Below, one piece after another: positions 1 to 64,000 of a stretch of 64,000 nt of DNA (positions within the stretch are counted from its first letter, which is position 1; every line of letters begins with the position of its first letter). Below the pieces are notes generated by a model that ran no database searches, was not told the origin of the DNA, and was given only the letters and a program-made list of their open reading frames with translations. The DNA comes from Onchidella celtica. Lineage: Eukaryota > Mollusca > Gastropoda > Systellommatophora > Onchidiidae. The position numbers were made by a program, and so were the translations under genes. Location of the stretch: positions 85,801,677-85,865,676 of the forward strand of contig OZ007567.1 in NCBI GenBank assembly GCA_963931925.1. The letters run 5' to 3'.

Positions 1-3000
1 TTCCCTCATATTCCTGCATAAGAGCAGCACCCAACCCGCGATCTGATGCATCAGTTGCTAAGACAAACTCTTTGGAAAAATCTGGCAAACATAACACGGG
101 TTTGGAAACAATGGCATTCTTCAAAGAAGTGTACGCTTTCTCCTGCACTTCTTCCCATTGAACTACATTGGGCTGACCCTTTCTAAGCAAATCAGACAGT
201 GGTGCTGCAATCGCTGCAAAGTTAGGTACAAATTCTTGGTAATATCCCACCAGTCCTAAAAATGCTTTCACTTCCTTCTTAGTGGTGGGTCTGGGTGCAT
301 CTCGCACCTTAAACACATTTTCTTCTAACAGACCAATCATACCCTTTCCCACTGAGTGTCCAACAAAGTCCACTTCAGACGTGCCAATCAGGCACTTGGA
401 TGGTCTTGCAGTTAATCCAGCTTGGTCCATCCTCTGCAGCAATTCTTTGAGAGCCTTCACATGCTCGTCGAATGTCTCTGTATGGATCAGCAGGTCGTCC
501 ACATACGCTGTCACATTGTTCAGTCCCTGGATCAATGGCTTCACGATCCTGTTCAGTGTAGCTCCTGAGTTCATCATCCCGAAGGGCATCCGGGTGAATT
601 CGTAATGTTCGCCCATGGTGACGAACGCTGTCTTGGGAATGTCTTGTTCCAGGACTCGCACTTGCCAGTATCCCTTGCTCAAGTCGATCCGAGAGAATAT
701 TCTTCCTCTCGACAGACTCTGGAACACTTCCGATGGGGCTGCTGTCGGATGAGGGTCGAACACTGTGATCTTGTTCAGCCTCCTGTAGTCGATGCAGACT
801 CGATTGGATCCATCCTTCTTCTTGACGACAACAACCGGTGAAGCATAAGCTGATGAGCTCCTGCGTATGATGCCCAACCTTTCCATGGTACTGAGCTCCT
901 CCTTCAAGGAGTCGCGCATAGCATAGGGCACCGGATATGGTCGTTGCCGAACAGGTACCTCTGATGTCAGGTCGATGCGATGTTCGCCTAACTGGCAGCA
1001 TCCGGGGAGATTGGTGAAGATGCGTTGATACTCCTTCACTACGTCGCCGAGTTGTTGACGTTGTTCCGGCGACAGCTGCGTTCCATATTGGACATCTTCG
1101 TAGCCTTCCTTCTGGTCCCAGCTCCCTAGGTCGGCAAGGTCCTCCGTCATTCCACCGTTGTCGCCTTCCAGGTCGCAGTCCTCGATGACTGTCATGCCAG
1201 CTGACTCTACAGGTTGACTCTCGTCCATCACGTCGTCCTCTGCCAGCACAGTCCCAGCACCATCACCGTCGTCGTCCATCATAGCTTCGACATCTCCAGG
1301 TGTGGTGTCGCTCCTACCGTCGTTCATCTCACACATCTCGGTCACGGCAGATGCCGGTCCCATTGCCGCCGCCGCTGCTTGCGTCGTCGCTGGTGTAGTC
1401 CTGGGGATATACCTCTTGAGAAGGTTAGCGTGCAATGTCTTCTCTTTCACACCCATCTTGACTTTGTAGTCGTTGACACCGACAACCGAGACTATCTTGT
1501 ATGGTCCCTTCCACTGGACTAAGAGCTTGTTGGCGTTTGTCGGCAACAGTACTAAAACTTCGTCGCCAGGGCGGAACTTCCTCTCTCGAGCCTTCCGGTC
1601 GTAGTAGGTTTTCTGTCTGCCTTGTGCCTTTGAGAGCTCTTCCGTCGCTAACTTCCACGTGTCCTCCAGCCGCTCGCGTAGTTCCATGACGTACTGGTAA
1701 CTGGTCTTTGTCTCCGGCTCCTCTACGTCCTTGGTCCATAATTTTCGCAAGATGTGCATCGGTCCTCTCACCGTTCTTCCATACAGTAACTCGAATGGGG
1801 CGAACTTTGTCGATTCTTGGGGAACTTCACGATACGCGAAGAGCAGCGGGTTAATGTATCGGTGCCACTGCTTAGGTTGCTCCGCGCACAGTCGCCTCAA
1901 GGTCTTCTTCAGTGTGCCATTAAATCGCTCCACCAGCCCGTTGCACATAGGGTGGTAGACTGTGGTGGTCGACTGTCGAATTCCCAGTAGTCTGTTCGTT
2001 TCCTTCATGACGTCCGACATGAATTGAGTCCCTTGATCAGATAAGATCTCGGGCACACCCAAACGGCTGTAGATATTTACTAAGGCTTCTGCTACTGTCT
2101 CTGCGTCAATCTTCTTCAAGGGGGTAGCTTCAGGGTAACGAGTAGCGTAGTCTACGTATACCAGGATATACCGATGTCCGCCTTCACTTGGGGGGTCAAT
2201 AGGTCCTACCAGGTCCACGGCCACTCTCCTAAATGGGATGTCTACCACTGGCATACTCTGCAAATGCACCTTAGGAGTCGCTCCCTTGTTCACTGTCCTC
2301 TGGCAGATGTCGCATGAGCGGCAGTATCTCGCGACGTCACCTTCGATACCAGGCCAGTAAAAGTTGCTCATCACCCTGTCCTTCGTTTTCTTCACGCCGA
2401 GATGTCCTCCGACGATAGAATCATGGGCAACGCTCAGTACATACTCCCTCAGTTTCTCGGGTAGTACCACTTGTCTTGTAATCGTAGCCTGTCTTATGTC
2501 CCTATAAATCCGGTACAGTACACCTCCGTGTCTCTCGAAGTGTACGGACTTGTTGCCTCTGTTGGTCGGAATTTTCTTCTGTCCCAACTTCTTGAGGTCT
2601 TCGTCTTCTTCCTGGAGTCGGATGAGTTCCTTCCTATCCACTCCCGCGTGCCGTTCTGCCCTCGGCACCCTCAGCGACGTATACTGGTCCTTCCTCTTCT
2701 CCTGGGCCCTCGTGGTCACCGCTCCTACCATCACCTCAGTATCAGGGTCGTACGGGTCCTTCGCTCCGTCCACGTTCCCGACTACTAGGTCGCAGATGGT
2801 CTCCGGGAGACACAGTGCCGTCACTCTGCCCGTCAGGTAAGGCGTTCTCACGTCGATGATGGCTTCCTCCGCCGCTAGCAAGGAGTTATCGATCCTCGCG
2901 ATGAGTTTCTTCCCACCGGTGAGCTGTCCGTCGTCCACCAGTGATCGCCGCACCACTACACCTTCACAGCCGGTATCTCTTAGGACGTCTACTGCTCGAT

Positions 3001-4234
3001 TTCCAATCAAGCCCTTCATCAATGGTAACTTCAGCTTCTCCACGGTCCTTCCGTCACTGCATCCTCCGCACGTAACAGGCACCGCTAACTGGAGCTTCCC
3101 GTCCTTCATTACCGCTTGAACGTTGATGCTGGTGTCAGCCGTCGTCGCATCCTGTCTCGACGACTCGTCCGCCGCTATAACTACGGCCGCCGCCGCCTTG
3201 TTCGGCTTGCCTCGCCCCGTATCCTTCTGGGCTGGACACATTCTCCGAACGTGGCCTGGCTTTCCACAAAGGTAACATTTCAACTCACCTTTGTCGTTTA
3301 TCTTGGTACGACACTCCGTCGCCTTATGTCCCGGCCTCCGGCACCTATGGCAGACCTGTGGGCTTCTGTCTCCGTTGGGACTCCGTCGCACTGGCCGGCT
3401 TTGCAGTCTGGCGCTCCCTCTGAGTGTCCGGTTCCTCGCTACCAGGAACGCCTCCGCTGAGTCTGCGACGTCCTGTAGCGTCTTTGGCTTCCTCTCCCTC
3501 ACATGGGTCGCAAGGTCTGGTGGGCAAACATCCATGAACTGCTCTCTAACAAACAGGTCCCTCACTCCTTCGTAGGTCTTCTCCGTCTTTGATAGCTTTA
3601 TCCACCTCTCTAGGTAAGTCTTGATCCTAGTAAGAAACATCCCGACATCTTCTCCATCTTCAGGCTTACCTTGTCTGAACATGAGTCTGTAACCGTCCTC
3701 TGACAGGTTATACCTCTTCTGCAAAGCTTCCTTGACTTTGTCGTAGTCCTTGGCCTCATCAATCGGCAATCGACAGAAGCACTCCAGAGCTCTCCCAGTC
3801 AGCAGGGCAGACAGTGATGTCGTCCATGTGGATCTAGGCCAGTCCGCTGTCTCGGCAAACCTCTCAAAACGAAGTAGCCAGCTATCAAGGTCGTCCTTCC
3901 CATCCTGAAATGCAGGTAGCTTGGGTCTCTTGGAACTGGCGTGGTCGCTGGTCCCCTGCGTCGACTCGCCTCCACGCTGATGGCGGATCCTCTCCATCTC
4001 CAGCTCGTGGTTCATCTTTTCTATTTCCAGCTGTCGTTGAGCCTGTCGTTCCGCCTCCTTCTCCCGAGCCTGTCGTTGAGCCTCCTTCTCTTGAGCCTCT
4101 ATCTTCAGTTGCTCCATGCGCTCTTGCCTCTCTCTTTCCTCCCTTAGGCCTTCACGGATGTAGTCCTGTCTCTCCTTCCCAGTGAGCTCCAAGGTGTCTG
4201 CTTCCTGGCCAAGCCTTCCAATGGCCTCTGACAT
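1..4234 (-). CDS. Gag-Pol polyprotein of a Gmr1-like retrotransposon (partial, C-terminus off window)
   Basis: One open frame of 1411 codons starts at the ATG at 4234 and has no stop before the window edge. The N-terminus is a charged Glu/Arg/Gln-rich coiled coil (about residues 20-90), followed by a capsid-like Gag region. Two CCHC zinc knuckles (C-x2-C-x4-H-x4-C) lie at about 3352-3235. A protease DTG triad is at 2977-2969. The integrase has an HHCC zinc finger (about 2430-2300) and a catalytic triad with D at 2215, D at 2038 and E at 1930, giving D-x58-D-x35-E. A GPY-type module follows at about 1515-1490. The RT comes after the integrase, with YVDD at 505-494, and the first RNase H residues (TDAS) lie near the left edge. 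All these motifs share one codon phase, so no frameshift separates Gag from Pol. It performs reverse transcription and integration of its own RNA. Confidence 0.93.
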   Translation of the reverse strand, partial: MSEAIGRLGQEADTLELTGKERQDYIREGLREERERQERMEQLKIEAQEKEAQRQAREKEAERQAQRQLEIEKMNHELEMERIRHQRGGESTQGTSDHASSKRPKLPAFQDGKDDLDSWLLRFERFAETADWPRSTWTTSLSALLTGRALECFCRLPIDEAKDYDKVKEALQKRYNLSEDGYRLMFRQGKPEDGEDVGMFLTRIKTYLERWIKLSKTEKTYEGVRDLFVREQFMDVCPPDLATHVRERKPKTLQDVADSAEAFLVARNRTLRGSARLQSRPVRRSPNGDRSPQVCHRCRRPGHKATECRTKINDKGELKCYLCGKPGHVRRMCPAQKDTGRGKPNKAAAAVVIAADESSRQDATTADTSINVQAVMKDGKLQLAVPVTCGGCSDGRTVEKLKLPLMKGLIGNRAVDVLRDTGCEGVVVRRSLVDDGQLTGGKKLIARIDNSLLAAEEAIIDVRTPYLTGRVTALCLPETICDLVVGNVDGAKDPYDPDTEVMVGAVTTRAQEKRKDQYTSLRVPRAERHAGVDRKELIRLQEEDEDLKKLGQKKIPTNRGNKSVHFERHGGVLYRIYRDIRQATITRQVVLPEKLREYVLSVAHDSIVGGHLGVKKTKDRVMSNFYWPGIEGDVARYCRSCDICQRTVNKGATPKVHLQSMPVVDIPFRRVAVDLVGPIDPPSEGGHRYILVYVDYATRYPEATPLKKIDAETVAEALVNIYSRLGVPEILSDQGTQFMSDVMKETNRLLGIRQSTTTVYHPMCNGLVERFNGTLKKTLRRLCAEQPKQWHRYINPLLFAYREVPQESTKFAPFELLYGRTVRGPMHILRKLWTKDVEEPETKTSYQYVMELRERLEDTWKLATEELSKAQGRQKTYYDRKARERKFRPGDEVLVLLPTNANKLLVQWKGPYKIVSVVGVNDYKVKMGVKEKTLHANLLKRYIPRTTPATTQAAAAAMGPASAVTEMCEMNDGRSDTTPGDVEAMMDDDGDGAGTVLAEDDVMDESQPVESAGMTVIEDCDLEGDNGGMTEDLADLGSWDQKEGYEDVQYGTQLSPEQRQQLGDVVKEYQRIFTNLPGCCQLGEHRIDLTSEVPVRQRPYPVPYAMRDSLKEELSTMERLGIIRRSSSAYASPVVVVKKKDGSNRVCIDYRRLNKITVFDPHPTAAPSEVFQSLSRGRIFSRIDLSKGYWQVRVLEQDIPKTAFVTMGEHYEFTRMPFGMMNSGATLNRIVKPLIQGLNNVTAYVDDLLIHTETFDEHVKALKELLQRMDQAGLTARPSKCLIGTSEVDFVGHSVGKGMIGLLEENVFKVRDAPRPTTKKEVKAFLGLVGYYQEFVPNFAAIAAPLSDLLRKGQPNVVQWEEVQEKAYTSLKNAIVSKPVLCLPDFSKEFVLATDASDRGLGAALMQEYEG

Positions 4235-4324
4235 TTTGTGGATATCCTCGATGATCTTTACACACTTTACTGTACTTTAGAAACACTTCGATGGTCTGAA
4301 TTGAATCTGTTCTGATCTAATCGG

Positions 4325-4342
4325 ATCCCGGACGAGCCCCCA
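4325..4342 (-). other. Primer-binding site, tRNA-Pro
   Basis: The minus-strand sequence TGGGGGCTCGTCCGGGAT is identical to the 18-nt proline-tRNA primer-binding site known from murine leukaemia virus. It starts three bases (TAT) after the LTR end. Reverse transcription of the element is therefore probably primed by tRNA-Pro. Confidence 0.92.
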
Positions 4343-4345
4343 ATA

Positions 4346-4968
4346 TGTAACAGTTGATGCAAATTTCAGCACGTTATGATGGGGAGAGTCAGATGAACTG
4401 ATCGCCTACCCCTTAAAAAACGAAACTGTCTCGAACTGTTGTAGAAATAAATAACAGGATCCGATGAACAATTAATACTAACTTTAATAACTGTAAACAC
4501 GAGCTGATATCCACAAGTTACTTACACCTATCAGGGAAGGCACTACACTTCTACTACAACTGGATGTACACACCTACGATTTGCACCTTACGATTTTCAC
4601 CCACGATTTGCACACCTACCGCTCGCCTGGCCCTCCTTATATATATTCTGTCCAGGAACGTTCAGGAAGCGGCTTTACCGCCCCATAAGCACGAGACAGA
4701 CCTAGATCGTTCGGGACACATACAGGCCACCCAATCGTACACAGACACGTCACAGCATTACATCACTCAAGGTCGACCTAGCGTAATCTCGGACACTGCA
4801 GTATCTTTCAGACGCTTCTAGATTTTCTACAGTGAGACAAACAAGCCATACATCGACATCAAAGGGAAATACCGGCCTTGCTGGCGAGAGGGGGGGGGGG
4901 GTCGCCGAGTGAGACGCGTCATGCAGGGGGAAGAAAAATATCGATCGTTCAACTAGTGGGACGCTACA
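4346..4968 (-). repeat. 5' LTR of the Gmr1-like element
   Basis: On the minus strand the LTR begins TGTAGC and ends GTTACA, the usual TG...CA termini with short imperfect inverted repeats. It ends three bases before the primer-binding site. A TATATATAAGG promoter box lies at about 4634-4646 and a variant poly(A) signal ATTAAA at 4488-4483, which fits a U3-R-U5 layout. The outer boundary at 4968 is inferred from the TGTAGC terminus, because the partner LTR is not in the window. Confidence 0.75.
4634..4646 (-). promoter_or_regulatory. LTR TATA box
   Basis: On the minus strand this reads TATATATAAGG inside the LTR, about 400 bases upstream of the gag-pol start. It is the only strong TATA-like element in the LTR and probably sets the start of the genomic RNA. 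Confidence 0.55.
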
Positions 4969-4982
4969 AGGAGATACCAGTT

Positions 4983-5220
4983 TTTCCCCTTAAAATTATA
5001 AGGTTCTAACTCCTTCCCGTGAACTTCTGAGAAATTGAGGATTGAAGTTTCATGTGATATAGCAAAGAACTTTTTTTCCCCTTTATAATACTTACAAATT
5101 ACACACCGAATCTACTTGATACTTTGACACACAATGGTGAAGGCCCTTAGAAGCAGTGTGTAGTGTCTAACTCAGTTCAGCCAGAAAGTGGATGTAGAAC
5201 CTTGTCATTATAAGGAGACG
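4983..5220 (+). mobile_element. MITE copy L (238 bp, TSD AGTT)
   Basis: The element has terminal inverted repeats of about 25 bp (TTTCCCCTT... and the complement ...AAGGAGACG), each continuing into an AAGGTTCTA block. It is flanked by the direct repeat AGTT (4979-4982 and 5221-5224). A second copy lies in the opposite orientation at 7357-8669. It carries no coding capacity. It starts 14 bases beyond the LTR end of the Gmr1-like element. Confidence 0.75.
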
Positions 5221-5224
5221 AGTT

Positions 5225-6150
5225 CTTAGCGCTGTGCCGTAGTTATCACGTCCTACATACTGGTGAGTTATAATGTCAGTGGAGCACTCAACTCAGACAA
5301 ATGCATCATAAAAAAAGCGAGAGAAATATATATGAAATGCCAGTGCTTAACTGTTTTGTGTATTCCTTTATAATTAGAAAATCGAATCCGACATTAGTGT
5401 ATTTATGGCCTCCAAAGCAACATTTTCATCGAATCGACTCTTTCATGCCATGTTGTGTACGGACACATCACAGCTGAATTGCAGTGGCAAAATTATAGCC
5501 TGACTTAAATTTTGCTTATTCGACTTGGAAATTTACTATTTTTCTGCAGCAGTCAAGTCGGAACTTACTGTGAGTAATATGTTTGTCAATAGTGAAGAAA
5601 GGCGGTCATAGAAAATTTGACGTGCCAAGAATAAATCAAATTCAAATTCTCCTGTTCTCTCTCTCTCTCTCTCTCTCTCTGAGTCTCTCTCTGTCTCTCC
5701 CACGTTCTCTCAATCCCACTCCCTCTCCCCCCCTCTCTCTCAATCCTTTTCTCACTCTCTCCCCCTCTTTATCTCTCCCCGCTTCCTCCCTCTCTCTGCT
5801 GCATCTCCTTCGTCAGAAATACGAGGAAAACACGAATCAAGAGAATCAGATAATGCTGTCTATAACCAAAATTTCAGAGAAAAAATAAATAAGAACCTTG
5901 CCTGGAAACACAGACCAGATACTTAGGGTCTACAAAGATCTCCAGTCGTTACACGGTAAACTTTCACCCACAAGACAATACAAATAGGACACAGTGTACA
6001 GTATTTGTGTCATCATCGATAGACACCAATCCTATCAGTATCACCCTGTTGCGACAGAGGAGGATATAATGATCTCTGATCATCAATGTGTCAATGGAGG
6101 TATAGTTTCACAAACATGTGATTGGACAATTCACACCTTGAAATGGTTAA
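5225..6150. other. Non-coding spacer with a CT-rich microsatellite
   Basis: No gene is recognised here. Bases 5656-5802 are an imperfect (TC)n tract, which is why open frames of Ser-Leu repeats appear. The rest is unremarkable AT-rich sequence. Confidence 0.7.
5656..5802 (+). repeat. (TC)n microsatellite
   Basis: About 147 bases consist almost only of C and T. A pure (CT) run opens it, and degraded CTCTCC and CTCCCC units follow. Confidence 0.9.
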
Positions 6151-6405
6151 CCCGTATGCGTTATTTTTTTGCGTACGAACTTAAGCAAATTCGGGAGCGG
6201 GGCAGCAACAGACCCCCAAACACATGACAGCTCCAACACATCCCAAGGATTTTCGGTGGCACAGTCCAGAGATTGCAGCACCCATTGCAGTGTTCAATAG
6301 GACGAGAAATCCCTTAGCCGATGACCTGTGTTTGGGGGTGTGTTGCTGCCCCGCTCCTGAATTTGCTAAAGCTCGTACGGAAAAAAATATCACGCATCCC
6401 GTATG
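6151..6405. mobile_element. Fold-back (MITE-like) element, about 255 bp
   Basis: Bases 6151-6228 and 6327-6405 are inverted copies of each other over about 75 bases. The shared blocks include AGCAAATTC, GGAGCGGGGCAGCAACA and CCCCCAAACACA, with a T-run near each outer end. A 100-base loop separates the arms. No open frame of interest is inside. Confidence 0.75.
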
Positions 6406-6441
6406 GACAGGCAAAACAGAAGGAGAGTATCTGTGTGTGTG

Positions 6442-6482
6442 GTAGGGGGGGATGGGGGGGGGTGGGGGGAGGGGAGGGGGGC
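6442..6482 (+). repeat. G-run tract, candidate G-quadruplex
   Basis: Several runs of four to eight G separated by one or two bases lie within 41 bases on the plus strand. This meets the usual G3+N1-7 rule for quadruplex formation. Confidence 0.6.
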
Positions 6483-7118
6483 AGGTCAGACAATTCCACA
6501 GTTCCTGATCCATAGGGACAACCCGTTGCTGCTCTTCGGTAATGGCATGTCAGACTTACGCCAAAAGGTAACTGACGGCCCATTGCATTCCTGAGCATAA
6601 AGGCTATCAGATAATATTAAAGAGAAAAAAAATGCGCCCATAGGAAAATGTCATATTCCAATAGCATCATAATGGCAAAAGCCACCAAATGACAGGAAAA
6701 GAAACAGTTTAAAAGGTCAAAAAATGATTTATGCCATTAGCGTAGAGCAATGACGAACATAATGTTTGAAATGCATACACGTGTCGTTGATTGTTTTATG
6801 CTCTGTTCTGTGAATGCCAACAGAGACTATAATTTATTTTACCATGCTGCTTTGAAATGATGTCATGATTAAAGAAAAACAAAAAAAGGTGTTTTTGGAC
6901 GGAGTTAAAGAGGAAAGGACAATAATAGAAATGAACTAGTTCTGTTCCGGGTCCGGCACACAGTGTGCAATTATCACCTACAAATAATTATGTGTTGTTT
7001 GTAGCAGCCAACTATCGGCTAGTTTAGTTACATTTATCAGTCTGTCTGCAATAGGTGATAATTGGCTATATCTGTTCATAGTTTTGTTTCCATTGGAATG
7101 GAATCATTTCTCGTTCTC

Positions 7119-7312
7119 TGTGTGCGTGTGCGTGTGCGTGTGCGTGTGCGTATGCGTGTGCGCGCCTTTCCCTTTCTTTGTGTATCCCTCCCCTTATCTC
7201 ACTTTGTCTTTCTCTTCCCCTATTTCCCTCTTTCTCTCGCTCTCTCTCCTTTCTCTCTCACTCTCTTTCGCCCTCTCTGTCTGTCCGTCTTTATCTGTCT
7301 GTCTCTCTCAGC
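7119..7312 (+). repeat. (GTGTGC)n hexamer repeat followed by a CT-rich tract
   Basis: Bases 7119-7167 are about eight GTGTGC units with minor errors. Bases 7168-7312 are C/T-rich. The open frames across it are products of simple repeat sequence. Confidence 0.85.
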
Positions 7313-7490
7313 AGATTTCGCTGCCAAGTTGAGAAGGTTACTTCAGTTAAACAAGTCGTCCCCTCAGAATGACAAGGTTCTATCTCCACTTTTTGGCTGA
7401 ACTGAGTTACGCAATACACACTACTTCTATCGGCCTTGTAAATGGTGTGTCAAAGTATCAAGCGGATTCTGTGTGCAATGTGTAAGTACT

Positions 7491-8544
7491 CATCATCAGT
7501 TGCCCAGTCTGGAACAGACACTGGCGATCATGGCTCTCCACTCGGATCTGTCTTCAGCCAACTTCAAGAAGGAGTTGTTGTGACGTTTGTTTGTTGTCCA
7601 TGAATTAAGACTTTCAGTGAACGTTTTTCTCTGTCTACCCCTGCTTTTCCTGCCTTCGATCTTCCCTGTGACTGCTAGATGTTCGAGGCTCCTGAGGCGA
7701 CAGACGTGTCCTAAAAATTTCAGTTGCCTCTATCTTATTGTTTTAATTAATGGCCTTTTCAGATTAGAGTCTCTCAAGACGGCCTGATTTGATTTTTTTT
7801 CTCCATCCATGATATTCTCAATATTCTTCTAACAAACCACATCTCTGCTACTTCTAGTTTCCTCTCTATTTCTTTGTTCATTGTCCAACATTCACATCCG
7901 TATAAAAGCATTGACCACACATATGTTTTCAAGACTCTGATTTTGGTGGTCGCTGATATATTTCTGTTTATTAATATTGGTCTCATTTTTTGGAATGAAT
8001 CTTTGGCCATTATTATTCGTTTCCTTATTTCACTTATGCTCCTACCACCTGATGTTATCAAATGGCCTAGATATGTGAATTTTATAACTTGTTTGATTTG
8101 CTCTCCTTTGCTGACCAGATGACATTTCGGGTTGATTGTTTCTTTTGGAGACTACCATACATTCTGTCTTTTTCACGTTGAGAGACAGTCCCGTTTTTTT
8201 CACTTTCTATAACTACTGTGTCCAGAAGTCTCTGTTGTTGTTGTTCCGGTTCTGCCAATAAAACTGTGTCATCTGCATATCTAAGGTTGTTAAGATTTTC
8301 TCCATTTACTGGCCAAGGATGTCTTCTAAGTTCCTGAGGATCAACTCGCTGTATAGATTAAAAAGATTAGGTGACACCACACATCCATGTCTCACTCCTC
8401 TTTTAATTTGTTTTGAATTCACTATGTTCTCCTTCTATTCTTACGGTCGCGCTTTGATCTCAGTAAAGATTTCGGATAACCCTCAGGTCTTTGCTGTCGA
8501 TGTCTAGGTTTTCCAAAATGTTAAATAGTTCTTCACGCTTTACC
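7491..8544 (-). mobile_element. 5'-truncated non-LTR retrotransposon (LINE) inside the MITE
   Basis: The 1054-bp insertion is flanked by the 10-bp target duplication TGTAAGTACT at 7481-7490 and 8545-8554. On the minus strand it encodes reverse transcriptase remnants: a GVRHGCVVSP block, the catalytic LRYADDTVLLA motif at about 8290-8255, then the thumb and C-terminal region ending at a stop near 7497. Its 3' tail is TGATGATGAG. The RT is broken by in-frame stops and a one-base frameshift soon after YADD. The clade was not resolved; the short TGATGA-type tail would suit an RTE-like element. Confidence 0.88.
7497..8525 (-). pseudogene. LINE reverse transcriptase fragment (frameshifted, with stops)
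   Basis: Conserved RT segments can be followed across at least three frames, from 'NLDIDSKDLRVI' near 8500, through YADD, to a segment with 'LLYGCECWT' (about 7900) and a C-terminal 'GRQRKT' region. Two stops lie before YADD and a frameshift lies after it. No functional protein can be made. The fragment covers only the palm, thumb and tail of the RT, with no endonuclease domain. Confidence 0.85.
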
Positions 8545-8673
8545 TGTAAGTACTACTAAAAAGAAAAAAAAAAGTCATATCTCTAAATGCTATGAGCACA
8601 TGAAACTTTAATCACCAATTTTTCAAAAGTTGAAACAAAGAAGTTAGAATCTGACATTCCAAGGGGACGAAGT

Positions 8674-9048
8674 GATAAGCGACTTGTCTTTACTTATAGG
8701 TCACCGTCATCAGTTTGGATGAAACACTGCAAAATCATACAAAGGGTGGAAAATATTCCTGAGGTTTTAACATCCTTGAACTATCCACATTCTTCTTCCC
8801 CATAGCCAGGCTCAATTTGATTAGAATTAATCTAAACTGAATCAATATTAAGGCCGTGTTCAGAAATGAATTGTTCACCTATCAAGTTACCTATAGTTAT
8901 ATATCTGCTATCATTCCTTGGCACAGACGTCAGTTTGACTCAATTTTCTAAGGCACAGCACTAGGAACAGAGTAAAGTTTTCAGTATCACAGCATTGGAA
9001 ACTTGAAATACACATAAATTTTGTTGCCGTTGTTATTCATCAGACATA
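8674..9048. other. Intergenic spacer, nothing recognised
   Basis: AT-rich single-copy-looking sequence. I see no exon, RNA gene or repeat structure in it. Confidence 0.5.
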
Positions 9049-9303
9049 CTCGACTATGACACGCACCATCTAGTCATCAAGAGGGCGTGGGTGGTGATTC
9101 TCGACTATGACACACACCATCTAGTTATCAAGAGGGCGTGGGTGGTGATTCTCGACTATGACGCACACCATCTAGTCATCAAGAGGGCGTGGGTGGTGAT
9201 TCTCGACTATGACACACACCATCTAGTTATCAAGAGGGCGTGGGTGGTGATTCTCGACTATGACGCACACCATCTAGTCATCAAGGGGGCATGGGTGGTG
9301 ATT
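9049..9303 (-). repeat. 51-bp minisatellite, five copies
   Basis: Five tandem 51-base units carry the core ACCATCTAGT(C/T)ATCAAG and GGGCGTGGGTGGTGATT. Two variants alternate (AGTCATC, AGTTATC, AGTCATC, AGTTATC, AGTCATC), so the array may have grown as 102-bp dimers. Because 51 is a multiple of three, the plus strand shows a spurious 17-residue protein repeat. On the minus strand the array directly follows a LINE zinc-finger remnant, so it is probably the repeated 3' tail of that element. Confidence 0.9.
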
Positions 9304-9450
9304 GACTGTGAGTGCGCAGGTGGCTGATGAGTCCAATCTGAGCACGGAAGGCCCTCTGGCAGTGAGGGCAGGGAATGGTGGCTGCTGGATGGGGTCAACG
9401 GCCCTGGATTTCCTCCCCTGTCTTCGTTGTTCCGAAGACTACTACTTCTC
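9304..9450 (-). pseudogene. LINE C-terminal zinc-finger remnant
   Basis: On the minus strand the frame reads CPHCQRAFRAQIGLISHLRTH, a C-x2-C-x12-H-x3-H finger, followed by a short tail and a stop. C-terminal fingers of this 'GLISHLRTH' type are common at the end of LINE-encoded endonuclease/RT proteins in marine invertebrates. A stop lies just upstream in the same frame, so only the tail of the element is left. It passes straight into the minisatellite. Confidence 0.6.
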
Positions 9451-9796
9451 TTCAGCCCTTCGACTGAATGTATTGAAAATTGGCATGTGGACTATTGGTC
9501 TTTATGACCTTACTCAAATATCTTTTGCCCTTTGAAAACACTCATTTTATTTGGTATTTTGCTTCTTTAGGCTTTCAGGGTAGAAATGCAATTGTTTTAC
9601 AGACAGAAAACTACAATTTCTGTTCAAAAAGTGCACACCTCTACTTGTGGACAAGAAAATAACGCCCGAACAGGAAATTTTGTTGTTATAAAAGGACAAT
9701 AGTTGACATGCTCTGCATCAGAAATCAGTAATATTGAATTCGGAACTGGCAACGTGATCTGGCAATGATGCATATACCGTAAAATTGAATGTGTAA
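9451..9796. other. Intergenic spacer, nothing recognised
   Basis: AT-rich sequence without a supported gene. The small open frames have no recognisable content. Confidence 0.45.
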
Positions 9797-9988
9797 GAGA
9801 GGTATCATATTAAGCTCGGCCAGATACAGTCAGATGCTGCCAGCAAAATATACACCAAAGAAATAGTGACAGAAGCTTCATACGATAGGGTCTTTCCGGA
9901 TTTACTAAGGAAATACAGGAAATTAAGTGCGCACTTCTTATCTGCCAACAGCTGACTGTGTCTGACCGGGCCTAGTAGTATACCTCCC
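9797..9988. mobile_element. Fold-back (MITE-like) element, about 190 bp
   Basis: Bases 9797-9846 and 9941-9988 form an imperfect inverted repeat of about 50 bases. The shared blocks are GAGGTAT, GGCC(A/G), GA(T/C)ACAGTCAG and CTG(C/T)(C/T)(A/G)GCA. About 90 bases lie between the arms. Confidence 0.6.
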
Positions 9989-9999
9989 TTTAGTGCAGT

Positions 10000-11280
10000 T
10001 TTGGTAATATTTCAAAAAGATCAAAGGAATTCTCGACTTGGAAAGATTCAAGTTGCTCGGTCAGAAAATCTTAAAGTCATGGAAAATCTGAGATCGCATG
10101 CAAAAAAATTACTGCAATACAACCATTAGTTTTAAATAAAATGTGCAAGATTCTGAGGGCCCGAGTTTCGAAACGCACTATTGATTTGATAGCCTGCTGA
10201 CGATTTTAGTTTTAAAAAAGCGCTCGAGGACAGATCGTCGAACTGTTAGATTGAAGAAATATTTACACAAACCACAGGAATTCTGTGGGGTCGCAGCATG
10301 CAGGGCTCAGAGCAAAGATAAAAATTTAATGTGGAACAGAACTGTAACATGCAACACTGACATAAGAGGACCGTGGTACATGTATTTTACATCGTAGGCT
10401 ACAGCTAGGGGACACAACTCAGTGTTTATTTTTCTCTATTCGGCTTTGTAATTACTCTACTTTCAAATTCTTTAGGCATTTTATTACAAGTATAGTTTCT
10501 TTCTTGCTTGTTCCTAAATGCGGGGCTTTGCCTATAGAAAAAAAAATCTTTAAGAGCATTGCTCAAGACCTCCCATAGAATAAAACGAGTTACGAAAATG
10601 AATTACAGAACGGCCACCTGACTTTGAATGATTAGAGCAGCTGAACGTTCTCGAGTAACATGACACAAACGTGTGCTTTAAGGGGTGAAACAGAGCGAGG
10701 CCAAACCGGTGGATCACCGCCTATAAATTTTGCTTCACACTAGCACAATAAGCACTGCCGGCTGCATCCCGCTAGGTCGCTGCGTGGACAGTGCCTATTG
10801 TGTGAGCATGAAGCAAAATTTATGAGTGCCGAGCCACCGGTCTGGCGCCTGCGCCGGTCCTAGTCTGTTTCACCCCTAATATGTTTAGGAACGCCGAAGC
10901 AAACTCATCTTTCCAACATGAATTATGAATATCTCAACCAAATGGAAAACATTCAGTTTAATTAACTGACGGTTCAAAATGAATGTGTAAACAAATTACA
11001 CGCACTTTATTATCATCATTACGGGAACAAAATCTTTACCAGTAAACAACATTGGATTTGAGGCCTGACTTTTTAAATAGGGTATTTTTACATTCTAAGC
11101 CATTCCTTGACAATGAACTTAACTCAGTATCTTCTCTACTTGGCTTTGTAATTAGACTACTCGCCCCTAACAATTTTCTTTTGGGGATACAACTGGACGT
11201 TGATTCTTTATGACACCAGCAACATTGGCTTGCATTGCGTTTTCTCCAGATTCGTAATGCTGAAGGAAAAAACAACAACA
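10000..11280. other. Intergenic spacer around the fold-back element
   Basis: No gene was found. A short shared segment (AACTCAGT... and GGCTTTGTAATTA) occurs at about 10415-10465 and again at 11117-11160, with a further reverse copy near 25080-25140. It is probably part of a dispersed repeat. Confidence 0.4.
10680..10878. mobile_element. Fold-back MITE with AGGGGTGAAACAG ends
   Basis: The terminal inverted repeat AGGGGTGAAACAG is followed on both arms by related blocks (ACCGGTGG; ATAAATTTTGCTTCA; CACAATA(A/G)GCACTG). The arms span about 85 bases and leave a loop of about 30. The flanks (TTA on the left, AAT on the right) do not give a clear target duplication. Confidence 0.75.
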
Positions 11281-11485
11281 GGCAGACAGACAGACAGACA
11301 ACCAAAAAGATAAATAAATGATAGATAAATATATAGATAGACAGCAAACAGACAGGCAGAAAGATAGATAGACGGACAGACAGACAGACAGACAGACAGG
11401 CAAGCAGGCAGGAAGACAGGCAGACAGACAGGCAGGCAGGAAGGCATGCAGACGGACAGACAGACAGACAGACAGAGAGATAGAG

Positions 11486-11532
<47 letters not shown>
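11281..11532 (+). repeat. (GACA)n/(GATA)n tetranucleotide array
   Basis: About 250 bases of interrupted GACA, GGCA and GATA units end in a pure GATA run. All three minus-strand frames stay open and read as Tyr-Leu-Ser-Ile or Cys-Leu-Ser-Val repeats, which is expected for these units and does not indicate a gene. Confidence 0.95.
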
Positions 11533-11534
11533 CC

Positions 11535-12279
11535 ACGTCCACAAACACGAGACACCACGGTCACCAGGACTAACCCTGACCACTGACCACACCCCAAAAT
11601 CTTGATGTCACAGCATGGAGCATGACCCCCAGATGATGAGTCAGATCAGTTTGCTGGCGTGGGCATGTCGTCCCTGGCAACCGTGTTTAACAGGTAGATA
11701 ATCAAAGTGTTTCTCCAGGTGCCGCAGATGCTGAGACCGCGACACTTTCATTCCTCTATCACACGCCTTGCCTTGTAACATAGGTATGCCACTGGTCATC
11801 TGCGAACACAGAATTGCATTTAGCACTAGATGAAAATGCTGGGTAGTTCTGCAAGCACTATCCAAGCGAGTACATCACCATATCCCCTTGTTTATTATCC
11901 GCACCTGGCCTGAGTAATCTTGTATCACTTACCCCTACAACTAGAACTTTGTCATAGAAACTGCCATAGAATATAATTCAGTTGAAATAACGATAATAGA
12001 TTACTAATAAAGCAACGGCTGGACTGATTAATTATCTGAAATAACGCCTGCTTAAAATACTTTCATCCATGTATTCATACTACCACATAAAATAATAATT
12101 TGCGGGTCTGACTTTACTTAGTTTATGATTGCCCCTAAATGGTGTGCCCTGAGTCCAGTGTCTATAAACAGAAAGATTATCAACCATAATGCGGCTGTGG
12201 AATAAAGAGATATATAGATGAATAAACTGGGAGAAACGCAGGGAAGGATGCCACTAGACAGATCATTATGAAAAATGAT
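11535..12279. other. Intergenic spacer, nothing recognised
   Basis: Non-coding sequence between two microsatellite arrays. No motif or repeat was seen. Confidence 0.5.
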
Positions 12280-12285
12280 AGATTG

Positions 12286-12307
12286 GGGGAGAGAGACAGA
12301 GAAAGAA

Positions 12308-12363
<56 letters not shown>

Positions 12364-12458
12364 AGAGAAGAAGATCGATAACAGAAGACAGACAGACGAA
12401 CGGACGGACGAATTGAAGGATGGGCTGACCGGATGGTGGGATGGGGGTAGGTGGATAA

Positions 12459-12531
<73 letters not shown>

Positions 12532-12544
12532 TAGATAGACAGAC

Positions 12545-12625
<81 letters not shown>
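12286..12625 (+). repeat. (GA)n, (GACA)n and (GATA)n compound microsatellite
   Basis: A GA run (12286-12361) is followed by degenerate purine-rich sequence and then by GATA, GACA and GATA blocks from 12461 to 12625. It is the second array of the same type within 1 kb. The long minus-strand open frames (up to 170 codons) are products of the repeat. Confidence 0.95.
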
Positions 12626-12626
<1 letters not shown>

Positions 12627-12636
12627 GCACAAGGCA

Positions 12637-13800
12637 AATTAGTCCGAACGTTCTAGTGATCGTGAGACTATTTTAACAACAGATGACTGCACCAAACAAA
12701 AAGTCTGAACACTTTCCAGATCGGGGTAAAAATACAATGTTCAGGACGAGGACGTGAAACAATGCAATAAAACATAAAGTCGACTTAAGATAAAATCACA
12801 GATAAAAATAACAAACTGAGTCATAATTCTATTTAAATAGCTGATTTTCAGAATTTTTTTAGTTCATATACTTACGTATACAATAACTTAAAATGTTTCG
12901 AGTCCCCAACTACAGAACCGACTCAAAATCCAACTGTACTTTAGTTTCAAAGGATCATAGGTTTACGGTATCAGCATTATGTCATGTGATTTAAGGAATC
13001 TTTGATTAGAGAAATGATTACGTAAAGGATACGGGGAAGTACAACAGTACCGGTGACTCATAAACTTCGATAACCAAAACAATTTCATCTCACAGGGACG
13101 ACCACAGCCAGCCTCTTTCATCGTCGAGCAGGGAACAAGGGAAAGGGTGGGGTAGTTTGAGTTTGAGTTTGGGTTCAGTCGCGCGTGGTCACGATAACGC
13201 ACTTTGCGCCTTCCACGGTTTTTTTCGTTATCTTGTTTTGAGTTAGTTTTCGGCTTTCAGGCTCTTATAAATAGGACAAAATAAGAATGAAATTAAAAAT
13301 CTACCCGGAAAAGGCGCGTACTGTAAGGTATGAGAATCAGATCTAAAAACTGAATTATTTCAATTATGAAACTTTGGATTTGACGCAATAAAATAGAAGA
13401 AAAAAGTTGGCAGAGCAAGAGATTTTAGAAATCGCGAAGGATTCATTAAATATTATTATGATCTCCACATTTATCACTGACGCAGTCATTAATGTCACGA
13501 TGTTCAAGGAATTCATGACTTCTGTGTTCACTACACTAAATCCCTGTGCACACACTGCTGCAAGCATCACCCTCTGCATATAACCCCCCCCCCCCCCAAA
13601 ACAAAAACAAAAACACACCAGTCCCACTTATTTTCCTTTTTCAAAATCACTGAGACAGTAATGAGTTAAAATGAGGTGGTTACGGTGGGTGATGTGATAA
13701 GATTACGAAACTGGTCGATGAGTTCATGAGTTCAAAGACCTCAAGATACTCTTACAATTCGTGTCAGCTTGTGTTTTATATATAGATCTATTCTCGTACG
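12637..13800. other. Intergenic spacer with a poly-C tract
   Basis: No gene was recognised. A C-run lies at about 13586-13599. The rest is AT-rich. Confidence 0.45.
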
Positions 13801-13892
13801 CATATCTTATGAACTCTTTTTATCAGTGATTGAACCCATACACACAATATCAGTAGATAAAACGGTCAATCACTGACAAATAAGCATGATAT
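13801..13892. mobile_element. Small fold-back element
   Basis: Bases 13801-13835 and 13864-13892 are inverted and share CATATC, TTAT and T(C)AGTGATTGA blocks. The loop is about 28 bases. It is a weak case because the arms are short and imperfect. Confidence 0.4.
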
Positions 13893-13902
13893 GAATATTT
13901 TA

Positions 13903-16900
13903 TCTGTCCCATGTCTGATAACATGAAAGTATTTTCATACCTGAGTCGTTACTGACCGGCATTGAGTTTGGACAGATAATTTTTCAAGTAACTCAGGTAA
14001 GAAACATACAAAAAATTTGACATTTCTTTTTTTTTTTTTTTTAAATCTATCCGTACAATAATCTGCGATGAGGCCTGGAATATTCAGCAAGAAAATCTAT
14101 TACCTGCCAGACGGTTGGAATTCAGTCTGAATTCTGACTATCTAACTTGTAATGAAAACTGGAGTCTATAAAATTTCTCCCAAACTTATTGTAAAAAAAA
14201 AAAAAAAGTTTAATGCAGGCCACGCCTTTCTTTTCTTCATCTCGAATTTCCTGTACTGTGTATTGTTCAGACTCAATGCTGTGAACATAGTTTGTATCAA
14301 TCTGTATTCATTAGTTTATTTCATTGTTCTTATGTAAAAAGTGGACTAATTTTCTCCATCATGAAATTTAATATTGTAAACTGAATTTCATGAGTGTTTT
14401 ATAGTAAGGTGATTAAGAAAAAAAAATTATGCAAGTGGCTGTGTATCCCAGACACTATTGATTATATTCACATGGATATCTTTCGCATTTTTCAAAGTAT
14501 CTCCCTCATGATGCATACAGAAATGTAAATTGTCTAAGCCAGTTGCGAAGAGCCCGGTCGAACGAGTTCTGGGTTTACCCCGTGGTTCTGAATTGACAGC
14601 TCTAGAAAGGTCACAGATGCTCGAAAATTTTCTCCATGGAAGTGCTGTTTCCAATTTAGAGAAAATCCAAAAGTCACAAGATGTTCAGTAAGGTCTGTAG
14701 ACTGGATAGGGCAAACTTAAATTTTGCCTCTGGCGGAAAAAGAGCGGTGGCCTTAAACTTATAAGAACTAGCAATAACATGGTGCAAAACCTATCGAGGA
14801 ATACATAGAGCTGGCTACTCCTTTTTTATAGATGGTATTAACTTTCAGGACGTAGTGTTGCCCTAATGGCTGGAAGTCTCTGGAGTTTCTTCAGACACAG
14901 TCTCAGTTGTCATGGCTTATAAATGTAGAAGAAAATATTGAAAGCTTCTTTTTCCTGAAAATCTGGTCTTAGAAAAGGTGGACGGTCGCCATTTTCATCC
15001 CCATTTTTATTGATTGCTTGCTTGGTGGGGTGGGGGTTGGGGGGGGGGAGACCATGACAGCTGACATAAGACATCACATCTGCCGACCTCCTTGGGCTGC
15101 GGGGGTTCAGGCATATTCAGAAGCTAGCAGAAACATTTCACTCTGCCGCCTTAGTGTTCCTGAGCTAAACGTTGAGTGACTCATTTCACTAACACCGTTT
15201 AAGGATGCACTCGAGAAAAACACATAGGCATCGCTTGACTCTTCAACAACCTTCCTCCTAGCTTATCATTGTGTTTGTTCACAATGTATTTTGTGGCACC
15301 AGACCTATGTTCCGTTTCTAGAACTTCTTCGCTCTCTCTAAACCTACCCACACACTCCATCATACCTACAGGAAGATGTGCTAAAAACGTGACACAAATC
15401 TCCTTGAACTTTCTTTGGAGTAGAGCCGAGATTCACCCATGGGGAAAGTGCAAAGTCTTAAAGTGGTTTCAGAGGTGATGTGATTGTTTGATTTCAGGTT
15501 CAGAGAACCGGAACTTACGTATTGCCGACAAGGCCAGGTGAAAGATTAGGCTATACAATTTATTCCCATGCCAGGATATTAGAATATAATTATACATCTG
15601 TATACTTTCAAACATCCGAAGATTAAACAGTGACGCACGCCGGGTTTTGGGCGGAAATCAACATTTCAAATCACGTTGATGTGGTCGACAACAACAATTA
15701 TACCTCTGCGTTAATCATGCTCGTAATTTCTTGTTTGGCGTCCGATATCTATCGACTGTCACAAAACTAAATCAAGAAGCGACGAAGTGAAATAAATAGT
15801 TAGTTCTTCGTAAATGATATCCACATCGAGAACAGGTTTCCACACAAAAATGGTCATTTTTAATCAGTCACATAGCGATTTTCATTAATTCATCACACTT
15901 CATTCCATTTCAGGCTTCAATGACTGTAATGTAAATAAAGTGACAGATTACAGTTTCATCAGTCCATAGATGAAAAGAAACACATTTAGTGTTATAAACC
16001 CACTTTTCTCCAACAACATTTCGCAGCCAGGATGTGTTGAGGTCTTTGTCTTCTGATGACCCTTGCCCTTAGCATTTGTATGTCATTTGGCCGCCAGGTG
16101 TTTTTTTTTTAAAGACTTTTAAAAAAATGTAATTTAATAGCTGGAAATTGAATAAAATCATGTAGCTACCTGATAAGGTGCCATATTTGTTCACAAGACA
16201 TTGTCAGGTCTCTTAACATTAGGGCAAGATAATATTAGCCTGACAAAAGCACTGAAGGTTGTTAAAATATCCTAGAAAAGTGTCCGTTCACCACTGAAAA
16301 AGACACCTGGTATCACAACTGTGTCGGCCTCAACTTCTCCACTTGAGATTTTTGTCTGTGGTGAGGGTAAGGAAGGGGTGAGGGAGGCAGTACAACAATG
16401 AAAATCAGACTCAGAAAGTAAAAGAATTACATGTATTGTCTATTGGATTTTCTTTGGCCAGACGCTTTACTTGGTCGGGTTTACATAACGTTAGTTGTCG
16501 ATGATACTGCTCGTCTCCTTGGGTTCTCACACCTAGACTCTTACACCTAGGTTTAGAGGAAGACATCGTGGATTTGCTGTGATACTGGCAGATATGGGCC
16601 GCCACCAATGGATCTACATTGCCGTTTAGATAACGCACGTTTAAATGTCACCAGCCTGATATTTCTTTGAAAATTATTAATGTAAGATTCATAAATCTAA
16701 TATACAATAAGATTGTCATTCCTTGGGTGTCCAATTAGTAAAAGTAAACCTTTTTTTATCCATGATATGAGAAAACCGTGCCATAATGATTAGAATTTGA
16801 TTACATGTGACATTTGAAGGGAATGACATTCTTTTTTTAAGCAAAGAGGACAAAAAGGTTTGCCAGACTGAAACATTGGTAGATCGTTAGACAATTGGGA

Positions 16901-17210
16901 ATTGAAAAGATGAGAACCAGAGAACGGGAAGAGAAGGGTGATTAAAAGAAGACTAGAGATGGAGAAGGATAGAAGAAATTGGGGAAAAGAGGCAAAAGTG
17001 TGAGGAATGAAAGGAGAGTGATGACAAGAAGACAGGCAACGGGAGATGGGGATTCAGGGGAGGGGAGAGAGAGAGGAAGACAAGAGGAATTTTCGCCTAT
17101 TTAACGCAGTTTACGTGACTTGCCAGAAAACATTTCTTTATATCTCAAAGTAATTGTGTTTGACAGACCAGAGACAGAAAACAAAGGCTTTTTGCTTGCG
17201 TAATTGACGA
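13903..17210. other. Intergenic spacer, no gene recognised
   Basis: About 3.3 kb of AT-rich sequence. It contains a G-rich run at about 15025-15050, short T and A homopolymers, and a purine-rich stretch at about 16900-17085. No splice-bounded open frame had recognisable protein content. Confidence 0.45.
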
Positions 17211-17214
17211 GGTA

Positions 17215-17404
17215 AGTCAAATTTTGCATGACTTTTGGCCCCTTTCAGATAGTCATTCAAAATTAGTTAAAACTTTGCTATGTGCCGTCTTTACCCGAAG
17301 ATGAAGACGGGAGATATCAAGTGTCAAATGAACACTTACACCGCGTCTTACACTAATTTTGAATGACTATCTGAAAGGGGCCATAAGTCATGCAAGATTT
17401 GACT
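17215..17404. mobile_element. Fold-back MITE, 53-bp arms
   Basis: Bases 17215-17267 and 17352-17404 are nearly perfect inverted copies. They share GGCCCCTTTCAGATAGTCAT, CAAAATTAGT and TTGCATGACTT. The loop is about 85 bases. This is the cleanest fold-back element in the window. Confidence 0.8.
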
Positions 17405-17618
17405 GACCCAGTTTTGGAAAACTATACTGGAAAATTATACTACGGTCCTCTAATAACAACAACAGTCTTTCTTGATTTTTAAAATTGTTTTTCGGCAATT
17501 TCCATTGTGATTTTTAATAATAATTATGTTTTCTGAGGAAAGAACGAAATTGTCCATGCTAAATGCCAGTTAAACTTTTACACTATGACGACTGTGTCAC
17601 AAATCCCAGACTGGGAGA

Positions 17619-18773
17619 TGTAATAAGTTATGACAGGACAACAATCACGAACAAACAAGTTAACACTTAACAGAACAATCCATCAGACTCACACATTTAT
17701 TAAACATAATTATACAGATAATAGCGCAATTACATACATTATATTATTGAAATCAACTGCCGTACAACGGCCTTATTCTCACACACACTCTCCCTCGGAT
17801 CCACAATCCGGTAGTTACTCCTAAAGGCACTTCGGCCTCAGCCTCTCCCCTCAGGGTCTTAATAGCCCATTAATAATTTACTGGCACCGCAGTCTCTCAA
17901 TATCACCTTCCTATTGTCATACACCTTAGCACGCCCCTAGCACCTCAGCAGGGCAATAACACATTATCATTTCAATAGACATTATCATTTCAATAGTACA
18001 TTCTCCCCTCAACATGGCAATAGGGCATTATCACATTCACGCTCATATCTACGTCCCTGTCCGTGGCCTGACTGCCACGACTTTATGTGCCTCTACTGTC
18101 CTGCACTGACAGCCTCACTTCTGGCCTATGTGTGGCCTCCGGCCCTATGCTGGCCTATCCCCTGTGCTCATCGAGGTGGCTCTGCGGCCCGTCCTCGACA
18201 CCTACAAGAATAACATTACATTGGTATAATACCCTACCATTTCTATTCACTCCACCTCTCCTTACAACCCATGAAGCGTACACACACTAGTTCACCTTTC
18301 ACTCACCACACATCTTACGGTAACACACTTCCATCGGAGTACACACTACTCACTCGCGCTACAAATCCATGAACTCACTTTCATCTATCGCTCATGGCGC
18401 ACATTGCTATATCCAATATCAAGGACTTCCACATTCCTCACATATACTTATTTACATCATGGTAATAGACGAATATAATATAATACATCAATCATAATAA
18501 TCAATCAACGTTCTACATACCAGTCATCACTGGAAAGACTCTCTCACTAGTCTTCTCGACTGCTCCCCTTATGTCTGCCCGATGGGCTCTTATTCACAGG
18601 TCCGTTCCGTAGGACCTTCTAACTTGCAGTGATAGTAATACAGCGCTTTCGCCTCATTCAGACCCTCCCACTACTCACAACAGCACGCTTAACTTACTTG
18701 TCTACGTGCGTTAATTTTACTCTACACCCGCTCTGTAGCAATCCCCTTAATTGCACTCACTCCACTCGTGACA
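17619..18773 (-). mobile_element. Possible solo LTR (about 1.15 kb)
   Basis: The block is clearly C-rich and G-poor on the plus strand compared with its AT-rich surroundings. On the minus strand it would begin TGTCAC and end ATTACA, and it has an AATAAA at 17701-17696, about 80 bases before its end, as expected for an LTR. I could not find a convincing target duplication and no internal coding region is present, so the call and both ends are tentative. Confidence 0.3.
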
Positions 18774-21590
18774 GACTGTATCATTGACATTCATAATTTT
18801 AAGGAAGTGTATATCCGTACAACATGTTGCATGGATATGGACAGTGCATATCCGTACAACATGTTTACCAAAAGCGCGACTGGTGAAGGTTTTCTGAAAC
18901 AAAACTTGGTATGGTGAAAGTGACAACACATGGAATAGACAGATGGACCTGGGGGCGTGAGGGTCTAGTCAGTTTGTATCAATGGGCGGTAGTCAGATTG
19001 AATAATCAGGCGAAAAGGGGTTGGGGTAGCCATTGGTGATCGACGTACACTCAAGTATGATACATATTATCTGCGCAGATCGCGCAATCTCCGAGCAGAA
19101 GTTGGATTGTTTTGCTACTAAGCCGATTCATATTTTTAAAAACTATGCAAATTAACAAGGTCAGTAATATAATATTCCGGTGTGTGTTCTACGTCATCGA
19201 ATTGTGTGCGTCTGTCCATATCCGTACGGATATGCGCTTCCTAATTTTAATGACTGTAGTGCTCGAAGTGGTAGGGGTGGATCGGGGGGGGGGGGGGGCG
19301 TCGAGGATAAGCGTATGATAAGCGCTCGTGGGATGAGCAAGGATGAGGAGTAAAAATCATCAAAACTGAGCACACGTACCTTATGAATGACTCCAAAGTA
19401 AACCGAGCTAAAGATTGCGGAAGTGGAGCATCGATGTGTCGGTTTCGTTTGACGTCATAGATTTCACACTTCTCCGAAATGTAACATTTCTACCATTAGC
19501 CACGCATTGCATGACAGTTTTTGTCCCAATTTGAATGTCCAATAAGTTGTTTGTCGTGTGTCTATCTTGAGCGAATTGTAACGTTTTATACATATCAACC
19601 TAGCACTGTTTTAGACAAATTCTGGTAAAAACTTCTGAAGATAAATCTGTGAAAGACAGAAAATAAAGCAATGTCTCAAGAGTATCTGACGCTCATTCTT
19701 GCAATAGCTGCCAAAGCTGCCACTGTTAATTTGACATGCTCACTACATGATAGTATATAAAGTGGCACACGTCAAAATATAAGAATAGAACCATGCTTGT
19801 GCGCGCAGATAAGGAGCTTCCGTATTATTTTTTTTTTTAGGTACTCCAACATAAAATCAATTCAATTTATATTTTAGCCTCACGAATGTCCTGGCTATTG
19901 AAAACTAGTACATTTTATTAAAAGTTCACTCTTTATCTTTCTTTTATAATTTCTTTCATAGTTTCTTCATTTTATTGCTTGTGTTTGTCTTTCTCAAGTA
20001 CAAACGATTTCACCGTCTCTCCTTCCCTCCTCCCTTCATGTCTTTGTCTCGGTCTGTATGTCTCTAAATCCCCTCTCTCGTTCTCTCTCTCTCTCCCTCC
20101 CTGTCACTCTCTCCCCCTTACCCCTCTCTCTTTCTCACTTTCTCTTTGTGTCTCCCCCCCCCCCCAAAGAAAAAACCCCAATCAATTTCCATTTTCAGCA
20201 TTTATTTTCTTTTTCCTTTGATTAGACGAATTCAAAACCTTATAACAAATTCGTAAAGCGGATTCTAGAATGTTATCAAACTCTCTGACTCTCAACGCCT
20301 GAAGTGTCTGATGACTGACTCACTGGCTGTTATGAAGACTGTTATCTGATTATGTAGCCTGATGTTTGATGTGGTTTAGTTTGTCCACAGTAACGTCACG
20401 GCGTCAAAGGGCATGACAACACCCATAAATTTTAATGTGCCCATGTGTATACAGACTTCAACATGACATTAAATACATAGTTACGCTCGAGTGTAAGAAG
20501 GCCTGCGTTGACAAGGTGTTAAAATGCCCAAGATGACCACAGTTTTTCTCGATTGGGGCCATCCATAAAGTCAAAATATGGCAAAGAGGAAAATTTGTAT
20601 GTACCAAAGCCTCGCGTAAGAAATAATACCGAAACGAGACAATAAAACGCAAAGAAATAGGGAAGACAAATCAAACGGACGGTCGCACGATTTTGGCTAT
20701 TTTGACACCCCCCACCTCCCTGTTCGTTTTTTCATTTAAGCTTGGCCTCACCCTCCCCCCCCCCCCAACCCCAAACTAACCCTCTGTACGAGCCCACAGC
20801 CATTAGAAAAGCGAATGTTAATAATAAAGCCTTGATGTTCCAAGACGTTGACAGTTATTTTGCATAGACCATTGACTGTTTCATTAGAAACATGTTTTTT
20901 TAAATATAATCCAAAAGCTGAATTTGCTCCAAATAGGTAAATAAATGCTAACTTTTAAATTACTTTACGGTACCACAATTGAATAACGTACGTAGGCTCT
21001 CCAAACCCTACTTCCCATGTATACGCATTTCGTACACAGGGAGCAATCCTTCTCACTTCGAACGTACGTGCTTTGGTTGAATGGCCCCATTGCGTATCGA
21101 CGAGGCACCATTCCCTTTGTCGTTCAACCTATTTTGCCCTCTGAACTAATAACTATTTATGCGCAACAAAAGAGGATGATAATCATTATCAGAGTTTTAC
21201 ATCAAATGTCTCATATCAGCTTTTGTCATTTATCAAATTATCTTTCATGGGATAAGATAATACAAACAATTTTCGTCGAGTATTTCGAAATAAAAGTAAA
21301 AAAAAAAACAAACACGAGTGAAAGTCCTGCGCCCAGCCTAACATCTCCTGTCAGACACGGTTAATAGTAGAAAAGAACTGTGTGCCAGTGTTTATCAACG
21401 GCATTAGGTGTGTTACATTACATTAATACCATTAAAACTGCACTATCTCATGTTCCCATTAGAATGCTTCATTTCACTTTTTTTTTCTTTTCTTGAGTAT
21501 GGCGCGGCGGGCGGCGAGGAAGAGTGGGAATATTGCAGAGGCAAAAGCCGAATGAAATGTAATGCGTTAAGCGGGCCGTTTTCAACAATT
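18774..21590. other. Intergenic spacer with short repeats
   Basis: No gene was recognised. ATATCCGTACAACATGTT occurs at 18811-18828 and 18848-18865, and an 18-bp perfect palindrome containing ATATCCGTAC lies at 19217-19234. A long G-run is at about 19279-19297, a CT-rich tract at 20030-20165 and a C-run near 20752-20765. Confidence 0.45.
19217..19234. repeat. Perfect 18-bp palindrome
   Basis: CATATCCGTACGGATATG is its own reverse complement. Half of it (ATATCCGTAC) also occurs twice 370-410 bases upstream. Confidence 0.85.
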
Positions 21591-21602
21591 ATTTTATGGC
21601 CG

Positions 21603-21997
21603 CGTTCTTTCTCACCGCTTTGGAGAGGTGCAAAACAACCGCCGTTCTTTCTCACCGCTTTGGAGAGGTGCAAAACAACCGCCGTTCTTTCTCACCGCTT
21701 TGGAGAGGTGCAAAACAACCGCCGTTCTTTCTCACCGCTTTGGAGAGGTGCAAAACAACGTCGTTGTTGGCCGCGTTCTTTCTCACCGCTTTGGAGAGGT
21801 GCAAAACAACCGCCGTTCTTTCTCACCGCTTTGGAGAGGTGCAAAACAACCGCCGTTCTTTCTCACCGCTTTGGAGAGGTGCAAAACAACGTCGTTGTTG
21901 GCCGCATTCTTTCTCGCCGCTTTGGAGAGGTGCAAAACAACCGCCGTTCTTTCTCACCGCCTTGGAGATGTGCAAAACAACCGCCGTTCTTTCTCCG
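21603..21997 (+). repeat. 40-bp satellite array with higher-order structure
   Basis: About ten units of 40 bases start at 21603, 21643, 21683, 21723, 21774, 21814, 21854, 21905, 21945 and 21985 (partial). Each contains CACCGCTTTGGAGAGGTG. Two units, those starting at 21723 and 21854, carry an 11-base extension rich in GTTG, so the array has 171-bp and 131-bp higher-order blocks. Units are almost identical apart from the last two. All three plus frames are open because the unit has no stop in any phase; this is not evidence for a gene. Confidence 0.95.
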
Positions 21998-24884
21998 ATT
22001 TTCATTTTGCTACAAATTCGATCCTCGAGTTTTCTCTTTCTGGATTTGTTTTTTCCTTCAATCGTTTCGGAATTTGAGATTGAAAAACAAGTGTATGTTG
22101 ACTCTTCAAAGTCTTTCAAAGCTCGTGAGAAGTCAAAACTTGGAAACGAACTTCCAACCTTCATAACAAAACTGGTGAAATTTCAAGTTTTAAAATTGAG
22201 TATGCTGCCGTTCGCAAATGAATCAGTGAAGATTGACGATTGACGAGATCAACTAATCAAGTGCAGATTTGTGACTCTGTGTAAGCCTAGGCTCCTTTGT
22301 CTCATTTATAAACCAGCGAGCGGAAGTGAAGTATAGTCACAACAGTGCGTTTGCGCATGCGGAAAAAGCGGTGCGAAAAAACGCTGGTTTTTATACACCG
22401 CTTAGAAGCGGTGCAAAAGGACAGTGCCTTATTTTATTGACCTCAGCACTGCTGTGACCTACTTTCTGCTGTGAAATTTCAACCGGAGTTCAACTTGGCC
22501 CACGATGTTGACCGGCGGTTCTTGCGTAATGATAACTGTGTAATGCTGAACTACCAAATTGGTAACGCAACATTCCAAACTGAGTCCAGTTTTTGTCGTA
22601 ATACATTAAAGGACTGCCCGTCATTTTTTTGTAAAAAAAAATAAAATATTTCAAGCCCGGTCAGAGGAAGGACATTCCTTTGTTTGATCTCCGTTTTCTT
22701 CGCGCAAAGGGGAAAGGGGAAAGGGAGGGGAGGGGGTGCTGGACGGAGTCCCCTATATGTAAGACCTGGATTCCGAGATTTTTGTTTTGATTGAAGTAAT
22801 AAGGAAAAGTGGCGTTTCTTTTAACCAATTTTTTTTCAATTTTGGATTTACTTCTCAGTTTGTTACTTTTTTTTTTTCCATGATTAATAAAAATGTAATT
22901 TTTGGTTTATTATTAGCAAAAAGTGCCTTTTTTTTTTTTTTTTTAAATCTCATTCCAATTTAGATTTTACACGTGCTGTCTTGCCCAAGTGTGGTTATAC
23001 GCGTGAGTGCGTGGTATGTGTTTATGTTTGAAAAGGGCGGAGTTGGAAAGTTTATATTAAGAATATCATAATCCCATCACCAATATGCAATTAAGACCCC
23101 CTTTGCACAAGAACGGCTTGCCAAGTCAAACTGACCAGGCAGTACCAACCAGTGCAGTGCAGGGTGGGTGTTTCGGTCCACCTAGAGTTTCTAATCTTCT
23201 TTCAGGATTACAGTTAATCTTTGGGAATGCGCATGCTCATCAGCCGTGTGAAACAAATATTTTTTTAAAATCTCACATCAAGGCAACGAATGAATCGCCT
23301 GGGTAATTGCTTCCTCTGAGTATCATTTCAATACAGAAAGTGTGATTATTTCAAGGAAAAAGATACGTTTTGAAAGGCTGTGAAAAAGCAACGCTCCACA
23401 TAAAAACTGATTAGCAAAACCTCCTGTCGGATTTCAAGAATAAATTGAAAATGAATGCCAACATAATATTTGATGCATCAATGTTGCTTTTTCATATTTG
23501 TCGAAACCTGCTCGTATAACTGTATTGATAAGGCAAGAACGAGGAAATGACAGAAAGTTCTGCCTATATGCACAAAAGACATGTATTTGGGTCTCAGATT
23601 TCAAATGTGAAAGGGCAGATTTTTGCCTCAGTCTTTTGCTTGCATGTTATCGCCAGCTTATTGTATTTAATTTATCAAGATTTGTCTATCTATAAGCAAG
23701 CGTAGACCAAATTGTTCAAGTTCTCGTGCATGGCTGCAACCTGGCATGCTAATGCGTGAGAGAAATTCTAAATACCGTATATTCCAGACTCTAATGAGTC
23801 TTCAAAATGCATTTAAAAAGTGCCTAGATGAGTTTTAAGTCACAGAATCTACATGATTGTATACTCTTCTAGGCTAGAGCTTCTACCCTAAGATCCTGAT
23901 AACCTGCCGCCCAAGCCAGAAGTAAAACAGACACTACGTGTAATGAATTAAATTGACCGTATTTGAAGATTCCCAGTTGTCTGCCAGGTGAAAAAATGAA
24001 AAATACCTGAAATCAGACTGATTTATCTTTGTCAATGTTTATGAAATTATAGATCAGCATGGAATTCTGCCCATAAAATTGTGTTGCTGTAGGAGGCAGT
24101 CTAATTTGTACTGATAAAAAGAAAGGCTTTAATTTTATATCTATTCGCTTTTTCGCTTTATATGTCCATGTTTCAAGATTTTAACATTAAGTGAAATTAT
24201 CCAAGATTCAGATGTTTACATCGTATTTTGTTCTTCAAATAGATTATAATCATGTCTTAGTAATTCACGGCATGGATGCAATAAAGGAGGATAATTATGG
24301 TCGACTGGCGAACAAAACCGGCTAGTTGGACTAAGGACAATTTTACAAGAGATGGAAAAAACTTACTAAAACTTGAAATGCGCAATATTCATGGGATGAT
24401 ATTTGTTGCTCTAGTATAAAAATTGCCTCCGGATAACGTGGCTTTCGAAGTGGAGTAAAATTTGCCTTTATAAGACATATTTTGGACTCAAGCCGATTGT
24501 ACCTTTCAAATACCGGCTCACAAATCTGGCCACAAATGCAGGCTAGATAGCTGTTTATAACGCCAGGTAACTGGTTCTGGAGGTGAGAACATGGCTGGTA
24601 AAACCGGCCATGCTGACCTGACGCTTTTATTACCTTAACACAATGTCGAAAGTGAGGACTTACGAGTAAAAGGGCCGAGCAAAAATGAAACAAGGATAAA
24701 GATGATCTATTTTAATATGTGTAGGCCTATGTGTGTGTGGGGGGGGGGGGGGGAGGTGCGTGTGTACAGACACAAGGTGGATGGTAATTCACGTACTGGT
24801 AGCATTTTCATGCATTGGCAACGGCCAGTTCCCTCTGGTATACAGACAATATTCCCACAAAACACAAAATCCCCCACCTCCACC
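21998..24884. other. Intergenic spacer, no gene recognised
   Basis: It contains a perfect-arm hairpin at 22396-22413 (CACCGCTTAGAAGCGGTG) related to the satellite unit, and several T-runs between 22860 and 22945. A G-run is at about 24739-24753. No exon could be supported. Confidence 0.45.
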
Positions 24885-24892
24885 GAACAAAA

Positions 24893-25450
24893 CCCCTCGT
24901 GACAAAACTCACATCAGTAAAACTCTTTTGTCAAAAATGAAACAGAATTGTAAAAAGTCAAAAACGGCAAACTCTGTGCAAGGTAATTTATGATGACTAA
25001 GATCAAATCATATTATAATACAATTATAGTTGCAGATCTTTTAACCAAAATGTTCGAAAATCTTTGGAAGGATTGGGCAGGGGGACGAAGCCTAGTTACA
25101 AAACCAAACAGAGAAAATACTAAGTTATGTTCTCGGTTCAGTTATAACTTTCTATGAAAAACACTATTCCCCCCCAGCCCCAGCCTTTTAATGAAATCAC
25201 TCAGTGATCATAGACCAACCTTCTGTGTTTCATGTAAAAACTAAAACATTTTTTTGTGTATGTTAAGTCAAAGCGTTCGCATCTTTCACTCGTGAGTTGC
25301 GCAATAGACGGTCAAACAGATCGGCGCATGGTCCCAAGTGATGTGGATACAAATTGGTCGGTGTCAATATGCATTTGCTAATTCATGTATCTGCTAACTG
25401 CAGTAACTCATTGAATTATGCATAAGAGGACGCAAACGCAGGGAAGTCCC
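24893..25450 (+). repeat. Dispersed repeat, copy A
   Basis: Its two ends match 41811-42372 in the same orientation. The 5' part shares an AAACTCAC...AAAACTCT...AATTGTAAAA pattern. The 3' part shares TTTCAC(T)(C/T)GTGAGTTGCGCA, TGGTCCCA(A/G)GTGAT and GAATTATG...TAAGAGGA. The middle has diverged or differs by an insertion. It has no coding content and its family is unknown. Confidence 0.65.
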
Positions 25451-25459
25451 AGAATTCAA

Positions 25460-27089
25460 GACCGGTTAAAAAAACAACAACTTATTTTAGACACTTTTGT
25501 TTTATTTTCTCCATGCGTTAACTACTAATGCTTATTAAATTCAGCATGTATATGCACATGGTAATTATTCTTTATCATAAAATTACGTTTCGTACTATTC
25601 GCTGTAATAAACATTATATAACCCTTTTATATTTCTCCTTCAGGTTTTTGTTCTTAGGAATTTTGTCCAGTGGATATTTGATCGTGGATCCATTTTTTTT
25701 TATACGGGGATGGAAATTCTTCTGAAAAATCTGGAATTCCCGTGTTTATTGTTTTCGAGTGACCTTCACATAAATTATTATGTAACAAGAGAAGAGGCTG
25801 TTTCGAATCTTTCTGTCGACGTTATGTAATTCATGTTGCTGTTTTGATAAACTGCATCAGTGATCTCAGTGATTTTCTTCATGCATAATTCTCACTTCTG
25901 TTGTTATAAGGATGTTTAGGAGTTTAAATTTATATTCTCGGGGATTTAATATTACAGTTAGCGAACTAAAAATATTTCAGCTTCTTGCAAAAAAAATAAA
26001 TAAAAAATTGAGAAAGTACTGCATCTTCAGCTATAAACAGTGACCCATAATATTTTATTGGTAATTTTGAGATTTTATAATGTATACAAAGTTGTGTACA
26101 CATAACATGCAGAACAATGAAAAAAATAATGTATTTAAAGCTTTTAGTTCCTAATGTAGCTATCTGAGAGTAAGTATGGGGAGTCCCAAAGCTTTTTTTG
26201 GCAGAAAATTAAGAAAGCAGTGAATATTTCCTACTTGGCCAGCTTTGTTTCTTTGAATTTTGATGGATTTAGAGTTGTTTTTTTTTCATTGAAACATTAT
26301 ACGGCCGTATTTATCAGACCATAAACTACTGATTTAAGTAAAAAAGATAAAATCGAAACTTAGGCCATTTGGCCGGTTTTGTTCTCCCGTCGCAGCTATG
26401 CAAGAGAGGCGTTAAGTAATAGTGTGTTTTGTCTGTGTGTGTGTTTCAAATGAGTATACAGGGTGTGAATTAAATTCGGTGGCTGACCTGTAGGAGTAAC
26501 AGATATTCCTCGTGGCTGTCTTTATTCTGTGAGGAAAGTCCCTAACCAGAGGGACATCTTGTTAGAAGAGGAAACAACAAAAACATACACAAAAACCTGA
26601 ATAACCTTGCCACTAGCAAGTTCTATTTCGCCTTTAATTTATTTTCACAGAATGTGCTTCTAAAGGTTATGGCTTTTATAAGAGAGTGGGAGATGAGTAA
26701 GAGCTAGAAAAAAAACTAGAGAAGGCACGGTGATGAATTTTACAGACAATATTAATATTACGTAAAATAGACATCTTTCTAAATTTACTGTTCAACATAA
26801 AGGATTTTAATAATGCATCTGCTGTCTAGTAAAAGTACAATAATTATATTTTCATCAGATAACTTAGATATAAGCCCGTAATTCTTTCGTTTCGGTACGG
26901 AAAAGACGCATTTCGTGTTTCACAGACAAACTTCTTAAGTGCCCTCTAATTTCTTTTTTTCCTTCTTTTTCTGTGTTGTTTCATCGGGAAATGTTACATG
27001 ATTCACAGGTCAGCGAAACCAGGTAAAGGTGACCGTTCAGCTGCGGACTATCGTGATTAAAGAGATTCTTGAGCTGAAGGCTTGAAACA
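25460..27089. other. Upstream region of the deacetylase gene
   Basis: AT-rich, with no recognised gene. An acceptor-like ATTCACAG ends at 27008, about 80 bases before the start codon, so the 5' UTR may contain an intron and the promoter may lie further upstream. No convincing TATA box was identified. Confidence 0.4.
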
Positions 27090-27296
27090 ATGGAACATCT
27101 CAAGTCAACCTCCTGTCTGATCCTGCTGGCGCTGGCTGGAGATGTGCTCAGATCGACAACACACGCAGCCGAGTGTGTACAAGATCAAAATTGTAAACTT
27201 CCTGATTGTTTCTGTGCCACCCTGGAGCATCCACTGGGGGCAGAGAACGTCCCACAGATTGTCTACTTTGGATTTGACGATGCCGTGCAACCACAG
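27090..27296 (+). CDS. Deacetylase exon 1 (signal peptide, Cys motif, FDDA)
   Basis: 69 codons from the ATG to CAG, with donor CAG|GTTGTG. It encodes the hydrophobic leader, the Cys-rich start of domain 1 and the first catalytic motif. The donor is weak beyond GT. The frame continues open past it for 115 codons into unrelated hydrophobic sequence, which is intron. Confidence 0.85.
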
Positions 27297-30200
27297 GTTG
27301 TGCCTGAATTTGTTACTGTATCATTGCACTCAGTTGGTAATGGCGTCTGCCACGCACTCCCTGCTCGTCAACTGCTCTCTGTTTATTATATTATTGTTCA
27401 AAACAGTCTTGATACATCTTTTGCTGACCATATTTTCATGTTCATATACTTGTACTTAATTTCAGCGAAAATGTATGTCATGGTATTTTTTCTTTATGCC
27501 TGTACCATCTGCAGCCCATCTACCACAATAATAATTATACATCACATGTTTATAATAATTTTAATATACACCGTAATGGTCACCGTACGTCATGGCATGC
27601 ATACTGTTGTTCTTGTTGTTGTCAGTATGACGGTGAAATAAGGTATTGAAGTCGTTTTTGGCCATTACTAGACTCACATTAGCAGGCTTGCGTGGTTAAT
27701 TTGTAACTGACTGTTTCAATTGTTACTGTCTGCTTTCAAAGTCTTTAATACTCATTGTTTACAATTTTTTTGTGCTGCTAACACGAACATCCACATTTGT
27801 ATTCCCAACGCACAACCATTTTGCCAGACATATAGAAAATAGAACAAAATTACACAACACCAGATCAGTTTTCGCTGTTTTCTCTGTCTGGGTTAATTTG
27901 AATGCGAGTGACTTAAACTTAAAAGACAAGTCTCCACTATCCATATTTAATCCAACATCTTCAACATAAATTACAAAGTGTCGTAGCTTCGTACACGAAC
28001 AGACATGCCTGCGTCTTAGTGTTATCTTTGTAGAACCTTGGATTTTAAACCGGCTGTTTGATGTTTCTGTGTGCGCGCTCAGTAAAGATGACAACTTGTC
28101 ACCGAATGAGCCACGGCGCTGCAAATCTTTTTTAAAAAATGAGGCAATTCATGAACTTATTTTTATTCATTTTATACGCCAGGTCACGGCCTATTACAAT
28201 GAACTGTTCACGGAAAGCCGCAAGAATCCCAATGGATGTCCAATCACCATGTCGCTATATGTCAGTGACCAGTACACCCAATACAGTACAGTCTCCGAGT
28301 TTTACAAGGCAAGTGTTGCCATGACTCAGAAAATTATCAATGTCACGTGCGCCTGGAATAATCCACAATGATAAAGCTATTCTTAATTCCTTATTTTCGA
28401 TTCTGCTGGATTCTAAACGTTCTATTGACGACCAAAAACATTTTCAATCTCCTCGCACAGCAAGCAACTTGAACAAGTCATTTTCTAAGGCTTCAGATGC
28501 ATTTTTCTCTAATATTGGCAACTATTAGAAAGTTGATTCTGGTAACTTCCTGCGTCGATTAATGTACCCAGCGTATTTCAGGGGAGGGGGGCTTGAAATT
28601 GAATGTCAACTCAAACAATGTTTACTCTGAAGTTTTCTTTTCTCATTGGTAGGAAATGTGCTTATTTGCCTAAGCATTCTTTATTTTACATTATATGTTC
28701 TGTTTGTTGTTTTGTCAGAAAGGGATGGAGATAGGCGTCCACAGTGTCTCACATACAAGCATAGACACGCCGGAGAAACTGCAGCAAGAGGCCCAGCAAC
28801 AAAAGCAAAATATAGAAACTAAGGCTGGGGTAAGACTAAGAGCTTCGTTGGAAAGTAATTAATAACCTGAGTTTTCCTCGATATCCTTCACCCACAACTA
28901 AGAATTATCACTGGGATTTATACTTCAAATTTATTTTCGGCTTTTCTTGACCTCATGATAAAATGAATATCGTATGTACATGTATTTCAGTGTGCTAAAG
29001 ACGTCTTTGAATATCCTAATACTGTATGTAGAGGAAATGAATGGGTCAAATCATTTCATTATACTGAATGACATAGGATAATATTCTAACTTCCTACGTC
29101 TTGTTACACACTGTATTATTGACCTCTCTACGCCTGAAATGGCTGCAGAGTGTTTGCTGACACAGAGACGTTTTTGTTTTGTTGCCTTTTTTTTTTTCAC
29201 ATGTTTTGCGGTACGATCTCTCATTAACCACGAATTTCTTGTTGCATTCAGGTTCCTGCAGGTGACGTCGTGGGTTGGAGAAGTCCAAACTTGGTAACTG
29301 TGGGCGATGAGCAGCCTGAAATCCTCAGCCAACTTCAATATCAGTACGATATTTCACTCACCTACAGCAAAGACACCAACTACCTGTGGCCTTTCACACT
29401 TGATTATGGTTATCCATATCCCTGTAATTTGCCACCTTGTCCAGGCGTATCTACTCCTCACATAGGTTTCTGGGAAGTCATGGTCCACTCTTTGACTGAT
29501 TCCGCAACAGGACTCAACTGTGGTTATGTGGATGGGTGTCGACCACAAGGGGAAGATGCCGCTCTGGAATATCTGTGGTCAAACTTCCTCAATGCCTATG
29601 AAACTAACAGAGCACCATTTGGTTTGAACATGCACGCCGCCTGGTTCGCAGCACCTGAATATTTGAGCGCTATGGGACGATTCATAGACCAACTTCTGGA
29701 GCTCCCTGATGTCTATATAGTCAATGTTCGTCAAATGCTGGAATGGATGAAGGCTCCGGTCCCTCTCAGCCAAATCCAAACCTTCGCTCCCTGGGGCTGT
29801 GGATTAACAACCTCTTCTACCTCAACATCGACCACAACTACCACAACAACAACAACAACAACCACCACGCCACCACCTGCTGCGGCGGCCTCCTTACCAC
29901 AAATTGCTGTGAACAGCCAGCCAAGTGTTCGATTCACCTCTGACCCTGCAAGAGCGTCTATCGGAAATACAGCAGAGCCAGAAAGACACAGTTATGGAAA
30001 TCCTGGGGAAAATGTTATTAATCCGAGCAAGTCCAATTCGAGTCCGGTCCTCTCTTGGTATCACCAGTCGCAAGAATCAAATCCTTGGCAGTGGGCACAG
30101 GTAGGAAGAAACAGAGAAACACCCGAACAAGCACAACCGACAGCACAAACAGGAAGATCAGAATTCCTGCAACGCTTCTTGAAATTCCCCGCCGAGCATG

Positions 30201-31123
30201 CCATTAAAAACTCGAGTGCTTGTCTCCAGGGCGTCAATTGTAAGCAACCTAAATGTTTCTGCAGAACCACCAGTCCCCCTCTGGGCCTTGCTTCAAATGA
30301 AATACCACAGATTGTATATATTGCCCTCGACAGTAAGGTAGATGGCCATACCTTTGCTCCTCTTATACAGCTGTTTTCAGGAACCAGGAAAAATCCTAAT
30401 GGATGCCCCATATCTGCGACTTTGTTCATCCCGTCCACTGGCAACTACCCTCCTTATGTTGATGCTTTGAAAATGAAAGGTCTCAGAGTAGGAGTTCGAG
30501 CTGGGAAATATTCTGAACATTTGTATGGAGACAGTCTAAAAATAAGAGTGGACGACGAAATTTCCCATGCTCGCTATAAAACATCAAACTTCTATGGCTG
30601 GCGAGGATTCGCAAGTCTTGCACCAACTGATAAAGTATTTGAAGCATTGAGGTCCAACAATGTTGCATTTGACAGTTCTATTATAACAAGTTCTACTGAC
30701 AGGCCATGGCCTTATACTCTCGATTTCGGCTTATTAGACAAATGTGCTGTCATGCCTTCACACTGTCCCTCCGGAAAGTACCCTGGAATGTGGGAAGTGC
30801 CTGTGAAACCCCTGCGTGTCCCAGGACAGACCAGGGCCTGCACCTTTCCAGACACGTGCGCTGGGGTGGCGAACACAGAAGAACAAGTGTACCAACTACT
30901 GACCACAAATTTCTATAGGCATTACAACAATAACAGAGCACCATTTGGGATCAATCTTCATAGCAAATGGCTGATAGATGCAAGTGCCCGGGGAGAAATA
31001 AGAGGTTTCATCCTCTTTATTGACGATATACTTCACAAAAACGACGTCGTTGTTGCTTCAGTGGAGCAGATGATAGAATGGATGACCGCTCCAGATAAGA
31101 ATGCACAAAATTTCCCATGCTAG
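27090..31123 (+). CDS. Chitin-deacetylase-like secreted protein with two tandem deacetylase domains (4 exons)
   Basis: The exons 27090-27296, 28183-28308, 28719-28829 and 29252-31123 join in phase to give 771 residues. The start is the first ATG of the frame, in a good context (A at -3, G at +4). A signal peptide covers about residues 1-26. Domain 1 (about 28-320) begins with a Cys-rich C-x4-C...DCFC segment typical of invertebrate chitin-deacetylase-like proteins. It keeps FDDA (63-64), HSVSH (119-123), RSPN (158-161) and NMH (His 276), the general base, metal ligands and catalytic His of carbohydrate esterase family 4. A Ser/Thr tract (334-354) opens a linker. Domain 2 (about 471-771) has the same fold signature but LDSK replaces FDDA and RAGKY replaces HSVSH, so it probably cannot bind the metal. 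Expected role: extracellular deacetylation of chitin or a similar polymer. Confidence 0.88.
28183..28308 (+). CDS. Deacetylase exon 2
   Basis: 42 codons after acceptor CGCCAG, encoding the conserved RKNPNGCPIT block of the family. The donor is AAG|GCAAGT, a GC-type splice site with otherwise perfect U1 complementarity. Confidence 0.85.
28719..28829 (+). CDS. Deacetylase exon 3 (metal-binding HSVSH)
   Basis: 37 codons between acceptor TTGTCAG and donor GGG|GTAAGA. It carries the HSVSH metal-binding motif followed by a Gln/Lys-rich helix. It is too short and ATG-poor to stand out without splicing logic. Confidence 0.85.
29252..31123 (+). CDS. Deacetylase exon 4 (rest of domain 1, linker, domain 2)
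   Basis: 624 codons including the TAG stop, after acceptor CATTCAG. It begins with VPAGDVVGWRSPN, completes domain 1, encodes the Thr tract and linker, and contains the whole second domain without an intron. The ACA/ACC-rich stretch at about 29808-29873 encodes the Thr run. Confidence 0.92.
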   Translation, partial: VPAGDVVGWRSPNLVTVGDEQPEILSQLQYQYDISLTYSKDTNYLWPFTLDYGYPYPCNLPPCPGVSTPHIGFWEVMVHSLTDSATGLNCGYVDGCRPQGEDAALEYLWSNFLNAYETNRAPFGLNMHAAWFAAPEYLSAMGRFIDQLLELPDVYIVNVRQMLEWMKAPVPLSQIQTFAPWGCGLTTSSTSTSTTTTTTTTTTTTTPPPAAAASLPQIAVNSQPSVRFTSDPARASIGNTAEPERHSYGNPGENVINPSKSNSSPVLSWYHQSQESNPWQWAQVGRNRETPEQAQPTAQTGRSEFLQRFLKFPAEHAIKNSSACLQGVNCKQPKCFCRTTSPPLGLASNEIPQIVYIALDSKVDGHTFAPLIQLFSGTRKNPNGCPISATLFIPSTGNYPPYVDALKMKGLRVGVRAGKYSEHLYGDSLKIRVDDEISHARYKTSNFYGWRGFASLAPTDKVFEALRSNNVAFDSSIITSSTDRPWPYTLDFGLLDKCAVMPSHCPSGKYPGMWEVPVKPLRVPGQTRACTFPDTCAGVANTEEQVYQLLTTNFYRHYNNNRAPFGINLHSKWLIDASARGEIRGFILFIDDILHKNDVVVASVEQMIEWMTAPDKNAQNFPC

Positions 31124-31287
31124 ATCAATGCTATCCCATTCATGCATAAATCAATATTTTCCATGGATCCACGCCAATATGCAGTTTGTGAAAACCATAA
31201 TACTCGTCATTTTTGGCATGTCAAACAGGAATTGTTCAAATTCAAGGGTAGGAATATAGACTTTGGTGAAGAATGAAAAATACATGT

Positions 31288-31293
31288 AATAAA
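31288..31293 (+). terminator. Poly(A) signal of the deacetylase gene
   Basis: The first AATAAA after the stop codon lies 165 bases downstream, which gives a short 3' UTR of about 190 bases. Confidence 0.6.
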
Positions 31294-32460
31294 TTACAAC
31301 GCTCTTATGATTTAACACATGGGAAACATCTCATTAGCAGTTTTATTTGAAACCAACGGAAAGCGCTGTCTGCCTGCTGGACATTATTATTAATTTGCCC
31401 CGAGTCTTAAAGCTCAGTTGAAAGCACCAAAGATCAAGGCTATGGATGTGAATGGATTAATATTGACCTTCAAAGCCATGAAATAATTGTGATCTTGTTT
31501 TTCACTCTTTAAAATTGTTGTCCTCTTTATCACAACGCATCCTTAAATAGGGCAGAGCAGCTGCGACACAGATTTATTTAGCCTTCTTCACAACATTTTG
31601 TTTCACGGGAAACAAATGTATGTGGTTCTATTCACTGTTGAGGAAATCTCGGCCACGTTTGTTTATTTGTTTAATTTCAATGTGACGTTAACTTTTCGAC
31701 AGAGACAACAGATGTGCGCGCAACAATGATAAGACGGTGAAAAGAGTGAGCATTTTTAATGTAATCGGTGTCCTTCTGAAACAACGCTCCCAGAATAAAC
31801 CTTTGTCATTACAATTGGTTACGGAATGGCACTTGTTACACAAGTTCTTTTAATGTCAGTGTTTCGTAATTCTCAAAGATCAGTCTAGCAATAAGAGAAG
31901 TTAACCGCAGTGAGAAGTGCTATACATATTACGGAAACTTACACCTGGCATACTTCAGCTAGAGAAAAATTTTGTTTCATCACAGCAAACCATAGAAGCT
32001 CATTCACTACCTTCATATTAATCTATGAATTAATTATTGCAAACAAGGCAGAGATAACCAGATAATCAGTTCGGCTGAGATGAAGTTGCTGTTTCAAGTC
32101 TGTTGATTACATCTTGTAAAACAGCAACAAAACTATTGTCACTAGGTTGCAGTTACACGACCCTGAAAGTGATAAACTATTTATTAATCCTAATACGATA
32201 GCTTCTTCTGCGTTCCACTGACAATATGTGACTTCATATATAAATGTATATGCTAAATTCTGGTTTGTAAAATCAACTTAACTAATTACAAAATAAAAGA
32301 ATTGAGGGCTTCGCAAAACGCTACTCATTATAATAATTATTGACAGATAATTGTGAGTCAAAATAAAATTATAATTATAACCTTTCAAATAAAACAAAAT
32401 TTTGAAAGGACACGTACCATATACCACTGGAAATGTGAGAAATAAAAACCAGACACAGGC
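31294..32460. other. Intergenic region between convergent genes
   Basis: AT-rich non-coding sequence with no gene, repeat array or mobile element recognised. Confidence 0.5.
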
Positions 32461-35400
32461 AGGTTCATACTAGTTGATAGTATATTTTATTTCACTTATA
32501 GTTTAACATTCTTGTTTGAGTCATTTGCCAATAATTTATATAGTATCACATTTCAAAATGACAAAAATATAGAGAAAATGTACATATTTGGAACATACAC
32601 ACATTCAGCCTCGTGAAATATACACAACCCTTTGCGAATGTAATCTTATAACACAAATTATAATAACTTCTGACATGACCATGGTGTTTTCATTTGTTGT
32701 TGATATTTTGAGATTTTGTGTGGTTTTATATTGGTTCCTTAATACACAACGCACATAACATAAAAACAACAACTAAAATTAATTTATCACATAAAATAAT
32801 AAGTTCACCATATAGTGACTGCTTACTGACAAACTGAAATATCAATCATACAGTATTATATTTTACAGTAGTTAGTTTACAGATGTATCAAAGAAGAAGA
32901 GAAACTCTCCTCCCTGAAGAACGGACAGATATTCAAAGTTTAGACATTAAACAGTCAGTATATTCTTAACTCATTTTAGAATATATTTTTCAAAAAATGT
33001 TTTCACTAGGGAAAATGTTAAAAGAGAAAGTTCAGATTTGAGGTTGAAACAGCTGATGGTTGAACAGGTTTGAAAAACAAATATTAATTTAATTAAGACA
33101 TAGCATGATAGTATACCTACAAACATAATGAAATTCATATCTAGAATAAAATCTCCTTCATAAAAATAGATTATACAAAAATAAAATCAACTCCTTAAAG
33201 CAAAATTAAAAATGGCACACGCACAATGTCAAAATGTTTACAAAAACATTGTTTAAAAAAATAGTTATACAGATTATACAAGAAACCAACTGTCTGAATC
33301 TTGACTAGAGAAAAGGGCTAACTTCAGCATTTGTTTATCCCCAGAATGCAAACAGTTTTTTTTATACAGTATATGTTACTTATGAACTTTCATAAACTGC
33401 CTAATAGACATAAATAAAGTTTAAAAAAAGAAGAAACAAACTCCACTTGTAAACGAAGGCTTCATGAACCAATGTGTCCCCAATCCCCTCTTCCATCTTA
33501 TTTCAAAGGGCATCTGCTCTCCCATGCTTTACTTTTCAGCTGCTGTAGGCTCAGTTTTCTGCAATTTCAACTGCTAAAGGCCCAAACATTTATCATGTTG
33601 GTGATAGACCTTCTACGCCTGTTTTTTTTTTTTTTGATACACACAATATGTAATAATTTCTCAAATTGTGTATGACCAACTTTCAATAAACTAGTTGGCC
33701 TGCTGACTTGAGGAATACACAGACGTAAGTTTTAAAGTCAAGCTTTGATCACCAATGTGTAAAATGGGCTGCAGAATAAAATTTCCTGTCATGCTTTTTC
33801 ATTCTACTCGAATGAAATGCATCTTTTTTTTCCCAGCTCAAAATGACGGAACACTTTCTTCTGTTCAACTCGGTTGAGGCTCAAAATCAACGAAAGTATT
33901 AAAAATATGGCGAACTTCAAGACCTTTTAAAATATGCCCCACACACATCTTTACATCTTTCTGTGCATAATATGATATTTTGTATAGTTTAAGGCTTGGT
34001 GATTAAAAAGCTTTTCGTGATTACATTGGAGGCCTTACTTCCTTTATAATATGATACATGTATATATTCCTGAAAATCTTAAACAAAGAGCTGGTCAATT
34101 ACCAAATAAAACTAGGCAGTGAGGTTGGCTGTGGAATAATGGCACATGCAAGATGTCCTAGCTATAAAGAAAATTTCCTAAATGAATATGTCCACCCTCT
34201 TCAGTTAAACTACAATACAAGAAATCAAGGGATCTTCTGAAGCTTACCTAAGAAGAATGCACTCCATCATAAATTTTCAGCAAAAAACATTATATAAAAA
34301 AAAATGATGGCAAAGTCAACATCTCTACCTCTGACAGAATCACAAATGAATTTCTTCATTTGCATAATTTGCCACACTGACAGATAGTGTATCAATTTAT
34401 ATTATTAAAAAAAAGGCAGGTGATTGTAGGGATTCTGGTTACCGAGCATGTTAATTAGATTTTATGGAAGCTTTATCATCAGTACTGGTCTACATGACTG
34501 CATTTCCAGACTTCATACACTATATCTTCTTTATGTCAGCCAGCTAAAACCAAGATCATTTGAGCATCAAATGGAATAGTAGTGTACAAGTAGTCAAAAT
34601 GCAATATAAAAAAAAGGGGCGGGGGATCTTTCCTTGCAGTAAAATGACAACAGAGTCACCCTGCGAGTGTAATTTACTGTAACATACAAGAGGTATAAAA
34701 GAGAAAAAAGAAGTATGATGTGCTGAATGTTGTAAGTCCAGTGCAGGGATTTAACCTAAAGGAAGGGAAAGAACAAAAAGAAAACCCAATAACTCCTCGT
34801 CTGATAATTTTTCACCTACAAAGTGTAGAGCAAGTAACTGATAAGGATATTTGTTATTATTATTATCATTATTATGCTGAAGTCTAAATATATTTTTCTT
34901 ATTACTTTGTGCAAATACTGACACCAACATTATCCAGGGCTTGAATTGAAAAGTAATTTTTAAAATGCCTGGAATAAATGATATAAAAGTAAAATTTCAA
35001 TAGCATACGGTTGATCTGAGACTACAAAAGCCAAGTAAATTTGACCTGTGTTTCTTTTTCAGACAGCAACCTAAAGAAATCTTGAGATCATATGTATTAT
35101 GACAATACAGGGGAATACCATTGAACAGAAAATATACATGTAGAACTTAACATCTCTGTCATGAATGCCAAAGTTTTAAGAAATGTAATTAAGGTTAGAT
35201 AAAAATGGGTAAAAACTGAAATGAATCCCCCCAAATTACTAAAGATTAATAATGACATATTTTTCACTGCTCCATCTCTTTGCTCTTTATATTCTGTGAC
35301 AATGACATCATTTCACTTTACACACAGAAGTAAAAGCATTTTCATTTTGGGAATGACCTTTATAAAACATTTAATTTGCCACATCAATTTACAATTCAGG

Positions 35401-38400
35401 GGGTTAGAATTGGAAAGGATCTAAGTGCCATTTGACTGTTTTTGAGAAAAAAGCAAAAAACATCTTCTCTTTATCAACCAATCTAATCCCCTCAATTGCA
35501 AACTGCCTATCCCTAGAAACGTTTGGTCATTTCAGTTGTCTTTGCCTACAACAACTTGCTCCAGCCACCACAGCCAAGTACAAGCTTTCAGTGGAAACAC
35601 TACGATCTAAGAGGACAGAATAAATTAGTCACTGCTGCTGTGCCTTTTCACTGTTTCATTACGTTATCGACATGCATTCCATCTGAGATGCAATAAAATG
35701 TTAAAACAGGAAAGAAAAAATCCTCAGCTTTCTTAAAGGCAATTTCAGCTGACAAATTTAATTCTCAGACATAAAACAGGACTTTACATTAAAAAGCAAA
35801 ATACTGAAGAAAAAGTATGCTCTTGCCTGGTCTGAGTTGTCAATGTCCATGCATGAATGATCTCAATATTGTTCTCCTAAACAGAGGTGTCAACCAATAG
35901 GGCTCTGGATATGTTACGGAGGAGAAGAGGAAATGAAGAAGTACAAAATAAAAAAACTAAATTATTAAAATGTGCACATGGGTTTCATCAACCCTTTTCT
36001 TAACTTAGATGCAAATGAGATTATATTCTTCTTAGCCAATAAATATGACTAGATATACTTTAATCTTGAATGACTGCAGCTGTCTGTTCTGTAATTTGTT
36101 GCATTTGTAGCATGGTGGCTATGATCATTGTGGGTACTTGCATTTCTCATTCTATGAAACACTAAGTGCAATTGAAGCTTTCAGCTGAATAGTCGGGGTA
36201 TATATTTTTTATTTTCATTCACAATATGCCATTCTACACTGCCATGTGAAAATTGAAGAAATGATTAAATAAAATTATGTGCAATGAAAAGGCATAGATT
36301 AATCCTGCTAAACAGGAATAGTTGTTTTTTTTTTTACCAATTTGATAAAATATAAAATTGTTCTAGGGGAAAAAATTGCAACAAAATAAACTAAGTGTAG
36401 CAATGACCAGCACTAGAATTCATGGTCAAACATAATAATCCATGGTGCAAAACTCTGTTGTCTCTTTCAAAACTTTCCTAATATAAAGGAATGGTAAAGA
36501 CATGTTCTGGGTAGGTTTCTAAAGATTATGCACTTCAAATTACTAAATGACAAAAAAAAGAAAAAAGAATTTCAGCCAGACTTCTAAAAAATGTAAAAGT
36601 ATAACAAGAATACATCTGGTGCATGGAAATAATTTGATTAGCACAATTTTTCTTCATCAACAGTCACTTCTTCTATGTAGCAAGGAATATTTTCTCATAA
36701 AGCAGACGCTGACTTCAGAGGCAAATAGATTTATATCTTTTTTGTTATAAGACCTATACTGAACTAAAATGACTAAAATGTTATACATGTTGAAAAAGCC
36801 TGAGAAATTCCTCTATCATCCTTCTTGACAGAGCTAAATTCAGAGATCAAAAGACATAGTATGAAAACAAAGACAACTGAATAAAAAAGTACACAACTCA
36901 CAGAAAAGAGAAACTTCCACAACATAAGTCATACATTAATCCTTGCAATGCATGCACGTTTTAAAACATTGGAATGGTGAAGAGAAAACGTATTTAAAAC
37001 AAAAGTCAGTAAGCTTAGAAAGTGATTGGTTGGATTTTGTAAACAATAAACAAATAAATAAATGCATTAAACAATGAAACAAACACACACTTCATGGAGA
37101 AGTAAAAGTCCATAGTGAACGATAAATTTAACAACTTCTGGTGGTTTGATCAATAACATTTTCATGAATAAAAGCTAACACATATTGACAAACACAATAG
37201 CGACCCATTAACAGTGCAGTTGGTATATGTCATTATTGCCCAAATGAGCACAAAACAAAACTTTCATGATCCAAAGATGTGAAGTTTTGTGTTAGCTTTG
37301 TTTTCTCTGTCCCATAAACTGTCAGTTTCGTTTGTACCTATTCCCATTTTATTTCAGATAAAACCCCTTCCCGCTGAAAAGATTTTGCTGATGGAAGAAA
37401 TATTTTGCAGTATTAGAGATTTGCCATTCATATTAGCATTTGACAGACAAACATCTATTGGTGGTAGGGATTCTGATAATGCAATCAATAAGACCAGTTC
37501 AGCAGAATATGATGCACAATGCAACAAGATGAGCTATATTTAAATTTACTCGTAAAATGCCACATGCACTGTAAATGGACCCCCACAAGATCACTAGCAC
37601 TAAACTGCAACTGCATGTGGTAAATGATTGTCAAATATTGATTCAGGTGTGGTGGAAATATTCTGGGATGTCTTGTAATACCATCAAAGTACTTCCAACT
37701 TTAGCCAATGATTTAAAAACATCATGGCAAATATGCTGCATTTCCCCTTCTGATATTTGGAGTTGAACAACAAATAAGAAATGTGGAAAAATTATTTGAA
37801 TTTGGCAAGAAAGCATGCACATTTTGCAATAACATTTTGTCCACCTAGCTGTTTCAGAATTGTCTCAAATCTTACAAAACATTTTCATTTGATTTCAGAA
37901 CCAACCTCTAAATCATTATTTTGCTCCTTCAAATGTAACCACAACAAGGGTAAACAACAATGTTACAATGGCAAATATCATGCAATAATGGGTCATGTAG
38001 TTGGGATTTGAGCATTTTATAAGCCATCAAATGACTATAACTCATCTTCAGTATGTCTGGGGAAAAAAAAAAGAGGGTTATCGCCATGTTAACATATGGA
38101 AGTAACATCACTAGTATAAAGGTCTAAAAATTTTCTGGACAGTATGAAACTATTTTCATCCTTTCTTCTTCTCTTCTGCGTTCTCCGTGTCAGGCTGGAT
38201 TTTTCATCTTTGCTTCTCCACATTCCAAATTCAATCAACAATTAAGGTAAATGTTATAGGAAACAGATCATTCACGGTCTCATCAAATAAAACCTTGAAA
38301 CAAGCATGAAAATTTTATCTTCAGTGATTCCATGTGTGGAGACAGCATACCATTTCAGGGTTTGTTCTCCAAATGCTGTTTGCATAAGGAAGAATTGTTA

Positions 38401-40913
38401 AAAAAAAATATATCAACCAGGAACTAAAATGAAACCTCCTAGCTTTGGACCTTCTAGGGGACAGCAGATTCTGCAGTACTCTTTCTGCTATGCAAGATAC
38501 TCTCAGCCATTTCATTGAAATATGAACATAAATGTATTCTTGCCAAAAGCATATTTCTCATGAGTTTCATGCAAGGATATGGATTTAATCCGTAAATGCT
38601 GATGTTTAACTCTTGCAAAAATTCACTCTTTTCATTGTCTCCGTGATATATCTCATTACTCCCTTCAGTTCAAGCCATTTTTTCTCCACGAGACAGTGGA
38701 CAGGTATATGTAATGGAATGCATTTTGCTTTGGGCAAACTGATAGCTGTGCATTTACTTTTTTGGTCACAAAGGATAAATCTATCAACCCACTGCAAGTA
38801 TCTTCTCTTTCACTCTGTTACAAACTGTCATTCAAAATCAAAGATGAAATAAGTCTTAGTCTTTTAGCATTATCAGCCATACTTCAAGACAAAATGTTGT
38901 CTTTGGGAAGAATTTCTAAAGGCCATTTCTAATAATTCAAGATCATCATGTCCTCTCATGATGTGAGAGTTGAAAGCATGAGCAACAAAAAATGGTGCAG
39001 CTGACAAAATAAGAATCCAAGTAAAAACTTTATGCACCTTCCACCCCACGGCAGGCCTTTAAAAAAAAAAAAAAAATCCTAAGAATTCGCTGGAAAAGTT
39101 GAAAGCAGCAACAACTTGGGAAACTTATCTCCAGTTTTCAAATAAAATAGTGTCATGTCTCAGAAGGAGGCTTGACTTGAAAATCAGATAACTGATACTG
39201 TTATCTAAGGCAATCCTCCCCTCCCTACTGAACTCTTTATGCAGCCTCTTAGAATCACTTCAGCAATAACTATAGGATAATTACAACTAAGAAAGAATAT
39301 AAGGTCGTTTCTAACCACCATAAGAAATGAGACTAGCAAATGGCCTGGATAAGATGCCAATACTTTATGCTTCTGTTCGTACTAAATTACATAAATGTAC
39401 ATTTCAACCTTGTGAAATTTTCATATTTTGAAACAAAAAGTTAAAACTTTTTTTTTTTTTTTGATAAGGAAAGAATAGGGCCAGGATATCAAGGATATCA
39501 ATGTCAAGGAAGTAGTAGCTAGTGCATGTACTGTCAGCCACTAATGGCTGTGCTCAGCTGATGAAATTTGGTAACTTGATTGAAGAGATTGTTGTTCCAA
39601 TATTCAAAACTTCAGATACAAAAACTTGATGCTTATTAAAAACTGTGATCTTCACCCTGAATTTTGAAAAAAACAACAATAAAATAGACAAAGAAATCTC
39701 TCATACATTTACAAGCAGAAAATCTATCACCCCATTCCTTTAAAAACTCAACCTCTTTAACAAAAAAGGACAAACATTCTTTCTGCATCAGCAACATTTC
39801 AAATAGCTTTTAATAAAATCATTAAAAAAGCAAACAGAGAGGAACATTATGGTAAAATGGTGAAACATAAATACACATTGATTCTATAGGTAATAAGAGT
39901 TAAACTGCAATCAGTGCTGCATGAAAAATGTTATCACTGCTTGGATCATTTGGAATTATCAGAAACATTTGTTGTATCACAAGTCTCAGCCATGGCAGGT
40001 GGCAAGTACATATTCTAAGTGAGTTTGTTTGAATATGGAAACAAGCATATTGAAGTAGCGATGGTTATCATGGCAGGCAAAAGGAGTCTGATACAGTCCT
40101 GCCTAAACACACACAGTATCACTTCCAGCTGCAAGCTTATAGGATCATGTTTAAATTAAATATTCATTTAAGCAAATTCTGATCAGAACCCATTTTTTTG
40201 AGGCCTTGCTTAGTTTGTTGCAAACAAAACAAAATAAAAAAAGAAATCTGTCAACCTACTTTTTTTCTCTCATGAAGACTTTTCTGACCACAACTACATG
40301 TGGAACACTTCTTGTTTACTCTGACATAAGTTTTGAAGTAATATTATGCCACTTGTTTTATTGTAGGTAAATAAAAATAGTCTACAATTTGTACAATCTA
40401 GCATAACAGAATTTGGATGTAATTAGAAATGTGAACCCTTTATCCAGTCAATTCAGATTTTTTTTACCTTAATTCATTCCAGCACACCAACAGGAACAAT
40501 TGGTTTAGCAGGACTGTATCAGAATCACTAAAAACACAACCACTTCAACACAGTTTGACAGAATGTGAGGTTTTCTTCCATAGTTGCCAAAAAGTTAATA
40601 ATTGGAGATTTCATGTTGATGGCATTTCTCTTGTTCAATAGAAATCTTCCACTGGCATTCTGACACATTTGTGGTCAAAATATACACACTGTTTTGCCTG
40701 CAGTCTGATGTTAAAATTATACAGGTATGATTAACACTTTGATAGAAACAAGTGATGATGAAAATCAGGTCTTCGATGTGGCAGTCAACTGGACTCTCAA
40801 TCCCTCCTATTTGCAAATCTCAGATTAAGATGCAACTCCTACCACCCACTTGGGATGCTACCTGTCAAGTAACATAATCATCTCTATTCAAACGCATCAA
40901 TGTTGAGCTATTC
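32461..40913 (-). other. AT-rich region, possible extended 3' UTR of the RasGRF gene
   Basis: For 8.4 kb downstream of the RasGRF stop there is no coding exon, no tandem array and no recognised mobile element, unlike the regions on either side. Minus-strand AATAAA signals occur at 40362-40357 (550 bases after the stop) and, among others, at 32491-32486. Neuronal genes often use distal poly(A) sites, so part or all of this may be transcribed 3' UTR. That is inference; it could also be plain intergenic DNA. Confidence 0.3.
40357..40362 (-). terminator. Proximal candidate poly(A) signal of the RasGRF gene
   Basis: A minus-strand AATAAA about 550 bases downstream of the stop codon is the first clear signal after the coding region. 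Confidence 0.45.
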
Positions 40914-41030
40914 TCAGGATGGATTTGATATGACAGACAGTCGTGACTGCTTTGGTTCAATTTCCAGTGAAGCTTTGTATGTTTGTTCTTCATCTAACAG
41001 TCGACTTGGATCAAGCAAGTAACTGGTTAC
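40914..41030 (-). CDS. RasGRF: RasGRF last coding exon
   Basis: 39 codons including TGA, after acceptor ATTTTAG. It encodes [18 protein letters not shown] and SLEIEPK, matching the C-terminal YLLD...EPR of the family, and adds about ten residues beyond the vertebrate end. Confidence 0.95.
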   Translation of the reverse strand, partial: VTSYLLDPSRLLDEEQTYKASLEIEPKQSRLSVISNPS

Positions 41031-44000
41031 CTAAAATTGGGAATAGAATAGTAATAATGTAAATATTGGCACACCAAAAAAATGAAAATAAGTTCTCGAA
41101 ACTTGTATTACCCAATAACTTCATGCATAAATCAGTATATTACCTTGATTCAGGACTTCAAATAACAGCAAGTGAGATGCAGCTGACCAGCAAAAGCGAA
41201 ATAATTTTTTTTGTTTTTTTGCACAATCTACACCAGTAACTGCTGTCCATTGTGCTTACAAATAAAAACTATGATATTTTTTGCAAAGCAGTGAATTGGC
41301 AAAACACTTCTCAGGAAATTCACAAAAGATCCGAGTTCACATTTAATACAAAACAGTAGTTTCATCAACCCTTCAATATGCCTTTTCAATGGTAATACAC
41401 CAATCTAAAATATACTATTTATTTATTTATTGATTGATTTATCTCATTACTTCAGTTTTGTCGTTGTCACTGTTAGATAACATTACTGCTTCACATCATA
41501 TCACATAAAGTACACAAAAATAAAATAAAATAACACTGGAGATATTTCTGAATCCTGATCAGAAGGATGAAACTCGAAAATGTATTCTCAAATTTCAGGT
41601 TGTTCATGCCAGGGTTAATGCCCTTGCACTCTATATGAACCAACATGGGCAATTACATAAAAACCACATATTATTATAGGCCACGGACAAACAATATTAG
41701 CCTTACCCGTGGATGATGTTCAATTTTGTAAGATGTTTGTTGAAAAAGACGAATTTCTCGTATGACATGAGCAATCTGTAAATAAGACAGTAAATATGGA
41801 ATGGATGAAAAGCCCCTCTGGCAAAAAAAACTCACAATAATAAAACTCTCTGTAAAAAAAGAAATAGAACTGTAAAATGTTAATAACAGCAAACACCATG
41901 AAATGTAATTTGCGGTGATGAAGGGCAAATTATAAATGTATAATTTAACCGTGTCACATAGCTGCAAATCTATTGCCGGGCAAGTCCATAATGTTCAAAA
42001 ATTCCTTTTTAAAAAAAGTGAAAATGAAATCACACTACATTCGTCTTATTTATCACCTCTATAAATACTGGAACATTTATGGAATTCTTTTTTTCACAAG
42101 GATTCTAAAGGTGTATTTCAGACTCAACAGTCTTGCAAGTTCTAATCGTATAAGTGCAAGGAAACAGTCAAAGTTCGTACTCCTGTCAAGTTGTGAACAA
42201 CTTTCACTTGTGAGTTGCGCATAAACAAACAGCCAAATCCATAGGTGTGTGGTCCCAGGTGATTCGGATGCAAAATATTGCGTGTCAACATGGAGTTTAT
42301 TAATTTATGTATACCTTGACTGCAGTGACTCCTTGAATTATGTGCTTAAGAGGATGGAAACATGAGGCTGTGGTAGAAAACACTCAGAAGGCAGGAAACG
42401 CATTTTCTGCCTTCCCTGAATTTTTCCATTAAAATGTGTGCCTACTGGATTGGTTTCTTTGTGTTATAGGGTTTATTTACTATTCCTTTGGCTGCTAGAG
42501 CAGTATCATTGTGAAATACTTCATTTCATGTGCTGTATGTGACATCAAACTGTGTCAATCCGCTGAAAAACAACATGCCTCTTTCCTTTTCACGAGGGGG
42601 GCTTCACAAGAGTGGAGATAAAAAGTATATAATTTGAGCTGGTTTCATCCCAAATTACTGTTACTGGGTGAAATAAAATAGTAAAAATTACGGAACCACT
42701 TGCATGAAATAAATTTGATCTTTTTTTAGCGTTACAGGTGAAAAACAACTTCGCACCATTTTGTTTACATTTGGTGCCGTCGCTTTGCTGAGTGGCGAGC
42801 CCCTTTTATGAGCAATAAACGCGCCACATATTACCAGACTTCAGCAGGAAACAAGCCTTTTGTAGATCGGTCCAAATGGTATCGTACGCATAATGGGCGT
42901 CCAAACCCAGGTAAAATAAATTTTTCGTGTTAAATTTGATTGTGTTGTGTGGATTTTTGGAATTTTTCATTCAAAAGGTGACCAATAGTTGCGGTGTTGC
43001 ACTGCTTTCATTGCTCGGCCTTCGCTTGGAAAACTTGGTCTAGATTAAAAAAAACCGCCTTACTCGAAGTAGTGGAGCAAATAATTTAGCATTTAATCTC
43101 GGTCGAATGACATGTTTGTGTACTAAGAATAAATTTTAATGTTATTTAAGCATAAATCAGACATGACGATCATCCTAAACTGTAGTTTATCGTGTCTTGA
43201 GGGAAAACAAAAACGCAAGATCATCGTTATTTTTGGCTTGTTTTGATTTACTGTTGACATCCGGTTCCATGTAGTTTTCATCATTATGTTATGGAGGTCA
43301 TATTTAAGTCAAAGCTGGTCTTTTAGAACAATATTTTTGGACCTTGTCTACTATATCAATGGGAGTACACGCTAATGTGTATATATGACTGATTATACCA
43401 ATGGTTTTACTTAGATCTAGAATAAAGAAAACTTACTCTGCTGTTGTGAGTGTCTGCTGTATTATTTTTTTGCGATTTTGGTCATGATTTAAGTTGCCTC
43501 ATTGCAGCAGTACCGGTAGTGTTTTATGTCAAGAATGCAGTTTATTTTTGGCATAATGTCATTTTCAGGTTATTCCTCCTCCAGTGGCCTATTCTTTGAC
43601 TTTTATGTGAAGTTTTCCACGTTAAAAGGTGGAGATTCAATGCTTTGGGGGACACTGCTGATATAAGCCTCATCTCAGCTTAGCATGGACTCACTATATA
43701 TGACAGGTTTTAGATGTTGTCCCTGGTGCAGTAAATACAAATAAAACGTAGCAGAGTACATCATTCTTACTTACCATTCTCATTTTTGAAAAGTTAACAA
43801 GGCCATCCTCTGTGATATTTGGAGTGCCTTCTTCGATGAATGAGAGATCAGTGAGGTACATCCCTAGATATGGAATGCATGGAGGGTCACACCTGAAAGT
43901 AAATTTCATGACATCAATATGAATGTGCTCATAACATGTTTCTCAGTATTTCCTCAGTATGTTATAAAGAGATATGTGAAAAGTCTGATCTGTCCATAAC

Positions 44001-47000
44001 TATTTTTCATCGATATATTCAGGGGAAAGCAAAATGTACCTCTGCATAATTAGATTACAAGAACACTTCAAAGAAAAGATCAGGAATAATATGTTCTGGA
44101 CCTTCCAAATGTGCAATATCAGAATTATTATAAATTACACAGATCTCATTTCAAATTGTTTTAGTAAAGAAAAACACATCCCCACCGGGTAACTAAATTA
44201 TATAGGTATATCTCATCATGATTAACACACCTAAGCCCCACAAGAAATTTAGGAATTTTCACTTTCATTTATCCATAACAACCAAGATAAAGGTATGCCA
44301 AAATTTGTTTGTTTGACAAATACCAAGTCTGTTTAAAAGACATAATTAAAACATTTTGGGCTCAATCCAATAATAAGCTGACCTTCTTAGCTGACTGATG
44401 CTTACCTATGTAAGGCATCCCTCATGTTTTTAAAACGGCCTTCAGATGACACCAGATTCTGAAGTCTCTCAATCATTTGTTTGGTCTGAAACAAATGGAA
44501 AGGCATATTATACAATGTAAATCAGCATTTATTACTTAGTCAACCCTAGATGTGACATTTTTCCACTTTATAAAGTCCATCATGTAAGTCCATCATGTAA
44601 GTCAAAACAAATGTTCATTACTCCACATTTACTTGTTTTACACCCAATTCCCCCCCCCCCCCCCCCCCCCCCCAAGAAAAGAAAAAAGTGCTATTTGACA
44701 ATAACTGATCAAATGATAAGAAATACTAATTGTACATTTTATGGGAAAAAAAAAAATCAATTTCAAAAATGAACATGATAGTACAAAGAAAGTACTGTAT
44801 GTGCAAAACTGATTTTTTGGTTCATAAAATTATAATTTTATACCAAAGCATAGCGCACATTAGGAAAAAAAAACAACTCCTAACTAAAATTCTAATTGCT
44901 TAAAAACAATGGATATTGTACAACCTGTTTGTTCACTGATATTCTTTCAGTTGCATACAGTTAATGAAAATGCAAGAAATCAACAAGACAAGGAAGATGT
45001 AATATAAAATTAGAGCAGGCAACTGTGGCAAAATCTATCAAATCTGAGGAATCATTAACTTGAGAATCAAATGACTGGGTACAGTTGAAATAAAATAACT
45101 AAAACAATATAATTTTTCCAGATATATTATCTTCATATTAAATGAATGAGTGCCTGCACTTTGAAACTGTAAAAGTCTTTCTCCACTCACCAACATCATG
45201 ACAATTTTTTTTTGACATAACAAATCTCACCTGTTTTGAAAGCTTCTCCCAGGTTTTCTTGAGCCTGTAGACTGAACTATTTACAAATGCTGCACAAATC
45301 TGCAGCACCCCATTGTAATTATGCATACAACGACAGATATCAGCTATCGCTGCCCACTTCTCTATGCATGCAACCCTGTCTTGCATGTTTGATCTGCTCA
45401 CAATTTCTGACACCACCAAACGGCTAACCTGAAAAAGTAACAACAAAAGTTAACTGAGGAGACACAGATCTAGTTATGAACTTTTTTTGTCAGGTATTAT
45501 TTTTGTTCAATAAAACTGACTGCTTACTCATTCATCACAAAGTTTGATGCCCTATTGACCTCCAACTCCTGACATACATTTTAAGACACTATTTACATCT
45601 TGTACTTCAAAATGAGAAACATATTCTACCAAAATATCCTCACTTAAAGGTGTGCAATGTCTGGTTTCCCATTCATGTTCACCCAGTCCCCCCGGCTTGT
45701 CACAGGTTGAAGTAACAGATGCAACCAAAACTGCATGGTAAGTATCTTTGGCAATTAACTCACTGATGCCCGTCATCGCACAGGTGCGATTTTCTCACTG
45801 CGACGGCAGCTGCCCGACAACGCATATGTGCGATTTTACTCTTAACAATGAATAGCTCATAAGGGTAATGTAATAGTGCAATGACTGTGGCACGGGTGAA
45901 TTCTAGAGTCATTTCCCTTTCACTGAGTACCCGGATGAGCTCTCTAGCGTGGAAACTAACGAAGTTATGATCGTTTTTGTACTGCTACCCCCCCCCCCCC
46001 TTGCTCAAAATCCTGCGGTCGTTCCGACTTCGAGTACAAAAGTACAAAAAATGTGTAGATCTAGCTCTACACGGCCTTCTAATGATGCAGTAGCCTCTCA
46101 GGGTAGTAAACCAGACAGTGTAACAGCTACATGTAGACCTAAACACCAGCCTGGGCCCTCTACAGCCCAAGATTTTAGTTCTTCTGACTCGGAAGATGAT
46201 TCACACATTCACAATTCAAATCTATGAAAGATAACTCAATTCCGTTTTGTTACATTATAAATCTTATTATAATATTTACATACATGTCAAATTGCAACAC
46301 TGTAGCTTAAATAGTTTTTTAAAAATACCCTTGAAACGCTGAGTACCAGGGAATAGCTAGGGTAAAAATCCCGGGCATCAGTGAGTTAAACTTACTGCTT
46401 TGTAAATACTTGTGATGCCTTTAATTGGAAATTAGTACGTTTCTGTTTACTCCAATGCCCTGCATAGTGAACAAAACTGCTAGTAACTTGTGTAATTTAT
46501 AAACCAGACATGATGAGACAACATAATAAAATTATCCCTTACTCGGGCATTATATAGAACCACCTGCGAGGTACCCTTTGATATGTGTGCCGCCATGGAC
46601 AGGTAATACACTCAACATAAATGCAATCAGCCCATCCCGCAATTTCCCTCTACAATAATTTTTAGGAAAAGATGGAATATTTCCAAGAATACTTGTGTAA
46701 TCTCCTTTCTATACTGACCTCATTGAACCTCTTGCTGACATACAATACATGCTGAGCTTTATGACATTTATCAGGTTTCATCCATGCCTGACTCAGCAAT
46801 TCCCTGTAGAGACATCCAGCATCACAATTACATGAATCAAACAGTGAAATGGTAGAACACCTATGCCCATTTTTGACATTTCATGTTTTTTTTATGTGTA
46901 TGTCTGACCACAGCATTTTAAGAAAATAATTCAACTGAATCTGTGAATCTGAAGCATATTATAGCATATGTTATGGGACATGGCTTGAGTGTTTCCCCCT

Positions 47001-50000
47001 GTAGTTGTTTCCCCTGTCTGAAAGTGTTGATATTGTGACTGTTGTGTGTTCGGGTTGATGACATATGTGTGTCTTCTGGAGGATGGCTGTTTGCCACTGA
47101 TGGGTTGCCTGTGCTGGGGAGCTGTGATGTTGATGTTGGACAATATTTGTAGCTGATTATGTATATGTTTGTCACCGGTAAGAATGTACATGCTCTCGTC
47201 CTTGTACTGGTCTGTATGTAATAAACAGAGAAGTAATCTGGTCTCTACTGAGTTTTTGAGTCCTGTGATTGATAGAGTGGGTGCACAAAACCAGCAACAC
47301 AACAGCATATAAAAAATTACCATGACAAAGATATGAATGGGCTAAAACCAAAAGAGCTTGCCCACAAAACAGGACAACTACATATAACATCGTCTTGATA
47401 ATTTTGAAAATTTTCCACTGCAGGCCGAGGAATTCTTGACAATACTTTTTCATTGTACAAGAATTCATAAATATTGTTTTTAGCAAAATCAACAATTTTC
47501 TCACAAATTCACATATTAATATACACATACATGTGTATGTTAATCCTTACAGCTTCTCTTATCAGCCTCTGACGAGTCTGCCCAAAATTATTACATTTAA
47601 AAAAAAAAAAAATCAAGATGACGACTTACTCGCTCCTTATTGCAATAAAGATTTGATGATCTAGATATGTCAACTGTTCAGCAATATCCAGTGCAGATAA
47701 GGTGTCCAAATTGTCTTTCGATGGTGACTGTGAAGAAGAAATGTGTATCAAAAGTTACATCACTGAAAGTAATTCTGGACTGGCTGAAAAATTTCCAATG
47801 CTGGATTTAAGATTTTGCATTTAACGGGGTGTGCTGCAGTGAAAACTACGATCTACATCCCACCTTTTCTCATACATTTTATGCCATGATACTGTGTAAC
47901 TAAATTGACAATAACAGCCCAAGGGTTGAATTTGGCTCAATTACTCCAACCATTGCCATGGTAACCGAGAAATATCATCTGTCATATTGGATTTTATACA
48001 AACTTTCAAACATACACATCCATACTTTCCTACTGTTCAAACATCATGAAATTCACAGTTACATTCTTAATTCCATCTGAAAAAGTTTGCCAAGACAATG
48101 TGAACAAAGCTATTTTTTATAAATTTTCAAAAATTTACATTGTCCAAGCAAAGAATTATGTGCAATTCTGGCAATAAAAAAAAAATTTAAACAAAAGAAA
48201 AAGGTAATAAACATTTAAAAAGCCCTGACAAAATCGCCAAAATTGAGTCAAGAATAACCATAGCAAGTTGCATTTCGAACTGTCATGAACATTTTGAGAA
48301 ACATATTTTGTGTGTGAATTATTTTGATCCATTGAGAAATCTGCCGTTTATGTCAGTCAGAATACAACATTATCTGCCTTGATGAATTGTTTACAAAATA
48401 GCAATGTTTAACAATCTACTGTTATTTCTTTGAACTGAATCTGATAAATAGGTAACTGATCAAGAAATACCACAAACACAAAATCACTATTTTTCACTGA
48501 AATCATGATGTTCACTGTTGTACATCCCCTTAACCTGGCTGAACTCACTGATCACGCTTAAACTGTCCAGCCAGCATCAACCAGTTTTGTATACAATTTG
48601 CTACGAAGAACATCATTGCAATGTATAGTAAATGACAGACATCACCAGTACTCTTCAGCTGCCCTCAAACCCTGCTTGAGTGCATAATGCCTGAGTTGCA
48701 AGCATGTTTTTGTGGATAGCCTAACAACATACAAGTTCCTATCTCTAAAGCCTTCTTAATGTATTCAGTGTAGCACACACTAGTAATGATACCAGCCACG
48801 TACCTCTGTGTGTGTAGTGTTGTATGACAGGTTGTAACAAACGGGAAGCCTATAGAAATTACTTGGAAGTGCATGTTAAGTGTTGACAGAGCTTATTTGT
48901 CTCTTGGTCCCATCAACAGTTTTGTTACACATTGAAAAATCAGCATTTCACATCCAGAAAAGCAAAAGCATATTTTCACATTACCAAGTGAACACATTCA
49001 TCTTTTATTTCATTCATTTCTCAATAAGTATGTCAAAATTCTTCATCACGGATGTGGCATGGGGGCTACAATTTCCATTTTAGTGAAGGCACTCGGCAGG
49101 GGCACCCAGAGGGCTGAAAGATGTAAACAAATCAGGATTGCCAAGGTAGCAAGTCATTAAAGCACCTCACAAATAGCCAGAATAGAAATGCAAAAGGGTT
49201 AAAGGAATTTATGCGAAATGAAAAACCTGCATTTCCAGACTGGTATCAAACAAAACAAGAGCCAACCATTTGGCACTGTCACATTCATCATAATGATTAT
49301 ATCAACATCACATTATCTGTATTTTGAACGTGTTGCTAAAGGCAGGCCAGTTCTACTTACTGTGGGAGGCATAAGTAACTGAGTGAGATCAACCCGTTTT
49401 TCTGGAGATGGTTCCTTGCTGATGGTGCGTAGTATGGATGCAGCAGCTTTGTGTTCTGCCGGAAGCAGATTGGTATTCACCACCATCTCCTCCAGCAGAT
49501 CCACTACTTGAGCTTTGAGATCAGGGTCAGATTCAAAGTCCTGTTATTGGATTGCAGGCATATGTAAAAAAAAATTAATCCATCAAGCGTAAATTCATAA
49601 GTTCATGGTTTAGACATAATTTCATAAAATAAATAAGACTGGTCATGTACCCCAAGCAAATTCAACTTGAGTTCAAACTGTTCATTTCTTTATTTCCAAC
49701 AGCAATTCCTTTGTACCCAAATAAACAGATTTCAAGAAACGTTATTATGGGGTCCTGATGTACCTTTGGATATAATGATAAAGAAAAAATAATTTTCATC
49801 CAACATAACTGATTCAATAGGGCACACTGGAATATCAAAAGGACTGAAGAAAGAGTTAATGGTTTTGACAGATTTATTTTTAAAGAGCGAAGCTGAAACC
49901 CCTGACACATGAAACAAAATTACTTACATAAGGCAGGCCAAAAAGGAGTCTGTATGTCTAACAATTGGTCTCCACAGTACCCAATCCCATAAAAAACCTT

Positions 50001-53000
50001 CACAGGTCTTAGTTACATTAAAAAGGAAATTAACCAATCTTGTAATTCTGGGGATTCAGCCACACACTTACGATATAATAAGAGTATCTAGGAAAACATA
50101 TTATTCTACATATTGTTTATATATAATTCAAAGTTAATTTCGATTTTTCTTTTCTCTTCAAAATATTTCTGTACAGGAACTGGGGAAAATTACATAATTT
50201 TAAAAGTCTTTCAGAAGAAATTTCTTTAAATGTCCTCGTATTTTAAAACTAATGATAAATAATGTGATGGCCTCCTAAAACTTGAAAACTGTTCAAATTG
50301 CCATTGTCTGGCATCAAAAGCTAACATGCACCTACATGTGTATGCATGCATGCTGATTAAGCTGACTTCCCAGCTCTATTCACCACTCAACTCTGTGTTA
50401 TCAAATTTATGATCATTTGTCATGTAGAGGGTCAGGTTGTCCAGTCATGGTACGTGGGACATTTGTTCCCCATTCTATGATTTCATTTTCATGAAGTGTA
50501 ATTTTTCACCATGTCAAATGCATTGTGCTGCATTTAAAGTGTGTTTTTTGCACCATGTATGTCTGTGATCTTCCTTTCCATAGAGGTGTCATCAGGCACA
50601 TCCTAACAACACACATGAATTACAGATAAATCAACATAGCAAAGGTGGATTAGTGTAATACGGATAACGTTGTCTCAAGAAACTGATTATTGTTTGAGCT
50701 GATCACTGTCAACTATTGAGATCCAATCGTTATTCGAATCTAAAATGCTGTTAATAGAATAAATTATTATTGTTACTTTATTTAGATATGTAAAATCTGA
50801 TCAGAAAGTTGATGAAATTATTTCAGCCAATAATATACTAGGAAAATTTTCCATGAGTTAAACTGATAAGGCCTTCTTTCACAGATTGAATAGTGAAATA
50901 TCAAGCAGTAATTCCAGTTAAATGACACAGGGGCTGAGTTTACAAGATAGATTAAGGCAAGGTTTAAGTGGCATGCAAAATGAGAAAGCAAAATGTCATG
51001 ACAAAATAAGGAAATTCAGAGCAATGCAAGCATCTAGCCTTAAATAGGGATTCCAAGCCAAACCCCAAAGTGACCAGTTGCAAATATTACATCGGATTGT
51101 ATGCCCAATTTACAGATACTTGACACTGAAGTAACTTGCTTGGCATAAAGCTCTTTTAACACCAACAGCAGCACACTAATCATTTACTAAAAGGTTGTTT
51201 TCTTATACCTTGGACACATCTCTCTCAAAAAAATTATGGTGATAATATTCCTTTCAATTCACAACTCAATCATTTATTTACCTGACGTCCTATCACAAAT
51301 TTGATAACCTGTCAGCGAATGGAGCCAGTTGGTGTATGCAGCTTCCACTACACTGAAAAGCAGACTAAACATGTGTCTCAAGATGCTGTCTTTATGAAAT
51401 CTTGAAAATGTTTGAACCATGAATTTCAAATCTCACCCATCTGAGTAACATGGTTTAATCATTATTGGTCATATGGTCAGTTTATATTGATATTTTCAGG
51501 AACTTCAAAAGAAGAGCCCAATTGTTTATTACAGAAAGCAAAGGTTTCTTTGTTCTACTGTATATACTCTATAATGTGATTATATACGATTCATAAATAG
51601 GAAATGTTTTGTTGAACTGCAGGAGATGGATATATTCAAACAGAAGCTGAAATCATGACAACAAGAAGAACATTATGATCTGAGAACCATGGAACAAATT
51701 AAATATAAGCCAGGGCTGAAAGAAAAAAGCAACAATGACTTAAATGTGCTTATAAGCCTTTACAATAACATTTCCATAAGGGAAATTAATCGGATATATT
51801 ACTGAAAGACTATTAAATTATGTATCACCATTCTTATCGGGACATGTAACTGAAAGGCTGTTCGTTATTTTAAAAGTACAATAAATTATCAGCATCACCA
51901 TCTTTTCTTTTCTCAGCTCAGTTCAATTTTAAATAAAGTATTCCTGTTCTTCCCCTGCTGATTCTGTTATTTTCACAGAAAGAATGTTCACAAAAACCTT
52001 TCCAAAAACTCCCTGTGTATTCTCTGTATGTATAAAGTGCTATTTTTATTACTTTCAATATCACATACAGATAAAAACTCCTCTCTGTAATGAGAGTTTA
52101 CATCCAAGTTTCAAAGAATGCACATTGCCAAGCAAATAATGGTTTTAAATATTTTCTCTAAAATACCATCTGCTTTCACTAAAATGGGTAGGAATCTAAA
52201 TTTGAATAGGCCCTATTGATTTACGATCACAAAGAAAAAAAACTTACAACCTGTCACCACCATTCTGCTTTCTAATGTAACACAGAAAACAGGAAGCGCT
52301 CCATTAACATCCTTGCTTTCCATTGAGAATACTGCTGTTTTTTTCTTCTTCTTTCAGGCAACATTTTTTGCTCCTACAAGTTGGGAAAAACTACTTTGAT
52401 CAACTCACACCTATATAACTATAAATTTGCCAGAGCCAGGTTAGAACTTAAAATGCAACAGCACTGGCATCTGAGCCACAATCACACTGTAACGTTACAA
52501 TTCACTGTGTATATGGGCCATCTCAGGCCAGGCATAATTACCAAAGGAAATTTTCACAGGAAAAACAGGGCACTTCAAGGATCTTTTCGCGTATCAAATC
52601 TTTTTTTTTTAAAAAGAAGGAAAACATTTAATGGAAATCAAACGGTGACATTACTCGAGAAATGCAGGGACACTCTTTTTGAAGCATCAACTAGAATATT
52701 GTAAATGAACCTGAAAAATACGTGATTGCCTAAATACCAAGACCTGTGTGGAGTAACAGCACTACTGGCAAACTGAAGAAAATGATGTGGTGCCATTTTT
52801 GGAATGTGCTTTAATGAACATCAATTACTATAATACTGTTTTTAAAAAGTGTAGAACAGAACAAGAAAGCTACTGGTACACTCTTTCCAAGACACACTCC
52901 AGGGAATCTGAATAAATGTATGTCAAGATCGAAGAAAAGAATAAAATGTGCAAAATTGTTTCAAGAAAGTTTACTTTGAGTCCTGAGATAATTCCACCAA

Positions 53001-56000
53001 ATCCTATTAAAAACCCTGGCTTTATAGATATCACGAGTATTTGAAATATCTCTGGCCGGGTGTAATTACATGCAACATTACAGTAAAATTTAGCTTAACT
53101 GATAAAAGGTTTTCATTTCAGACTGATCTTGTTCTTTCCATTTTTTGGTCCATCTATGATATTTTATGATCTACTTCTCAAACTTCTTTAGACCATAAGT
53201 TACTTCACTTGAATCAAAAGTTGGCCAATTTTAAATGACTCTAATGCATAATCTTAGACCAGTTCTTCATAACTAGTACTGTGATCCAAATTCACCCAAG
53301 CAAATATAAATCTATGAATAAATAAAGGTAGTGTAAAAGAGATTTTGAAAAACAATAAATATGATCATTGAACAATATAATATGAAAGTTGAAAGCCAGT
53401 TACCTCATAATTACTAAAAATCCAGTTTTTCAAGATTTTAATTACTCTCAGCGTATGAGGAGAACCAATGAAAACAGAGGTGTTTGTCTGACCTGCACAG
53501 GACACAAAGATACAAATGTACAACATTAAGCAAAAGCTGTCAGGTGAAGGGGTCAATCTGGCATTGAAGGATGCAGTGCAGAACAATGAGAACAGTCATT
53601 TCTCAAGTGCACTTGGATAAATTGTTGGCAAAGAGTGATGCATCTGGAGCACAGAGCTGTCATTCAATTGATATTAATACATATCTGGAACATTCCACCC
53701 GAGAAATATATAAGTGGCCTTTCAATAAAAAGTAGGAAAAACCCAAAAAAGGAAACTACTCATATGCATAATTGTTGTATAAGCCAGATGCTGTGAAAAA
53801 GATCAATTTACACTAGAACAAAGATATTGGAAATATCCAGTATAAGGTGATGCCTCAAAAATAGACCAAATCTAGTCTTAATATTAGTTTTATATCTGTC
53901 GGCGGTAAACTTATATATATTTGAATATGATTATGTACACTGGCATCTTAAGAACATCCAAAAAGTAAATATTTCTTCTTGGTCACAACTTGCCAAACAC
54001 TCTACTTTGACAGAGAAAATGTCCACAAGTGTAGATTTGTGTTTCTTGATTATTTAATGATGCAATATTAGCAGGCATGAATTGTGGAAAATCTGGAAGT
54101 GCAAACTGATGCACAAAACCCATACACAACACCACTCTTCAGGGAATAATATGCTTTCTTCTCTAAAAAAAAAAGAATTAAAACTTTGCAATTTCAGCTA
54201 TGTACTTTTCAACAAAGACTGCTGTCATGAACATCAAGTATTTTCTAAAATTTCAAGTGGATAAACATACACAACATACCTCACATTATTACCAGCATGT
54301 TATCTATCTCTAGGTATTAAATATATGATAAATAAATATTATCAAAATCAGAGATATTAAGCTTTCTTTTATATTTTCATCCAAATTCCCTGTTTTGCTT
54401 AATATTCTTAAATGTGCAAATAACATTTAAATGTAATGTTGTTCATGATATATGGATACTTTAATGAAGTAAATCAAATATGAGCAAAAACTGCAGTGTG
54501 TGGTTGAGTTTACTTACTGTCTGAAATGAATTCATGTTACCATTAATTCCAAAGATAAAAAACTCAAGATATGTATATAATGAATTCAAGACAAAAACAA
54601 CAGTGTTAATATCTGGTATGAGAATCTGCTATTGTACATGCAGTTAATGGCCATAAATATGTCACTGCAAAATAAGTTCACTTCACATGTCCAGCAGAAC
54701 CACTGAGAGGGAGAATTCATTTCCCAACTGATGGTAAGACCACACGTTAAATATCCTGCTGGCTAAGGAATATTCCTGAATCCAGTGGTGTCTTTCCAAT
54801 GTTCGAGTAACTGATTTTATGTCATTGTTGCTTCATCTTTCAATTTGTACTTATCGAATAAGTAACTTGTAAATGTTCAGTGTGCTCATGCAGGCAAAAC
54901 ATGAGGTATTCCATTTGGTCAATTTTAGTAAGCAGATATCATATATCAAAGACAGCCAAGAAACAGGACAGATTCTAAGGAAACCCATTAAATACAGGCA
55001 AGAAAATCTCCCACATAAAACACTGAAGAAAGTATCTACAAAGAATTGCCAGCCTATTCAAATTAAAATCCCCCTTTCCTATATTTGCAATTCCTCTCAA
55101 ATGCAAGATAGGCAATGATCCAGAGTGTGGGAAAAGCTGACAGCAAATCAGATGACGTTCCATCTACTGACAATGCTACAGGAAACGAGCAGGACAGACA
55201 GCACATCTATTACCAAAGGTGCCAACAGGAAGAATTATTGAGAGGACAAAAATACCAACACAATAATTGCCACTTTAAATTCACCACCACAGCAAAAGTC
55301 TACATGTGTATAAGACATTCTAGATGCGCTACACATTCCAACAGTCACTATTTGGATACAGGATGGATTGAACACAGCGCTGTCCCACTTTTCTGGGCTT
55401 ACCTGTTGGTGCTTGGACACCCAATGTTTGAGGACATTAAGAACACGCATGGTGGCAGCTGTACTGATCACAGACTCACGTTTTTTCATGACAGGACGTG
55501 CATCTAATGTACCTGTTTTTCCCAACAATATTGGGATTGGGGACATGGTTTTTGTGTAGATGATAAGACTTCACCAATTCTTGGAAAGATACATTGATGG
55601 GATATGGAAAACCAAAATCTAAGTTTGGTGGCAGAAAATGATCGTTTTGCTCATCACTGAGATTCAATAAATTCCGGATAATGAAAGTACAGTTCCAAGT
55701 TAGTGCAAAAACCGGTTTCTTGTCTCTTGGCAGCAGGACCAGACACAAATTTGACTACTACTGAGTGGACAGTAAAGGATGACAAAGTCATGAGATATAG
55801 TATGACCTATCTAGGTAACATAAGCTGTTCTCTGGTGACACATTCTCAGGACTTTTTTTTTACTGTAATCAGCCGAAGTCAGATGCGCTATCATTGAGAC
55901 AAAATACATCCTCATTTTCTCAACCACAGTTCATACAGTTTTATATGACAGCAAGCCTCAGAATAACCCATAACAAATTTCCAAAAAAACGACACCTCAT

Positions 56001-59000
56001 AATGACATCTAGAACTAGCCCATTATATCACAAATCTGGATTTATGTATAAGATCAACAAAAGTAAAAGTAAAAATGTTAGTTTATGTTTCCAAATGAAA
56101 AAAAAGATGATACACGGGTTTAGAGAAAAAACCTAGGTATGCAGTTACCCATCAGCCTGTTTGAGAATTTGGAAGATTTTTTTGTTGATAAATTATTGAA
56201 AGGTGCAACTGAATGGTCAACTATACGAAAAAAGTACTACATTTATTTCTCTGTACAGATTAACCCTTGAGACATTAACTAATGCAGCTTATGTTTCAAA
56301 ATTCTAGGAAAGAGAAAAGATTTCTCCATTTTCTTCAAATGACAGAAAATGCCTCTCCATTTTATTTTTCATGTAAGGATGATGGAAAAGGTAAAAAACC
56401 TGATTTTGTATAAAATATCATTAGTCTACTGCAGGAACATGGTTAAAACTGAACCCAAAGGCTGTTTGTTGTTAGAGGAGCCTAATGTTTTACATACAAA
56501 ACTATGGCTGAGCACTAAGGGTGGCCAAATCAACGAACCGGCTGATTCGCGAATCCGAACATTTTGTGACCCCGATTCGACGAACACGAATTTTGAATCG
56601 CTGTCAATATTATAACCAATGAAATGCAGAGAAATATTTAGTGCTTCCCACAATAGTAAGAGGCCAATTCGGGCTCAGTTCGACCCAATTCGTTTCTCTT
56701 AGCATTGATTTGAATTTGTGAATCTGACCTTGACCTGTACTGCAGTGTTGGAGGCGAACTGTCAAGTCGTAACATGAAAAAGTAGGTCAACATTACAATA
56801 GTCATCAAGGGCAGAGCAGCGGAGTCATACCATCATTAGGTACTCCCCCCTTGATTAACATTAATTATGCTCAGAAATTTAGCCACTCCATGTTATAGCT
56901 GACTGTTATAGAGTAGTCAGGGTGTGTAATGTTTGACCTTGGCCCGCTAGCTCTAGTTAAAACGTAAACACCTTGGCACCGTCACAACAGCGCCCATTAC
57001 TATTCATAACCAATCACACAAAGGAAGAGTGTCATATGACTATGTTTGCAGGGAAATTTGACTTGATTCAGGTTCAATTCGAACACCCCTCGTGACCTCG
57101 AATCAGACACTGTGCATGAGAAAATAACTTAGTAGGCCTACTGTATTTCATCAGCATTTTTGTCAGTTTGCGTGAGATATACCAAACTATTTATTTAAAA
57201 TTTTCTAGAGACAGTATCTTTTTGGTGTGCATTTGTTATTAATAATATTTAAAAGGGATTTATTATGGTAAACTATTTCTTATACATCATTTTCTCCTTC
57301 CAGCCTAATTCATCTGATTCGTGTTGAAATTCGGCTGTGATGTGTGATTCGTCGAATTCGAATTGAGCTTCCCGAATTCATCGAATTTCGAATTCCGAAT
57401 CAAATCAGCCCACCCTTAATGAACACAACCCAGTATAATTATTTCTATTAATTTGGCTTTGTCATTTGGTTCCCTAACAACAACCTTTGATTTTAGTTTC
57501 ACCAGGTTCCAACAGCTGACCAACCCATGATATCAGTTTTTCACCTTTTGATGTGTTCATGAGATGCTGTAGAAATGATTTATTACAAAGAATGTTGGAA
57601 TTAAATTCTTTCTGGAACACTTTTTATTATCTTCTATGTGAGGTAAGGAAATCTGAAGACTTTCTCCTATGTACAGTGACGATGGAAGAAAATAAAAACC
57701 CACCATCATGAGCACTATCTTGCTTCAACACTCATGACTGCATCTACATTAGAAGTCATGCCATTTCAGGTGATTTCCCCGTACTGTCAACAATTTTGCA
57801 TGCATGGATTTTCAGAGCTATCAGTGGATGCTCACTATTTCTGTAATAATTCTTGGGAATTATACTCTGGTCTCAAATAATTGTTAAACTATGATCAGCA
57901 GAGCTGGATTCCAGCTGATTTTCAGTAAGTAATGAGAATTTAGGATTTCCCACTAGAACAGCTCCTCTCTCATCTGGAGATCCATGTGCCTACTAGATTA
58001 GATTTTGTGATAAATGAAACTTTTTGCTCTTTTCTCAAACATTCTCTCAGTCATATCAAACTGACATAAATACAAACTATCAGCATTTCTCAACAGAATA
58101 TCTTACCCGTTCCAACACTGAGGTAGCGAGCTATTCCTTTCTGCTGTTGGTCAGCACAACTCGCCAATCCTGCTGTGGCAGCAGCAAATGCTGTTGTGGC
58201 TGCAGATGAACTTGACCTAAACATTGTAGAATTGTTCATCATAGATAAGATCCACAGACTTACATGCAGTGTATCACACATACATATTTCATGAAAAAAA
58301 ACAGATGTCATTCATACACTGATGTGAGTATGATGTAAAATAAATCCTATCTCTAACATGGCTCCTCTCACGCATATAGCAAATTTCAGCATTAATGTTT
58401 TGAGCTCAAGAAGCAATGTGCCGAAAGGATGTAGAAAATTCCCAACTTAAATATATACTGATTTTGTGATTTCAGATTGACTTCCAATCTATCCTTTGGC
58501 CAAAAGATAAAAACATGGTCATCAGTGGTTTTAATCAAAAAGAAAATAACACTAAATAAAAGTCTGTGCCACAATACTATCATTTTTTCTGTATCTGTGT
58601 ATTACAATTATACCTTGAAATGTCAAAATATAAATATCTAAGACAAATGCCTGAGGTATTACATTCTAATACTTCGTAATATTTCATCCTCTAGCTCTGT
58701 ACCACTAACCTTCTCTTTGATGCCCTTGATGATGTGACCACTGTGCCTGCCTTTGCCCTAGTGGGTGGAGAACCATCCATTTGAGCAAAGCTACTGCGAG
58801 GGGTAGAAACCATGCTTATGCTTTCAGCCTCTGCGCTGCCTCTTTTGCCTGAGACTATGGATAGACAAAGAAAAAAAATTACAATCATGAAACTATCTTC
58901 ATGCAGGAATTTTAAATACAGAACATACGACATAAAAGGCTGCAGAGGAATTTATCTTCTGACGACATTCCATTCTCTTCTTTGTACAAATCGATGGAAG

Positions 59001-62000
59001 CAAATAATATCATGTTTCTTTGCAATTTGGTTTGTTTTCCAATGACATGAATTTACTGCACCAAGAATCCCCTTGTAGGTTGATGTTGCAGGTGGTTAAA
59101 TTTACAGAGACTCAAAGGGCAGTTTTATGTTTTATTATTTGATCAGAAGTTAACACAGACCTTTGGCTAACAAAATACTAACACATGTTTATCCCATTAA
59201 AGGCAAACAGCAAACTATGAAAGAAAAAATAAATAAGTCAATAACGATGAAATTGATGTGTCCAGCGTTTGTTCTAATGTCATTTCATGGGAATATTTCA
59301 GACTATGAGATGTTATGAATGGGTAGAAAACAATAGGAATATGTAATGAGTATTTATTAACGTGAATTTCCAAATAATGCATTTACATTCAGGTATCCAC
59401 TTTTTAAAATTAAAATGGTCCAGATGGATATATGATAAAAATAAAAAATGGAAACAATATGTATTAATCAAGATCATGGGACATGAGGCACTTTTGAGTT
59501 TTTTAACTGGATGCATAAAGCTTACTTATGATAGTGGTTAACAATGGCTCCATTACATCCATTAGCATTACAATTCATTTCACAAAGAAAAATAAAATGC
59601 AATGATGCTGACATTGGATGAAGACACTTAATTTTTCTAAGAAACTTTGTATGAAGAAAGTACTACTGAAACTCGAGAGAAGTAAAGGCAACATAAGAAC
59701 AACTTCCTTCTATGCACATATATGACATGAAAGGCAAACTACAGAAAAAACATCTAGGTGCATGTTGACAGCATACATTACAACAATTTAAGCAATCTCT
59801 TCTGGGAAGTTCTTTTCAAATGACAAGAAAATACGCTGCATTATTAATCAAAAGATCACTGTCAAGAAATTCAGGAGGTACATGTTTTTCAACTTTGGTA
59901 AGACAAGGCCACCAATGACTCCACAGACATTTTAACTTTTGGCTTACAGGATACATCCAACTAATGAAAACAACAATGGGAAGAACCCAGTTATGACCAC
60001 TGATGCACAGCTTTCAGTGGGCACCTTCTCCAAACAGCATAAATAAATGACATTCAAAAGATCTGACTGCTTAAGCATTACTCCTACAAGGAAGATATCC
60101 AAAGCGAGTAAAATGAATTACATAAGCAACATTCCGGCATTTTTTATTTTTTTTATTTTGCAATAAGGTTTTTAAGGGAACTTATCATTATAATGCTTCA
60201 GTGGGAAAAAAACATTAAAAAATGAAGTCCTCAATTCTTATCAGCAATTCTTCAACATAAATGAAAAATGGTCATAAAAATGATCACCATAGCTCAATCT
60301 TCATTCGCACCATGATGACAATCTTTTCATTATGAAACAGGCTGATTTAGCTTTGGTGTAGGAACACTCGATACTACACATTAGTTTTTAAATTTTTTTT
60401 GACACTATTAATGTTCACACTTGAATTGTGGTAAAACTGACTGTCAATCAGCTGATTGGAAAAAAATTTACCCATCCAGCCCAAGAATGCCCAGGAACAG
60501 CCATGAATTGCAATAGATGAGCAAAAGAAGGAAAATGACTGCCTGCTGGTTGCAGATAAAAGGCTGGCCTCTAAATAGTAAGGTCAGACTAAGGAAGGAA
60601 TGCTGCAGAACTACAGACTTGGATGAAAGTGCAGCTGCTAGCTTGCAAACTTTACAGACTACTTGTGACAAGACAACTGACTCAGTAAACTACACCCTTC
60701 TACGCATTTACTGTTGTTTAAGATCTACATAATGTGCAACATGAGACAATTTCAGTATTATCTGATGTATACATAGAAAATTGCAGTCAAGTTTGAGAAT
60801 GCATGAACAGATCACTCGGGGATCATTTTCTTGCTGACACATGGATGAATATGAGATGCAGCCTTATATCCACCTAAAAAAGACGTATAATTCAGATCCA
60901 TAGTTGCTTGATATTTTCCTTTCAAGTTCGATTGGAAATAAATATGTACTTGATGTAAATACAGAGGAGACATAATGAGACCTTAATTTCTGGTGATTCA
61001 GTCAATGACAACTTTTCAGTTTTGTTCCACGTGTTTTGAATTCAACTACCGACATTTTTGGATAAAAGAAATGGACTTGCTCCTGGAAAATAAGAGTTAA
61101 TGATGAAGGGCTGAAGATATGGAATCTTACTGGGTGCAAAGCATAACTAAACTGGTGAAAGAATACTGCTGTGAGGAAAGCAATGTTGATATACAAAAAC
61201 AACTCAATGAACAAAAAACAAAAGCATCATTCTCTGCAACACTATAACATTCATAAGCTATCTCGATAACATAAGTCTGAAACGTCATTAACGATTCCTT
61301 CCATGTGAAAAAATGTCTTCATAATTGTCCACCTGTAACTAAGACTTCTGCTTTTGAAGGATAATTAGAAAGCATTTCAAGATGATAGAAATTTGCACTC
61401 TCTGCATTTGATAATAGGAAACTTTTATGGGTTAGTCAAAAGTAATTAAGAAACTGCAAGTTTAGTAACTGTTTTCAGTACCTTCAAATAGCAGTAGATA
61501 AAAAAATTTGTATTTACTCGCTTTAATACATGTATTTTCATGTATTTCTAACTTTTGTCCAAAAATATTTCTCTCATCTCTCGATTTAATAACAATAATA
61601 TCCAACAGTAGCAGTTCAAATCTCAGCCATCCTTCTAAAACCAGTGACATGGATAGTGATCCGTTAAATGCAATTCCAGATTTTGGTGAATCTTCACCAA
61701 AAGACTGCTACTTGTGATATTGTGCCATGTCAGGAGAGAGTGGCATGTAATGAACACTTACAGAAATGCATAATGATGGGAGATAATATGACGATGTCTT
61801 CTTGAAGCTTAAGATAATCCTAATAGTTTTGCCATGAGAGCAAAAGACAGGCAAATTTTGACTGATCTACATCAGAAGTCACTTTAAACAAGACAAAAGC
61901 GTGACAGTAGGCTTATCTTAGTCTTGTCCACTGCCTAGTGCAAGTTATTTTCTAAAGTCAAGAAATGTCACATCTGTCATACTTTGGACAATTGTGCCAC

Positions 62001-64000
62001 TACCTGTTACAATCAAATTCTGCCATTCCATAAATGGGAATTTCTTTCATTTTTCAGTATATCCATTTTCATGTGCCCAACTTGCATTTATATTTTAGTT
62101 AGATGATTTGCTCTGCTTATTCCCATGATGACACCAACAGGCAAAACTTAAATGGATATTACAAGTATAATTCTAGCAGTACTATCTTAAGAATACGGAA
62201 AACTACAATGATGTAGTTGCCCAGCAGCAAATGCTCTATAAAGCATCTTAACTAACACTATCAGAATCTGCAATAGGAAGTCCTGAGTGCACCCACACAA
62301 TACTGAAATGGGAAGTGCTGGGAACTTAAGTGGACTGAAGCTGGTGGGGTAAAGTATGCATAATACAGGGTTCATACAAAGTCCTGAAAACTAATTTTAA
62401 AGACTTTTTAAGGACTTCCTAAGGACTCACAGTAAACAAATTAAGGACCTGTGTGCCCGTGACCAAGAAATATTACAATTATACAAGTGGTGTGCAGCAC
62501 TCATCGAAACCGGATGTTTCTGTATCCAGAGTTCAAACATAGTAAATTCACTCTGATGGGTTCAGTTATTTCAAAGTATCAATTATCCAGTGTGCAATTG
62601 GAAGATTTTAATCTCAAATGTTTCAACTGAAACACAAATTTTAAGGACTTTTTAAGGACTTTGGCATTATTTTCAGAATTTAATGACTTTTTGAGTACTT
62701 ATTTTTTCTTCTATGAAAATTAAGGACTTTAAGGACTTTTAAGGACCTGTGTGAACCCTGATAATATCAGGAAGAAGTACACCTCTAGGCTAACGAGAAC
62801 ACAGATTCACTGATGTACAAGGACCACAATAGGGAGCAAAAGGACCTATGTCTGATAGATGGGTGTTATAAGAAAAAGATGGGAGACAATTTCTGCCAAA
62901 CCAATCATGTAATCATATCAAAGTACATTTCATTCCCCTGTTAATGTTGTGCTGATGAAAAATATGAATATTTCAAAATATATGAAATAATGATGCTGGT
63001 TTTCTAGGTAAAGACCAAGACAAACAACTTTGCATTTCCAAACGTGATTTAGCTTATGCATGGGTGCAATATATCAATTAACAGTATTGTCCACTGTGGT
63101 GTGCAATTTAAATCAATCAGTCTGAAAGCATATAAAGCTCCCAGGTGATTGGACATATATATCCACAGTGACCTTCAGTGACTTTTTAATAATGATAGAT
63201 TAGATAGCCTTAAATTTTTTTTAATTGAATGCAATCCCATGTTAATATAATTGGGCAGAGAATAACATTCAATGTCATGTAGGAAATCACCTCAAAATGA
63301 AACAAAAAGGCTCTCATATAAATACAGTGCAGAAGCAGGGAGGATAACAATTACAACAATAAAAGTGAATGACAGGAGTTGGAAGGCCCAAGATGTTTCC
63401 TCTAATTTTGAACAAGTCATGTATATGTCAAGGTAATGTTTTTCACTAATGCCGTGTCTGAAAAATGTGAGCAAAGATAAACTGTAGCAGCTCATGAAAT
63501 TATGGTATTTAGACATTCACTAATTTTGGGGAGGATCAGATCCAACTGCATTCTTCATAATTATTTATGTTTCAGGGCTATGTATCATATTTACATCCAA
63601 AGTGTGAAAAACAGGTTGTGGAGATCAGGTAGAATGCATTACCTCGACATAGTTCTTATTACTGGCTTACCCATGTTTCCCTTCATGTATATTACATATT
63701 ATCTAGGATTGACACAACACGGAAGCTAAGTAACAACACAACACTAGACAGGTCAAATAGGCGATGATGAAGCACACTCACATGGCCTAATCTTGATCTG
63801 TGGAGCCACAATATTTGGCGATGAATAGCTGTAGCTTATTGGTGATGGAGCACGTCGCAATTTAGGGCTGGAGGTAGGTGATCGTGCTGGTGAAGTTGTG
63901 ATGCGACCAGGAGACGATGCCCTTTTCTGAGTGCCAGGGAGCAGAGGAGATGGAATTCTCACTGGAGAGGACATTGGCCGCGGCTTGATGATACGAATGG
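40914..64000 (-). CDS. RasGRF: Ras-specific guanine nucleotide-releasing factor (RasGRF1/2 orthologue), C-terminal 506 residues, 12 exons; 5' part off window
   Basis: The protein activates Ras by promoting GDP release through a CDC25-type catalytic domain. Exons in transcript order are: >64000-63782, 58848-58710, 58216-58107, 55512-55403 (or alternative 53492-53404), 49540-49361, 47727-47630, 46803-46719, 45428-45231, 44485-44406, 43892-43775, 41775-41707, 41030-40914. All junctions are GT-AG with matching phases. The first three exons encode a Ser/Pro- and Ala-rich linker. REM motif signatures are [13 protein letters not shown] and [15 protein letters not shown]. The catalytic domain has [72 protein letters not shown] and [18 protein letters not shown]. 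These match vertebrate RasGRF better than SOS or RapGEF. The PH, IQ and DH domains would lie upstream, outside the window. Confidence 0.95.
41707..41775 (-). CDS. RasGRF: RasGRF exon 11
   Basis: 23 codons between acceptor TTTACAG and donor CGG|GTAAGG, in phase 0 at both ends. It encodes [20 protein letters not shown]. Its acceptor lies only about 35 bases from dispersed-repeat copy B. Confidence 0.95.
41811..42372 (+). repeat. Dispersed repeat, copy B (in RasGRF intron)
   Basis: A direct-orientation relative of 24893-25450, similar at both ends and diverged in the middle. It fills the intron immediately upstream of RasGRF exon 11. Confidence 0.65.
43775..43892 (-). CDS. RasGRF: RasGRF exon 10 (helical hairpin region)
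   Basis: 118 bases after acceptor CTTTCAG, with donor ATG|GTAAGT. It encodes [20 protein letters not shown] and NFSKMRM, almost identical to vertebrate RasGRF. Confidence 0.96.
44406..44485 (-). CDS. RasGRF: RasGRF exon 9
   Basis: 80 bases after acceptor GTTTCAG, with donor AG|GTAAGC. It encodes [20 protein letters not shown], matching the vertebrate segment with [13 protein letters not shown]. Confidence 0.95.
44650..44673 (-). repeat. 24-base C/G homopolymer in RasGRF intron
   Basis: Plus-strand poly-C gives a poly-G run in the RasGRF pre-mRNA, about 165 bases upstream of the exon 9 acceptor. Confidence 0.9.
45231..45428 (-). CDS. RasGRF: RasGRF exon 8 (catalytic core)
   Basis: 66 codons between acceptor TTTTTCAG and donor CAG|GTGAGA. 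It encodes [17 protein letters not shown] and [16 protein letters not shown], the most conserved block of the CDC25 domain. Confidence 0.95.
45759..46385 (+). mobile_element. piggyBac-like non-autonomous transposon (627 bp, TTAA target)
   Basis: Perfect 14-bp terminal inverted repeats CTCACTGATGCCCG (45759-45772 and 46372-46385) are flanked by TTAA at 45755-45758 and 46386-46389, the target duplication typical of piggyBac. Subterminal palindromes CGCACAGGTGCG (777-788 of 45 kb) and CGCATATGTGCG (821-832) add support. An open frame at 45949-46227 (92 codons) ends in an acidic SSSDSEDD stretch, like the N-terminal region of piggyBac transposases, but no catalytic domain is present. It lies in the RasGRF intron between exons 7 and 8. 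Confidence 0.85.
46719..46803 (-). CDS. RasGRF: RasGRF exon 7
   Basis: 85 bases after acceptor CTACAG, with donor GAG|GTCAGT. It encodes [12 protein letters not shown] and on to SKRFNE, matching the GQGWMK...HFN region of vertebrate RasGRF. Confidence 0.9.
46804..49360 (-). other. RasGRF introns either side of exon 6
   Basis: AT-rich intronic sequence (46804-47629 and 47728-49360). No further exon or mobile element was recognised. Confidence 0.5.
47630..47727 (-). CDS. RasGRF: RasGRF exon 6 (start of CDC25 domain)
   Basis: 98 bases after acceptor TTCACAG, with donor GA|GTAAGT. It encodes [17 protein letters not shown], the opening helix of the catalytic domain. Confidence 0.92.
49361..49540 (-). 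CDS. RasGRF: RasGRF exon 5 (rest of REM domain)
   Basis: Exactly 60 codons between acceptor ATAACAG and donor ACA|GTAAGT, in phase 0 at both ends. It encodes [18 protein letters not shown] and [20 protein letters not shown], the REM core. Confidence 0.92.
49541..55402 (-). other. RasGRF intron containing alternative exon 4b
   Basis: 5.9 kb of AT-rich sequence between exons 4a and 5. The only supported feature is exon 4b at 53404-53492. No repeat array was seen. Confidence 0.6.
53404..53492 (-). CDS. RasGRF: RasGRF exon 4b, alternative (mutually exclusive) REM exon
   Basis: 89 bases after acceptor CCTGTGCAG, with donor GAG|GTAACT. It encodes [21 protein letters not shown], paralogous to the helix of exon 4a (T-x-R-V...L-K-x-W conserved). 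Entry and exit phases equal those of 4a, so either exon can be used. If both are included the frame shifts and meets a TGA within this exon. It lies 1.9 kb downstream of 4a in the same intron. Confidence 0.75.
55403..55512 (-). CDS. RasGRF: RasGRF exon 4a (start of REM domain)
   Basis: 110 bases after acceptor AACAG, with donor CAG|GTAAGC. It encodes a basic segment (MKKRES) and the first REM helix [15 protein letters not shown], which is close to the vertebrate sequence. It starts needing one base from the previous exon and ends on a codon boundary. Confidence 0.9.
55513..58106 (-). other. RasGRF intron
   Basis: 2.6 kb intron. It contains the terminal-inverted-repeat element at 56518-57416. 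The rest is AT-rich with nothing recognised. Confidence 0.55.
56518..57416. mobile_element. TIR element of about 0.9 kb with TA flanks
   Basis: The ends are AGGGTGG and the complement CCACCCT, each continuing into related blocks rich in GATT and ATTCG, and each flanked by TA (56516-56517 and 57417-57418). AATTCG-type words recur inside. No transposase frame was seen, so this is a non-autonomous DNA transposon. TA duplication is typical of the Tc1/mariner group, but the class is not proven. Confidence 0.6.
58107..58216 (-). CDS. RasGRF: RasGRF exon (Ala-rich segment before REM)
   Basis: 110 bases after acceptor TTTAG, with donor G|GTAAGA. It encodes [16 protein letters not shown] and on to SVGT. 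A comparable Ala-rich stretch precedes the REM domain in vertebrate RasGRF. Its last base completes a Gly codon with either of the two following alternative exons. Confidence 0.85.
58710..58848 (-). CDS. RasGRF: RasGRF linker exon
   Basis: 139 bases after acceptor TCTCAG, with donor AG|GTTAGT. It encodes a Ser/Thr-rich stretch ending RASKR; the junction with the next exon completes RRSSSS, a basophilic-kinase-type site. Confidence 0.8.
58849..63781 (-). other. RasGRF intron (4.9 kb)
   Basis: AT-rich intron. It contains the 395-bp element at 62366-62760. No additional exon with RasGRF-like content was found. Confidence 0.55.
62366..62760. mobile_element. 395-bp MITE with CAGGGTTCA ends
   Basis: The termini CAGGGTTCATACA and the complement of CAGGGTTCACACA are inverted repeats. 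ATAATA flanks both sides (62360-62365 and 62761-62766). TTAAGGACTT words recur many times near both ends. The CAGGG ends resemble hAT-type MITEs, but the 6-base flank is shorter than the usual 8, so the superfamily is uncertain. Confidence 0.7.
63782..64000 (-). CDS. RasGRF: RasGRF exon (Ser/Pro-rich linker; continues past right edge)
   Basis: At least 72 codons in frame, ending with donor T|GTGAGT. It is dense in Ser-Pro pairs and Arg/Lys ([27 protein letters not shown]), which suggests a disordered linker with proline-directed kinase sites. The phase at its end (one base) joins the next exon to form a Cys codon. Confidence 0.75.

Follow-up and report, generated by a model that had tools for sequence, protein, structure and literature searches.

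A putative mutually exclusive pair of REM-helix exons in a RasGRF gene of Onchidella celtica

The question raised by this locus is whether a RasGRF gene carries two interchangeable exons for one and the same helix of its REM domain, as an earlier note on this DNA had proposed. The window, that is, the whole stretch of 64,000 nucleotides analysed, corresponds to C1:85801677-85865676 in a genome of 1.14 Gb and 43 contigs, and the exon pair, herein called 4a and 4b, lies on its minus strand inside a large gene. In a Pfam profile scan, DH, the start of REM and CDC25 were found one after another on one strand (all minus). Three DH pieces (PF00621, cut-off 27.6 bits) stand in profile order upstream of REM and CDC25, at C1:85909211-85909345 (20.3 bits, under the cut-off), C1:85906919-85907116 (40.9 bits, the only DH piece over it) and C1:85902675-85902791 (24.3 bits, under it), followed by the start of REM at C1:85870148-85870336 (57.1 bits). 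The CDC25 (RasGEF, PF00617) matches, given here as the limits of the profile match and not of exons, lie at 45210-45431 of the window (C1:85846886-85847107; 77.6 bits) and at 43778-43906 (C1:85845454-85845582; 41.2 bits). When the two CDC25 pieces were joined, with the intervening part omitted, and compared with solved structures, the closest was 2ije (1.7e-44; entry title 'Guanine nucleotide-releasing protein'), which we take to be RasGRF1, ahead of SOS1 (5.9e-16) and RasGRP1 (1.6e-06). Because of the DH-REM-CDC25 order on a single strand and of 2ije as the best CDC25 match, the gene is identified, as judged from its sequence, as RasGRF. According to the accessible part of one review (PMC12475976), the RasGRF/GRP family is vertebrate-specific.

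All exons concerned are on the minus strand. Exon 2 in the window numbering (58710-58854, bounds set by eye) belongs to the linker that precedes the second part of REM and is in frame with exon 3 (58107-58216, 110 nt), of which the last base is the first base of a Gly codon. This codon is completed by exon 4a (55403-55512, 110 nt), carrying the canonical REM helix, as well as by exon 4b (53404-53492, 89 nt), carrying the alternative helix, and both end at a codon boundary. The downstream exon 5 (49361-49540) starts with GAC at 49540 and reads DFESDPDL onwards. The two exons have identical phases, GT-AG sites and open frames, and the coordinates, phases, splice sites and helix letters are the same as in the earlier note, as is the presence of a MKKRES segment in 4a and its absence from 4b. 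Counting the first Gly, common with exon 3, 4a gives 37 residues and 4b 30, so that the two predicted proteins differ in 36 or 29 residues, respectively, one REM helix included. The length difference of 21 nt is a multiple of three and falls within the 60 nt that a human screen permitted inside a pair, as stated in the part of that report consulted (PMC5740500). That the two exons encode versions of one REM helix found support in the RasGEF_N profile (cut-off 28.3 bits), which both match up to profile position 104 at scores below the cut-off, 4b weakly: together with the start of exon 5, 4a scored 26.5 bits (E 7.9e-6, profile positions 68-104) and 4b 16.4 bits (E 0.011, positions 74-104), and with exons 2, 3 and 5 the E values were 2.4e-5 (4a) and 0.034 (4b).

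The claim that skipping both exons or including both breaks the frame held in each of the spliced translations. Exons 2-3-4a-5 and 2-3-4b-5 are open in one frame from end to end. Joining exon 3 straight to exon 5 gives SVGTGL and then a stop, while 3-4a-4b-5 runs through 14 frameshifted residues of 4b and stops at the 15th codon; the two exons together measure 199 nt, which is no multiple of three. The reading frame, as it stands in the genomic sequence, is thus predicted to permit one exon of the two per full-length protein. As in mutually exclusive pairs, the exons are adjacent and similar, share a phase, are open and have splice sites, and their joint inclusion or joint skipping is unproductive.

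As a measure of the similarity of 4a and 4b, we used the ungapped BLOSUM62 score of the last 15 residues, anchored at the donor, which was 38 for the pair, with five of the 15 residues identical. For comparison, a set of 3,284 pseudo-exons (1,766 minus and 1,518 plus; 4a, 4b and other real exons counted in) was collected from 141 kb of both strands as open AG...GT intervals of 50-200 nt in the same phase, and their scores against 4a had a mean of -14 and an SD of about 8. Leaving 4a itself aside, 4b was the best match to 4a in the whole set, and after it the top scores were 22 on the plus and 18 on the minus strand. Among 1,000 dinucleotide shuffles of the 55402-49541 region none reached 38 (maximum 31, mean 9.9). 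A third copy of the exon was not found, the next open site in 55402-49541 scoring 12 and the best one in intron 3 scoring 2. An origin of 4b from a repeat was also considered and ruled out, because a 141-base stretch containing 4b matches the genome only once.

Whole-genome protein searches with 4b plus exon 5 and with 4a plus exon 5 revealed no second RasGRF copy: the former query gave two matches, both within the RasGRF gene, and the latter three, two of them in the RasGRF gene and one in a gene on contig C3 (E 0.007). The sensitivity of these searches was too low for the 4a peptide to detect 4b or for the 4b peptide to detect 4a, and neither exon was among the matches of a genome scan with RasGEF_N. 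Scanning with a CDC25-exon peptide gave five stretches fitting the pattern in viral_contigs and 63 in genome_contigs, none of them confirmed, both collections being without animal relatives.

The earlier note had proposed a dN/dS test on 4b, and selection was tested herein inside one genome, by comparing the codons of 4a with those of 4b. The ungapped match runs over 23 codons, with a score of 46 that drops to 43 at 26 codons. Within this stretch, the two exons had the same base at the first codon position in 8/23 codons, at the second in 20/23 and at the third in 8/23 (Fisher p 4e-5), and the pattern was the same over 15 codons (6, 13 and 5; p 0.002) and over 26 codons (8, 20 and 9; p 3e-4). 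Since 4b had been chosen for its protein likeness, a control for ascertainment was needed, for which we took the highest value reached at comparable sites. Of 3,610 open 45-mers before GT on the minus strand (4a excluded, 4b included), only 4b had 12 or more second-position identities out of 15 (13, against a mean of 4.2). By the Nei-Gojobori method, pS between 4a and 4b over 23 codons was 0.74, indicating saturation, and pN was 0.41, a ratio that serves as a rough guide given the small numbers in 23 codons. Seven residues are identical, and five of these are encoded by different codons, the other two being Lys (AAA in both) and Trp, which has a single codon. Both the codon-position identities and the relation of pS to pN therefore point to an old duplication of the exon with the protein kept under selective constraint, which is the simplest reading of these sequence data, and to this rough extent, over 23 codons, purifying selection on 4b can be argued for within one genome.

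The splice sites of the two exons are of opposed strengths. With the use of a donor matrix, 4a was found to have a strong donor (12.3) and an acceptor tract poor in pyrimidines (31%), whereas 4b has a weaker donor (7.6) and a pyrimidine-rich tract (75%). Ranked among all 498 GTs of 58106-49541, the 4b donor falls above the 95th percentile and below the 99th. Both exons are of the GT-AG type, no splice-site incompatibility between them was seen, and the search for intron pairing gave nothing convincing, the longest exact complementary stretches being 12-13 bases (with no control set). For these reasons exclusion would rest on the frame and on trans-acting factors. Steric exclusion is unlikely because the two exons are 1.9 kb apart. 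Exclusion by the frame together with a regulated choice is, from the sequence, most likely, and the coupling of a frame shift to nonsense-mediated decay is one scheme described for human exclusive pairs in the part of the atlas consulted (PMC5740500).

In order to place the swapped helix on a known structure, 4a and 4b were compared with SOS. The best solved-structure match of 4a was SOS2 (E 0.05). For 4b, two viral cyclins (E 0.51 and 0.79) came ahead of SOS2 (0.87), none of them significant; the alignment of 4b with SOS2 is ungapped and keeps the helix register found for 4a. The distance from SOS is greater for 4b than for 4a, the scores against SOS1 being 28 and 50, respectively. In the alignment of 4a, residue 18 of the query is paired with SOS1 residue 684 (full-length chain 3ksy_A), and the Met-Arg of 4a therefore falls at 687-688. 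The helix encoded by 4a or 4b is then, by alignment, SOS1 helix 688-702, with L687 just before it. Partial texts of the sources concerned report that the SOS1 double substitution L687E/R688A abolishes the feedback loop (PMC12475976, PMC5658395) and that R694 and W729 of SOS1 touch the distal Ras (PMC9023742). The SOS1 counterpart of the exchanged helix would accordingly in sequence terms include L687, R688 and R694, residues of the distal allosteric Ras site. The proposal that the two forms differ at the face supporting the catalytic domain is thus a part of the picture, to which the correspondence with the allosteric-site helix has to be added.

At the equivalents of SOS1 687, 688 and 694, 4a has Met-Arg and Lys, and 4b has Leu-Arg and Lys. 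Exchanges between 4a and 4b (in SOS1 numbers) were found at 690 (L/I), 691 (N/K), 692 (V/I), 695 (H/N), 697 (V/I), 698 (S/F), 699 (K/S), 700 (H/N), 701 (Q/Y) and 702 (Q/E). Position 701 is aromatic in 4b, in SOS and in a gene on C2, and Gln in 4a. In the SOS-like gene on C3, the REM helix reads RVVNVFRHWVDSHFYDFE within a single open frame, and the C2 gene, presumably RapGEF-like, has WVNNHFNDFE at the equivalent helix. The equivalent of SOS1 W729 is a Pro in exon 5, as counted by hand from DFE. The catalytic domain of RasGRF is reported, in sources consulted in part, to be without allosteric feedback sites (PMC4775219) and to be active by itself (PMC8623491). Because of the reported lack of feedback sites and of the Pro at the place of W729, a full SOS-like allosteric site is not expected in this RasGRF. 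A changed docking surface on REM is possible as judged from the exchanged residues. That the swap alters a docking surface at the equivalent of the SOS allosteric site, in such a way that one RasGRF form senses a small GTPase or another partner and the other does not, is a tentative and rather unlikely suggestion; the sensing form would then most likely be that with 4b, having Leu-Arg at the equivalents of SOS1 L687 and R688 and an additional Lys at position 691 (Asn in SOS1), and splicing would switch feedback on or off within one GEF.

Several other explanations of 4b have to be weighed against a pair of coding alternatives. One is that 4b serves mainly as a poison exon, which upon joining to 4a introduces a stop and lowers the level of RasGRF, as does the suppressed cryptic exon of mouse Rasgrf1. 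The stop inside 4b in the joined form agrees with this, as do the accessible parts of two publications on mouse Rasgrf1, according to which the loss of NOVA opens the transcript to nonsense-mediated decay (PMC3552424) and NOVA blocks inclusion of the poison exon (PMC8652244). Seven splicing-factor motifs were tried around the exons, the results being taken as leads only, and the count of YCAY within 200 nt upstream of 4a was seven, the regional maximum (mean 3.24). This count is not distinctive, however, because TGTGT downstream of 4a (three) and ACTAAY upstream of it (one) are also at regional maxima. Moreover, the selection is seen on the frame that is read directly after exon 3, and a pure poison exon needs none, so that we consider a poison exon improbable. 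A dead or dying duplicate with its splicing lost would fit the weaker donor of 4b, the greater divergence of its helix from SOS and its weak profile match. It is nevertheless highly improbable: at a synonymous divergence that has reached saturation, such a relic would not be expected to have its open frame, phase and both splice sites still intact and the second position unchanged in 20 of 23 codons.

Alternatively, 4b could be a first exon transcribed from a promoter in the 4a-4b intron, giving a short form with part of REM and with CDC25; an in-frame ATG does start 34 bases upstream of 4b, at 53526 (53493-53526, minus strand). We regard this as scarcely probable, since a pyrimidine-rich acceptor lies exactly where the frame and the phase of exon 3 demand it. 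Transcription beginning in this intron would give the product from 53526 a short hydrophobic leader, and the pyrimidine tract also accounts for the hydrophobic residues of that leader. Finally, the peptide compared is short, with five identities in 15, and 4b by itself gives weak or non-significant matches to profiles and in the structure library, as would be the case for an intronic open frame resembling 4a by chance. With 4b far ahead of all pseudo-exons and above every one of the 1,000 shuffles, chance is hardly credible.

We consider it quite probable, from sequence evidence of these several kinds, that 4b is a real coding exon, an old tandem duplicate of the REM-helix exon and the mutually exclusive partner of 4a enforced by the frame; the presence of a second REM exon in this RasGRF gene is supported by the sequence as real, and its being functional as probable. 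In a productive mRNA, exon 3 would be followed by either 4a or 4b and this one by exon 5, and transcripts with both or neither would shift frame, stop early and presumably be cleared by nonsense-mediated decay. The two resulting protein forms would have all other exons in common. The helix pattern predicted to be buried (R, V/L/I, L, K, W, V/I) would be retained, and the other residues and the preceding segment would be swapped. The likely effect would be to alter the hold of REM on the CDC25 domain, or docking on REM, and thereby to tune Ras exchange by cell type. If expressed, the pair would provide two natural RasGRF forms with one REM helix different, a ready test of the role of REM in an exchange factor for Ras that is believed to work without allosteric input, and a further case of tuning at the protein level through exon choice, in a Ras activator.

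The window contains some other features. Intron 3, between exons 3 and 4a, carries at 56510-57425 (minus) an element of about 0.9 kb with inverted ends, AAGGGTGG...CCACCCTT, of which at least 64 matching pieces (the one in the window included) and at least 12 other near-full-length copies of 78-88% identity are present in the genome, with 40 of 91 candidates scored; from the look of its ends and flanks we assume that it may be a MITE of hAT type. At 29228-31123 (plus) there is an open frame of 631 aa, whose two halves, connected by a Thr-rich linker, seem similar on visual inspection; to us it resembles chitin (polysaccharide) deacetylase-like proteins; no Pfam family was detected in it, and NCBIfam gave one meaningless match (E 0.21). 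A tandem array of 40 bp in 9.3 copies occupies 21597-21995 (plus), where rows with periods of 91, 131 and 171 overlap it; each of the three forward frames is open across the array, for 168, 226 and 252 aa. The open frame at 7774-8151 (minus) looks like a fragment of a reverse transcriptase of LINE type.

A mutually exclusive pair of REM exons in RasGRF was unfamiliar to the author of the earlier note, and no description of one was found in the openly accessible literature, which leaves most subscription papers outside; RASGRF is absent from the main text of the human atlas of exclusive exons as far as consulted (PMC5740500). The pairs of that atlas, in the part consulted, are likewise neighbouring similar exons in the same frame, their joint inclusion leads to a frame shift and a stop, and the swap modulates rather than deletes a structural element (PMC5740500), as is predicted here. 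The atlas demanded splice-junction reads (PMC5740500), whereas the RasGRF pair is predicted from genomic DNA. Within the same family, the cryptic exon of mouse Rasgrf1 suppressed by NOVA is also a frame-breaking alternative exon, but its transcript is described in the accessible texts as lost via nonsense-mediated decay (PMC3552424, PMC8652244), whereas 4b keeps the frame of the REM helix. By alignment the swapped helix corresponds to that REM helix of SOS to which the distal Ras site (L687, R688, R694) belongs; the RasGRF catalytic domain is described in partly accessible sources as lacking allosteric feedback sites (PMC4775219) and as self-sufficient (PMC8623491). The arrangement is thus of a known type, and its instance in RasGRF appears to be new.
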